A stretch of 64,000 nucleotides of DNA from Hydractinia symbiolongicarpus (taxonomy: Eukaryota > Cnidaria > Hydrozoa > Anthoathecata > Hydractiniidae): NCBI RefSeq assembly GCF_029227915.1, contig NC_079878.1, positions 14,818,001 to 14,882,000 of the forward strand, read 5' to 3'. The notes under the pieces are model-generated. The model did no database searches. It was not told the DNA's origin and saw nothing but the letters and a program-made list of their open reading frames with translations. Within the stretch, counting starts at the first letter, position 1; each line of letters begins with the position of its first letter. The position numbers and the translations under genes were made by a program. Positions 1 to 64,000 of the stretch are shown piece by piece.

Positions 1-1286
<1,286 letters not shown>

Positions 1287-2408
1287 TTAATTTTTGGAAT
1301 ATTTATACAGTGCAAATCCAATAGAACTTATAATACCTAGAAAGCTAACACCTGCAACACATTCAATCACACTGATAATACGGTTTTGAAATTTACTTCT
1401 TTGTACAACTTCAGCATAACCAATGTTTGTAAACTGTGTCATGATATATAGAGGGATCCATTTCTGTGGCATGAGCCAGTGCAAAAATAAATCAACTTTT
1501 TGGTGAAAAATAAAACTCTTAGAATTGACTAATAACCGAAGTTCAGTGTAATTATACAGTGTTAGATCAACAATAGCTTCTGCGTCAGGCTGCCTTGTGT
1601 CTGAGTACTCTGCAAGTGATTTCTCAATATCCATATTATTTTGATCCAAAATTTGATGAAGAATCATGCAATCCTCAAAAGCACAATTAACACCTTGTCC
1701 ATAAAATGGACACATTGCATGGGCAGCATCACCTGAAATGACAACTTTATCTGAATGGTGGTAAGGTGAGCACTTGATGGTGATCAGCTTGTTTGTAGGA
1801 TAGGATTGCACTTGGTTTACCAAAGATCTTTCATGAAACAGAGGAAACGCATCTGGAAAGTATTTCTGAAAAAATTTGATGATATCTTCATCTGTTTTCA
1901 ACTCATTAAATTTTTGAAAAGACATGAACCAAGTCATCGTAAAAGTTTTATTTTTGTTTGGAAGTGCCACCAACATAAATGTGCTTCTGGGCCATATGTG
2001 TAAATAATGTGGATCCATGGCAAATTCTCCATTTGCAGTTGGAGGCATTTCAAGTTGTTTATATCCATCTGGTATGCATAACTGAAAGAGATGAAAGGCC
2101 ATAAAAGTAAATTTATCCTTTGCAAGACCACCCATACGCACATCAATATTTTTAGTGCATTTGCTTCCATTGCAATCTGCAAAACTACTACTGCAGCGTA
2201 TATGCCAAAAATACAAAAAAAGAGACAGCCTCTTTGTAACCACTGAAAACCTGCATGTTGTGGCATTCTGCTAGCAAGATTGTAGTCCATTTAGGCTTAG
2301 TGCAATGGTACAGATTTGTAACACAATATGGCACCATTTAAGCTTGGTATGTAGCATTTGATATAAATTAGCTTTTGGTCACTGAGGTAGTCGGAGTGTA
2401 ACTATTTT

Positions 2409-2439
<31 letters not shown>

Positions 2440-5400
2440 TATAATAATAATAATATATTATGAGCAGCATTTATGACAATGTTGTTAAGGCAAGTCACGA
2501 AATCGTTTTTGGGTTTGTTTTTAAACTTTTTCACACTTCCATGCAGCCAAAGATAAATAAAAAAACAGTATTCATAACAATATTTATTTACTACACACAT
2601 GTACTGAACAGGGACTGCTACTTTGGTGTAAGGAATTTCAGAGTGAGCTTTAACATTGTGCTGTAACTTTAATCAAATTTTGCAACTATGTGTTGGACAA
2701 AAAAATATTTTAAAAAAAATTACAAAAAGTTTCATGCTAAAAACACATGGTTTAAGGAACTGAATACTTTATTGCATACATTTTTGGATCAGTTATTTAT
2801 TGAATATATTGTGTACATCAAGGAAATAAAAAATAATGTTAAATAATCTTGTAAGTTTCTTAACTGTCTTCTTAAAACATGTAAGAATATTTTTACTATT
2901 TAAGCATTGCTAATGTGATAACCTCGTTTTAAAAGTAAGATATAGCTGGCTGGCTGACACAATGAAAATAGTATAAGAGGAATAACTGTGTTTAAAATCT
3001 TTTATTCTTTAACCCTATCCGGTCCAATAACTCCTGATTGCTTTCTTATATGGCTATGATACTTACTGAGTTTCAACATTTATCTATTAGACAACTGCAC
3101 GCTAAATGTTTAGGTCCCATTCCTTTCAGAAGCTTTGATATTGGCCATTACTCGAAACTACCCCTAAAATCTCTATGAAATCCTTATAATGGGGAAAATA
3201 TAATAACTCCTGTTAGGATTATCCTTAGAACTTGAAACTTGCAACACAACTTTGTTTCATCAAGAAAAATCATTTTGAATAATTTTGACACGTGACTAAT
3301 CCGATTTCCCGATTTTGTCGGATTTTACCCGAAAATAAAAAAAAAACGGATTTTCAGGCAATTTTTTATCCGATCCATGTAAAAACCGGAAGATATGCTA
3401 AAAAATTTTTATTTAGCTTTCAGAAACTTCAAAACTTTTATGACGTACTATAAGTGTGCCAAGTTTGATTCAATTTGAGCAATCCTATGAAAAGTTATTG
3501 AGGGGGGGGGAGGGGGAGCGGAATCCAATAGTATGTTCGAAAAACCCCGGAACGAATAGGGTTAAGGGGGAAATTTTTCTTCAAAACAAATCAGTCCAAA
3601 AATATAAACCAATGTTAATTCTTTTGCAGCCACATTGGCCTCATAGTTTGGGTTGGTTGAAAACATTGGTTACCCCAATTGAGGTACTGTTTGGAACAGT
3701 GCCTGGGGTAGATTTATTCTACAGACCAGATAATTAAGTGCTCTCCTCTGCTGCTGACCAGTTTTACAGATGGAAATCGTTCCATAATATTTGGACTGGA
3801 TGGTTTTTATTACTGATAATTTGACATGTAAAAACAACTTGAAAAAATGCAATGTTCTCACAACAAATCTTCTGGTTATAATGACCGAAATAGCATTGAA
3901 ACAAGGCTAGCCAATTTCAAATGTTAATAACCTTAAAAGGAGGCATGTGGCAACCATCCTAGGAACCGCACAGTACACAATATTGGCCATCTTTTGGTAA
4001 AGGTGGGTTCACAGTCATTCGTCGTAGTTGTTTGAATAAAAAGAATACAAAAAATCTATTCGTTACGAATGAAAGAATGTAATGCACTAACACAAAAAAA
4101 CTACATGTAACAAATAAGACAATTATTTTTAGTTTGGTACCATCAGTTAGTTACTTTACTCTATTTAGCACATTTCAGCATTCTTAAATATTATCTCTTA
4201 TCAGACATTAAAAAGGTTTTTAATGCAATTCCACAAAACATTAACACCCAACCTATTTGTCGGAAAAAAGACCGATGTTTGAGGTTTGTGGTATTTACAT
4301 GAAGGAAGTACCCTGTAATCCACTATGATTTTTTATTTTAAATACATTATGACTCACGAAGTTGCAATATAAATATATAGATAAGTGCATTTTATAGTTT
4401 ATCAAGCCAAGAGGCTTCACAGGCATTTGTCTGATTATTTTTCTGAACACAGTAAAGACAGCATTTAAACAAGAAAATCATTTTTTGTAAAAAGAAGATA
4501 TAACAATGGAAGAAGATATACAATATACAGGTATGAGTATTTGATGGTTAATGAAGAAGTTATTATTAACATAAACATAATAATTTTTAATCTTTAATTT
4601 CTGCGCTTCTTTAGATTTTCCTCAGGGTTTTTGTTTTTCGTTTATTGTATGAGAGAATAGGCGTTGGAAACCAAGTTAAACGATTCCGCGTTTTCTGTTT
4701 TTTACCAATCAAGCTAAGCTAAGAATTGTTGAATGTTAAATTTATTGAAGGTGGTTCAGAGACATGTCTAAGCTTATTTACTAATGGATTAGGGGCCAGC
4801 TAGTACTCAATAATAAGATATGCAATGTTTACATTAAATTTTGCACACAAAAAGTTTAACTTTTCATCAACTTTGTTTTCATTTTGAAATTCAAAACTCC
4901 TTTTGAATTGTATTACGAAATTTGATTGGTTGATAAATTCCTATTCGCCATGGTAGTTGAACTTATTCCAACCAATGCGACAAATACTGAGAGAAAATTA
5001 CATAGTATGCTAGAAATAAATATTCGCTTATATATTCGTTCGATTATGGCGAATGAAGTTTAAACCCTGCCTAAGTGATGAACTTCACAAAGCAGCTCAG
5101 TTTTGCATAGGCATCTGGACTAAACTAAAGGTAAAAGCGAAACTTCTTTTTACCAATTGGCGCTAAATTCACTATGTTAAACAATCTAAGAGCTATTGTT
5201 TTGGAGTAAAATTGAATATATATAATATATCTTTACAAAATATATGCTTTGAATATTAAAATTAGCTACCCCAACCACTACTCCAAATACCAATTGGGGT
5301 ACACATGTTTTCAATAAACCCTCATAGTTGGATTTTATATCTAAACCACTACATCTATTTGTATTTTATCATTTACCATTAACTTGGCAGCTGTTTATTT

Positions 5401-6352
5401 TTTAAAAGTGTGCAAATATGCAAAAATAAAATTAAAAAGTGTTCAAAGGATTTGTAAAATTTTAATCCTAAAAATAGAAAACTGATAAAATACCATAAAC
5501 TGTTTTATTACCCAACTATCCCAAGTCATGCAGTAAGAAAAAAAATTGATTCCAACAGATAAATGCTTCTGAACTTTAACAGACAATGGTGCTTTGCAAG
5601 GTACTTGCGCGTTATGAAATTTACTTTTTTTATTTGGAATTTTAGGCTGAAACATCTAAGAAGTTCCTACTGAAAGTTATGGAATTGTCAGCAAAAATCA
5701 TTAGCCAAAATTTATTTGAAAGATTATAAATATCTACCAGTTTTCCAAAATGACTGAAATCCTAATACTGATCGTGAAATCTTACCTGCCAATAATTCAT
5801 CCTTATTTGTTTCATTAGTAGCTCTCGCACTTTTGAATAGGTTCCATCACTACCGATAAAGAGTCTGCATGTTTCAGTATGGGTACCATCAATATTTTTA
5901 AAGACTGCCGATCCCTTGTTAAAATCAGCATCTATAAGTTTGTCTTCAAAATGGAAATTAACATTAGGGTCATTATCTGCTAGATTTATCAAATGCTGAT
6001 TTAGTTGTTGTCGGGTAACAGATAAGATAAAATGGTTGGGGTTACCATATTTCCGTTTCTTTAATTCTCCATCCAGTGAGTGCAAAACACGACCATAAAG
6101 TCGTATCCCAAATTCCTCAAGTCCATCTTCTGCATCAACCAAGCGGAGGGGTAACAAACCTCTTTCTGACAAGGTAAGATTCATGCTACGCCATCGAGAA
6201 TAATACTTTTGGGATCTTGGGTCAGGTCTTGATTCATAAATGTTAACTTTGTAACCCTTCTTGGACCAATAAAGTGCCTGTAAGCATCCAGATAAGCCAC
6301 CACCAACAATAATAACATTTTTTTTGTTGTAATTTAGTTCAGCTTGTGCCAT
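1287..6352 (-). CDS. KMO: Kynurenine 3-monooxygenase copy B (two exons)
   Basis: Exon 1 is 5786-6352 and exon 2 is 1287-2081. The donor is CAG|GTAAG and the acceptor a pyrimidine tract ending TTTCAG. The phases join without a gap to give 453 residues, close to the roughly 480 of animal KMO. Exon 1 carries the Rossmann motif (GGGLSGCLQA, residues about 17-26), the DPRSQ segment and the second FAD motif (GSDGTYSKVR). Exon 2 carries the conserved YLHIWPR stretch, the third FAD motif (GDAAHAMCPFYGQG) and a C-terminal hydrophobic segment (about residues 425-448) that fits the membrane anchor of mitochondrial KMOs. No frame break is visible. The 3.7-kb intron is full of transposon remnants. The role is the kynurenine pathway of tryptophan breakdown. 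Confidence 0.9.
2410..2460. repeat. (TAA)n microsatellite in the KMO intron
   Basis: About 17 imperfect TAA units directly visible. It produces a run of isoleucines in one frame, which is not coding. Confidence 0.9.
3013..3561. mobile_element. piggyBac-type MITE in the KMO intron
   Basis: The segment is bounded by TTAA at 3009-3012 and 3562-3565. Just inside are inverted ends CCCTATCCGGTCC on the left and, reverse-complemented, CCCTATTCGTTCC on the right (11 of 13 match). TTAA duplication with ends starting CCC is typical of the piggyBac group. At 549 bp with no transposase frame it is non-autonomous. The ends are short and diverged, so the family call is tentative. Confidence 0.55.
3649..5321. 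mobile_element. hAT-like non-autonomous element in the KMO intron
   Basis: Related inverted segments of about 60 bp lie at 3650-3711 and 5266-5321. They share GGGTT, TTGAAAACAT, TACCCCAATTG and GGGGTAG blocks. Outside them the direct repeat TCATAGTT occurs at 3641-3648 and 5322-5329, an 8-bp target duplication of the hAT type. The interior has no long frame, but the plus strand has a short ATG exon at 4506-4530 followed by a GTATGA donor, possibly the relic of an autonomous parent's first exon. The ends are diverged, so this is an old insertion. Confidence 0.5.
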
Positions 6353-6735
6353 GTTATTGCTAATTAATACAAAGACATTATTATAACCAAAATTATTTCA
6401 CTGGTAAAACTGGTTTGGCATTCGAATTAACGGACCACAAATCAACATTCGCAAGCCATTTCTTCTCTTTTGCATATTAAATTTATCTACTAAACATAAA
6501 ATTTGCAAAGCACAATATAATATCTACAAAATACATCACATCACACACTTCACTAAAAAATAAAAACATCAAAGTTCATTTCTCCAAAACAAAACGCAAT
6601 TGTAGGAGCTTAAACAACATCGTTTTTTGTTCTAAAATTATCAAAACAAGATGTTCTCAAACCATCAAAGCACGACAGTTTGGAGCTTAAGCAACACAAT
6701 ATTTTGTTCTAAAATTATCAAAAAGCAATTGCATG
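6353..6735. repeat. KMO upstream region with a tandem GGAGCTTAA repeat
   Basis: The KMO copy B promoter and 5' UTR must lie here. At 6605-6735 two imperfect units of about 75 and 60 bp each begin GGAGCTTAA and contain TTTTGTTCTAAAATTATC. A third unit resumes at 13745 on the far side of the Gypsy element, so the retrotransposon landed inside this short tandem array. Confidence 0.6.
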
Positions 6736-7033
6736 TGTGAGATATATTAGTTGTAAAACCTTGTTCCTCTTTCTTGTAGCTGGATACCATTTTGTTTTGG
6801 GTTAAGTCTACACCAGTTGAGTCTGGTACCCAGCTTTCCCCAGTTCCTATCAAGTGCATTTTAGTATACTGTGCCTAATTGAGCTCACATCAGGGAGGCT
6901 AGGCCCAAGTAAGGAAACCTATAAGTAGAGGCACAGTAGGCAGTGCAGGTTGGTTGGTTGTAACAAAGAAATGTGTGCTAAGAAAGTATAGATGACAAGA
7001 AAGTAGTCTTTTATATGGACACACCCTCTAACA
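6736..7033 (+). repeat. Gypsy 5' LTR
   Basis: 298 bp, beginning TGTGAGAT and ending CTCTAACA. It matches the 3' LTR along its full length by eye. A TATAAGTA motif at 6920-6927 is a plausible core promoter for the genomic RNA. Confidence 0.95.
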
Positions 7034-7035
7034 TT

Positions 7036-7053
7036 TGGTGCCCTGTGTGAGGA
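7036..7053 (+). promoter_or_regulatory. Gypsy primer binding site
   Basis: TGGTGCCCTGTGTGAGG begins 2 bp after the LTR. TGG complements the CCA end of a tRNA, as expected for minus-strand priming. I could not assign the tRNA. Confidence 0.7.
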
Positions 7054-7120
7054 TTAAGAAGAAGAGGGTGTCGACAGAACAGAAGATTACTAAGTGATGG
7101 CTGGATTGGCTTGATGTAGT

Positions 7121-8551
7121 ATGGCTGCTGCTCCACAGGAATTCGTAACATTTGAAGATGCTGTGCAAATTGAGGATGGAGAAGAAAAAATGGTATCAGA
7201 AGTATTTGGAATTTTTTTGGAGGAAAAAGACCTTGAGTCAGTTATGATAAGACTGGGATTGGATAGAAGAAAACAAGGTAAAACATTCTATTTACGAACT
7301 ATCCTCAGATATCTAAACTCGGAAACGGTAGAAAATTTGAATGACCACGGAATGAGCCTGTTTGAAGATTTGCATGAGTCTATCAGCCGTATTCTAAAAC
7401 CAGTCAGACTAAGTAGGGAAACCTTCTCAAGTGGCCACATGGACACAACTAAAGGTGTACCACAGGATCCCTTTCGTACCTTTACTCTCAAAAGTTCGAC
7501 TCCTAGTCATGGTGCCACCCTGGAGAAATCGTTGTATAATCCACACAATCCTTTTTCACCCCCAAGGAACAATTATCCATGTGATACCTTGATTCAACCT
7601 GATGATGTTTTCAAACCATTAGAGCACCCATCTAAAACTTTTGTCACATCATGGAACCAGCCCCAACTTTTGTCAAATTCGAAAATCAGAGAATTCAAAA
7701 TCAACGGATCAATTGGCAGTCCAGGTCAAAAGGACAAACTAACCTACCAAAGTTTGGCTTTCCAAATAAAAAATGGGTTAGACCAAGGATATAGTGAAAG
7801 GGATATCCTGGCAGCCAAGATAAAATCGATCAACCCAGATAACCCATTGAGATCCTACCTAGAGTCGAGGTCCGGGTTGGGAATAAAACCACTACTTAAA
7901 ATACTCAGAAGCCATTTTCTCGAAAAAAACGCAACTACACTCTTTACCGAAATGACAAATGCTTGCCAAACTATTACAGAAACACCCCAAGAGTTTGCAA
8001 TCAGACTTCTCAGTTTACGACAAAAAATCATTCTTGTGTCTCAGGAGGAAGATTGCCCCTATGATGAGCAGTTAGTGGAAAAAAAATTCTTACATGCTTT
8101 TATTTCTGGATTACGGTCTGACAACGTAAGGATTCAAATGAAGGCTTTTCTCAAAGAACCTGCCCTTATTCAGATTGAAAACTTTGTTTCGGATGAAGAT
8201 ATTTTACAAAAATTGAATCAAGTTGTTTCAGATAAAACCGAGCATATTGATAAGCTAAAACCATATAATAAAACTGTGAAAATTAATGAGATTGCTGGGG
8301 AACAACGAAACCCTACCTTAAATAATTTGAATTTGCACAAGGAAATTGAGGAGATAAACCCCCAACTGAGAGATTTGGCATTCTCAAGAAAGTGGCAACC
8401 AAATTCAAACCAGTATAGGCCCAAAGCCTCTCGCTCTGCACGATGTAAGGAATGCATGCAGCGTAATTCGCACGGCCCCTGTCATCATTGTTTTTGTTGT
8501 GGGTCCCTGGACCACCGCCAATCTGAGTGTGATCTTCTTCAAAAAAACTGA
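7121..8551 (+). CDS. gag: Gypsy Gag polyprotein
   Basis: An intact 476-residue Gag, the particle-forming protein of the retrotransposon. The ATG at 7121 is the first after the leader. The central part (about 200-380) is helix-rich with the LxxRxGL-type capsid character of Gypsy Gag proteins. The C terminus carries a CCHC zinc knuckle (CFCCGSLDHRQSEC, spacing C-x2-C-x4-H-x4-C) that would bind the genomic RNA. The frame ends in TGA at 8549, immediately after a -1 slippery heptamer, so pol is reached by frameshifting. Assignment of the capsid region is by position and family resemblance; the zinc knuckle is directly visible. Confidence 0.85.
   Translation: MAAAPQEFVTFEDAVQIEDGEEKMVSEVFGIFLEEKDLESVMIRLGLDRRKQGKTFYLRTILRYLNSETVENLNDHGMSLFEDLHESISRILKPVRLSRETFSSGHMDTTKGVPQDPFRTFTLKSSTPSHGATLEKSLYNPHNPFSPPRNNYPCDTLIQPDDVFKPLEHPSKTFVTSWNQPQLLSNSKIREFKINGSIGSPGQKDKLTYQSLAFQIKNGLDQGYSERDILAAKIKSINPDNPLRSYLESRSGLGIKPLLKILRSHFLEKNATTLFTEMTNACQTITETPQEFAIRLLSLRQKIILVSQEEDCPYDEQLVEKKFLHAFISGLRSDNVRIQMKAFLKEPALIQIENFVSDEDILQKLNQVVSDKTEHIDKLKPYNKTVKINEIAGEQRNPTLNNLNLHKEIEEINPQLRDLAFSRKWQPNSNQYRPKASRSARCKECMQRNSHGPCHHCFCCGSLDHRQSECDLLQKN
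8542..8548 (+). promoter_or_regulatory. Gag-Pol -1 ribosomal frameshift site
   Basis: The heptamer A AAA AAC is in the zero (gag) frame, directly followed by the gag stop TGA. The frame entered after a -1 slip is exactly the one that carries pol, open from 8533. This matches the X XXY YYZ rule of retroviral slippery sites. No pseudoknot was modelled. Confidence 0.8.
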
Positions 8552-11500
8552 CAAGAGCTCCCGAGAGGCAAGGAGTGCTTCAAAAAAAGCCCTCTCCTGT
8601 AAATAGAAAATGTCGGATATGTAATGTACATAGTTTAAAATTGTATCGTTGTTCGAAATGCAAATCTAATGTTTTTTATTGTTCGCGAAAATGCCAAAAT
8701 AAGGATACTTCTCATAAAAACATTTGTTCCGCAATCGAGGATTTTACTAATTTGGAGCGCGATAAAAAGTTTAAAAACTTTACTGTTGCTGATAACCAGA
8801 CATTGCCGTCAAAGTTTAATTCGAGATTAATAAAGCTTATTGGACGCAAACCGATCATAAACTGCCGGTTAAATGACCGGACATGCGAAGCATTGTGGGA
8901 CACCGGGTCTATGATTAGTTTGGTTGACCGCATCTGGCTTTCCACGCATGCCCCTGGCATAGAGCCAACACCAATTTCTGAATTCGCCGATGTGGAACAA
9001 AAAAACTTATCGCTCAAAGCCGCGAACAACACTGAAGTTGCTATTTGTGGGGTCGCGCCCTTGTCGTTTCGCGTTTCAGACGCTATTGTATTTACTGTAC
9101 CATTTCTCGTGACCCCGGGACCAATCGAACAACCCGTAATCGGATTTAACATAATTGAACATATCGTTTTAAATTTTCCAGAGTTAGATGTATCATCTCT
9201 ACTGACAGATGTTCTACCGAGCTTGAATGAATGCAATGTACAGTCAATGATTAAGATTATCCAGGACAACAAGGATTCAGAAGACTTTTTGGAAAACTTC
9301 AAAGTTAGGAATCGCACGGTAATTCCTGCTAGGCATCGGATTGCAGTGTCATGCAAAACTAGTCTTATGGTGGATGAAAAGGAAAGAAGTGTTTTGTTAA
9401 AGCCCATGGAAAACGGTGACTTTGACGAAGAAATAAAGATTCGAGAAACATTGTTGAGACTAAAACGCGGAAAATCGCCAATTGTGTCAATCTACATCGA
9501 AAACCCAACTAGTCGAGACATCATTCTTCGAAAGGGCACCGTTATTGGTACCATAAAGTCCTTTTCGGCAGCTATACCACTACCACCCGATCAAAAGACC
9601 CCTGGGACGACTAAAATCAAAACCCATTCTGTATTAACTAAGACTTCCGATAATTGGCTCCCAGACGTGAATCTATCGCATCTGCCGCAGGCCCAAAAGG
9701 ATCGCGTAGAAGCAATGTTACGTGAAGTAAACACAGTATTTTCGAGATCGGAAAGCGATATTGGGAGAATCGATGATTTTAAATTGAACATAAGACTGAA
9801 GGATGAGACCCCTGTAAGTAAACCATATCGATTGATACCTTGAAACCTTTACTCAGAAGTAAAGGACTATGTGGATAATCTCTTGCTGAATGGCTGGATT
9901 AAAAAATCATATTCTTCATACTGCAGCCCTATAGTGTGCGTGCGAAAAAAAGACGGAAGTTTGCGCCTCTGCATTGATTATCGCGATCTAAACAGAAAAA
10001 CTATTCCTGATAAGCAACCCATTCCCCGCGTACAGGATATCTTGGACGGTTTGGGCGGGCAATCGTGGTTTACAACACTGGACATGGCAAAAGCCTACCA
10101 CCAAGGATTCATCGACGAATCTTCGCGCCACTTGACCGCTTTTGCGACCCCTTGGGCATTATATGAATGGTTGAGAATGCCTTTTGGCTTAACAAATGCG
10201 CCGCCTGTATTTCAGAGATATATGAACGAATGTTTATCTGGGCTCCGTGACCCAATTTGTTCAGTCTATTTAGATGACATCTTGTGCTATGGAAAAACAT
10301 TTGAAGAACACTTGAAAAATGTCAAGACCGTATTGTTACGACTGCAAGAAAAAGGTATCAAGATTAAAGCTTCAAAGTGTAATTTCTTTCAGCGTAAAGT
10401 GAAATATCTTGGGCGCATTATCAGTGAGGAGGGATATCACGCAGAAAAAGTAATAGCCTTTCCAGATTATAATAAACCCTTCATTGTACATTGTGATGCT
10501 TCGCAAAAAGGACTGGGAGCTGTATTATACCAAAATCAAGGAGGCAAACTAAAGGTCATCAGTTACGCCTCTCGAACGCTAACGAACGCAGAACAAAACT
10601 ATCATCTTCATAGCGGTAAACTCGAGTTTCTAGCCTTGAAGTGGTCCATAACCGAAAGATTCGCTGACTACTTGGGATATGGCCCACCCTTTGAAATATT
10701 CACAGACAACAACCCCCTAACATACATCATGACCACTGCAAAATTAAATGCAACAGGTTTGAGATGGGTGGCAGATCTTTCAAATTATCAATTTACAATA
10801 AGGTATAGACCAGGCAAATTACAACAAGACTGTGACTACCTTTCTCAAAATCCTTCACAAATATCCAATCTCATTCATGCATGCACAAAATCTATTCACT
10901 CAGACGAAATTGCTTCTATGATTTCAGCAGCAAAAGATCATCATAAACTACTGGAGATGGGAGAACAGGCTCTGGTGGAGATCAATTATCTTGGTATACA
11001 TTCCTCGGTAATCGATGAAAAGGACTTGATTGCTGAACAACGACTGGATCCTGTAATTCGACCTGTTTTTGAAGCAGTGCTGTCTGGCGTAAAACCGTCT
11101 AGAAATCAAAAGCATCATCATAAAACAAAGATACTGCTGAAACAATTCGATAAATTGGACATCAAAAACAACATCCTTATTCGAAATAGCAATAAATACG
11201 GAAATCAAATTGTCTTACCGAAAAAGTTTCATGCCACCGTGTATGAAGAGCTTCACGGAAAAATGGCGCATCTTGGAGTGGAAAAACTGGTTGAATTAGC
11301 TCGGCAACGCTTTTACTGGCCCAGACTGGAACGTGACATCACATTCTTCATTCGAAATCGTTGTCGTTGCCTGAAAGACAAAAAACCAAACCGAGAGGAC
11401 AAAGCACCTTTAGTTCCTATCCAGTCGACACGACCGTTTGAGATTGTATCGCTAGACTATCTTCACTTGGACAAATGCAAAGGGGGTTTTGAATATGTTT

Positions 11501-12753
11501 TGGTAGTGTGTGATCACTTTACACGCTTTACTCAGGCATATGCTACAAAAAACAAGTCTGGACGCAGTGCTGCAGAAAAAATCTTTAATGACCTGGTAAT
11601 GAAGTATGGATTTCCAACAAGACTTCATCACGACAGAGGAAAAGAATTTAACAACACGCTATTTAAGAGATTGAACGAGCTGTCTGGGATCAAGTCATCA
11701 AAAACAACCCCATATCATCCTATGGGTGATGGAATGGTGGAAAGGATGAATAGGACATTCATAAACATGCTAAAGACTCTACCATCAAAGTTCAAAAACA
11801 ATTGGAAGCAAGAACTACCAAAATTAGCTTTTGCCTATAATAGCACCATATCAAAGTCTACTGGGTACTCACCGTTCTATTTAATGTTCGGACGTCATTC
11901 AAGACTACCAATTGATTCAATGTTCGGCTTAGATAACATCCAGAAAGGTAAAACTCATGCAGCCTTCGTGCAAGAGTGGAAAGAATCCCTGGCTGCAGCA
12001 ACAGAAATTGCTTCAAAGAGTGCTATGGACGGAAAACATCAATACGACAAGCAAGTTCGAGGTTTGGAGTTGAAAGAAGGAGACAGAGTCCTGGTGCAAA
12101 ATCTAAGTGAGCGAGGCGGTACTGGTAAACTTCGTTCCCATTGGGAAGCAGATGTACATGTGGTTCTACGAAAAGTAGAGGACCTACCTGTGTACGTGAT
12201 CAGGAGAGAAAGTGGTAAGGGAGAGCCCAGATCCTTGCATCGTAACCTAATGTTAAGATGTGATTTCTTACCATTAGAGATATCAGAGAACCTGAGTAGA
12301 ACACCAAAGACTGCTGATCTAGAGATCGATGAAGAAATTGACTTTCATATGAGAGCTGAAGACCGTCAAGAAATTGCCAACTTAGACAACACTGCTCTTG
12401 TTGAAGGGGAGAGTAGTGCAGATGACACAAATTGTGCAGATAATGCTGATGTTGAAATTCCTGTTGAAGAGGATGATGACTCCATTGACAGGGATGCTGC
12501 TGGTCCTGCTTTAAGTATTGCAGATGATGTTGATGATGTAAATCCTGAGGTCCCTGAGACTTCTGACCTCCCCAAGAATCCAGATGCAGACAATGATGCA
12601 GCAGATGAAACTATCCCATATCAGGTTGATGAAGTTTGGATGAGTGGAGAAAAGTCTACAAAACCTGAGGACACAACAGCACAACACAAACAAAATGAAA
12701 TCCGAAGTTCAGGTCGAAATCGAAGACCTCCTCGGCGATTGACTTATGATTGA
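8548..12753 (+). pseudogene. pol: Gypsy Pol polyprotein with MYND finger, stop and RT deletion
   Basis: Read in the -1 frame from the slippery site. The N terminus has a MYND-type zinc finger (CRIC, CSKC, FYCSRKC, HKNIC; about 8605-8715). An aspartic protease follows (ALWDTGS), then RT with [17 protein letters not shown] and catalytic YLDD at 10267-10278, RNase H ([14 protein letters not shown]), an integrase zinc region (HGKMAH...CRC), a DDE core ([24 protein letters not shown]) and an acidic C-terminal tail. Two breaks are visible: an in-frame TGA at 9841-9843 upstream of RT, and an in-frame loss of roughly 70 residues near 10445-10455, where the RT connection/thumb region is missing between SEEGYH and FPDYNKPF. 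The copy is therefore expected to lack RT activity and could move only with help in trans. Confidence 0.9.
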
Positions 12754-13443
12754 ACGTATGTATGTATTACTGTATATAATGTTGTGTTGCAATCTATATG
12801 CTTAGAAGACTGCAAAAAGTTCTGCATGGGACACGATAAACAAGAAATGCTGATGTATAGAAGCAAAGTAATAACATGATGAACAACGAAAAAGACATGA
12901 AGAGGCATAAGAAGCATCAGGAAGAATCAATCCGTAGTTTGGGTGGAAGATTATGTTGTGGTGCCTAAAGCTAGCTGGGGAGGCTAAGTATCAATTAAAT
13001 TATGAAATTTGTATGGCAAAGAAGTGCCCTGCACTGGATATGGCAGGCTGATCACTTGTCAACAGACATCCAACTGTTGCAGATGTTGCTGAAATTAATT
13101 TTGAAATTATTGTTCAGCACAATTTCTAATGATTTTTTCTTATCTACATAAAAGATTCTCCTCCTCGAAAAAGAAAATCGACGATTTCAAAGTTCGACGA
13201 GCCTACGAGTGGCCACGATTCCATCAACGTGAAGACAAAATGCAACAAGCAAGAAGTCCATGTCAAGCAACGACTAACTCGAACCCTACTACGAAGTAAT
13301 AAATTACACGTAAAAAGGCTGACTTCTAACTAAACAATGTGTTATATGAAGCAACAACGAAAAGGTGATAACTGAGAACGAATTCTCAAGATATACTTTG
13401 CTCCGACAAAACGTACAGAACCTTTGAAAAAACCAGGGGCGAG
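12754..13443 (+). other. Gypsy 3' non-coding region with polypurine tract
   Basis: 690 bp between pol and the 3' LTR with no env-like frame. It ends in the purine-rich AGGGGCGAG (13435-13443) directly before the LTR, the expected plus-strand primer. Confidence 0.7.
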
Positions 13444-13741
13444 TGTGAGATATATTAGTTGTAAAACCTTGTTCCTCTTTCTTGTAGCTGGATACCATTT
13501 TGTTTTGGGTTAAGTCTACACCAGTTGAGTCTGGTACCCAGCTTTCCCCAGTTCCTATCAAGTGCATTTTAGTATACTGTGCCTAATTGAGCTCACATCA
13601 GGGAGGCTAGGCCCAAGTAAGGAAACCTATAAGTAGAGGCACAGTAGGCAGTGCAGGTTGGTTGGTTGTAACAAAGAAATGTGTGCTAAGAAAGTATAGA
13701 TGACAAGAAAGTAGTCTTTTATATGGACACACCCTCTAACA
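13444..13741 (+). repeat. Gypsy 3' LTR
   Basis: 298 bp, same ends and sequence as the 5' LTR as far as can be read by eye. Followed by the CATG duplication. Confidence 0.95.
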
Positions 13742-15219
13742 CATGGAGCTTAACCAACATTGTATTTTGCTCAATGCAAACTTTATAGGCAAAAATTGTT
13801 TGCAGATCAGTTTTAAAATTTAATTAGAACCCTGTAGTTTAGAGACCACACTGTTATTCAGGGCTTGATATCTGAAACAAGTCCACAGGTTCTACTTGCA
13901 CTGAGACTTGTTCAGGTTATGAACACAATATTAAATTAAATAACTAATTATAAAGAAGCACCCATCCTCCATTTATCAAAGTATGTTACCTTAATCAAAG
14001 AAATTTTTGAGAAATAAAGACAGTGAAAATATTTCATGATATATACTTTTGCAACAAAGAAATTTTTGAAATTATTTTACATTTGTTATATATATATATA
14101 TTATTATATTGTTTAGATTTGTTATAGAAAAATTAACAAAAATTAGTTTTCAATCATAAAACCTACATTTTACATAATGAATATTATACTACAATAAAAT
14201 TCTTCAAAAAATACCGTATATTGATTAGTTACCTCTTCTTTTTTGCAGAATAGCAGGCCTATCTTAATAAGAAAACAACACCCAAGTAATAAATCGCCCT
14301 CCCGCCAAGGTTACAATAATTTAAACTGGGTGATAAATCTAAATAAATAAATAAGTTTATAAACACATATTTTATCACAAGTCTTTTTATCTATTTTATT
14401 TTATCTTTTTTATATATTATGGTTGTTTTTTACCGTAAATAATAAGAAAGAGAACATTGATTTGCATGTGAGATGAAGTGATATTGCTCAGGCAGAAAAA
14501 CTTTATTTAGAATTGGGGGAGCAATTAATGGCTCAGCTACCTCATTTCTCAAAATTAGGTGAGCCTTTGAGTGAGCAAGAGCAATTGCTCTCCCCTTACT
14601 GATAGGCCTGGAATAGACTCAACCAGATTCTTTTTTCTCCAGAATAAAAATATTTTCTCATTCCTTAAATTAATTCTCTGGAAAAATAAAAAAATTAGCT
14701 AAAAATACTCTGGAATGTACTGCACAAACTTTTGCAAATTGAAAAATTAGTGAAATTTCAGAAAATAAAAATTTCTAAGATTAAAGCAACAATCTAGGTT
14801 TTGTTGCACTTTGATGGTCAGACTTTCCAAGTTAAATCCTGTGATGGAATTGATGAATTATCCCAAGGTTATGTGATGATAAAAAAAGTGTTTTTAACTG
14901 TCTGGGGGAAACCCTTGAAAGTAGATTATGTTGATAAGAGCTGCATGTTATAATGTATAGACACTATTTTATTGCAGTTTTTGTAATTTCTTTTGGCAGC
15001 TTCAGTCATTTTTTCTCAATAAAAATGTTTTTTAGGAAGACTCTTGCATTTTGTTGCATGGAATTTTTATCGTTTCAATACATAAGTGTCTTATTAAATA
15101 ATGTATACAGTTAATATTAGAAATTATTTGTATAGATTAATATTTTTTACATTTTGCAACATTAATTATTGCGGTTTAGCATGTCCCAAAGGTAGATTGC
15201 ATTTTGCACCACAAATTAT
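13742..15219. other. Non-coding region with no recognised gene
   Basis: Starts with a continuation of the GGAGCTTAA repeat, then AT-rich sequence. A short open stretch near 14795-14950 (plus strand) has coding-like composition but no recognisable family. Nothing else supportable. Confidence 0.4.
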
Positions 15220-15439
15220 TGTGGTGTTGTGGAAAAACTGCAATATTTTATGCCACAATAATTTAAAGGGATCCCAAGGTACTTTTACAAGTTGGAACCA
15301 TCTAAAAGATTTGCATGAGAAATGCTAAATGATATATTCACTTTTTGTTAAAACTTCATGCATATATAGCTGGCTTATTAAATATTTAATTTTCTTGTCG
15401 CCCGACCGCCATCTTGGACATCGTCGACCTTCTTCTTCG

Positions 15440-16225
15440 GGTAAGTCGTCCACGTATTACTTGCTGAATATGAAGGAGATATAGTATTCAACATGCGTTA
15501 GACCTATGTGTACGTTCCCAAGCCTTGTGGAGATAATGAATTCCTATTGTCCATATGCCCCACTTTAGCACAAAATATCCTAGACTCTAAACAACAGTGT
15601 ACCATGGAGCGTATTTTCCTGTAGCACACTGTAGTGTGGCTCATCAATGTCTGTTGTCGAGTGTAGTACAATGTAGTAAAGCGTAATTTTTTGTAGCGAT
15701 GTGTAGCAGTACGCTATTTTCTGTAGCAGGCCGTAGTAGAACGTATTTCTTTGTAGTAGAGCGTAGTAGCCTGGAGTAGAGCATTATAGAGCGTATTTCT
15801 CTGTAGTACAGTGTAGTAGCCGGTAGTAGAGTGTAGTAGCTTGTAGTAGAGTGTAGTAGAGCGTATTTCTCTGTAGTAGAGAGTATTTCTCTGTAGTAAA
15901 GCGAATTTCTCTGTAGTAGAGAGCGTAGTAGAATATATTTCTCTGTACACACGGCAACAGACATTGATGAGCCACACTACAGTGTGCTACAGGAAAATAC
16001 GCTCCATGGTACACTGTTGTTTAGAGTCTAGGATATTTTGTGCTAAAGTGGGGCATATGGACAATAGGAATTCATTATCTCCACAAGGCTTGGGAACGTA
16101 CATAGGTCTAACGCATGTTGAATACTATATCTCCTTCATATTCAGGAAGTAATACGTGGACGACTTACCCATGTTGAATACTATATCTCCTTTATATTCA
16201 GGAAGTAATACGTGGACGACTTACC
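15440..16225. mobile_element. Foldback element with about 220-bp inverted arms
   Basis: Left arm 15440-15655 and right arm about 15951-16169 are near-perfect inverted copies beginning GGTAAGTCGTCC. The terminal 56 bp of the right arm is duplicated in tandem (16170-16225). CTTCTTCG at 15432-15439 and 16226-16233 is an 8-bp target duplication. The loop is a TAGAG-rich tandem repeat. No transposase. Confidence 0.85.
15656..15950. repeat. TGTAGTAGAG tandem repeat in the foldback loop
   Basis: Degenerate units such as TGTAGTAGAGCGTATTTCTC and TGTAGTAGAGTG are repeated throughout. They create overlapping open frames on the minus strand that are not genes. Confidence 0.8.
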
Positions 16226-16330
16226 CTTCTTCGTTAAAAATTTTCATTTTAGCCCCAGTCTTTTTTAGTGGCACGTGACCGTGTTAAGTAATATTTTAGT
16301 AGCGCTTTAATTACTACCGACTATATAGCC

Positions 16331-16412
16331 ACCTCGTTCCCAGGGCATTTTGCCTTGTTGATAAGTTGATAGCGGCGAAAAGGCCCTGGAACAGGCTGGT
16401 CACATGATCGCT
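16331..16412 (+). repeat. Short dispersed repeat (CTCGTTCCCAGGGCATTTTG)
   Basis: About 80 bp that recurs in inverted orientation at 47385-47465, and in part near 25730. Both copies contain matched ends (CCCAGGGC and GGCCCTGGAAC), so it looks like a small foldback MITE. Confidence 0.5.
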
Positions 16413-17338
16413 TATTTTTTTTTTAATCACCAATCTTATTCTTAATATATTATTTATAACTAGTCGATAAGGCCCGTGGAAAAATCCACTTGTGCAGATT
16501 AAAAACGATAAAGAAGCGTTATTTAAATTTTGATTACGTCAGCAACCCATCCATAAAAAAATATTGAGAACCTTTTCCTCACGTTGCCTCTATTGGTAGA
16601 GCTTAAAATGCTGATCAACAAAATGTATATGATCATGCGCTTTTAATAAGCGGTTAATGAGATATAAGGGTTTAAAAATTTTGCTGATGTCAGCAATAGC
16701 CAGTCAAATTTGTATACTTGTTGCCTTCATTGTATAGATCTTAAAACGCTGATCAAGAAAATGTATAGGATCATGTACTTTGGACAAACGGTTGCAGAGA
16801 TAATAGGGTTTGAAGGATTTTGGTTGACGTCATTAACCCATCCATTCCGAAACGGATTTGGAGACCCGGGTTTGGGAATATAACCCAAATTGGTCCTAGG
16901 TGGTCCCTAGCTACCCACGTGGTGAAAAATCATTGACGTCACCACCTCGTTTCCAAGTTATTTGGCCTCAAATTTTAGGTGCACTGTAATGGCTTCGTTA
17001 ATTTAATGTATATTCCTTTGACGTTAATATTATTTTAGTGTTGAAGTTTCGTAAATTACAGAACAATTTTATGGGTGATGTTTTAAAGACTTTGTCAAAG
17101 AAAATAGTGAAGAATATAATCCACTTTGCAAAAGTGACAGACAGACAGAACTGGCGTATTATTATATAGACTAGTCGATAAGGCCCGTAGAAAAATTCAC
17201 TTAGGCAGAAGGACAATGGAAAAATAGGTTGTTTTAGATTTTTACTGACGTCAGCAGTGCAATTACAAAAATTTTTTGGCGAAATTTAGTTTATTCGTTG
17301 CCTGTACTGTGCAGAGGTTTAAACGCTGACCAAGAAAA

Positions 17339-17521
17339 TGATAAAAACAGACACTCATAGAGTACTTTTTCTCTCATAAAAAAACAAGCTGATCACAGAA
17401 AAACGTAGAGAATAAAAAAAATGTGCGTAATATAAGCACGTGACAGTTCTAACATAAAATAATAGAACCACCGGTTCACAACTAAATAAAAGATAGCAAG
17501 TGAGCGTCACATATTTCAACA
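17339..17521 (-). repeat. Copia 3' LTR
   Basis: 183 bp. On the element's strand it is preceded by the purine-rich AAGTGGGAG, the likely plus-strand primer. Confidence 0.9.
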
Positions 17522-17572
17522 CTCCCACTTGACGGTCACTCCGTCACGATAGTCATTTCGTCAATGTCAAAT

Positions 17573-20500
17573 TCAATGTATCTTGGTCACTCCAAGTTCT
17601 AAGCGAAGCTTCTCGAACTGTGGTCGAGGGAGTCCCTTTGTCAATAAATCGGCAATCATTTCCTGCGTTGGACAGTATTTCAGCTTAATCTCCTTGGTCA
17701 GCGTCGCGTATGTAATGGTACTTGATGTCAATGTGTTTTGTTCGTGAGTGATGTGCGGGGTTTTTCGCAAGAGCGATTGCACCTTGGTTGTCTTCAAAAA
17801 TCGTAGTAGCATTTGCCTGTTTGAACCCCATACCATCAAGCAGGACTCGCAACCATACTGCCTCTTGTGTTGCACTGCATAATGAAACGTATTCAGCTTC
17901 GGTCGAAGAAAGTGCAACGATTGACTGACGTTTCGATTTCCATGAAATCGTGGAATTTCCGATTTGGAATACGTAACCGGAAGTCGATTTTTGTGTTACC
18001 ACATCTCCAGCCCAATCAGCGTCGGCGAAGCCACGTAAACAGTTCATCGTTTCGTAAGCTTTACTCCCCTTGTACACCAAACCATAGTCGATGGTTCCTT
18101 TAACGTATCGGAGAACTCGTTTAACACCAACCCAATGTTGCTTTCCAGGTTTCGACATGTGTTGACTAAGCACTCCCACTGCAGCGGACAAGTCTGGTCT
18201 GGTCCCAAACGATGCGTACGTCAGACATCCAATGACAGATTGGTACTCTTTCAGATTGACTGGTTCTTCGTCATCTCTCAGCTTTTTGAACTTTGTGTTG
18301 GGTTCGAGTGGAGTAGCTACTGGCTTGCAATCTTCCATTCCAAATCGTTTTAGCACAGATGATAAGAACGCGTGTTGGTCGATTGTAAGTACCCCATCCT
18401 TACGGTTTCGTTTGACGGCCATCCCAAAAATGTAGTGAACTTCCCCTTCGTCACCCATTTCGAAACGTTCACCTATCTGTTTCTTTTCGGAGAGGAGTTC
18501 TTTGTCGTTGTTTGATGCAATCAGCAGGTCGTCGACGTATACAGCAATAAGGAGGATAACTTCCTGTCCGTCCTTGATGAATCGTTTGAGATAGATGCAA
18601 GGGTCAGCATCGTTTTGTATGTATCCTGATTCCTTGAGGTATTTGTCGATGGTTTTGTTCCAGCATCGTGCAGACTGTTTCAAGCCATAGAGACTCTTTC
18701 GCAATCGACAAACCTTGTTCGGATGTTTCTTGTCGATGAAGCCTTCCGGTTGCTTAACGAAAATCTCTTCCTCGAGATCTCCTTTTAGGAATGCTGTTGT
18801 AACATCCATTTAGTGGAGGTTTAAGTCAAGTTGATTGGCAGTGGCTAGTACAGTACGAATAGAACTATACTTTGCGACAGGTGAGAAAACTTCGTCACAG
18901 TCGACACCGGGTTTTTGAGAGTATCCCTGTGCAACAAGACGAGCTTTACACCGGGTGATCTCGCCTTTAGCATCACGTTTGTGCTTAAAGACCCATTTAC
19001 TGCCAACAATGTTCTTACCGGGGGGTAAGTCAACCAAGTCCCGGGTTTGGTTCTGTTTCAGCGAATCAAATTCATTACAAAGTGCTTCAGACCATAGCTT
19101 TGAGTTCACACCGCTTAAAGCTTCTTCAATGGTCGTTGGCTCCTCAGTGTCCATAGCTGCGACCGATGCCGCCTCCATCAGGTTCCACCAATTACCTGTC
19201 AGAACGTTCAGTCTGTCAGGTGGTCTCCTTGCTCGTTGTGGTCTGGCATCTTCTTCGACAGCGACTTGCGGTTCACCGATGTTGTTTCCTGGTTGTTCCG
19301 TTTCAGCTTCTGCCTCAGCTTCTGCCTCAGCTTCTCTGAATGTTCCAGTAAAAAATTCGTGAGTTACGTTGTCCGATTTTTCGATGTCAAAAGCTTTCTC
19401 TACGAAGATGACATCACGACTTCGAAGCATCTCGTTTCAGGATTGAACAGTTTGTACCCTTTTTCGTTCGCAGGGTATCCAACTAAAACGCATGGAAACG
19501 ATTTCTTCTGGAGTTTTCCATTACGTTTTGATTCAGGAATATGCACGTACGTTTTGCAGCCAAACACTTTCAGGCCACTAACTTCAGGCTTTTTACCGTG
19601 CCAAAGTTCATAAGGCGTTGCTCCCTTCAGTGCAGCAGTAGGACTTCGGTTCCGTGTGTAGGATGCGGTAGATACAGCTTCAGCCCATAGGTTAAGGGGT
19701 TTCCTTGCGTGATGCAGCATTGATCGTGCAGTTTCCAGTAGGGTGCGGTTCATGCGTTCAGCAACTCCGTTTTGTTGTGGAGAGTATGGAATGGTCGGTT
19801 CACGTTGAATTCCTTGATTGTTGCAGAATTCATCAAAGGCCTTTGAGAAGTATTCACCACCATTATCTGAGCGAAGGCGTTTTATAGTTTCGTTCTCCAC
19901 GTGTAATCGTTCAACTTTCAATCCAGTGCGATTTTCAACAAGGTTTACAAACTGCCCAAACTTTTTGAGCACTTCAGACTTTTGCTTCATCATGTAGACA
20001 GTAGTGTATCTTGAGAAATCGTCTATAAAAGTCACAAAGTACCTGGAACCTCCCACTGAAGGTACATCCATCGGTCCACACACGTCACTGTGAATCAGCT
20101 CGAGCAATCTGGTTGTGGTGCTTTGCGATTTCTTTGGGAATGATTTGCGATGCTGTTTCCCCATTGCACATCCTTCGCAGATGCGATCGACGGCTTCCTT
20201 GGTATCGATATTCAGGCCATTTACCATCTCTTTATCGTTTAAGAGTTTGAGGTTGTCGTATCCCAGATGACCGTATCGTTGGTGCCATAGCTCGATTGAA
20301 TCCTGTTTGATTGTTTTCCCGATACAGCACGTTTCCTCGTTTCGTGGCTTTATCGTGTTAAGTTTGTAAAGTTTACCGTACTTATGTCCAATAGTATACT
20401 GCTTCCCCTCCTTGGTGATATCGCAATCCTTGCCTTTGAACTGCACATCGACTCCCTTATCGGTTAGGTAAGATAGAGAGAACAGTTTGTTTTGGATCTT

Positions 20501-21493
20501 CGGCACGTAAAGTACGTCGTGTAGCACAGTTTTGACCTTTTCATTTTTGCTCAAAATGGTCAAATGTACATTTCCTTTCCCGAAAGCATTCAGCACGTGA
20601 TCATCGGCGAGTTTTACCTTTATAGGCGTTTCAAAACTGGAATAGTCTCTTAAGCTTTTCAAATTATGGGTCATGTGAGAAGAAGCACCAGAGTCAATCC
20701 ACCACTCATCCTCGTTTACTTCAGAGGATTTCAGAGCTAGTTCATTATCGTGATCATCGTTAGCGAGATTTGCGTTTTCTTTCTTCTGGTCACTTTTCTT
20801 CTTAAAACAGTCACGAGCATAATGTCCTGGTTTCTTGCAGTAATGACATTTACCGGATTTCTTGTTGTTGGGCTTTGACGAAAAAAGGGCATCACCAGAA
20901 GTTTCAGCTTCAGCAGGCTTTTTCTTTTCGCTTTCGTGAATAAGCCTGTCCCTAACATAATCCCAGGTTAGATTGTCCTCAGCAATTGTTTCAAGCGCCG
21001 TTATTAAATAGTTATACTCTTCGGGTAAACTACTAATAAGAAGAATAACTAGGTCCTTTTCTGCAATAGCATCATCAATCGCTTCCAGGTGCTCTGACAA
21101 TGTCTTAATGTTGTTTATGTGTTCAGTCATATTTTGACCTCTAGCCATCTTTGCTGAATATAATTTTCTCCGATAGAAAATCCTTTTTGAAAGTGTTTTT
21201 TGCTGAAAATGTTTTTCAAGATTTTCCCATGCTTCCTTAGCCGATTTCGTAGAGCGAACGTAAATTTCTAAGTTTGTTGAAATTCCCAAACAAATGGCGG
21301 CAAACGCTTGGTTCTCGCGTTTCTTGATTCGACGTTTCTCAGCCTCCTGCATATCACCCTCTATGGTTTCATCACCGGTTACAATCTCCCAAAGATCTTT
21401 TCCGATTAAATACATTTTCATGTTGAATTTCCATGAATGATAATTTTCAGCAGTCAGCTTCTCAATTTTGAAAGTTGCGTCTTCAGTTGCCAT
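17573..21493 (-). pseudogene. gag-pol: Copia Gag-Pol polyprotein, broken by two frameshifts and a stop
   Basis: The first 697 residues are open from the ATG at 21493: a UBN2-type Gag, a CCHC knuckle (CHYCKKPGHYARDC), an aspartic protease (WWIDSGASSH), the pre-integrase zinc region (LWHQRYGHLGY...CEGC) and the integrase core (HSDVCGP, LRSDNGGEY, NGVAERMNRT). A frameshift near 19420-19436 shifts to the RT frame (GSKWVFKHKRDAKG). A TAA at 18810-18812 interrupts it just before the DVTTAFLKGDLEEE motif. RT then continues with the catalytic YVDD (about 18540) into RNase H (SSTEAEYVSL, EDNQGAIALA). A second frameshift near 17700 precedes the closing ADLLTKGLP segment. Single-ORF gag-pol is normal for Copia; this copy is dead. 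Confidence 0.92.
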
Positions 21494-21552
21494 CGTAAAA
21501 AATCAAATTCAACAAAACAAAATTATTTCAGTACTTGATATAACATTAAAAA

Positions 21553-21570
21553 GTGTCTGGGCCCATAACC
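21553..21570 (-). promoter_or_regulatory. Copia primer binding site (initiator-tRNA anticodon type)
   Basis: Immediately inside the 5' LTR the plus strand reads CTGGGCCCATAACC (21557-21570). This equals the anticodon arm of eukaryotic initiator methionine tRNA rather than a tRNA 3' end. Drosophila copia is known to prime from such an internal site on an initiator-tRNA fragment. Confidence 0.75.
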
Positions 21571-21767
21571 TGATAAAAACAGACACACAGAGTTTCTCAC
21601 TCATAGAGTACTTTTTCTCTCATAAAAAACAAGCTGATCACAGAAAAACGTAGAGAATAAAAAAAATGTGCGTAATATAATGCACGTGACAGTTCTAACA
21701 TAAAATAATAGAACCACCGGTTCACAACTAAATAAAAGATAGCAAGTGAGCGTCACATATTTCAACA
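21571..21767 (-). repeat. Copia 5' LTR
   Basis: 197 bp; carries the 14 bp that the other LTR has lost. It is adjacent to the primer binding site, which fixes the minus-strand orientation. Confidence 0.9.
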
Positions 21768-23639
21768 GAAAATGTATATGATAAGCGGTTAATGAGATAT
21801 AAGGGTTTTAAAATTTTGCTGACGTCAGCAATGGCCAGTCAAATTTGTATACCTGCTGCCTTCATTGTATAGGTCTTGAAACGCTGATCAAGAAAATGTA
21901 TAGGATCGCGTATTTTTGACAAACGGTTGCAGAGATATTAGGGTTTGAAGGTTTTTTGGTGACGTCATCAACCCGTCCATTCCGAAACGGATTCGGGGAC
22001 CCAGGTTTGGGAAACTTACCCAAATTGGTCCCAGGTGGTCCCTAGTTACCTACGCAGGAGACGACGTCAGTTATTTCCACCCGTTTCCAAGTTATTTAGC
22101 CTTCTTAAATTTAAAAGTGCAATGCAATGGCTTCACTAATCTTAATATACTTTCCTTTGACGTCAATATTGCTTCAACGTTAAAGTTTGGTAATTTACAG
22201 AACAAATTTATAGATGATGTTTTATAGACTTTTTATCCACTTTGCAAAAGTCACAGACAGACAGACAGAACTGGCGTATTATTATATAGACTAGTCGATA
22301 AAGCCCGTGGAAAAATCCACTGAGGCAGGATAAAATTGAAAAATAAGCGTCATATGAATTTTGATGACGTCAGAAACCCATCTGCAAAAAAATTAGAACC
22401 TTGTTTTTACGTTGCCTCTATATGGTGCGGAGTTTAAAGCGCTGATTAAGAAAATGTATGTAATCACGTGCTTTTGATAAATGATTAATGAGATATAAAG
22501 GTTAAAAAAATTTGCTGACGTCAGCACTGACCCGTCTAGACCCCCAATTTTTTTTTCGGAAATTTGCACTCCTGTTGCCTTCATCGTATAGATCTTGAAA
22601 CGCTGATCAAGAAAATGTATAGGATCATGCACTTTTGACAAACGGTTGCAGAGATATTAGGGTTTGAAGGTTGTTTGATGACGTCATCAACCCGTCCATT
22701 CCGACACAGAATCGGGGACCCAGGTTTGGGAAAATTACCCAAATTGGTCCTAGTTGGTCCCTAGTTACCCACGCGGTGAAAAATCATTGACGTCACCACC
22801 TCGTTTCCAAGTTATTTGGCCTCAAAGTTTTAGGTGCACTGTAATGGCTTCATTAATTTAATATAGGATATTGACGTTAAAGTAGTGTTATTTTCGTCGC
22901 GTCGTAACGTCAGAAAATTTAACATATTAGACATGCATTTTTCGGCAACATCAAAGGAAAATGACGATATCAACTTTGCCTGTTACAGACACACGGAACT
23001 GGCTTATTATTATAGAGATAAATCCCGTGGAGTAATCCACTTAGGCAGAAGGACAATGGAAAAATAGGTTGTTTTAGTTTTTTTGCTGACGTCAGCAGTG
23101 CAAATACAAAATAAATATATTTTTTTAGAAATTTGTATACCTGTTGCCTTCATCGTATAGATCTTGAAATGCTGATCAAGAAAATGTATATGATCATGTA
23201 TCTTATCAAGGTTTAAAGGTTTTTTGATGACGTCATCAAACCGTCCATTAACGAAACGGATTTGGGGACCCAGGTTTGGAAAACTTACCCAAATTGGTCC
23301 CAGGTTGTCCCTAGTTACCCACGCGGTGAAAAAACATTGACGTCACCACCTCGTTTCCAAGTTATTTGGCCTCAAAGTTTTAAGTGCATTGTAATGGCTT
23401 CACTAATCTTAATTAACTTTCCTTTGACGTCCATACTATTTTATCGGTAAAGTTTGGTAAATTACAGAACAATTTTATAGGCGATGTTTTATAGAATTTG
23501 TTAAAGAAAATTTTGAAGAATGTAATCCACTTTGCAAAAGTGACAGACAGACACACGGAACAGCCGCATTATTATATAGATTATAGACAAGAAAATAGCT
23601 AGCTAAACAGCAAAACAAAGTTCTCCGTTTCTCAGACTG

Positions 23640-24195
23640 ATATAGTACGGGCGATTGTGCGTAGTATAATCGAGTTTCAATTTTATGATAATTATACCAA
23701 AAAAATAATTTATGAACAGTTCTTTTAACTGCCCTCCGCGCGGGAGTTTTATGTAAACTAAACAAGAGTACAACAGACATGCGTAGTGTATATTCGTACG
23801 CACTTTTGCCCATTTTTGCGTACGTAGATGTTCATCCGCTATTCGTACGTAAAGTGCTTTAGGGTTAGGGTTAGGATTCTTTTTTCCTTTTTTCTATGTA
23901 TGAATAGCGCTATGTCATATTAAAGTGCGTACGAATATACAGTTCCACAAACATGGCGGTCGATTTATTTTGTGGAGTGGATAAAAATACTAGCTAAGGT
24001 TTAGCATCGACTTTAGAGAGAGGCTCGTTTTTGAGAAATATATTAAAAAAGATACCATTTTTAGTTCAACATGATATAAAGCAAATTTATCTCGATAATT
24101 AAATTCATATATATGCGATGTTTGTCTTTCCCTACAGAACTACTGGTAGTTAGCTAGCTAGAGCGTATACCATCTAAATTACGTGAACATTTAAC
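23640..24195 (-). repeat. Dispersed repeat, copy with MITE
   Basis: Reverse-complement match to 47060-47380. Shared landmarks are AAATAAATCGACCGCCAT, TTCATAAATTATTTTT, TATAATTATCATAA and TATCTTTTTTAA. Family unknown, no coding frame. Interrupted at 23788-23944 by a MITE. Confidence 0.6.
23788..23944. mobile_element. Small MITE with TGTATATTCGTACGCACTTT ends
   Basis: Inverted ends GTATATTCGTACGCACTTT at about 23790-23810 and its complement at about 23924-23942. The interior has TTAGGGTTAGGG and further ATTCGTACGTAAAGTGC copies. The related repeat at 47.27 kb lacks this insert. Confidence 0.6.
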
Positions 24196-24746
<551 letters not shown>

Positions 24747-24756
24747 GCATTTTTGT

Positions 24757-25732
24757 GTCACATGTACGATGGCCCCTATGGCTCACTTCTCTTCCAATTT
24801 AAAAACACTTCTCTTCTGTGATCCAAACAGTTCTCTTCTGTATTCTCACACTTCTCTTCTGCATTTTGACACTTCTCTTCTGTTATTAACACTTCTCTGC
24901 ATGTGGCCTCAAACTTTCTTTTCGCAACTAAAATTTAAAATCTGGTCTATAATTTTAAACCTATGGATTGTATATTTTTTTCACTTTTCGCAAGAAGTAT
25001 ACTTGGCTATCACGTACTCACTTTACGGACAGATTATTGTAGCAGGTCCCGAAGCATGTGCATGAATAAAATAATATCACTAATCAATTCAGATTAGTAG
25101 CAGAGTAATTAATTTTATCAATGGACACAATAAATGGCAAAATAAATGGCTGCCCAGAGTCCTCAAAGCTTTAACCCTATGAATATGCTTATAAGAATAT
25201 TAGGCTAGGATTCTAGGTTAAAAATAATAGTTCTTTTGTTAAGAACAATGGAATAATAAGAATACTGACTAGCCTGGTTAGAATTTAGTGGGTGTAATAA
25301 AAAAGGTAAAGAAATGCCTCAACGCTATACCACAATATATTTTTATCTAAAGTATGTGTAGTGGTCCACTACACAAATTTTTTGGAGGGTTATTAATTAC
25401 TAAGAACACTTGATCTTTTTTATGGCCGGGAGCCGGTATGTCATTTATTCATTCTTGTCCCCAGGGATTTTTGTCGGCAACCATTATATTTCGAAAAGGA
25501 AAAATTGCCTGGGGACGAGGGTTGCCATTTATTTAAAAACTTTAATTATCAAAATCCAGCTCAATCAATATTCCGGACTAGAATTAGGTCTGGAAATTTT
25601 TAAATTCATGGAAGAGAAGTGCTTCTCACTTTGGAAGAGAAGTGATTCGATCGGAAGAGAAGATTTCCGGGGAAAGAAGAGAAGTGTTTTTATTAAGAAG
25701 AGAAGTGAGCCATAGGGGCCTTCGTACACATG
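24757..25732. mobile_element. TIR element with ACTTCTCTTC repeat tips
   Basis: The left end reads GGCCCCTATGGCTCACTTCT and then four to six spaced ACTTCTCTTC units to about 24900. The right end, reverse-complemented, gives the same start followed by similar units (25610-25705). The interior of about 0.7 kb has no gene. The form is that of a non-autonomous foldback element; no clear target duplication was found. Confidence 0.65.
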
Positions 25733-26884
25733 ACCAGCCTGTTCCAGGGTCATTGCTGGCCACTCCGCAATAACGGCTCAGGGGCCACAAGACATTTGTC
25801 GAGGTAATTACCGACATGTTTTTAAAACATGTACCTTCGCGTTCGCAATTATTTGACGTGGTAAAATCACACATAAAAAGTCCCTAGGTCTTGTGCGATC
25901 AGACGTGTAAAAAATAGCTGAAGATATAACAACAGAAAAAAGTATTTCTTTTTCCTCCTACGGCAATGCACGAAACACAAACTCTTAGCAAAAAATCAGT
26001 TAGTTTTACGCTTCAACTGCATCATTGAAAACAGTTTGTCACCAATGTAGTTTGATAAAATCATTTCAGAAAATGCTAAAATATATTTGATAAAATGCCG
26101 TTTTTTCTGAGTTGAACTTTTACGCAATTAACTATTATAATAAGACTTATGTCTTATTTTTCTTTGCTCCGGTGAAAATAATATTTTTTATTTACGAGAT
26201 AGCTAAATAAGTCCGAATATAGCCTCAGCAGTTATTTGTAGACGTTAAAAATGGTGAATTATGAGGGTTTCGTTAGACATTAATGTATGATGATGTTAGA
26301 CAGGATACCTGTGTCTCTCTCGCGCTTCGATGTCTGTCCTGCTTTTGTAACCCTGCTTATTTTAGCGCACTACCGCAAAAGGAAAAAATGATGAGTTTAG
26401 GTAACTAGACATGTTTCCGCTACCTTGGAAGAATATCATGAAAACAAACTTTAATCAGACAGTAATTTCTGGCTCTTTTTGTATCGTGGGATGAATTAAA
26501 GTAGTATTTTTCTATTGATTTTTTAACATTTTTTAATAAAAAAAAATAACCATCTACTGATTAACTTAGGCAACCTCGTCCCCAAAGATTGTTGAGAACA
26601 AGATTGGCAATATACTCACTTGAGCATCATACTCCGCCTAGGTCGACATGTTATAGATCAATAATTTTTACAACCTATTTATTGAAATTAATTCTTTTAA
26701 ATTTAAATTAAAAAAAATCATGCACACACCTGCTGCTAATATATTATTTTTTTGTTTTATTGCATAGACGGCTAGTATATTATGTTGAATTATTTTTTTA
26801 AAAAAATCATTTGTACAGATGTGGAAGATCTTTGTTGCGACAGTATATTATTTGTTTTTGACTTTGAAAGTCATTAATAATAGC
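25733..26884. other. Non-coding region
   Basis: Contains a fragment of the CCAGGGTCATTGCTGGCC repeat at its start; otherwise AT-rich with no supportable gene. Confidence 0.4.
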
Positions 26885-27150
26885 GAGTAAGTCATTAATT
26901 TGTGAGCGCTACTAAAATACTACGTAACAGGGTCACGTGCCACTAAAAAAGACTGGAGCTAGTCCGAAGTTTTTAACGAACAACAAGATCGAAGCGGCCA
27001 TCAAGGCAAGAAAAACAAATATTTAAAAAACGATATCTGGGGTTACATGAACTTTTAACAAAAAGTGAATATATCATTGGAAAATCTTTCAGGTAAGTCC
27101 AACTTGTAAAAGTACCTCGGGATCCCTTTAATGGTGTGATAATTTTATTT
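26885..27150 (-). repeat. Dispersed repeat, copy 2 (empty foldback site)
   Basis: Inverted homologue of 15220-16330. The site corresponding to the foldback insertion is intact (CTTGTTGTTCGTTAAAA on the minus strand), showing the pre-insertion structure. Confidence 0.7.
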
Positions 27151-27817
27151 CAGCAAAATAAGATGCTACGCTGGAGAGAAAGATACTGTGTCAAACTCAT
27201 GTATATGTACCTAATATAAATTCACTCTCACCTACATCCCGAGTTCCTCTCTTGTAGTATTCTTCATCTTAACTATTCCTCTCAATTCCATCCTGGACTC
27301 CTCTGCTGGTTCGATACCAGTTCGAATACATGCAAAGAAAACCTTAGCTAAAGCAATTAGACATTATTCAGTTTAACCAAACAGGCTTGTCAATGTAATG
27401 TCAGTGTGTATATATATACAATATATAAACTATATAAATATTGTTACATTCTGAGGTGGTGGGTGAGGAAATTGTTGCTTTTAGGCAGATACTTGTAAGT
27501 TATACGGAGAAGATAATTAGGACTGTAGATCTATATTTATACGTTATAACTCAAGCATGGTACCCAATATGGTCTTGAACTGTGGTGTTCGATCTTTAAA
27601 CAAGTGAGACTTTCCTAATTTGATAACTAGTAGTATCTAAGGTTAAACCAAGACAAATTATTTTGGATGAATCAGACTGATTTATGCATTCATATTGGTG
27701 CACTAGCAATGTTGTCCTTGATTGTAGCAAACATTATTGTTTGGGAAGTGAAATTAACATAAGTTAAACTTTGTATAGTTTCATTTAATAATGATTGCAA
27801 CAATAATAATAATAACA
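27151..27817. other. Non-coding region
   Basis: No gene recognised. Ends in a short (AAT)n run directly before the SINE. Confidence 0.4.
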
Positions 27818-28190
27818 GGGGCGCCATAGCTTAGTGATTCAACTCTTGTACTTTGGGGTTCGATTCCCCTTGGCGGCTATTCATTATGGGCGAGTGAATG
27901 TTACTATAACTCCATGTTAACCACAGCTATATGAGGGAAATTGGGGAGATGGCACAATTTGTTGGCTGTTGGATGTTGCAGGAAGTTGTCTGGTAGAGCG
28001 CGGGCTCTAATTGGGTCTGCGTAGCTCAAAATGAGCATTTAATACTCTAGGACTCTCCATCTAAGCCATTGCCCCTTCTGGAAATAATAGACAGGGTATA
28101 TCCCTCTAAATTCGTGAGGCTAGCCATGTAAAATATGCACATCTCTCTAACAACAACAACATCAACAACAACAACAATAATAAATATTTA
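27818..28190 (+). mobile_element. tRNA-derived SINE, copy 1
   Basis: Begins with a tRNA-like head containing an A-box-like TAGCTTAGTGATT and a B box GGTTCGATTCC about 35 bp later, the internal RNA polymerase III promoter. The body of about 290 bp matches copy 2 (GGGCGAGTGAATGTTAC, GAGCGCGGGCTCTAATTGG). It ends in an (AAC)n-rich tail. The Polinton begins 6 bp after the tail. Confidence 0.85.
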
Positions 28191-28196
28191 AAGTGA

Positions 28197-28516
28197 AGTA
28201 GTAGAAGGGGATGAATATAAGCGGTTTTTCAATTTTCCACGGTCAAACCCTTATAAAAATTACATACAGTTTTTTACTTGTGACGTCACAGATTTCATCA
28301 TGCCTCAAATCAGTAAAAAGATCACGTGACCCCCACATCCATCAAATCTGCTGACATTACCAAAAACTTGTGACGTCACATATTTCATTATACCCCAAAT
28401 GAGTAAACAAGTCACGTGACCCCCACTTCTATCAAATCAGCTGACATCATCAAAAATCTACGCATGCGCAAAACCTTTAACAAGCGATAGCCTTCGGTCT
28501 GACAAAATCCCACGGT
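28197..28516 (+). repeat. Polinton left terminal inverted repeat
   Basis: 320 bp. Contains two tandem units of about 95 bp, each starting CTTGTGACGTCACA and running through CACGTGACCCCCAC. The right end has only one. Confidence 0.9.
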
Positions 28517-28599
28517 ATTTTAAGTAGTGGGGGAAATCCCCTACTCAAACCACGACCGCTGCTAGTTGAGGTTGAACTCTCCTTATAATAAAGAGAGAA

Positions 28600-28935
28600 A
28601 TGAGTTGGTTCAAGAAGGCAATCAGCAAACTATACAGCACTGTATCAGCGCAAGTAGCAGCAACTCGCGACGCTGTTGCAGATGGATTGCAGAGTGTGCG
28701 GGATACTGTTACTCTTTACTGCAACAAGGCAAAGGAACAAATTTCGAGAGGGACAACACTGCACGACGAAGTCGAACAGGAAGCACAGGAGGACTACTAC
28801 GACACGAAGAACATCCAAGACGAATATCAGGGAATCGAAGACATTAAGCATATTTTTGACGAAAATGACACAGAACTCTTGGAAGACGGAAATCGCGTCA
28901 AGACATGGCGGTTCAACAAGAATCTGAACCACTGA
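28600..28935 (+). CDS. Polinton small amphipathic protein, unknown function
   Basis: 111 residues from the ATG at 28600. The N-terminal 45 residues form a probable amphipathic helix (SWFKKAISKLYSTV...). The rest is acidic and coiled-coil-like and ends in an NRVKTWRF segment. A small ORF between the left TIR and PolB occurs in related Polintons, but I know no function. It is one of the few unbroken frames in the element. Placed 11 bp upstream of the polymerase start, so probably co-transcribed. Confidence 0.55.
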   Translation: MSWFKKAISKLYSTVSAQVAATRDAVADGLQSVRDTVTLYCNKAKEQISRGTTLHDEVEQEAQEDYYDTKNIQDEYQGIEDIKHIFDENDTELLEDGNRVKTWRFNKNLNH

Positions 28936-28946
28936 CAGATGCGATC

Positions 28947-31900
28947 ATGCAAAAAATCACGCCTCATATAGACATGCGTGTTAATGTTGTGTACAGTTTC
29001 AGCTGTGATATTTAAACAAAACTAAGAGCTCCAAGTCGCTATCAAGCATCGCAGGGATCGAAGCTTTTATAGAAGAATGTGAAATGAAGCGTCTGGATCT
29101 AGAGAATGCCGAGTTTTGGGGTAAGGCATATGTACCACCAGAGCGAACCATCAAGACTCCTGGAGCATATAAAGGGAAGCTTGTGTTTAACCACGTGCAA
29201 ATTAAGTTAATCTCTACAAGAGAGCCTTTGTTCGGATGCGGCCCTCTCCCGGATTGGCTGCGAAAAAAGAGGTGCATCTACGCTATGGATGGAAAAACGG
29301 AAAGAACCGACAATTTGTGCATGTGGCGATGCCTAGCCGTTCACTACCGGGGGAGAGCGAAAGCAGCGTGAAAAACATATCACGCAAGAAGTTCTCGCAC
29401 TGGCACGCGAGTACTACGAGAATCCTAAACTAAAGCGTGAAGATGTGCGCCCTACGAATCTTGTAGATTTCGAGGATATAGCGAAACACGTCAAGATCGA
29501 CATCAGAGGCTTTGAGCCCAAGACAAACTCTGAAAAGCCACCATGGCGGCTTGTCTATGAACAAAACCAATACAAAAAGGTTTTAGACACAATCAATCTT
29601 GGTATGCTGGATGGGCAATGTTTCTACATCAAAAAGATGAATGTTTTAACACAACACTGGGAATGCGAGGTATGCGGCCAGCTCTTTACACAACCCTGCC
29701 ACCTCACACGGCATAAAAAGAACGAATGCAAGGGAGTCAAGACGACAATCATTTGCAAAGGGGAGAATGTTAAACGTATGCCGAGCAAGTCGGAGAAGGT
29801 TTTGTACGACGAGAACTTTAGCTACGCGGCGTGTGAATGGATAGAGGCGATGTCGGAGCAGACGGGGAGGTGCATACATCACGCGCTCTGTTGGCACGGA
29901 GGAGAGCGTGTAATACACGATAGGGTAGCAAAAGGAGTGGAGAGTAGACAGTTATGATCCTATTTCGAAGACCGTCTACGAATACAACGACTGCAAGTGG
30001 CACTGATGTCTCTGTCAACCAAAGAGAACGACTGTAGACAAAAATCGGTACGTTGCAACTAAGGATAAGGAAAAGGTGATTAAAGGTTTAGGTTATAACC
30101 TTGTTACAGCCTGGTAATGTGAAAATCCACCCAAAATCAACGTGGCAAAGAAAGACTTTCGATCATATCCTCACTACATCGTTTTTGATTTCGAGGCGCT
30201 TTTGCTGCCCCTGAATCAACGGCAAACAGCAGACCTGATGTACAGATCGGAGCATATCCCGGTAAGTGTCGCCATTCACGATAGTTTGAATAAAGATCGA
30301 ACGTTCATCGAGCACCAGGATCCCAAGGTCTTGGTTAAACAGTTCGAGAGAATGTACCCGAAGCCTGACGACTTTGACATGCTTCCAAAGAGGGCTCAAA
30401 AAGCTTGGAACGAGTGGGTAAACCAAGTGGCCGTGATCGGCTCAAACAATGGCAAATATGACCTGAACATGATTAAGCGGTACTTTGTGGAGCAAATTGT
30501 CAAAGACGATAGCGAATCTTTCTTTGCCACATTGATCTTTTCAAAAGATCAATGTGGCAAAGAAAGACAACGACTACATGTTCCTCACAACCTCGAGGTT
30601 CAATTTTCTCGATATCAAGAATTTTCTTGCCCCTGGGATAAGCTATAACAGTTGGTGCAAGTCGTTGGAATGTAAGCTTGAAAAGCTCGTGTTTCCTTAC
30701 GAATGGTTGTCAAACTACGACAAGTTGAGCCATATGGGCCCTGTGGAACACGAGGACTTCCATAGTAGTCTTAGTGGGAAAAATACGCTATCTCCTGAAG
30801 AGTATGAAACATTTCGCGGAGAGTCTTACAAGCGAGGCTGTGTTACTATGATGGACTGATTGAAGCCGTGGACAAGACAAGGCTGCAGTATTACGACGAT
30901 GAGATAGAAATTTTGAAGGATTCGGTAAGCATTCCAGGCGTGTCGATGCGCTACGTCTTGAACAAGTCTCTACGGCTGAACCCAATGTTAGAGCTCTACG
31001 CCCAAGGATAGCCTTGTAAGCATAAGTGTAAAGAAGACTGCTTCAACAGCAACGCGGAACATAGTTCCAAGAAGTGCAAGGCTTGCAAAGAGATTCAAAA
31101 ATCATGCACAGACTGCACGAAGAATGAGGCCTACGAGCTCTTGCAGACAGGGATGGTCGATGGCCCCACGATTTTCTTACCACGAAAGGGACGTGACGGG
31201 TATCAGATCTCACATCTACAAGGAGCAAAACAAATGCAAGACTATTCTAGGGTACGACACGAACATGCTCTACCCGAGTACCCTGCTGGAAGACTTTCCG
31301 TGTGGGAAAGAAAGCTGATCAAGGTGTCTACACCGACATCGGCGCACAATTTCGAGATACTGATGTGAGGTGTTCAAAATGGATCGCTCTTCGGCTTTGC
31401 GCAAGTCGATATCGAGGTACCTTCGGAACTGTATGACAAATTCAGCGAGATGGCTCCGCTATTTGCGGTCAAGGAGATACCCGACGATCAAATCCCCGAA
31501 CACATGCAAGAGTACTTGACAACTATGGGGCGCAAGCGTGTTCCAGGTACGCGTAAGCTATTAGGGTTGATGAAAGCTGAAAAGATCTTGTTGTATACAC
31601 CCGTACTGAAGTGGTACGTTGAACATGGGTTGAAAGTGACTGATTTTCACCAGTTCATCAAATACACTCGAGGTAAACCATTTGTATGGTTTCCAAAAGA
31701 GATTGTAGATGCACGACGACAAGCGGATAAAAACCCTGACAAGCGTATTGCGGGAGATACAGTCAAGTTGAAGGGGAACTCGTGCTACGGCAAGATTATC
31801 GAAGATCTGGCAAGGCACGCAAATACTACTTTCATCAGAGATGAAAGGAAGGTCGATGCAGCGATGAGATCCCCGTATCTCGAAGACCTTGAAGAGATAG

Positions 31901-32501
31901 GGGATGCGTACGAGATCAGAGAAGGTAAACACAAGGTCGGTATCGATAGAGCTTACCAATGTGGTATAGCCGTCTATGAGCTGGCGAAGTTGCGCATGCT
32001 CGAATTCTACTACGACTTCCTGGATAAGTACGTGGACCGTCGAGACTTTGAGTATTGCTACATGGATACGGACTCGGCGTATTTTGCCATCTCTGGGGAA
32101 TAGTTGCGAGATGTCGTTTGCCTTGAACTGCTCGACAAGTACGACAAAAACGTGAAAAACTGGCTTGTCACCGATAAGTACTCGAGTCGAACGGGAGGGC
32201 TATTCAAAGCGGAATTCATCGGGTCTCGGATGAGTGCCCTGACAGCCAAGTGCTATTTCGTCAAAGGAAAAGAGGGTACCAAATTTTATGGAAAGCTATG
32301 TCAAAGAAGCAGAATGCAGTTTCCTGGTCTAGGCACATGAACACGTTAAAAAGGAGTTTAGACAAGGCGAAAAACGTAGGCTTCCGGGTGCACAACCAGG
32401 GGATGGTCACGTACGAGCAAAACAAGCTGGGACTGTCAGCGTTCTACGATAAGCGGAAGGTACTCGAGGATGGTATACATACGGTACCTTTGGAATTGTA
32501 A
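28947..32501 (+). pseudogene. polB: Polinton protein-primed DNA polymerase B
   Basis: About 1,180 codons spread over all three frames. Recognisable blocks in order: the N-terminal TDNLCMWRCLAVH segment (about 29310), VRPTNLVDFEDIAK (about 29440), a C2H2 finger (CEVCGQLF...H), exonuclease I (VFDFEALL, 30180) and II (NNGKYDLNMI, about 30450), palm motif A (GYDTNMLYPS, about 31250), motif B (KLKGNSCYG, about 31770) and motif C with catalytic DTDS at 32068-32079. It ends near GFRVHNQGMVTYEQNKLGLS. At least eight breaks are visible, including a stop at about 29008, a TAG at 32101 just after motif C, and a perfect 24-bp inverted duplication at 30518-30566. This is the element's replicase, inactive here. 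Confidence 0.92.
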
Positions 32502-32515
32502 GTCGCGTCCAATAA

Positions 32516-33102
32516 ATGGAAGTATTACTAATCGCTGTAATCGCTGTATTTCTTTCGTACGTCTTGATCGTGCTCTGCTTTTTTCGTTATAGAAAGCTTC
32601 TAATAAAGATGTCTGCAATCTTAGAAATATTTGATGAAGTAGATAGACCAGTAGAAGCCTTCGAGTATCGCGAAAAACCTATCAACAAACGTCAAGCTTT
32701 AAAAGATGCTATACGCCGAAAAAGTGTACTGAAGGTTTTGTTGACAAGGCACCGGATGACGCAATCGACAAGGCGTATTCAGAATATGTTCAACGTGAGA
32801 TCCATGAAAAAGGTGAAAAGACCGCCAAGGCACTCTCCTCACACGCCATTAACATGTACGCGAAGGCTGTAGGGAGTGTAATACAACTCGATAGTGCTGA
32901 AGCTCTAAGGCAAGATATCGAGGAAGACCCAATCATCAAGGACTCCATGGCCGATTTGGGGATCCTCGTGTACTCAGCCTTTGGAAAAATTCTAGCGCCA
33001 CTGTTAGTCGCTGCACAAACGATTAATCACACTCAGCTCACGAAAAAGGAAAACGATCGCCTAGCGGCTCAGCAAGAGCACGATCGAGAAGAAAAGAGTT
33101 AA
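32516..33102 (+). pseudogene. Polinton membrane protein with N-terminal anchor
   Basis: Starts with a strong hydrophobic segment (EVLLIAVIAVFLSYVLIVL) from the ATG at 32516, then a soluble region. A frameshift near 32735 moves the rest (ending DRLAAQQEHDREEKS at 33102) to another frame. The C-terminal part has conserved-looking helices (SHAINMYAKAVGSVIQ). Proteins of this shape sit between PolB and ATPase in related elements. Function unknown; a virion membrane or structural role is only a guess. Confidence 0.6.
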
Positions 33103-33107
33103 AAGAA

Positions 33108-33503
33108 ATGAGTGACGAGTCTACTAATCCAGTTCTAACCAAGAAGAAGAACGAAGGGCGTGTTGCTCCTGGTAAGAAACTTGCTGAATAGAACTGTAAG
33201 AACAAGCTTAGGAACTTAGAAAGTTCTTCATCAAGTGGCCAGGTTCCTGCATCAAGTGGCCAGGTTCTTACATCAAGTGGTTAAGTCCCACACAAGTCAA
33301 ACGACGTATATCTCTGTAGCGCTGGAGGTCTTGTTGTAGTTGCTTGCAGGGCAGCAGTTGGTGTCTATATCTTCCGTAAGCAGCATGGTGGAAAAGAGAA
33401 GCCTGTTGAAATTGGAGATCGGCCTGCGCCTCAGCAGCTCCGCGCTAGCGACGGCTTACGCAAAACTGTTCAACCCCAAATTGACATTTTTAAAATGCGT
33501 TAA
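33108..33503 (+). pseudogene. Polinton small single-pass membrane protein
   Basis: One frame of 131 codons interrupted by TAG (codon 28) and TAA (codon 57). Basic N terminus (KKKNEGRVAPGKKLAE), a serine-rich linker with three SSGQV-like repeats, one membrane segment (GGLVVVACRAAVGVYIF) and a charged tail. The layout matches the small TM proteins of other Polintons. The GQV repeats are a local expansion. Too decayed to be translated as a unit. Confidence 0.6.
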
Positions 33504-33520
33504 TCTCGAATATATAATAA

Positions 33521-33760
33521 ATGAGCAAAGAATATCAGAAAGAAGTCGTTGATTCTCTATGGGAATCTGTCAGACTAGTATCATATACTATTCTTCTAGC
33601 ACTAGGTGCAAAAAAGACGCTGGGAGTTTCTAGACGAGGAGCCAAGAGGGATCTGGAGGACGGTTTAAAGCTGGTTGGGTATATGACGGGAGTGATATTA
33701 TTCGACGATTATGCGATAAAACAAGTCTGGTATAAACTTTCCCTAATGCCTCCGAAATAA
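33521..33760 (+). CDS. Polinton small protein, unknown
   Basis: 79 residues from MSKEYQKEV to LMPPK, apparently unbroken. Contains two hydrophobic stretches (SYTILLALGA and GYMTGVILFDDYAI) and no known motif. It lies directly upstream of the packaging ATPase in the same orientation. Confidence 0.5.
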   Translation: MSKEYQKEVVDSLWESVRLVSYTILLALGAKKTLGVSRRGAKRDLEDGLKLVGYMTGVILFDDYAIKQVWYKLSLMPPK

Positions 33761-33816
33761 CTGCCCAGCAAAAAAGCCGTGTTTTCCGTGGAGGGCAAAC
33801 ACGACTTTGAAATAAA

Positions 33817-34410
33817 ATGCTAGGCATTGTCAAAGACTCACACACAACAATCTTTATAGGGCCGACAAGCTGCGGGAAAACGCAGCGTGTCCTGGATTTG
33901 CTTGAGAACGAGTATAGGCACCATTTCTATAACATAGTGATACTATGTCCTACAATACAGTGGAATAGCACATACCTCGAAAGATCCTCGCTATGGAAAG
34001 ACTATGTTTTTCTGATAGACCCAAAGGATCAGCTCTTCGAATGGATAGGAAAATTGTCGTTGCTGCTAGCAGGCAAAGAAACATTGTTCATCATCGATGA
34101 TATGATCGCTGATGAGAGTGTCGACAAAAAGCGTCAATCCTTACTTGAATTGTCTATTTCAGGTAGTCAGGAAGCACAATCTCTGGCTCCTCACACAGTC
34201 GTATACGGCTTTGCCCAAGAATCTGAGGAGGCAGAAGAAAGCCCTGTTTTTTTGTGGTATCCTCATGAGAAGAGTGACATGAAACTTATCGATGAGGAAA
34301 CGAATCTAATTAGTGACTGGGAGACTATCAAGGCTCAACTCAAAAATTCCAAGCATGCTTGCTTGTACGTAAGACTGGAGCACCCTAGAAGCTATAAAAT
34401 TACCGATTGA
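33817..34410 (+). pseudogene. Polinton A32-like packaging ATPase with a compensated double frameshift
   Basis: FtsK/HerA-type ATPase expected to drive DNA packaging. Walker A is GPTSCGKT (about residue 16) and Walker B LFIIDD (about 92). The frame is open for 197 residues, but residues about 117-145 are out of register. In the next frame the same DNA reads the family's conserved NLWLLTQSYTALPKNLRR block, so one shift near 34165 is cancelled by another near 34250. The C-terminal FLWYPHEK and HACLYVRLEHPRSYKI segments are back in frame. An ATPase lacking this arginine-containing segment should be inactive. Confidence 0.85.
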
Positions 34411-35307
34411 TCAGGCACTCACAGGCTCGTTTCAAGCGCGCCGATCTCGGGAGGTTTTTTGGGGTTGCTGATATTCGAACCTCCTGTAGAGCGCTTAACA
34501 TAGCAGAGAACACACGGTTTGAGCTACATGGTCAGGATCCGGCATGGTATGCCGAGGTAAAGGAAGGTCGAAATTGGCATGATATCTTCGTCACATTAGA
34601 TGGTGCTCTATAGATTGCTGCCAAATCAAGAAAGCCCAAAGCCGTTGAGCTCATGAAGTGGCTAGCTCGAAAAGGCCTAGCTATTACTGATCTTCAAGGG
34701 GTGGACAGATCTGCCCACCTACATGGTGACACAGTTTTACTGACGGAACCAGGCCTTTATTGTTTCCTCCTGAGATGTGGCCGGCCTGACTCAGAATCAT
34801 TTTTGGAGTGGGTTGTAGAAGAGGTGCTACCCAGAGAAATGCGAAAGCTTGCTGCATCCATCGAAGAAAAAGATACGGCCCTGGCGCTCCTTGAAGATGA
34901 CCTCGAAGACAGGGATAGACAACTTATGCTGCTGGAGGACAAACTAGGCGACAGAGATCGACAACTTGCAGTACAGAACCAGGAAAATACAAGGCTTCGA
35001 GAAAGGTTTGTACCACATGCGCGGGATCCAAGGAAAGACAAAGTGATCATAATCCAGCGGAAGCATACATCTTCCGTATTACTGTGCGCGTGTTCAAAGA
35101 CGTGTTCTTTCCACAAAAAGGAGAAGGCTTAAAGAGAACTACCCAAATTCCAAAGAGATTGTAGTAATAGACAATCCTAATGGTATACACGCATTCAATA
35201 GATTCGAAGGGGAAGGGCACGTGGAGCGGTACCGATGCGACTTCAGGCTTATCGACCTTACTCGCGATGATTTGTACGATCTAGGTGTTCCAGCACTAGA
35301 AGACTAG
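34407..35307 (+). pseudogene. BRO-N/MSV199-like protein carried by the Polinton
   Basis: The ATG overlaps the ATPase stop by 4 bp. The N-terminal region (GRFFGVADIRTSCRALNI...GQDPAWYAEVKEGRNWHDI) resembles BRO-N or MSV199 DNA-binding domains of large DNA viruses and Polintons. A TAG at 34611-34613 interrupts it. A coiled coil of DRDRQL repeats follows (about 34870-35010), and a frameshift near 35125 leads to a conserved-looking tail (EIVVIDNPNGIHAF...LIDLTRDDLYDLGV) ending at 35307. Known BRO-like proteins bind DNA; the role in Polintons is unproven. Confidence 0.6.
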
Positions 35308-36206
35308 GGCGTAAGCATGCACACTTTTTGTGACTCTTGTGAGTCACCAAAACAGCTACAATGTGGTCCAACCTATACGTTTTCTTGCTCCACCAGGCGT
35401 TTGTTGCACGTCTTCTCGCATCACCATGCTCTTCTCCTGGCTGCAGGAGGTATAAATACAATCCATCCTCGGGTAGAGGATTTTCCTCGGGATATTCTTG
35501 CCCGTCGGGACAAAGCCGCAGGCGATCGCTAAGTGGGACTACGTCTAGTTTGATTGCCCTCGAAGATTTCATACCGATCATGCCAGTCTTGGTGTTGTTG
35601 AGACTTTTGACGATAGTGTAAAGGTTTTTCACCCAGATGCTACTAGTCTCGTCAGAGACCAACTCTTGTGCATCCTGAGGTTTGAAGAGCCTCTCCGCAA
35701 GCACCTTGTTATATGACTTGACAAAGGCTGTGAAAGTATGGTGGTAATTGGTGGTTGCCCGCTTAATCTCAACCCCTTTGTTTTCTAACAGCTTCGTCCA
35801 GTCTGACCCGTTGTCGCACTGAAAAATCTTCGGATAGTGGAGCGGTCCTGCTTTATAAATGTCTTTGATCATAGCAGCAACATCGCTGGCCTTTTTCGTA
35901 CGTAGAGGCCTCGCTACCTTTTATCTCGAAGCTACATCGATGCCTGTGAGAATGTATTTGTACACATTTCCGAAGACTTTGTCATGAGGCATGTAGAGCA
36001 AGTTGGAATTGGTGCATCTTGTTTGGTTCCGTCATTGTAAAATTGGGATAGTTGATGTGCTTAGGTCCTCGAATATGCCGGAGCCATAGGAGTTGCCAAG
36101 ACAGCCAGTGAGTGACCTTCCTTTTGGATAGACCAGCTTCTAAGGATAGCAATTTAACAGCCTTCCGACCAGTCCAGAGATTTTTGGGTCTGTAAATACT
36201 GTTCAA
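35258..36206 (-). pseudogene. int: Polinton retroviral-type integrase
   Basis: The N-terminal part lies at 35982-36206 (YRPKNLWTGRKAVKLLS...SKRKVTHWL). After frameshifts, the first catalytic Asp lies in TGIDVASR, followed directly by TAA near 35920. The second is in FQCDNGSDW. The third position, normally Glu in TAFVE-type motifs, is Lys here (TAFVKSYNKVLAERLF). The C-terminal LPEDGLYLYLLQPGEEH and WSKKTYRL segments are chromodomain-like in related integrases. It would have inserted the Polinton with a 6-bp duplication. Stops, frameshifts and the Glu-to-Lys change make it inactive. Confidence 0.85.
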
Positions 36207-37457
36207 TTTTTCTACCTCCTTCTCTATTCAACTGAGCATCTTGAAGAAGGAAAACATAACAGCGGATATCCCCAGTTCCATCGGCTTTCTTCGTCATGTG
36301 CATGTGTAGGGTAATGGCGTCACTAAGGCGTTGCAGGGGTCTTCCAGAACCGTGCAGGCTGTGCTCAGGTGATGCTTGAAAATCCACAGACAGAGCGTAT
36401 CTTTCTGTGAAAAACTGCCCAATCGTCACCTCCGAATCGTGGCTACCGAATAAGTTTACAATCTGCTCGAGGTGATCTTTCGGGAGCATCGCGTGCGAGT
36501 AGAGCTCATTAGGTTCACCCTCGACAGTGATCGAGATTTTTTCGACCTTTGGATTGTAAAAGACCTCGTTAGCGCCCGAGTAGGCCTTCACTTTTCCAGG
36601 GTCTACGAACAGCAGCAAGACACCTTTTAAACTTTTGGCAGGGGTGTCTATCTGAAAATTGTAGCTCGTATCGGCTTTTTTCATAGTTACAACCTTACTT
36701 CGAAGAATTATTTCAAAGGATAGCGCGAAACGGCTGTACCGCGACATCATAGCGCTCACGAGACCCTCGTGGTTCACCTTGTCAAACTCTAGTGAAATAT
36801 TAGTGATCTTGTACGCGGCATCCTGTGCTTTAGCTGCAGAATTTCCAACAGCTGCTGTGCCTCCATCTTTGATAACACCACCATACGATGCAAAATGTCG
36901 TATAGCCCTGCCTGGTAGAACGGCAAGTCTCTCGTCAGTTCAAACATTTTTCCTAGAAGAATACAAAAGGTGTTGCCATAGGCTGCGACGATCGCTTTTT
37001 CCTCGCCCGTGCCTGCATGATCGGTTGCTTTTACCTGTAGGGCGCGGATTGTACCATTGTTGGGATTGATCCCCTCTAGGATCAGGTTGTTTTCCCGATC
37101 AAATTTGGGCAGCCAGAGATCCCGGTAGACTGCGAGTACATTGTAGTCGCTGATATTCTGCACCTCGTTGCCATTCAAGCTTATGCCAAGATTTTGCACC
37201 AAGGATTTACCTATATTGCTGACGATGGTGCGTTTCGTGTTTGTCCCCGTAAGTTCCAGATCGAAAAGCAGTTTGATACTCCCTGGAAAAATAACATCGT
37301 TCTGCCCTATGTTGGGGATGTCTACATAGAGGTCCTCATTTTGATTGATTGTTGACGGCACGTGGCTTACTTTTACACGCTGCTTCTTTCCTTTCATTGC
37401 CAGCATCGTCTTAATCTCTGCGTAGGGATCGAGCTTAGTTCCGAACATGTTACTCAT
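36154..37457 (-). pseudogene. Polinton major capsid protein (double jelly-roll)
   Basis: Starts at the ATG at 37457 (MSNMFGTKLDPYAEIK). The N-terminal half (DLYVDIPNIGQNDVIFPGS, NIGKSLVQNLGISLNG, LPFYQAGL) matches Polinton capsid proteins related to the double-jelly-roll capsids of large DNA viruses. A frameshift near 36890-36900 moves to the second half (NISLEFDKV...VSAMMSRY, FYNPKVEKISITVEGEPNELYS, SLHGSGRPLQ, YVFLLQDAQLN). The total is about 430 residues, near family length. The 3' end overlaps the start of the integrase frame. Apart from the frameshift it is well preserved. Confidence 0.85.
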
Positions 37458-37495
37458 GCTTTATTATTAGCTGCAGATCGTTTCAAATAAATACA

Positions 37496-38783
37496 ATGCC
37501 GATTAATCCAATATACGAAGAAGACGACTTTACACCAGAGGAAAACATTCCAGACGAGGATGGAGACTTTAGTAGGCCTGAGGACTTTCCCATCCAGTCT
37601 AATTTCAGCTCCACGCTAACACCAGAAGAGCAGGGTCAATCGCCTAGCGGCTCAGCAAGAGCACGAGATACCACGAAGGCAGAGGGAAGACCTACTAAAA
37701 TCAAATGTCGATTGTCTTTACGAACACCTTGGTGAGGAGCTAAGGCAGCCAATCGCAAGATATTACAACGAGTTTGAGGCACGAGGAAACCAGCTTCTTT
37801 TCGATGGCATAGAGATCACGAAAAGAAATGGTGAATTACGGAGCGTTGCCGAGATACGGAAGAGGTTAGGTACAAACCGCTTGCGAGCCATGGGCTTTAC
37901 AGAGTATACAACACCAAACAAAGGCAGTAAAGCAATGGCTCAAAAACTCCTGGACGAGATTGTTCATGTCGAGGAGATAGCCGATGATATTGAAATGATG
38001 CCATTGCTAGGGAATGTCCTTGTTGAAACGGAGACCCTTATGGCAGAAACGTCATCCACCGGTGAAGCCTTCACAGAGCGTGAAAGAAGAGGGCTCAACC
38101 TCGAGCTTCAAACGGTAAGGGGTAACCTGAAGCACTTGAAAAGCAAGATGATCTTCTACGACAGCGAGATCCCAAAAGCAGAAGCCAAGGTAAAAAGACT
38201 TGAGGCGAAGAAAGCTAAACCTGGAGTATCCAAGGAACAGAAAACTATCTGAAGCGAAGACATTGCCAAGACTAGGAAAGATCTAGAACGACTCCAAGAT
38301 CTAAAGGAAGCAGCACTAAAAGCACACGGTTTACTATCATCCGACACTCAGAGTCAACTGAAAGCAATTAAGGAAACGCTGATGAAAATTGCAGAAGGCG
38401 ATAAGTCTCTGGTTGAAAAGCTTAGAATCTTGTTCAAGGAGCAAGGGATTACTATAGCAAGTATCGTCTCGGCTGTTGGTTTACTGATTTTCACCATCGT
38501 ACCCGCAGTTACAGGTGGAGGTTCCACAACAGGCGCAGGAGGAAGTGCCGCTGGGAAGGGCATTTTGCAAAAACAGCTGGAAAGGCTTGGAAAATTTTTG
38601 AAATACCTGGCAGGTAAGGCAGGTGCGGCGCTGCCAGACATCATTGGCACGGTTGTCTCGTTCTTTTTCAGAGTAGCAGCAAAAGTTGTCGAATACGCAG
38701 CCAAACACCTCTACACGACAATCGCTGCTGCCGTCGCTTTTGTTGTGGCCTACGTTGGGGGAAATCGTAGATCGCAAAGCTAG
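37496..38783 (+). pseudogene. Polinton coiled-coil/membrane protein
   Basis: Diverges from the capsid gene (38 bp apart). An acidic N terminus (PINPIYEEDDFTPEE) is followed by a frameshift near 37700, a helical region (RQPIARYYNEFEARGNQLLF...), a long coiled coil (about 38060-38380) with an in-frame TGA at 38250-38252, and a C-terminal half with three hydrophobic segments (ITIASIVSAVGLLIFTIVP, IIGTVVSFFFRVAAKVV, TIAAAVAFVVAYV) separated by glycine-rich linkers. This is a common Polinton protein of unknown role, possibly a membrane-active virion component. Confidence 0.75.
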
Positions 38784-38884
38784 AGTCTAATTTGCTAGCG
38801 CAGTCTGCGACTCTGTTGATAAAAAACACATTAGACCTTACTTTAATCAAATATAGGCAATGATTAGCCCTACCCCAGTTGTAA

Positions 38885-39750
38885 TCAAGGCAGCTTTATT
38901 GTCATCATGCTTACCTCTTTCAAGAGTGTGTGGCAAACGGCTACCCCCTTTTCTCGTCTTGGTGCTTGATGTTTGGAACTCTGTTCTGCGGGGCTAGTCG
39001 ACTCGCTAACGTTAATCTGAGGGTTAACACCGATAGCGAAATACTCTCTGCTGATGAGAATTTTGTTTGTGAAATTTACAACATTTCCAATATGAAGGCT
39101 CATGTCACTGGGAATCATATAGACGCCATGGGACACAATAAAATTCACATTGGACCGCGCATATTTCAGCACATTTTGAAATTCGGCAATTTTCTTTCCT
39201 GTATTGCTAGGTCTAATTACCAGGTCATTAAATGTCGTCAGGTACAGGCGTTGAGCATCAATTGCGCTGCCGTGGTTTCCAATGATTCCAGATCTTGCAT
39301 TTGCCTGGCTTTCGAGAATTAGGTAGGCATAGAAGCGGACGCTTTGGGATAACCGTTCAATACCAATACGAGTGAGGCCCTGGGATTTTTCAATGATCCA
39401 GCGACTCCACAAGTCCTCGTCAAGATAGCTAGGACCTGAAGCAGGATAATCTTTGCGATGAAGTTGCCAACTACTGAAGATGGTTTCGTTCCTCCACTCC
39501 TGCTCACCGCCGGGTACTCCAAACTCGCGAGCCAGTTGCTGGAGTTTTGTTTGTTGAAGGGGTTGTTTAGACGTCGAAATCTAACTGAGCCCGGTAGAGA
39601 AATGTCAGAGGACCCTTGGGCATCAATAACGATGTTCTGCACTGAAAGGTCATCCCCCTTAAGTCTCTCCAAATATCTCCCATGGCTAGGCGCATACTTT
39701 GCCTTCGGGTTGTACGAATAAAGGCTCATCTTTTCTTTAAGAATAAACAT
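38885..39750 (-). pseudogene. Polinton structural protein, candidate minor capsid
   Basis: The N-terminal part begins near 39730 (SLYSYNPKAKYAPSHGRYLERLKGDDLSVQNIV). One or more frameshifts near 39410-39560 lead to the second part (LWSRWIIEKSQGLTR...AIDAQRLYLTTFNDLVIRPS...NVLKYARSNVNFIVSHGVYMIPSDMS). It then decays near APRREKGVAV. The family is conserved across Polintons and lies beside the capsid gene, which suggests a virion role. The penton-like assignment is an inference from neighbourhood, not from a visible fold. Confidence 0.6.
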
Positions 39751-39972
39751 GAAGCAACTCTACATCACTGACATCGAGAAGCCTACGATTTTTGACGATT
39801 ACCTAGAGCAGGATACAAGGATTGCTCTAAAGTCGATCAGTATTCGATTGGTTGAACATTTACAGCGACAAAGAGTTTACCATCCGTAAGGTAGGGCCTG
39901 ATCAAAGGCTTACTCGAATTTAGATGATGAATGGGTTGTACAAGATCGAAGATCTGGCAACTACCTGGCAAC
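39749..39972 (+). pseudogene. Truncated Polinton gene cut off by the right TIR
   Basis: The ATG at 39749 starts KQLYITDIEKPTIFDDYLEQ, then a frameshift near 39845 leads to SDKEFTIRKVGPD and MMNGLYKIEDLATT before the right TIR begins at about 39973. In related elements this protein continues much further, so its 3' part, and probably the missing protease gene, was removed by an internal deletion. Confidence 0.6.
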
Positions 39973-40203
39973 TACCGTGGGATTTTGTCAGACCGAAGGC
40001 TATCGCTCGTTGAAGGTTTTGCGCATGCGTAGATTTTTGATGATGTCAGCAGATTTGATGGATGTGGGGGTCACGTGATCTTTTTAGTCATTTGAGGCAT
40101 GATAAAATCTGTGATGTCACAAGTAAAAAAACTGTATGTAATTTTTATAAGGGTTTGACCGTGGAAAATTGAAAACCGCTTATATTCATCCCCTTCTACT
40201 ACT
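39973..40203 (-). repeat. Polinton right terminal inverted repeat
   Basis: 231 bp, inverted match to the left end, ending CCCCTTCTACTACT. It has only one of the two 95-bp subunits found on the left. Confidence 0.9.
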
Positions 40204-42475
40204 AGTGGCTAGTCCAGAAAATCACAAAAACCTATAGTTAGTGGATTGTTTCCAATGGGGACTACTGAAACAAACAAAAAAAAAATAATTAACCTTAGAC
40301 TGCAGCGGCGGATTTAGGGCATCTCAAGCTAGTCGGTTGGACGTACTTAATTTTTATCAAAAACCTTGTTGTTGCAATTTCCAACAAGAAGCCTTAAGGC
40401 TTGAAGATTTCCGCCTTGTCAAGAGAAACATTCCACAGAGCAAAACGTTTAATGGTCGACCCAAGGCTGAGATTTCCAATTTAAAAACAGGATAAATGAT
40501 TGAATAATTGCGCAAAACTATGTGACTTAATGGCTTTTTGAAGCTTTTTGACTATTCCATTTCTTGAGTAGTTATAGTTGTAAAAACAATAATTTAAGTC
40601 TAGGGTTGTGAGTCTGAGGTTCATGTTCTTATAACATTGGTCTTATATAAAACAAGGGGTTAAAGTAACCTCGTCTGAAAAGTTTTAAATATGGGGGACA
40701 AATTACCCAATTTATACTTCAATTTAATTACATCTGAATAAATAAAAAAGTATATGCAGATTTACACATAGTTCTAAAAAAGTATAAAAACTTGAGATCT
40801 ACCTGAAAAGTTCTAAAAATTTGATGATAGAAATTCTGTAAAATTGACAAAGTAAACCATAGAAGTCTAGTTTCCTAAAAAAATAATGTGAAGTAAATAC
40901 TATTAAATAACCAAAATAAAACTAAAATAAATTATATAAATATATATTAGTTTTAGTGATTCATTTTTCACAAATTAATGTTTGCAGTTTACTCTTTCAA
41001 CATTTTTCGGAAATGCTGATGATGGCTGTGTTAGATTATGGCTGACCTAAATAAGAAAGAAAAATACTAAAAAAACATATATGAAGAACTCAAAATAATC
41101 TTAGCCCATTAATGTGATTTTGTTCTGTGCCCATATATTTAAAGATGACAGGTATAAATGCAAGATAAAATAACATTATTCACCATTTTATGAATCTTTG
41201 GTAAAAAAATCAGGTGATGCTGTAAAACGCCAAATATTTGTGATGTCTGTCTTTCCAAGAAGAATACCTGCGTGTTCAAAGACAAATTTCGGCAGTTTCA
41301 TAAATATTTAATTTTTTTGAAAGTTCCTAAACATGCCTAAAAGCATCCCTAAAATGTTATATTCAACAGTGACCAAGAATACTATATTTACTCTATAATT
41401 ACTTCACCACTGGATTAGTGTTTTAACCTACAAATAAAGGTGGGTTTAGCGGGAATCCTACATTGCAGGATTTATAGGCTGGATATGTGGAATTATGTTT
41501 GGGTAAAAAACCCTGAGTGTAGTATTGTTTTTAGCAAAACTTCGCAAGTTTTTAAAAAGGTTTGGAAATATGAAGCATAACAAGTATAATTACCTACCTC
41601 AAATCTTTTCCAGGCTATAAGCAATGCAACTACCTTTACAACTTTTAATTGGAACTTCAATATGCATTCAAAATTGTTGTAAGAGCCTAACTTGCCTAGG
41701 GTAGAAATTATTTGCACAATAAATTTTCCTGAAACTTATTTTTGTGGATGAGTGGTACACAATAATGCTTCAATTTGCAGAATATATGCGAAATGTGTAG
41801 TATCAATTTTTGGGTGCCTTAAGTTCAGTTATTTTAGCAGAGGCAAAATCAGTATGTTGTCTGACATAGTACTCAGAAGTTAGGGCATTTACAAATGAGC
41901 AACATAGAACTCAATAACTTAGATGCTAAAGAAATCAAAGTATAAAGAAATAAAAAAAATTGTAATTGTTGCCCATTTATGTAAGTTACGACACACTTAC
42001 ATACATATTGAGCTCGCATGTCAGGTTTTTTATGGAGCAAAATGTTGTAACACAATGTAACGGTCCATAGTCAAATTGGAAAAAAATGTTTTTTGAATAT
42101 TTGTGTACAAAACAAAATAAAATTTCATAAAGCTCATAAAGAATTTTATGAGAAAAATGCACTGCAGATTTGTCTGTCAAAGTTTGTAATTCTGATCTGC
42201 TGCTGATGCTGCATTTTAACGATAGTCGTGTTAAATATAAGACAACACTTATTTTACGTTCTTTATGTTAAACTTTGTATGCAATACAGTCTGTAGCTAG
42301 CTAGCTACATGCAAATGTAGCTTAAACCGGTCAAAATTTCCTGAAAACTACTGAACCTTTTGGGCTATTAATCATCAGTTTTGTTTCCCAAACTGTTAAG
42401 TCAGTTGCTTGCTCACCTGATATTTGAAAAAAGGTAATGGTTTTGATCCCTAACTACTTAAGGAAAGCCATTTTA
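40204..42475. other. Non-coding region right of the Polinton
   Basis: AT-rich; no gene, RNA or bounded mobile element that I can support. Confidence 0.4.
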
Positions 42476-42848
42476 TTCGGCGATTCGGTTCAGCTTTGTT
42501 GCCGTAGTGATGCTTGACATTTGGCTTAATTGACGAATCGCATTTGTGCTACATCCACCATTTTTAAATTTTTGCTGGGTGAAAACAAACCTAGTTCGTA
42601 GGGGGAAGAATGGTAAAAATGTAGAAATGGAAGTATAATTAACTAACGAAAGGTTGATCACAATAAAAATCTGTCTGGCAATGATGCTTAGCTATCTAGA
42701 TTTTGCTCCAAAAAATTATCTTTGCTCAAACTTTTTAACATTGTTCTTAAAACTCCAAAATGTGTCTAGCTCTGCACTCTCTTCACCTAAAATACGGAAA
42801 CTTTTCACCTCCAAAGAAATTGTTATGACATCAAACCGAATCGCCGAA
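42476..42848. mobile_element. Tc1/mariner-type MITE
   Basis: 373 bp with perfect 15-bp inverted ends TTCGGCGATTCGGTT and TA on both outer sides (42474-42475, 42849-42850), the mariner-type duplication. No transposase frame. Confidence 0.75.
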
Positions 42849-44282
42849 TAGTTGGACAGAAATGCTAGGGAATTTTGTAGCTTAAATAAGAGCTTTAAAC
42901 ACTCTGAAGAATCGCAAATGTAAAACACTTTAACATAGCTAAGTAACAAACTAGCTAGCTTAAAATACACAGCATTTTTTTATCTGAGAAGTCTCATCGA
43001 CCAAACATCCTGTTTTGCAAAACATTGATTTGGAGTTTCAAACATATCAAGAGGAACGGTAACCGACTGTTTTAGGCAAGAAACTTTGGCCTGTGGGACC
43101 TGAAACCCGAAGAGCTTCGAGACAAAGCATCACAGGAAGCCACGAAATCAGATTCTGACAATCTGAGATCCTTTTGGCTAAAAAATCAAATAACGCATTT
43201 CTATCGGCATTTAAGAAATTAAACAACTTCCAGGCCCTGGGTAAAATACTTTATTCTGGACACAGGCTATAGGTGGTCCCTATCTCTCATCTTCCAAGGC
43301 GATTTTAAAGATTCCGCCTTACGCGCCGGAAATCAAAAAGTATTTCGCCTAAGCACAAAAATCTACCAGGGTGGCACTCGTAATAGCTCTGGGTGGGTTG
43401 AATTTCTATAGAATTTCTACACATAATACACACATGCATGTATCATATAGTTGAGCGCATATTCATCGATGATATGGCGTAATACGTAAGAAGCTGCTTA
43501 ATTATCCTGCAAGTAACTTTGCATGTTGTTTTATTAGGGTGTACAAAATTTAGTTATTTGCTTTAATTCACTGCTAAAATTGTAGTGCATACCCCCTAAT
43601 TTATTCTCGATGTACTTCGACTTACTTGTTGTATTAGGGGGTGAAAATATAAATAATGGTAACATGTGACCATAAAAAGCATAAGCCACCCCCCATATTT
43701 TTAACCTAAGTAAGTCAAATAAGGCGAGAAATGCCGTTAAAAACCGTTAAAACCAAAAATAAATGATGTTTTACTTCGTCGCTCAATAGTTTTTCGCAAC
43801 AAAAAAAAAATAATAAACAACATATTTACTTTTGAAGATTTGTTATCAAGGTCATAAAACAGCAAAGAAATAAGAACTTGATAAAAATTGTACAACTACC
43901 CCCTGATAAAGCTATTGCGACTGACTTGTGAAGGGATTTCCATGCTGAATTGAATATGAAACTATGAAGCCGTAGCAGCATGTGTGGTGTTCGTACAAAT
44001 CATTTTGGCAGCTGGAGAAAGAAAACGCATGATGTTTTTTTATTAAAGTTTTGCTTTTAGTTAAGTTGGATAAAGAAAGTTGTTGTGCATGGCACTACGA
44101 ATTTGCGAATTGAAAGCAGGTGGGAAGTGGAATAAGCTGCTCTTTTTAAATCAACGATTTTAGCTTAAAAGAATGGTTTACTTTGCAAAACCTCGAAAAT
44201 ACTATTTTCTGGTGAACTTTGTTTATCGATGGATGTTGTTTAGGTAGAAGTAGATTTTGTAATGTTTTTAATGTGTTTTTAG
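42849..44282. other. Non-coding region
   Basis: Contains a less AT-rich block at about 43020-43400 with no recognisable gene. Otherwise AT-rich sequence. Confidence 0.4.
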
Positions 44283-44329
44283 CATAGTCTATAGAAGAAA
44301 AACCTTTTTTTCTTCTTCTATAGACTATG
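44283..44329. mobile_element. 47-bp hairpin insertion with 8-bp direct repeats
   Basis: Perfect 17-bp arms (CATAGTCTATAGAAGAA and complement) around a 13-base loop, flanked on both sides by GTTTTTAG (44275-44282 and 44330-44337). It looks like a minimal foldback insertion with an 8-bp target duplication. Confidence 0.6.
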
Positions 44330-44957
44330 GTTTTTAGCTAGTTAGAATGCAGATAAATTGTGCAGAAAAACTTTTGTACTATTATTGAACTAATAAGATA
44401 AAAAATCACTAAGCTATAAAAAACAGAAAATGGCTTATTTTATATTAATGGCTTATTTTATATTTTATAAAATATAATTTTATGTTGTCTTTTATAACTT
44501 TTATTCTGCTTTTTTGTCTCACACAGGGTTTCATAAAACAGTACTCTTATTCGGCTGGTCACCAAAAATCTATTGAAATATGCTCTCCAGCGTAGAGAGA
44601 AGCCATGCGGTACACAAAAATTTGTAGTTCTTAAAAAAAATGCCTCCTGGGGTTAAAAGGGGTTAAAATACTCAAGATTTTTTTCAAAGCGTGCAGAAAT
44701 TTTGACCTCAACATGGTGTACAAACCGGTCACTTATGAAACATGTCATTTTAAGTTAACCGGCTTAAATCTTAGTATAAAACTGGCTAATATATAGACCT
44801 GTCCATGCTTGGTTTTCCTCATATTGGCTTTAATATATTTTTAAAATGGGGTTTTATGCGCTAAGTAAAAAACGCCCTTAAACGCCTTGCGTTTTTTAAC
44901 GCCCATTTCTTAGTGACTTTGTAAAAAAATGGACTAACTTGTTGAAATTCCTGTATC
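44330..44957. other. Non-coding region
   Basis: No feature recognised. Confidence 0.4.
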
Positions 44958-46114
44958 CTGTATATAAGTAATTTGAAAACTGGTTGCGAAAAATGTGGTG
45001 AAGTTTTCAAACATGAGGAATATTGCAAAGAAAATCATCTCAGCATGTGTATCGGGCAAAAGTCGCCACTATTGAGTAATGTTTTTAAAATAAATAAAGA
45101 AAATGATATCCCGAGAGAATTTGAAAAAGCTGCTCTCCATCTGATCAAAACAAAAATGGCACAGTCAACATTACCAAATAATGGCATTGAGTTTATGACT
45201 GGTGGATCAAGAGTAAGAACAACTGTATTTCAATCCAACATCACATATTAGTTTGTCCCAAAAACGATTAAAATTATATATACTTTTTTATAGCCTTTGG
45301 TCTTCACTTCAACACCAAAAGCAAAAAAAAAAAAAAAAAACAGAATTAAGTAAAAGGACTGTTCAAAAGCGCCACAAATTCATCTGAGGCCAACTTCAGC
45401 TTACTGCAGGTTAACATGGCCCACGGCAGAGTTAGCGAAATTACCACCCGGGGGTTGATGTCACAAGCCCTCCCGCGAAGGAATTTATTTACAATAGGGA
45501 CACAAGATGGCGACTGGCACAAAGTTTCTTCTCCAGCTAATATTTTACAACTTCAACAACGAATATCTTGCGAACAAATCTGAATAAGTATAAAAGAAAT
45601 TTTTTTTCGTAATTAGTACAATATTTTGAGTTGATTTTCGATTACTTTTTTTAAAGTGGGAGGTAAGCTTTAAGCCGTGAACTTCAGATATTTTGCTCGC
45701 GCAAGAAATTTGTGATTACCTAGCAAGATACACTAGTGGTTGGATTTTGACTGAATATTGAGCCAGTATGACGAGTGGAAACAGAGCTGTATTAAGGATG
45801 GAAAACGTATCCAACAATTTTCAAGCCAAGTCATCGTAGTGGTGCCCTCTGCCAAGACTACTTGACATATGTTGTATAGCTAGAACAATATGGATAGAAA
45901 AAATCTTACCAATCTTATTAATATTTTTTATTTCATACTTACCTTTCTATCTGATTTTTTTGTTATGCAGTGTCAGTGGAGATGGTAACTTTCTTTACAG
46001 ATCTATTTCTGTGTTGCTGATTCGTGATGAAACCCTGGCTTTTGAGAATTTTGATCAACTGCTTGGTTGTGATGTGTATACAAAGACCAAGTCAAGAAAA
46101 CTGGCCATAATTGA
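44958..46114 (+). pseudogene. C2H2 plus OTU-like gene remnant (transposon-derived)
   Basis: Three exon-like blocks. The first (44958 to about 45212) encodes a CEKCGEVFKHEEYCKENHLSMC finger and ends GGSR at a GTAAG donor. The second starts after TTTTTATAG near 45295 (PLVFTSTPKAKKK...) and breaks in a poly-A run. The third (45971-46114) is an OTU-protease-like block, SGDGNFLYRSIS, ending at a GTAAGC donor. In active OTU proteases the residue after GDGN is the catalytic Cys; here it is Phe. Such genes accompany several animal DNA transposons. No complete frame exists, and the linkage of the three blocks is inferred from order and strand. Confidence 0.45.
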
Positions 46115-47059
46115 GTAAGCAAAATGTGTTTCAAAATCCTTCATTTGGTCATCATTTATGTGCGTTTTATCAATTTTTAATGTTGTTGTGGTATAATAAT
46201 TTTTTTACTAAATGTCTAAACTCCTGTGATCAAATGGTATGATTTTTATGATACAATTTCGTAAAAGGTTCAGGTTCGATTCCTGACAGGAGTAAACTAT
46301 ATGTGATGCAGGCAGTACCTTCAAAATTAGTGTCACTCTATAGCTAGCTACTTTAAAATAATCATCTCAAGACAAAAAAAATTTTGATTTTGAGCTTAGG
46401 GAATAAACTATACATACTAATACACACTGGGTACTTGAAATTTATAAGAAATAGTAATAGAAATAGACATCCAGAAACCTAAAAGTATCACACTACCTCT
46501 ATCGTCCATCTTTGGTTGATTGCTTATAAACACGAACAAAGTGGACTGTTTGCATTCATCTTGTTACGGTTGAGAAATTCTGTCTACCTTTTTTTGCTTA
46601 TTTGCTTATACGCGATAGCAAAGTAGTTTTTCATCTCCGCATTCTCTCCATGCAAAAAAGCAAATATATCAACTTTGACACGCTTACTTGCTTATTCTTT
46701 ATTAATCGAGAAAACAAAGTTGCTTTTCGTTTCGCTTGCTCAGAGGAGTATCTATCTACTTTTTTTGGGAAAGTGAATAAGCGCAATAAGCAAAAACACA
46801 ACTTCCTCATCAGACTTCCTAAAAACACAAGGTAAACTACACATACGAGACGCGTGCGGGCTTTTTCTCTACGTTTTTGAAAGAAATTCTTTTTTTTAGT
46901 CAAATTTTTAATATGTTTTAGATGCTGCTTAATGTTTGCCATTTTGCGACATTTAAACGCTGTTTTGCTTGTAAATTCTGTTTAATTAAGGTTGCTCCTG
47001 AAAAGGTTTGAGCGTGAAAATTCCACTTTGTACCCCATCGGAGAGCAACGAAGGAGAAC
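46115..47059. other. Non-coding region
   Basis: No gene recognised apart from the tRNA-like sequence at 46220-46293. Confidence 0.4.
46220..46293 (+). tRNA. tRNA-like sequence, probably a pseudogene
   Basis: 74 nt that fold as a cloverleaf. The acceptor stem ACTCCTG/CAGGAGT is perfect. The D arm is ATCA/TGAT with GG in its loop. The anticodon stem is TATGA/TCGTA (one G-T pair) with loop TACAATT, and the T arm TCAGG-TTCGATT-CCTGA is perfect. The B box GGTTCGATTCC is intact. Position 33 would be A instead of the universal T, and three bases separate D and anticodon arms, so it is probably not a working tRNA (nominal anticodon CAA). Confidence 0.35.
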
Positions 47060-47470
47060 ATTCCGACCGCAAGAATGGTTACTAGTTATTAATTAAGACG
47101 TTCACGTAATTTGGACGGTATATGCTAGCTAGGTAACTATCACTTCTGCTGGGAAAGACAAATGATATCTTTTTTTAACATATTTCTTAAACAAGCCTCC
47201 TTAAAGTTGATGCAAAACTGTAGCTGGCCTATTTATCCACTCTACAAAATAAATCGACCGCCATATTTGTTGTATTCTTGTTGTGTTCACATATAAAACT
47301 CCTAAGCAGGTTAGACACAAATTTCTGCAGGGCAAAACTGTTCATAAATTATTTTTCAGTTATAATTATCATAACATTTAGGCGATCATGTGACCAGTCT
47401 GTTCCAGGGCAATTTCGCCGATATCAACTTCATTAACAAGGCAAAATGCTCTGGGAACGAGGTTGGGAAA
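47060..47470 (+). repeat. Dispersed repeat, copy without MITE
   Basis: Inverted homologue of 23640-24195 without the 157-bp MITE. Its right part (47385-47465) is the inverted homologue of 16331-16412. Confidence 0.6.
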
Positions 47471-47761
47471 TCAATTAATCGAAAATATCATCCACGCTAT
47501 TGAAATCAGCAATCTTGTGTATAAGAGGATCGAGAACTTCGAGAAAAGGAATGACACGCCAACTGATTCATCAAACCATAGTCACAAAGAATAGTCTCGA
47601 GACTCGTGCCAACGCGCTCTGCTCCCGACAAATAACTCGGGTTCCTACATTTTCTACTACTTAGACTACTTTTAGGGGCACCAAAATTTAAAAAACAAGC
47701 GGAAAACCTTAGCAAAACTTATATTTTTTTAAGTAATTTTTTATTTATGCTGTAATTTGCT

Positions 47762-48727
47762 ATGCCTGGTGTTAATTGTTCGATATTTGGTTGCTCTACT
47801 TCGAGAAGAACTATTGGCATCTGAATATTTTTTATTCCACAAAGAAATGATGAGTGCAACACATCTTAAAGACAGAAGCTTATTGCTGTGATTACGAAGG
47901 ATCGTGTTGTTGATAATAAGTTGAGGACACAGATTAGAAAACGTAATTTACATGTATGCGAAAAACACTTTCAACAGAGTCAGCTTATACAACGTAGGTG
48001 CTATTTTATGTATTTTTAGCTATGTAAACATTGAAAACACTATTAATAATGCTCTCTCTTATACCTGTTGTTTATTTAGATGAAAAAGAATGCTGTGAAA
48101 AAACAGTACAATAACTGTTGATCAAAACCAACACATATTTTATCAATCCTTTGACAACTTCATCGACCGAGTAAAATCACTAAAGCTTCCAGAGAGTTGG
48201 TGTGTAGATATATCTCCAGACTCAGTAAAGGTTTGGATGTGCGATCTAATTCACTCCAGTGTACAGTTTGAAATATATGTTGACGATAGTTTGTCATTTA
48301 CTATGCGAGGCTATGCATGGAGTCTTCCTGATGATACGAAATATACAGTACATATAAACGATCAGTCCGAAATAATACACTGTCAAATTTAATAAATGTT
48401 GTATCCACCTACAAATTCTGTCCTGGAGTTATTGATTTGTCACTTGTACATTCACACCACTTAAAGAAACATAACATCTCGAAAAATTTTTGTCTTCATT
48501 CTGATAAAATACCCTCACAACAGTCAGAATATCGTCAGTCTATGCATTGTTCACTGTTACAATTTAACGATGAAAAAATTTGCATGCAATGTGACAGTGC
48601 TGCTAAAATATCGCAAAAATCTGTAAAACATTCATCAACAAACTTGACAGCAAAGCCTAACCCTAAATGCACCAATTTCGTTAACATGTTAAGTATATAT
48701 ACAGTGAATACAACATATCTCAGCTAG
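47762..48727 (+). pseudogene. THAP-type transposase, N-terminal part
   Basis: Starts MPGVNCSIFGC at the ATG at 47762 and ends its first block with VCEKHFQQSQLIQ, giving the C-x4-C and C-x2-H zinc ligands of a THAP DNA-binding domain. Two in-frame stops interrupt it. A splice-donor-like GTAGGT follows. The next block (about 48080-48390: LPESWCVDISPDSVKVWMCD...SLSFTMRGYAWSLPDD) and a frameshifted third (48415-48727: STYKFCPGVIDLSLVH..., CMQCDSAAKISQ) continue the protein. This is a P-element/THAP-type transposase relic with no complete frame. Confidence 0.6.
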
Positions 48728-48888
48728 GAATTGCACCTAGTCTACTAAATTTGGTATTCTCTATTAGAACTGAGACAAAAAATTCACAAAAGCAGTTTAT
48801 ATATATACTTACTAATAATGCCATAGGTAATGATTTTTATAGGTGTGTAGCTATAAAAATAGCTGTTTTGTTAGTGGTTGCAGTACTA

Positions 48889-49332
48889 TCAATGACTTTG
48901 ATCCAGGGTGGATGATTTCTTCTTTAATTCTGTGCATACAGATTTTGATCTCTTTGTATCAGCCGATATTTTGTGAACCTGCATTTTATCTTTGACAAAA
49001 GAAAATGTTCTCACTCTGGCATATAGTATGAGTAGGTCTTTTAGAAGATTTAAAGAAACTTCTTTTTTCAGTGATACATCGCAGAGGTTAACTATTTTTG
49101 TGAAATTTGACTTCACATTAAAATATTTCATAAGAAAGGAAACTATTTCCTTGTCATCAATTTTACTGCACCTTTTATTGGTATATGAACGAAAATGTTC
49201 CTCGGCAGCTGTAAAAATTAAAATTACCTTTTTTCTGACATTCCATAGACCGCCACGATCCCTAGCATTAACCAATTTATACTCTGGTATATCTTCTGTG
49301 TCATCAGATTTCCCAGCCAGAAGAACCGCCAA
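48889..49332 (-). pseudogene. THAP-type transposase, C-terminal part, opposite strand
   Basis: 147 residues (KLVNARDRGGLWNVRKKVILIF...VKSNFTKIVNLCDVSLKKEVSLNLLKDLLILYARVRTFSFVKDK) that resemble the C terminus of THAP-type transposases in other invertebrates. It faces the N-terminal fragment 160 bp away, so either the 3' half of one element was inverted or two copies met. Confidence 0.55.
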
Positions 49333-49643
49333 TTACTGTTGATGATATATTTGTTGACATGTGTTTTTTGATAAAAACGTATTCACCAATATAGTTAGAT
49401 AGATATTTTATTTATCAATAGCAGTTATATACCATTAAAATAAAAATAAAATAAATATAAAGAAAAAGAAAATAAATATATATAATATAGAAAATAAATA
49501 AATATAATAATTAGTCAGGGTAACAAAATTAAAATATATAATGCTATTGAAGGGAGACCATACCTAATAGCATGAAGCTAAGACAAAGGGTATGGCCCCC
49601 TTGGACAATTACAGTAAACGATATGAGACGTGCAAAACAATGT
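49333..49643. other. AT-rich spacer before SINE copy 2
   Basis: A very AT-rich AAATAAATATAA tract; no gene. Confidence 0.5.
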
Positions 49644-49998
49644 GGTGCCGTAGATTAGTGGTTATAGCTCTCTTACTCTGTGGGGGAAACTGGGGTTCGA
49701 TTCCTCTTGACGGCGATTCAACATGGGCGAGTGAATGTTACGATAGCCCCGGGTTAACCCAAGCCATGTTAGGGAAATTGGGGAGAAGGCTCCATGTGTG
49801 GGCTGTTGGATGTTCCTGGGAATTGTCTAGTAGAGCGCGGGCTCTAATTGGGTCTGCGTAGCTCAAAATGAGCATTAAATACTCTAGGACTCTCCATATA
49901 AGCCATGGCCCCTCCTGCAAATAATAGACAGGGTATATCCCTCGATATTAGTGAGGATAGCCATGTAAAATATGCACATCTATCTAACAACACACATA
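49644..49998 (+). mobile_element. tRNA-derived SINE, copy 2
   Basis: Same family as 27818-28190. A box TAGATTAGTGGTT, B box GGTTCGATTCC, long matching body, short AAC-rich tail. The match is high over the whole body (about 80-85% by eye). Confidence 0.85.
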
Positions 49999-50118
49999 AT
50001 AGTGGGTCAAATGATAAACAACCATGCGGGAAACAAATGGTCAAGACGGATTTGTAAGAGGAAACAAAGTACTTTCGAGGGAAAAAAATTTTGTAGTCAT
50101 TAAAGACTGCAATTTATT

Positions 50119-50755
50119 TCAGGAATTAATGGCATTAAATTTAATTGAGTTATTGCCAAAAGAAATAGTATTAAAGGTAGGGAGATTGATCAAACCAATC
50201 TTCTCTGCCTGAGTGCCTTGAGCATGGGTGAAGTCAACCGCAAATGTATTAAGGATAGAATCAGGCAATTTTTCATGAAATAGTTTATGTAAAATAGAAT
50301 ATTGTGACATTGGAAAATATCAGAGAATTTGAGGAGCTCAAAATTACCATACAGGTGGCTGGATGATGCTCTTTGAGATTCAAGACAGTAATACAATTAA
50401 CATCAAGACTGTTTGGCTGACCCCAAATTTGATTACAATATTGCAAATGTGAATAAAAAATGGCATAGTAAACTAGAATAAGAACATTTAAAGGCACAAA
50501 ATGACGAAGTTTAGCTAAAGCTCTATTAGCCCTCTTGAGCTTGGCAACAGTATATCGTTGATCTGAGAATTCCAGTTTAAATCAGAATCTAGTAGAACAC
50601 CAAGATATTTAATACAATTACTAGGTATTAGCCTTTTACCATTGATAAAAAGCCTAAAATCGTAATTAAGAGGTTTCCGTGCATGTTTAAAAACAATGTA
50701 CTCAGTCTTACTAGCATTAAGAGAAATTCCATTGGCTGCTTACTGTGCTTAGTGT
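50119..50755 (-). pseudogene. LINE reverse transcriptase 3' fragment (CR1/jockey-like)
   Basis: Frames shift several times, but the minus strand reads in order: LNASKTEYIVF, NYDFRLFINGKRLIP, IKYLGVLLDSDLNWNSQI, ANRALAKLRHFVPLNVLILVYYAIFYSHLQYCNQIWG and, after a frameshift, LKFSDIFQCHNILFYINYF. These are the fingers/thumb and post-RT blocks of non-LTR retrotransposons. A 5'-truncated dead copy, consistent with target-primed integration. Confidence 0.75.
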
Positions 50756-50933
50756 TGTGGCGAGACACACTGCAGGTAAATGTAACCTTGGCCTTTTCTT
50801 TGGGTATTTCGTCAATTACTGAAGTTAGTTCCACTTTAAACTCAGTATTATTTTGTATAATATCTTCATTTAATGCCTCCAAAATAGCATCAAGATCTTC
50901 ACCATAAAGGAAATCCTCTGAAGCCGCAGCCAT
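50756..50933 (-). pseudogene. N-terminal fragment of an unknown transposon-associated protein
   Basis: Begins MAAASEDFLYGEDLDAILEA at 50933 and runs about 55 acidic residues to KVTFTC, then SRHNTKHSKQ, which looks like the tail of a deleted C2H2 finger. Cut by the LINE fragment. Family not named. Confidence 0.4.
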
Positions 50934-51137
50934 TTTTTAAACTTTGGTGCCCTTATATTACTACCACCCCAGTTTTCTAAAGTCCTTTTATGACACGGCC
51001 CAGAATGGCCGATTACCCAGATCAAACATCCTTATCCCAGTCAGTTGGTAGAATTGACGAGTGAACGAGAACGCAACGTACCGTTGAATATTTTTTATTT
51101 TTTGTTTTTGTTTTTAGCTAAAGCATAATTTGTATGT

Positions 51138-51480
51138 TATAAAGCCTGTGGAAAAATCCACTTAGGCAGGGGAACAATGTAAGAATTGGTTATAGACTTT
51201 TTCCTGATGTCAGTTAGTGCATATGCAAAAACAAATTTACAAAATTAGTTTATCGGTTGCGTCTATTGTATAGAGCTTAAATTGCTGATCAAGAAAATGT
51301 ACATGATCATGTGCTTTTGATGAGCGGTTAATGAGATATAAGGGTTTAAAAATTTTGCTGACGTTTTGCTGACGATTCGGGGACTCAAGATTGGGAAATT
51401 TACCCAAATTGGTCCCAGGTGGTCCCTAGTTACCCACGCGGTAAAAAATCATTGACGTCACCACCTCTTTTCCAAGTTAA
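51138..51480 (-). mobile_element. Helitron copy 5, 3' portion
   Basis: Homologous to the array at 16-23 kb (GCCTGTGGAAAAATCCACTT hairpin, CAAATTGGTCCCAGGTGGTC, TTGACGTCACCACCTC). The terminal CTAG is lost. It stops abruptly at CCAAGTTA and resumes at 62012, on the far side of the nested elements. Confidence 0.75.
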
Positions 51481-52189
51481 TTACCGACTTTCATACAGTG
51501 AAGTCTGGGCACGAATAAAGCGCTTGTAGGGACAAACTTTTAGCTTGTTTTTGTGTGACTCGATAGCCCAGTGAAGTTTCTGCGTCACTTTCTCACAAAG
51601 AATTATTATTATACGGAGAAAGGCCGAGAAATGTGTAACTTTTTGTTGTTTTTTTCCTAATTCTTTGCTTTTCATACTAACGTTTAACTTTTAAATAACG
51701 TGTTGAAATGGTGCTGCTAGTCCTCTCTGTGGTATATTAACTTAATTAAAACAAGAACAACTTACAGTTATTAACTTTTACAAAGTTTAAAGTTGGATGA
51801 TGGTAAAAGGGTATTTTTAGCTCTGTGCCTGCAGAGGCAATGGGCTGAAGTATCTATAAGAAAATACATGATGCACTGCTACATCTTTTCCTTAAAATCG
51901 AACTTCATGGTATTAGAGCTAGCTAGCTGATTGTTGCAAAAGTAGAAGAAATGGATAATCAAATATCAAGTTAAAAGAATCAAGATATGGATAATTATCA
52001 AAGAATATTTTTAAATTTGGACAAAAGGTTATTAAAAATGCCACAACTGAAAATGTAGCTTATACTGTCTTTATTACATGATTATCTAAAAGTGACCCCG
52101 TTAACTACATAACTTAGTGGTTTAGCATCTCTAACAATAGCTTTGAAAAAATTGTGATTGAGTGGGAAGTCATCGAAAAAAAAGCGAAT

Positions 52190-52624
52190 TAATAAAAACG
52201 TGGATGCCAACAAAGACGTGAAAGACATATTTTCAGACAATGTACAATGACAATGTATATGAGAATGGTTAGGTGGATGTGTAGCGCCAGTCTGAGAGAC
52301 AGAAAGAGTTCAGATGAGCTAAGAAGCAGGCTAAGTCTCCGTAGAATTATAGATGTTATCCAGATAAGAAGATTGATTTGGCTGGGGCACTTTGGAAGAA
52401 TGGAGGAGGGTAATTGGGTAAGAAAGTGTAGAGACTTTGTAGTTCCTGGGGCAAAGCCCAGAGGCAGACCGAGAAAGACTTGGCAGGAGGTTATAAGGAC
52501 AGACGTGATACAGAGGAAGTTGAGTTTAGACCTAACACAGTCTAGATCAGATTGGAAGAGGGTCATTAATTATCCTCCGTCCAACCCATGCTCGCATGGA
52601 AAACGGACGTTAAGCCGAGAATGA
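52190..52624 (+). pseudogene. LINE C-terminal fragment
   Basis: From 52247: MRMVRWMCSASLRDRKSS, then LRRIIDVIQIRRLIWLGHFGRMEEGNWVRKC...RPRKTWQEVIRTDV...DWKRVI..SNPCSHGKRT. This is the characteristic C-terminal tail of invertebrate non-LTR retrotransposon polyproteins. 5'-truncated; the RT catalytic core is absent. Confidence 0.75.
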
Positions 52625-52878
52625 TGATATAAGGAACTGATATTGGAATATAGATATATTGATAAATGCTAATGCCAAATTTCGCTAACAGATTCATTGT
52701 TAATTCCGTTGGGTTTAAAATTGAATTTTTTTAATTCAACTTTTTCTGGCTAACTTTTTTTTTGAGGAAAAGATTTTGAGGATGAAGGTAATCTTTAAGA
52801 GATGGATTTTTACAGAAAGAAGTTTTCATGATTTTTTAGTTTTTTTTCTTTAGTTTACAAGTTCACAACAAATTTTAA

Positions 52879-52938
52879 GGGGCTGTTTATATGAGAGGCG
52901 GGACGGGACGATTGCCGGGACGGGACGTTTGCCGGGAT
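52879..52938 (+). repeat. Harbinger left terminal inverted repeat
   Basis: 60 bp, GC-rich with GGGACGGGACG motifs. Matches the right end perfectly by eye. Confidence 0.95.
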
Positions 52939-53502
52939 CCCGCTCTCATTGATAATTATACTTAAAATCACTTTGCGTTTATATGGAAAATTTTTGTCCC
53001 GGGACAATTTCGTCCCGTCCCGGCTGAGCGGGATCCCGCTTGAGCTAAGCGGGATCCCGGCTTAGGCGGGACGTTTTTTTCCATATAAACACACCGTCCC
53101 GGGACAAACGAGGTAATATTTGCACTATCAGCATATTTCAATAGAAAGAAAAAAACAAACATGGCTGCTAAACGTGCACTTGTTAAAGGTACTGTCCGAT
53201 TAAAAAACAATATCTTTTCTTTTGTTTTATTAAGTATCAAAAATAACGAAGATTGCACTCTTAAACAACAAAGATTTATCCAATACTTAGCACCATCGTT
53301 TGTTTGTTATGATCTTGTCTCAATCGCCTACCATCTTCACGAACTTTCGAACGCGGCAAAAGGACTGGGTAAATTCATTATTCAGCACATTTTTGCTTGT
53401 GACGTAGCTACCTGGCTTCTTATTAGGCGAACCCCCTGACTTGCGCATCGAAAGACTAAATGTTTATTTATAATTTTTTTCCTTTGCTTAAAAAAGTTTT
53501 TC

Positions 53503-54260
53503 ATGAAGATAGCAATGAATGAATATAATTCGCAGGTTCTAGGATTTCAATTCGAGCCGGAAAGAGTAGGGAATGATGAGCTAGTTCCGACTTTTCAAGA
53601 CGTAGACGAACATAAAATTGCCAGAGACCTTGTTGCTTCTACTCGCCTAAATGTTGAAGCAGGTCTATGGTGCCTGTGCGATAAATGTGAGAGGATGCCC
53701 TCTGAAGTAGAATGTTTGTGCTGTCACGAGATAGATTCTATTAAATACTTTCAATTACATGGTATAAAATTTTCTACTCCTTCATAAGAATTTCTTAGAT
53801 GCGAGTGTGATTGAGTAATATTGTAATATTTTTCAGATAAAAAATGTATTACGGAACACGAAGATTTCCGAGCGGTGGTTTTATTGAAGAATACGCTGTG
53901 GACAGCTTTGGTGGCACTCCATGACAGAGAGAGCAGAGGATTGGCGAAACGTGACGAAGTATCAAACAAGTAAGCAATAAAAAGACCCTGGGTTTGAAGT
54001 TGTTTATACTTACTCATTTTTTTGCACTGTACAATAAACTATTTACAACTTTGTTTAGATCGTACCGCTATGCCGCTTATCGACAGTTTTGCTGGTTCGT
54101 GCACAATCGTTTGGGTAGGGGGGTGCGACGAGTTATACCAGCATGTGTGGTATCCAAGATTCGCGAGGAGTTCCCTAGTGCCGACGGCGTTTATGTTGGT
54201 TACAAAGACGGGGTAGAAATTCCAGAGCTTAATATTTCATGGGAGGGGGGAAATTATTGA
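53503..54260 (+). CDS. P2X7 C-terminal (ballast)-domain-like protein of the Kolobok
   Basis: Exons 53503-53761, 53837-53969 and 54059-54260, with donors G|GTATAA and A|GTAAGC and acceptors TTTCAG and GTTTAG. The phases join to 197 residues. It has the hallmarks of the cytoplasmic 'ballast' domain of vertebrate P2X7: the cysteine cluster CLCDKCERMPSEVECLCC (about 66-83), CITEHEDF, and YRYAAYRQFCWFVHNRLG followed by RRVIPACVVSKIREEFPS. In P2X7 this domain binds zinc and guanine nucleotide; here there is no channel part. An upstream exon is possible, since an AG acceptor-like site lies just before VLGFQFEPE. The stop lies 30 bp from the convergent transposase stop. Its role for the transposon is unknown. 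Confidence 0.85.
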
Positions 54261-54290
54261 ACGGAAGCCTAATTTAAAAAAGTACAAAAT

Positions 54291-57200
54291 CTACAACTTA
54301 ATTCTTTTAAATTGTTGACTCTTTTCCACGATCTCTTCTTTTGGAGGTCGTTCTTCAGGCGCTATCTGTAAAGAACATTGGCGTTTTAAACGAGATCCAC
54401 TCGTCGCTTTTCTCTTCAACTGAGTTCTTTTTAAAATTTTGCGAACGATGTAGGTCAAGTATTCATAGTTTTTTTCCTCTCGTACAACTTTCGCAACAAA
54501 CCGTTTATTGGGCTTGGAATATGCGACGCGAAATAACGGGATTTTTTCGCCTTCCTCATCCGTTGTACACTTCTATAATAAAGTTATAAATAAAGTCATT
54601 AGTTAGGAAAAAAAAATTATAAAAAAATACTGACATGGTTTATTTCTTGAAAATCCTAAGTATTCTTACCTGAGCCCGATCAACGTTGTTGTTATGGTCT
54701 AATATTGCTAGTTGAGTCCCAGCAATCATTCTCTCCATTCTAAAGTAGGTGGCTTTGGGTAGGTAACGGATCTTCAGCGCATGAAAAACCTCCAGTAGGG
54801 TGGTGTGGATTTGCTCCGTCAGTTGATGTAGATCCTTTACCAACATTGGTTGGGTAACGATTTTTACCAATTTATCGTGCGCAGCCGAACCCATTACAAG
54901 CCACTCTTTGCGAAGTGCTTCTTCTTCTGACAATGTAGGGTGGTCGCATTTTTTGTAATATTTATTGTGTGCGAACACATGCCTGTTGACTGAATGGTGG
55001 ATTGCTGAAGTAAATCGCTCTGCCAACTCTTCACCGTTTCCGTTACACGTTGCGATCGACCAATACAAATGGTTCACGATAGACGGTGCCCATCTGGCGA
55101 GTATCTTTAGATCTATAATGATATACTAGCTTAAGTTAACGAACAGGATGTAGTGTTAAAATTACCTTGCTTAACTAGCTGCTTACTTGCAGTGATTAGA
55201 GCGAAAATTATATTCATCCTAACCTTTTTTTTTCGAAGCTTGTAGCAACTTTTTGATAAGGCCTTTGCCGATGTGCCATGGGTCAAACTGGTGTATAATG
55301 GCCTTAAATCGCTCCTCTGACCTCATTAGTTTTTTAATGGACGCGTGTCTATCCGTCGAAATCAACTTGATGGGTAGTTTATGTGTCATCTGAATATCGT
55401 CGATACAACGTATAAATCCTTCCTTCTCCATTGCCTGAGAACTTGTAACTTCCTATAAATGAAGGAAAAAAATCAAAAACGTGCACATTTAAATTCATTA
55501 CGGAACACAAGATGATGAACTTGCCTTGACATGCACGATTTTGAAGTTCAAGACTTTATTTGTTGTTGTATCCATAGCTGAGACAGTGCTATAGGTAGCG
55601 TTGTGTCCAGGCGAGTCGCATTGACCATCAACTGCCAGTTGCAGGGATCTTCCACTCTCCGTAATTTCCGAAATTTGCTCGCTTTGATTTTTTCGCCAAG
55701 CGTGATCGATTTCGGGATAAACATAATTTCCGCGATGATCATAATACACGGATTTGCCCAGAAATTTTAAATTCAACAATTTGGCGAACTTCTCGATTTT
55801 ATGGAATGAAGAGCCTGATAATTCGATTGCAGATGTAAGTAGGAGGTTCCCGATACCTCTTGATCCAGCCCACTTTGGTTGAGATGACCAGTCGTACTTG
55901 CACCCTTTAAAATATAATTACAATTTTTCTTTAGATTTCGCTACTGTACTTTAATAATGCCTAATATGCCTAAAAATTCAACTAATAGCGAAACTTTTAC
56001 TAATAAAAGTATAAGGATTTAAAATTTTTGAGGAAATGTACAATTTCAGTTACCTTGAGTACAAATGAAGTTCAGTTTCAGTTGGCTTCCCGTTCTTTTT
56101 GCTTCGAGTGTTTTCGACTTATCAAGAGGGGCACCACATTTATTGCAAAATCTGATAAGTTCATCGAGAGCAGATTCAAACACCAAAAACGTCCGTTGCA
56201 TATGAATAGGTGTGTCTTCCACTGGCGAGACAAAACTTGTGTTGTATTCGTCGTCATCTTGTGACTTTTCTTCTTCCAACTCGTAGTCAAGATCTGCCTT
56301 TGCTGTTCTGAAAAAAGAGGCGTAACAAAGATTAGTTTTTATCTAACCTCACTGCAAGTTCCATTGGTCATCGATTCATACCTTTGCAAGGATTTCTCCA
56401 GCCATGTGTCAACTTCTTCTTCTTCTATCTCATCTTCTGATTCGTTGTCGGCGTCAGAAACGACCTCATTGTCCGCGTTAACGCATTCATGTGGACTTTC
56501 GTTGCATGTTGATGTGACTGCTTTGCTTGGATGTTCAGTGAAACCCAGCATATACAGCAAGTCAATCCCAGTGTCTAAAGAAATTTATTAAAAAAATATA
56601 TATACGAACCACTCCATCCCCAGTGTTGTTAGCAGAATTTATCATGATATATACTTACTTTCATTTAAAGTGGGATTACAATTCAACAAGGATATCTCTT
56701 CTTCACTTATTTCGGATTCGTCATCAAAGTCATCATCATCGTCTGATTCGCCTGAATCTATAACTATAAAGAATTTGACAGTATACGCTTACAATGCGGA
56801 ATGATGTTCGCAATTCAAACTATGTTTACATACCAGTCTTATCAATTTGATCCACTTGAACACCAGCATCCATAGTTATTGGAGACCAATCTGGTGTTTG
56901 TGTTTGAGCGTCAGCAGAAAAGCACGTTGTTTGGCACGATGAGGATTTTATGTGAACATCTTTATATTGTGTTGAATCATTCCGTGTTGGAACAACAGCT
57001 TGACAACCAATGGAATATGTTCGACATTCAATATCAATAGTTGACGAAGTACAGCTGAAGTCGGTAACATCTTCGTATTGTTGAGGCACTTTTTCCAATG
57101 CTTGATTCACAATCTATAAAATAAAGATAGAATAATATTAAATGCGCTAACACTTATACCATTTCGAACGACCACCTAGGTACCAGCCCCCACTCACTTC

Positions 57201-57533
57201 CTTAACATCCTTTTCTTTCCTCCTGCGTTCAGATATTTCTCTGCCTTTTGGTTTTTCCTTGTACGGAAAAATGGAAGGGATAGACCCAGGTAAAAGTAAT
57301 GCTTTTTTTCTCCTCCCTGTGTAGAACAATTCGTTCTGAAGTTTCCAGGAAGGGTCGAAACATTTTTCTTCAAAATGATCAGAGCAAACGTATACTCTGG
57401 ACGGTAAGCTTGTTCGATTAATCAACTTAATCCAAGCTGATTTAATTTTCGGATCCTTAGGCAGTGAAAAAAAACTTTTATCCTGGTTTTTCCGACTGTT
57501 GTTAGTGCAATTCACAACAGCGCACCACGACAT
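54291..57533 (-). CDS. Kolobok transposase with THAP domain (nine exons)
   Basis: Exons: 57198-57533, 56834-57113, 56659-56763, 56382-56574, 56054-56307, 55525-55904, 55224-55452, 54670-55112, 54291-54572. All phases close to 2,502 nt (833 residues). One intron (after 55525) uses a GC donor (AAG|GCAAGT). Exon 1 is a THAP zinc domain (CAVVNC...VCSDHF...PSIF). Exons 2-5 are acidic linker. Exons 5-6 carry a CNKCG...CTQGC zinc motif and AVDGQCDSPGHNATYS, and exon 7 ISTDRHASI, likely catalytic Asp sites. Exon 8 has HHSVNRH...KC and LEVFHALKIRYLPK. I chose the second ATG (MSWCAVV) because THAP domains begin near the N terminus. The protein looks fully functional. Confidence 0.88.
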
Positions 57534-58160
57534 TATTCTGCCTTTCAACCTTACTGAATGTGCGATCTGAGCCTAATCTCTCTGTGGCGGGACATCTAGT
57601 GAAGGGGAAACTAATTTTTAATTTTTGATTGGTTGGCTTTAAAGTATCTGGAAACAACTATGCAACCCTAAGGTTAAAGTCATATTGGACTTAAAGTTTT
57701 ATTAGCGAATCCTTCTTACTTAAGGTTCGTACAGAATTGGCACAGTGTGTGTTCGCCTTAAGGTCTAGACACATCTTTCGCCTTCGATTTTATAATTCCA
57801 TATGAATAATTCATAAAAAGCGGTCTTTCACAATTTAGGGGGTAAAATTACAAAAATTTTTAAACATATAATAAAATATCAGCCTGGCCCACGTTTTATT
57901 TATTTTGGTCAGTTCAGCGCGCTCCAGGTAAATACGTCACACACGACATATTATTTCAGCCTCGCTTTAGTGCCTATCATCCACCATTTATATAAACAAT
58001 CGAAGCGAGAGACCGCATGCTTTTTTGTAAACAAGAATGAGATGTTGTTCAGTTGGTTTTAGGTAAGAAAACAAATAATTATTTAATTCTTTTATAGAAA
58101 TTAGTTACAAATAAGAATTTTTTGTCAAAATTTTAGTTGATTTTTAATCGGACAGTACCT
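57534..58160. other. Kolobok right-end non-coding region
   Basis: Holds the transposase promoter and 5' UTR. On the plus strand it has a TATA-like TTTATATAAAC at about 57986-57996, an ATG at 58037, a consensus donor AG|GTAAG at 58063 and a possible acceptor ending at 58155, all pointing outward into the Harbinger gene. Confidence 0.6.
58037..58062 (+). promoter_or_regulatory. Candidate outward-facing first exon in the Kolobok end
   Basis: ATG plus eight codons (MRCCSVGF), then AG|GTAAGA. Splicing to the AG at 58154-58155 gives a frame continuous with the distal Harbinger Myb-like ORF. This is an inference from splice consensus and phase only. Confidence 0.4.
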
Positions 58161-59583
58161 TTAAGAAGCCAACAGATGTTCCAACCAAGAAAAAGTGTTT
58201 TAGATTCAATGATGAAATGGTTTTTAACCTCATTAACTGTCTATTAGATTATAAAGCAAAGTGTGAGTTTGAGAACATTGATTTTGATGCAGACAAACCA
58301 ATGCAATACAAAGTCATTCGAACTGAGTTGGCAAAATTATATCAAAATGAAGAAGAAGTGTTTGGGCCAGTGGAGGATACCTCCACTGAGCTCTCCCAAG
58401 AAAATGTTAGGGAAATGAAAAAAATGATAGCAAGAGGCTACCAAAGAGTGTTAGAAAAAATAAAAGATTTACGGCAGGGATTTTCTAAGGCAGTAATTAG
58501 TGGCACGCGTAGTGGCTGTGGCAGATTAGTGTATGAACACTATGACAGTTTGAAGCTCCTTTGGAGTGGAAGTGCAAACACAGAGCCCCTACCCAATGGC
58601 ATTGATAGTGCTGATGTGAATCAAACAAAATCAAGTAATGAAATGTTATCTGACCATGATGATCCAACTGCAAATATTAATAGTGTTGACAGTGGTGAAT
58701 ATGAAGATCCAGCAGATGACGATAATTTGAGCTTCTCATCAAGTGATCAGTCAGTCTCAAAAAATTCATGCACTGTTACTTCCACACCAAAAACTACATC
58801 AGCAGTGCCAAAACTTATTGATAATAAAAGAAAACAACTTGAGAGAAAGTTGTCATCTGCTCAGCGTGATACCTTACTGTTGAGAGAAGCAAAAGAAGAA
58901 AGATCTGATCGTAAAGAGCTCCAAGAGATGATTAAAAATTCTAATGAGTCCTTTACAGCTGCACTTAATAATATAAGCCAGGCTATGTTGCAAATTAGCG
59001 AAACTATGTCACACTCCATGCAGCTGATGGCACAATCATTCAGCCAGCAAGCAGGTCCAAGCTCACAAAATTATGAAAGCTATGGTAGACGTCACCATTT
59101 TCAGCATATAAATCCAAATTGTAATGTCGTCTCAAGCATCGTAACCCAAAACAACAACATAAGTCCCATCGATCCCAGTGGCGGTGGTTATTATCAATCA
59201 TTAATGAGGGAATGATACGAAGAAGAAAAAAACATGTGTATATAGTTCAGAGAGTGTTTCAGGAACAATTACATTGATGCAAGTTTATGTTCACAGACAA
59301 ACCTAAAAGTTATATTATGTTGATTGCCTAAACATTTATGTTATGTTAGTTGCCCAACAAACTATATGCCCTAAACGTTCTAATCCGTAGATTTTTAACA
59401 AAAATTAACAACAAACAAAAATATTTTCACTGTGAGTTACATTGAGCATAATAGGCTTTCAAATCTTTAGCAGTATCAGAAGAAACTTTTTATTGAAATT
59501 AATGTGCGAATTTCCTTTTACAGAACATGCAATACTTTATAAATCTTTACATTTTTTGTATATATTGTATATATATATAATTG

Positions 59584-60897
59584 TTAGTATGGAAGACTGT
59601 CCTGTATAAAATTTGTTATTACTTCCCGTACAACATCACCCTCTGCAAGATTTCCTAAATACACAGAGTAATCTAATTGTTGTGTCTCTGCTTTATGCTT
59701 TTCTATTTCAATTTTCACCAAATCAGGGTCAATAACACATTTGTTAAGTTCACATATATTGTGCAGCACAAAACATGCATAGATTGCCACAGGAACAAAA
59801 TCTATTTTTAAATCAACTTTCTTTGGTAAAAAACCCCATCTGGCTTTTAAGCGTCCAAAAGCACACTCGACTGGGTTTCTTGCTGACCGGAGCATGTTGT
59901 TAAATAACACTTGAGCATTTGTTGAACAACTATGGTACTCTTTCATACAGTACGGTGTCAAGGGGTATGCAGGGTCACCAATCAAATAGTTTGGAACTTT
60001 GGCTCGGCCTGGCAGGATGTCCTCATAAGTAATGGGTATTTCCTCATCTTTAAGTTTAGCAGCAATATTTGAGTTGGCGAACACCTTCGCGTCATGTACA
60101 CTGCCTGGCCACCTACAATCAACATCCATGAAATAGCCACGGAAATCGCATACTGCCTGAACGTTAAGAGAAAAATACATTTTGTAAGAAAAATAATCTT
60201 GTGAATGTTCACTAGGTCGTAAAATTTGTACGTGGGTGCCATCTATGCAGCCAAAAGCTTGCGTCATTCCAAATTTGGCCTCAAATTCTCCTACTTTTTC
60301 AAGCATCTCTTCTTTCGTTTTTGGCAGGGCTATGTATTTTGGTCCAAGCTTGTAAGTTATGCAGTTACAAACATCTCTTATGACTTTTGACACCGTAGAT
60401 ATGTGCAGGCCAAAAGTGTTTGCTGTCATTGATAAAGATCCTGTGTCTTTCAAGTAGTACAACGTTACTGCAACTTTTTTTTCTGCAGACAAGGCTCGAT
60501 AATTTGGAGATGTGTTGTCAGGAGTAATCCATATGCGTATTTGATCTACTAAATCAGTAAACATAGCCTTTGTCATTCTGAAGTTCTTTTTCCAATCCTC
60601 CTCGGGAAGAACATCAAAAAACATGTTCAACCACCACTGTTCCACTCGTCCTTGTTTGAACCATGTTGAACGAGGAATTCGGTTTTTCCTTTGCTCTTTC
60701 AATGCTTTCTGTTTTTTTATCCAACAGTTTCTTTTGCTTCCACTCAAAAGTGATGCAGTTAAAAGAGTTTTATAGTGAGTGTATTGAAGTGCTAAAATCA
60801 TTAACAATGTATTGAGCTGCAACAACAATGTTGATGATGTTAAAAAAATCTGTTTATTCGCTTGCAATTTTGTTTTATTTTCGTTTTGACGCGCCAT
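59584..60897 (-). CDS. PIF/Harbinger transposase, intact
   Basis: 437 residues from the ATG at 60897. A DDE_Tnp_4-type nuclease that excises and integrates the element, normally with the Myb-like partner. The N-terminal third contains a helix-turn-helix region (VTLYYLKDTGSLSMTANTFGLHISTVSKVI). Catalytic motifs are AFGCIDGTHVQI (first Asp), LIGDPAYPLTPY (second Asp) and NPVECAFGRLKARWGFL (Glu). Length and motif spacing match HARBI1-like proteins. No frame break. The start lies inside the GC-rich sub-terminal region about 145 bp from the element end. Confidence 0.93.
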   Translation of the reverse strand: MARQNENKTKLQANKQIFLTSSTLLLQLNTLLMILALQYTHYKTLLTASLLSGSKRNCWIKKQKALKEQRKNRIPRSTWFKQGRVEQWWLNMFFDVLPEEDWKKNFRMTKAMFTDLVDQIRIWITPDNTSPNYRALSAEKKVAVTLYYLKDTGSLSMTANTFGLHISTVSKVIRDVCNCITYKLGPKYIALPKTKEEMLEKVGEFEAKFGMTQAFGCIDGTHVQILRPSEHSQDYFSYKMYFSLNVQAVCDFRGYFMDVDCRWPGSVHDAKVFANSNIAAKLKDEEIPITYEDILPGRAKVPNYLIGDPAYPLTPYCMKEYHSCSTNAQVLFNNMLRSARNPVECAFGRLKARWGFLPKKVDLKIDFVPVAIYACFVLHNICELNKCVIDPDLVKIEIEKHKAETQQLDYSVYLGNLAEGDVVREVITNFIQDSLPY

Positions 60898-60982
60898 TAT
60901 ACTTTAGAAAATTTTAAATTTGGCGCTTGTGTTGTGAAATCGTCCCGGCGCACTTTTTTCCATATAAAGGCGGGATAAAATC

Positions 60983-61042
60983 ATCCCGGCAAACGTCCCG
61001 TCCCGGCAATCGTCCCGTCCCGCCTCTCATATAAACAGCCCC
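60983..61042 (-). repeat. Harbinger right terminal inverted repeat
   Basis: Inverted match of the left 60 bp, followed by TAA at 61043-61045. Confidence 0.95.
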
Positions 61043-61955
61043 TAAGAGTCAGTCATGTGTTTGCATGTGTTTACCATTTATTCGCTGAAATAAATTCTTG
61101 TAAAGAGAACATTTTCTTACTTGCATGTCATTTTGTTATGATATCTTTTCAACATTTTCCTATCCTTGTCAGAAAAGTTTGACCCCCCATTCCCCTCTTA
61201 ATACTAGATTCCTAACCAATTATATATATACAATATAAAATTTTGGAGTTTTTTGCGAGAATTAATTTTTTTATATCGGGTATTTATTATTAACTAAAAG
61301 AACATACATGTCTGAAGATTTTTGCAAAAACCGTTTTGCTGATGGTGAAGATTTAGTAATTTTAGTGAAAGAAAAATCAGTATTGTCAAATAATGAAAAC
61401 TTTATTGTGGATAAAAAATGAAAAACTAGGGTTAAGGTAGGTAACGTAATGATAAAATAAGAAAAGTATTTTCAGTGGTGTTTTCCTTGCCCCTGCGCAC
61501 TGGCCAGGCTAACTAAAGCTAACTGGCTTGAACTACACCTTTCACCACACCTTTCGTCAGCTATTTACCTAGCTAGTTAGCTAACTGCACTTGCTTTGTT
61601 TTGAAATATAATGGTAGTAACTATTGGGGACAATACTTTTTAAACTATAAAAATTAGCAATGTGGTGCCAACAATAACATTTCTTTCTGGTTTAACACGT
61701 TGGACACTTGACTTTTAGCTAGGCTAACCTTAAGACGGAATCAACAGTCTTCGGTCGTTTAATAACCTTGACTTTTTTTTTTTTGATAGAATACAGTCCA
61801 TAAACCATTAAAGAATACCCTTCTTTAATTTTAGTGTTATAATAGTAAAGCAGGAGATATAAAAGTTCTTTTATACCTCTATGGGTAAACCACAAGTTAA
61901 ATTTTCTGTTAATGTTGTTGTTATTTTCTTCTTGTTGCGCTACCATTGTGAAGAA
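61043..61955. other. Interior of the outer TIR element, right side
   Basis: Non-coding; a short minus-strand frame at 61719-61946 has no recognisable family. Confidence 0.4.
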
Positions 61956-62011
61956 TTTGTCCTAACAAGCGCTTTACTCGTGCCCAGACTGCGCTGTATG
62001 AAAGTCGGTAA

Positions 62012-62090
62012 TTGGCCTCAAAGTTTTAGGTACACTATAATGGCTTCTTTAATTCAATATATATTGACGTCAAAGTAGAATATCACCGTG
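62012..62090 (-). mobile_element. Helitron copy 5, 5'-proximal portion
   Basis: Reads TGGCCTCAAAGTTTTAGGTA and AATGGCTTCTTTAATT as in the array units, taking up where 51480 stops. It diverges after about 62090, so the TC end is lost. Confidence 0.7.
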
Positions 62091-63019
62091 AGGCATCCTA
62101 TAATTCTTTGGTCCTTGTGACGTTAATTCTGCAGCCATTATGAATTTCAAAGTTCGGGAAGAAGCATGAGCATGGGTAAGCACTATAACCAGGGGTCAAG
62201 TCGGAGTTGAATCTTTTAAGAATACGGTAACCCCCTTCAGAGTCAATTTTTTTTAAAAAAATTTTTTTTAATTTTGATTCTTTGATATATTTTCCTGATA
62301 TTTTTTTAAAAAGAATCAAAAATATTTATTGTTGAGGGATAAAATGGGAAAAATCCTTTTATCTTCCAGTGTTTTCAATAGCGTGCTCAAAGTTTAAGAT
62401 TCCTCAAATATATTTAATCTGTATAATAATTAAAGAGAGTTTTGTAGAAGAGAAGGAATAAAAAATGCATCAATTTTGATGTTTTGACCTTAACATCATA
62501 TTCAGCATCAGTAAATTGGTGTGTGTATAAATTTTCAACTTAATCCGACATGGGAAAGTGCTGTTTTGATGGCATCATTGTTACGGTCAAAGCCTTCTTA
62601 ATTTTCAACTTGTGCTAAGCCTCATATTTGAGCAAAGGTTAATTAGTACAAAATTAAAAAACCTGTTGTAGCAGCTTGTTTGTTTGATGTATAAATATGA
62701 AAATTTCACGATTTATCAATTTTCATGTGAGGATTTCGAAAATGACATTCGTTTTCTTTAAAAAAGTTGAGAAAGTGCTATGGCACATCAAAGAAAACAA
62801 ATTCGGGAAAGGTGTATTCTTCGAGTTACTTGTCAAAATTCGTCAAAGAACTTCATCGTTGAGTTTTTTACATTCAAATAGCTCTCCATCACTTTTAACA
62901 AATTCTGAGTGGTTCACAGATAACAAACAAATGTTGCTGGACGGAGCATCTCTCAACCCTTATCTCCGGATCTGCTGTGTGGCAGAATAATGCTATTTGT
63001 CAGGCAACGCTGGGTGTGA
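62091..63019. other. Non-coding region
   Basis: Holds an open plus-strand frame of 97 codons (62697-62990) that resembles nothing I know; weak support as a gene. Otherwise AT-rich. Confidence 0.4.
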
Positions 63020-63930
63020 TTTTACCACTACTTAGGCTAACGTAAACATTACATGAATTGTTATGATTTGTAGTGTTCCCTACACAAATCCAATGCAGTG
63101 CACCAGTGTGAAGGATTTGTATAAAAGGCTTATTTGACACAACTAAGGTCTCGTCCTGAACAGAAAATGATCTTACAACCATATATTTGACGTTTGTTTT
63201 TATCGCCAAAAAAGTAACGGAATAGATTATCTCGTGATTTTATATGTTGCGTACAAGCAGACATATATAGTTGCCGTATTTCTTCAAAGGCATTTTGTGA
63301 TCATCAGTTTGATGCACGAATAAAAGTCTTTGCTTCGTGGAAATTGAAGTTACCTAAAGTTGAGATAAATAGAAAGTGTGCGTATTCCGAGCGAAGAAAT
63401 TAAAGCAGAAATAAAAACATAGATAGATTTTTACAGACCTTGATATCATTGTTGTCATCCTTATCACGACTTGGCTGTATACAATCTTCGTTGTTGACAA
63501 CTTCACCATACCTTCTAAAAAAGAAGCTATCTTTGGGAGATTCTTTGCGCCATTTTTCCACTTTCAGTAGTACATATGATTACGTATATCACTTCTTTTA
63601 GGATAAAACCTCCTGTTTGTTGTCGGTGGAACACTGTCGTCTCAAAACAATTCATTCATGACATATATGTTAATGTGTGTTTCCATTTTTCGTACTTTAC
63701 GCACTCCTTCTGCAACTAGATGGGAATTTTTTTTAATGATTCTTTCATCGACTTTTTTGAACATTCCTCCAGCCTTAAAATTTACGATTTAATTATCTAC
63801 TACTAAGTTTTACAACTACAAAGACGACACGAAGCTTTAAACATATACCTTTTCAACAAAATGTTCAGAATGTGATTCAGGGAATGTGATCCATATAGTT
63901 CGTTTCCACCGTACACCTTTATTCTGTTGC
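63020..63930 (-). pseudogene. MULE-type transposase remnant with Ulp1-like tail
   Basis: Minus-strand blocks in order: WKRTIWITFPESHSEHFVEK (about 63900), VRKMETHINIYVMNELF, a stop, then VPPTTNRRFYPKRSDIRNHMYY (about 63600), VEKWRKESPKDSFFFRRYGE (about 63540), an intron with acceptor CAACTTTAG, STKQRLLFVHQTDDHKMPLKKYGNYICLL (about 63330), and after frameshifts AIKTNVKYMVVRSFSVQDET (about 63200). The closing FIQILHTGALHWICVGN block resembles the His region of Ulp1-type proteases that accompany some invertebrate MULE-like elements. The first catalytic Asp motif after ICLL is destroyed. Family identity rests on block order and resemblance. Confidence 0.6.
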
Positions 63931-64000
63931 CATTTATTTTTTAAGTTTTTAACGCAAAATTTTCTCTTTCATTCTGTGTTAGCATCAATCTAAACGGTAC

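Follow-up and report, generated by a model that had tools for sequence, protein, structure and literature searches.

A three-exon gene in the window, the 64,000-nucleotide stretch of Hydractinia symbiolongicarpus DNA analyzed here, is very probably KolX, the second gene of a Kol0-type Kolobok DNA transposon. In their treatment of Kolobok lineages, Kojima and Bao describe the Kol0 group as encoding a transposase together with KolX, a protein similar to residues 476-595 of P2X7 with its seven zinc cysteines, and having the fold of the P2X7 cytoplasmic ballast (Kojima and Bao, 2022; Mob DNA 13:24, PMC9587614). The link between P2X7 and KolX has therefore been in print since 2022, and the element in the window is a further example of it; new here are a nested, apparently recent Kolobok copy and an arginine-rich loop that is kept in KolX-like proteins. 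The raw sequence gives independent confirmation that a DNA transposon has, as one of its genes, the domain that forms the tail of an inflammation receptor. The copy found here looks intact, is apparently recent and has both genes, and so lends itself to tests of KolX function. Our literature search for KolX found no experiment on it, the published treatment being comparative. The features of the element are collected in Table 1.

Table 1. Coordinates of the Kolobok element, its two genes and the element that holds it.
Feature	Position	Strand	Evidence or remark
Harbinger-type element holding the Kolobok	52879..61042	.	TAA duplications 52876-52878 and 61043-61045
Left TTAA target-site duplication	53183..53186	.	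sequence
Kolobok element, 4974 bp, 5'-AG ... CT-3'	53187..58160	.	inverted termini, in-frame empty site
Left terminal inverted repeat	53187..53210	+	starts AGGTACTGTCCGATTAAAAA
KolX exon 1	53503..53761	+	GT donor, homology
KolX exon 2	53837..53969	+	AG acceptor, GT donor, homology
KolX exon 3 with stop TGA at 54258-54260	54059..54260	+	AG acceptor, homology
THAP-DDE Kolobok transposase, nine exons, 833 aa	54291..57533	-	Pfam, homologues, catalytic residues
Transposase exon 9 with stop	54291..54572	-	
Transposase exon 8, catalytic E	54670..55112	-	
Transposase exon 7, second catalytic D and DPWH motif	55224..55452	-	
Transposase exon 6, first catalytic D; GC donor GCAAGT	55525..55904	-	
Transposase exon 5	56054..56307	-	
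Transposase exon 4	56382..56574	-	
Transposase exon 3	56659..56763	-	
Transposase exon 2	56834..57113	-	
Transposase exon 1, THAP DNA-binding domain	57198..57533	-	Pfam
Right terminal inverted repeat	58137..58160	-	reverse complement of AGGTACTGTCCGATTAAAAA ends at 58160
Right TTAA target-site duplication	58161..58164	.	sequence

A ballast-domain gene without a channel

The exon-intron structure of the KolX gene was predicted from splice signals and homology. Both introns (75 and 89 bp) are GT-AG, and the predicted product has 197 residues, with a reading frame that is unbroken across the three exons. The original prediction had placed a cysteine cluster and the blocks YRYAAYRQF, RRVIPACVV and IREEFPS in this gene, and all are found in the translation. 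It had also taken the protein for a P2X7 cytoplasmic tail without a channel, and both halves of that reading are upheld by comparison with Pfam. The protein matches P2RX7_C (PF20478) at 69.1 bits (E 6e-19; cut-off 23.5), the match spanning residues 49-180 of KolX and positions 74-192 of the 192 in the profile; the Pfam matches listed to E 10 include nothing besides this intracellular domain, and no trace of the transmembrane part of a P2X receptor. Comparison with solved structures returned four distinct sequences at E up to 1, each of them P2X purinoceptor 7, with E values from 1e-7 to 1.5e-6. The Pfam score and the structure matches together rule out a chance resemblance to the P2X7 tail. 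The seven-cysteine spacing pattern is present in KolX and in 75 of the 124 relatives listed, some of which are short fragments. A structure model of a relative, rather than of the window protein itself, matches the solved P2X7 tails by fold (mean pLDDT 60.4; residues 1-46 below 50).

No further copy was found elsewhere in the window by blastn at E<=1e-3, and tblastn returned only an insignificant piece at 19615-19749 (E 0.13). Searches for relatives of KolX yielded 68 stretches in viral_contigs and 30 in genome_contigs, with none confirmed in either set; for an animal gene this is no surprise. In the protein lists, the KolX-like P0011 and the THAP transposase P0081 come from the same kind of source, with a longest contig of 4232 for both; the agreement may be coincidence, and both lists hold many short contigs. 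A Hydractinia contig of 33 Mb is given for both P0001 and P0024, which says nothing on adjacency.

The Kolobok element and its insertion site

The gene had been predicted to lie in a TTAA-bounded, active-looking Kolobok, and this is borne out by the termini, the insertion site and the transposase. An inverted pair at 53179-53210 and 58137-58168 (32 nt, 94% complementary) is made up of flank, TTAA and element termini; within the termini the first 20 nt are identical, and 23 of 24 positions agree overall. The element holds two convergent genes, KolX on the plus strand and the transposase on the minus strand, and as no more than 30 bp separates the two stop codons, the transcripts probably overlap or have their ends almost side by side.

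When the flanks of the Kolobok are joined with a single TTAA, they form an open frame of 358 codons, which begins at an ATG at 53161, crosses the insertion point and runs to the end of the frame 58163-59212. The latter is a plus-strand frame of the surrounding Harbinger-type element; it has no Pfam match at E<=0.01, and the Kolobok interrupts it close to its start. This in-frame empty site fixes the boundaries of the Kolobok and shows that 53187-58160 was inserted as one unit, precisely at TTAA. The outer element encodes a DDE_Tnp_4 transposase on its minus strand (59587-60903, E 6e-36), which together with the TAA duplications we take to be the signature of PIF/Harbinger. The first 60 bases of its termini are identical. 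As the Kolobok came after a Harbinger copy whose termini have not yet diverged, its insertion is apparently recent.

Predicted splicing of the Kolobok transposase involves eight introns, seven GT-AG and one GC-AG, and leaves no internal stop in 833 residues. Its Pfam matches at E<=1 are an N-terminal THAP domain (PF05485, E 2e-16), a Mutator-like transposase (PF20700, E 3e-10) and two weak zinc models; a THAP domain at the N-terminus is described as usual for the Kolobok superfamily (PMC6004289). With residues 340-830 as a query, homologous proteins at E<=0.001 numbered 81 and reached E 2e-149; Hydractinia, Clytia, fishes, frogs, ticks and an acorn worm are among their sources. When the window protein was aligned with 12 of these 81, picked by hand, D482, D550, D573, H576 and E700 proved invariant in all 13 rows. 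We read D482, D550 and E700 as the DDE triad, and DPWH at 573-576 as the DxxH between the second D and the E. The element thus combines the traits of the Kolobok superfamily: a DDE transposase with C/DxxH between the second D and the E, an N-terminal THAP domain, a TTAA target-site duplication that is reduced to one TTAA in the in-frame empty site, and 5'-AG ... CT-3' termini, in keeping with the 5'-RR and YY-3' rule given for Kolobok in PMC9587614. Its KolX gene with P2X7 ballast similarity would place it in the Kol0 lineage as described in the same paper. With both genes uninterrupted, the copy appears intact and looks capable of activity. Two other assignments were considered and rejected. 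The long terminal direct repeats of KolobokP, of about 450 or 660 bp, are absent, the longest direct repeat reported in 52600-58900 being 29 nt, and the transposase matches no piggyBac model in Pfam at E<=1.

Other possible repeats lie at lower coordinates in the window. The segments 50285-50739 (minus strand) and 52196-52624 (plus strand) resemble, by eye, reverse-transcriptase remnants of non-LTR elements, and have no Pfam match at E<=0.01. The region at about 49640-49960 looks like a tRNA-derived SINE with a box-B-like GGTTCGATTCC, and is not reported by ARAGORN. ARAGORN did report a tRNA-Leu (anticodon caa) at 46220-46294 in A+T-rich sequence, a call that may reflect a tRNA-derived repeat instead of a true gene; at the gathering threshold Rfam returned no match, for this call included.

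Conserved residues and the possible role of KolX

Among the 124 relatives listed, the 79 with both core motifs were compared as proteins, not as transposon genes. Besides the cysteines, the best-kept columns of KolX-like proteins include an arginine-rich stretch from R-Y-A-A-Y-R-Q-F to R-R-V-I-P. The loop segment within it, taken as lying between AY[RKH] and [IVL]P[AS]C, was delimited in 73 of the 79 proteins; it has a median net charge of +4 (zero or below in one of the 73), with LG[KRQH] in 69 and three or more basic residues in 70. The same segment in the P2X7 of human and mouse, the two vertebrates compared, carries a net charge of -1. This conserved loop hints at nucleic-acid binding, and the difference in charge would fit a contact with nucleic acid that has become dispensable in P2X7; charge by itself is weak evidence for such a contact. 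The N-terminal part of KolX is acidic, with a net charge of -5 in the window protein and a median of -10 in the 79 relatives.

The places that contact GDP in P2X7, numbered by way of the structure-match alignment, were readable by pattern in 74 of the 79 KolX-like proteins. Arginine stands at the R546 place in 67 and at the R578 place in 73 of the 74. Histidine is kept at the H547 place in three, lysine at the K583 place in two and arginine at the R574 place in none, so that GDP binding is disfavored as the ancestral role of the KolX fold. The same trend at the GDP-contact places is reported in the discussion of these proteins by Rump (2020; PMC7016195), where their GDP binding is left open.

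The mechanism that we envisage begins with the THAP-DDE transposase, which would excise the element and paste it at TTAA. KolX would be a small ballast-fold protein with a predicted two-zinc cysteine cluster, and we tentatively propose, at somewhat less than even confidence, that it is a nuclear helper of transposition acting through its arginine-rich helix-loop on the element ends or the TTAA target. The zinc cluster would hold the fold that presents this helix-loop to the sugar-phosphate backbone of the ends or target, and KolX would aid the transposase in assembling, choosing or handing off ends. P2X7 would have taken this fold into service on the cytoplasmic face of a channel, and the human and mouse receptors lack the basic loop. 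An earlier suggestion that the gene may itself serve transposition is plausible. Against the helper role, the basic loop may also bind RNA, protein or membrane phosphates. That KolX is a dedicated factor for TTAA ends or TTAA targets is quite improbable, and the passages of PMC9587614 on TTAA and piggyBac do not connect KolX with TTAA handling. Were its arginine-rich part to handle TTAA, the P2X7 tail would descend from a domain that once handled DNA and now works at the membrane, having lost the basic loop in human and mouse.

KolX could instead serve the element as a regulator of transcription, host silencing or transposase dosage. The acidic N-terminal part would fit a protein contact of this kind, but the best-kept columns other than the cysteines sit in the arginine-rich C-terminal half, and we consider a regulator somewhat unlikely. 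A further reading makes the gene cargo: the transposon would have acquired a host ballast gene, in a single event at the root of Kol0 or several times over. In favor of this, many animals have ballast genes annotated on their own, a neighborhood shared with two markers is reported for invertebrates by Rump (2020; PMC7016195), and the present data leave the ballast family unrooted. However, Kojima and Bao treat KolX as the accessory protein that goes with the Kol0 lineage, and in their argument accessory proteins are parts of Kolobok families (PMC9587614); KolX and the transposase are both intact in the window copy. Host cargo is an improbable origin. As the regular second gene of this lineage according to the published survey, KolX is not a stray passenger. 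Chance juxtaposition, with a host gene lying between two unrelated TTAA-flanked repeats, is hardly credible, given an empty site that marks the element as a single insertion and two convergent genes whose stop codons nearly meet.

The original prediction had also offered the transposon as the vehicle by which P2X7 gained its tail. A transposon source is favored by the literature rather than by the present data: the origin proposed for P2X7 is the fusion of a P2X4-like gene with KolX, and Nanor is likely another domesticated KolX, according to the account of domestication in PMC9587614. The idea of a vehicle is therefore not new.

Comparison with known systems

Kolobok elements of the Kol0 group (type Kolobok-1_XT, PMC9587614) are described as sharing with the window element the TTAA duplication, the 5'-RR/YY-3' termini, a DDE transposase with DxxH, and a second gene whose product has seven cysteines and resembles the P2X7 ballast; this likeness is judged from the published description. 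The window copy differs in being nested in a Harbinger-type element. KolobokP, KolobokD, KolobokE and KolobokH are likewise Kolobok lineages that each carry an accessory gene in the same account, but these genes are nucleases or a helicase, unlike KolX, and the long terminal direct repeats of KolobokP have no counterpart here.

The ZCD or Nanor-like proteins of Rump (2020; PMC7016195) resemble KolX in being short, with a zinc-cysteine domain and mostly no other domain. That domain is reported there across animals with no transposon named, and neither 'transpos' nor 'Kolobok' occurs in the main text, whereas KolX belongs to a transposon. One tick protein is described in that paper as joining a domain printed 'TAHP' to the zinc-cysteine region; if THAP is meant, it would appear to be the two genes of a Kolobok run together as a single gene. 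The P2X7 ballast domain itself (PF20478) differs from the window KolX in being attached to a channel, in its H547, R574 and K583, where KolX has Y, V and S, and, in human and mouse, in the absence of the basic loop; the two share the seven zinc cysteines, the arginines at the R546 and R578 places and, as modeled for a relative of KolX, the fold.
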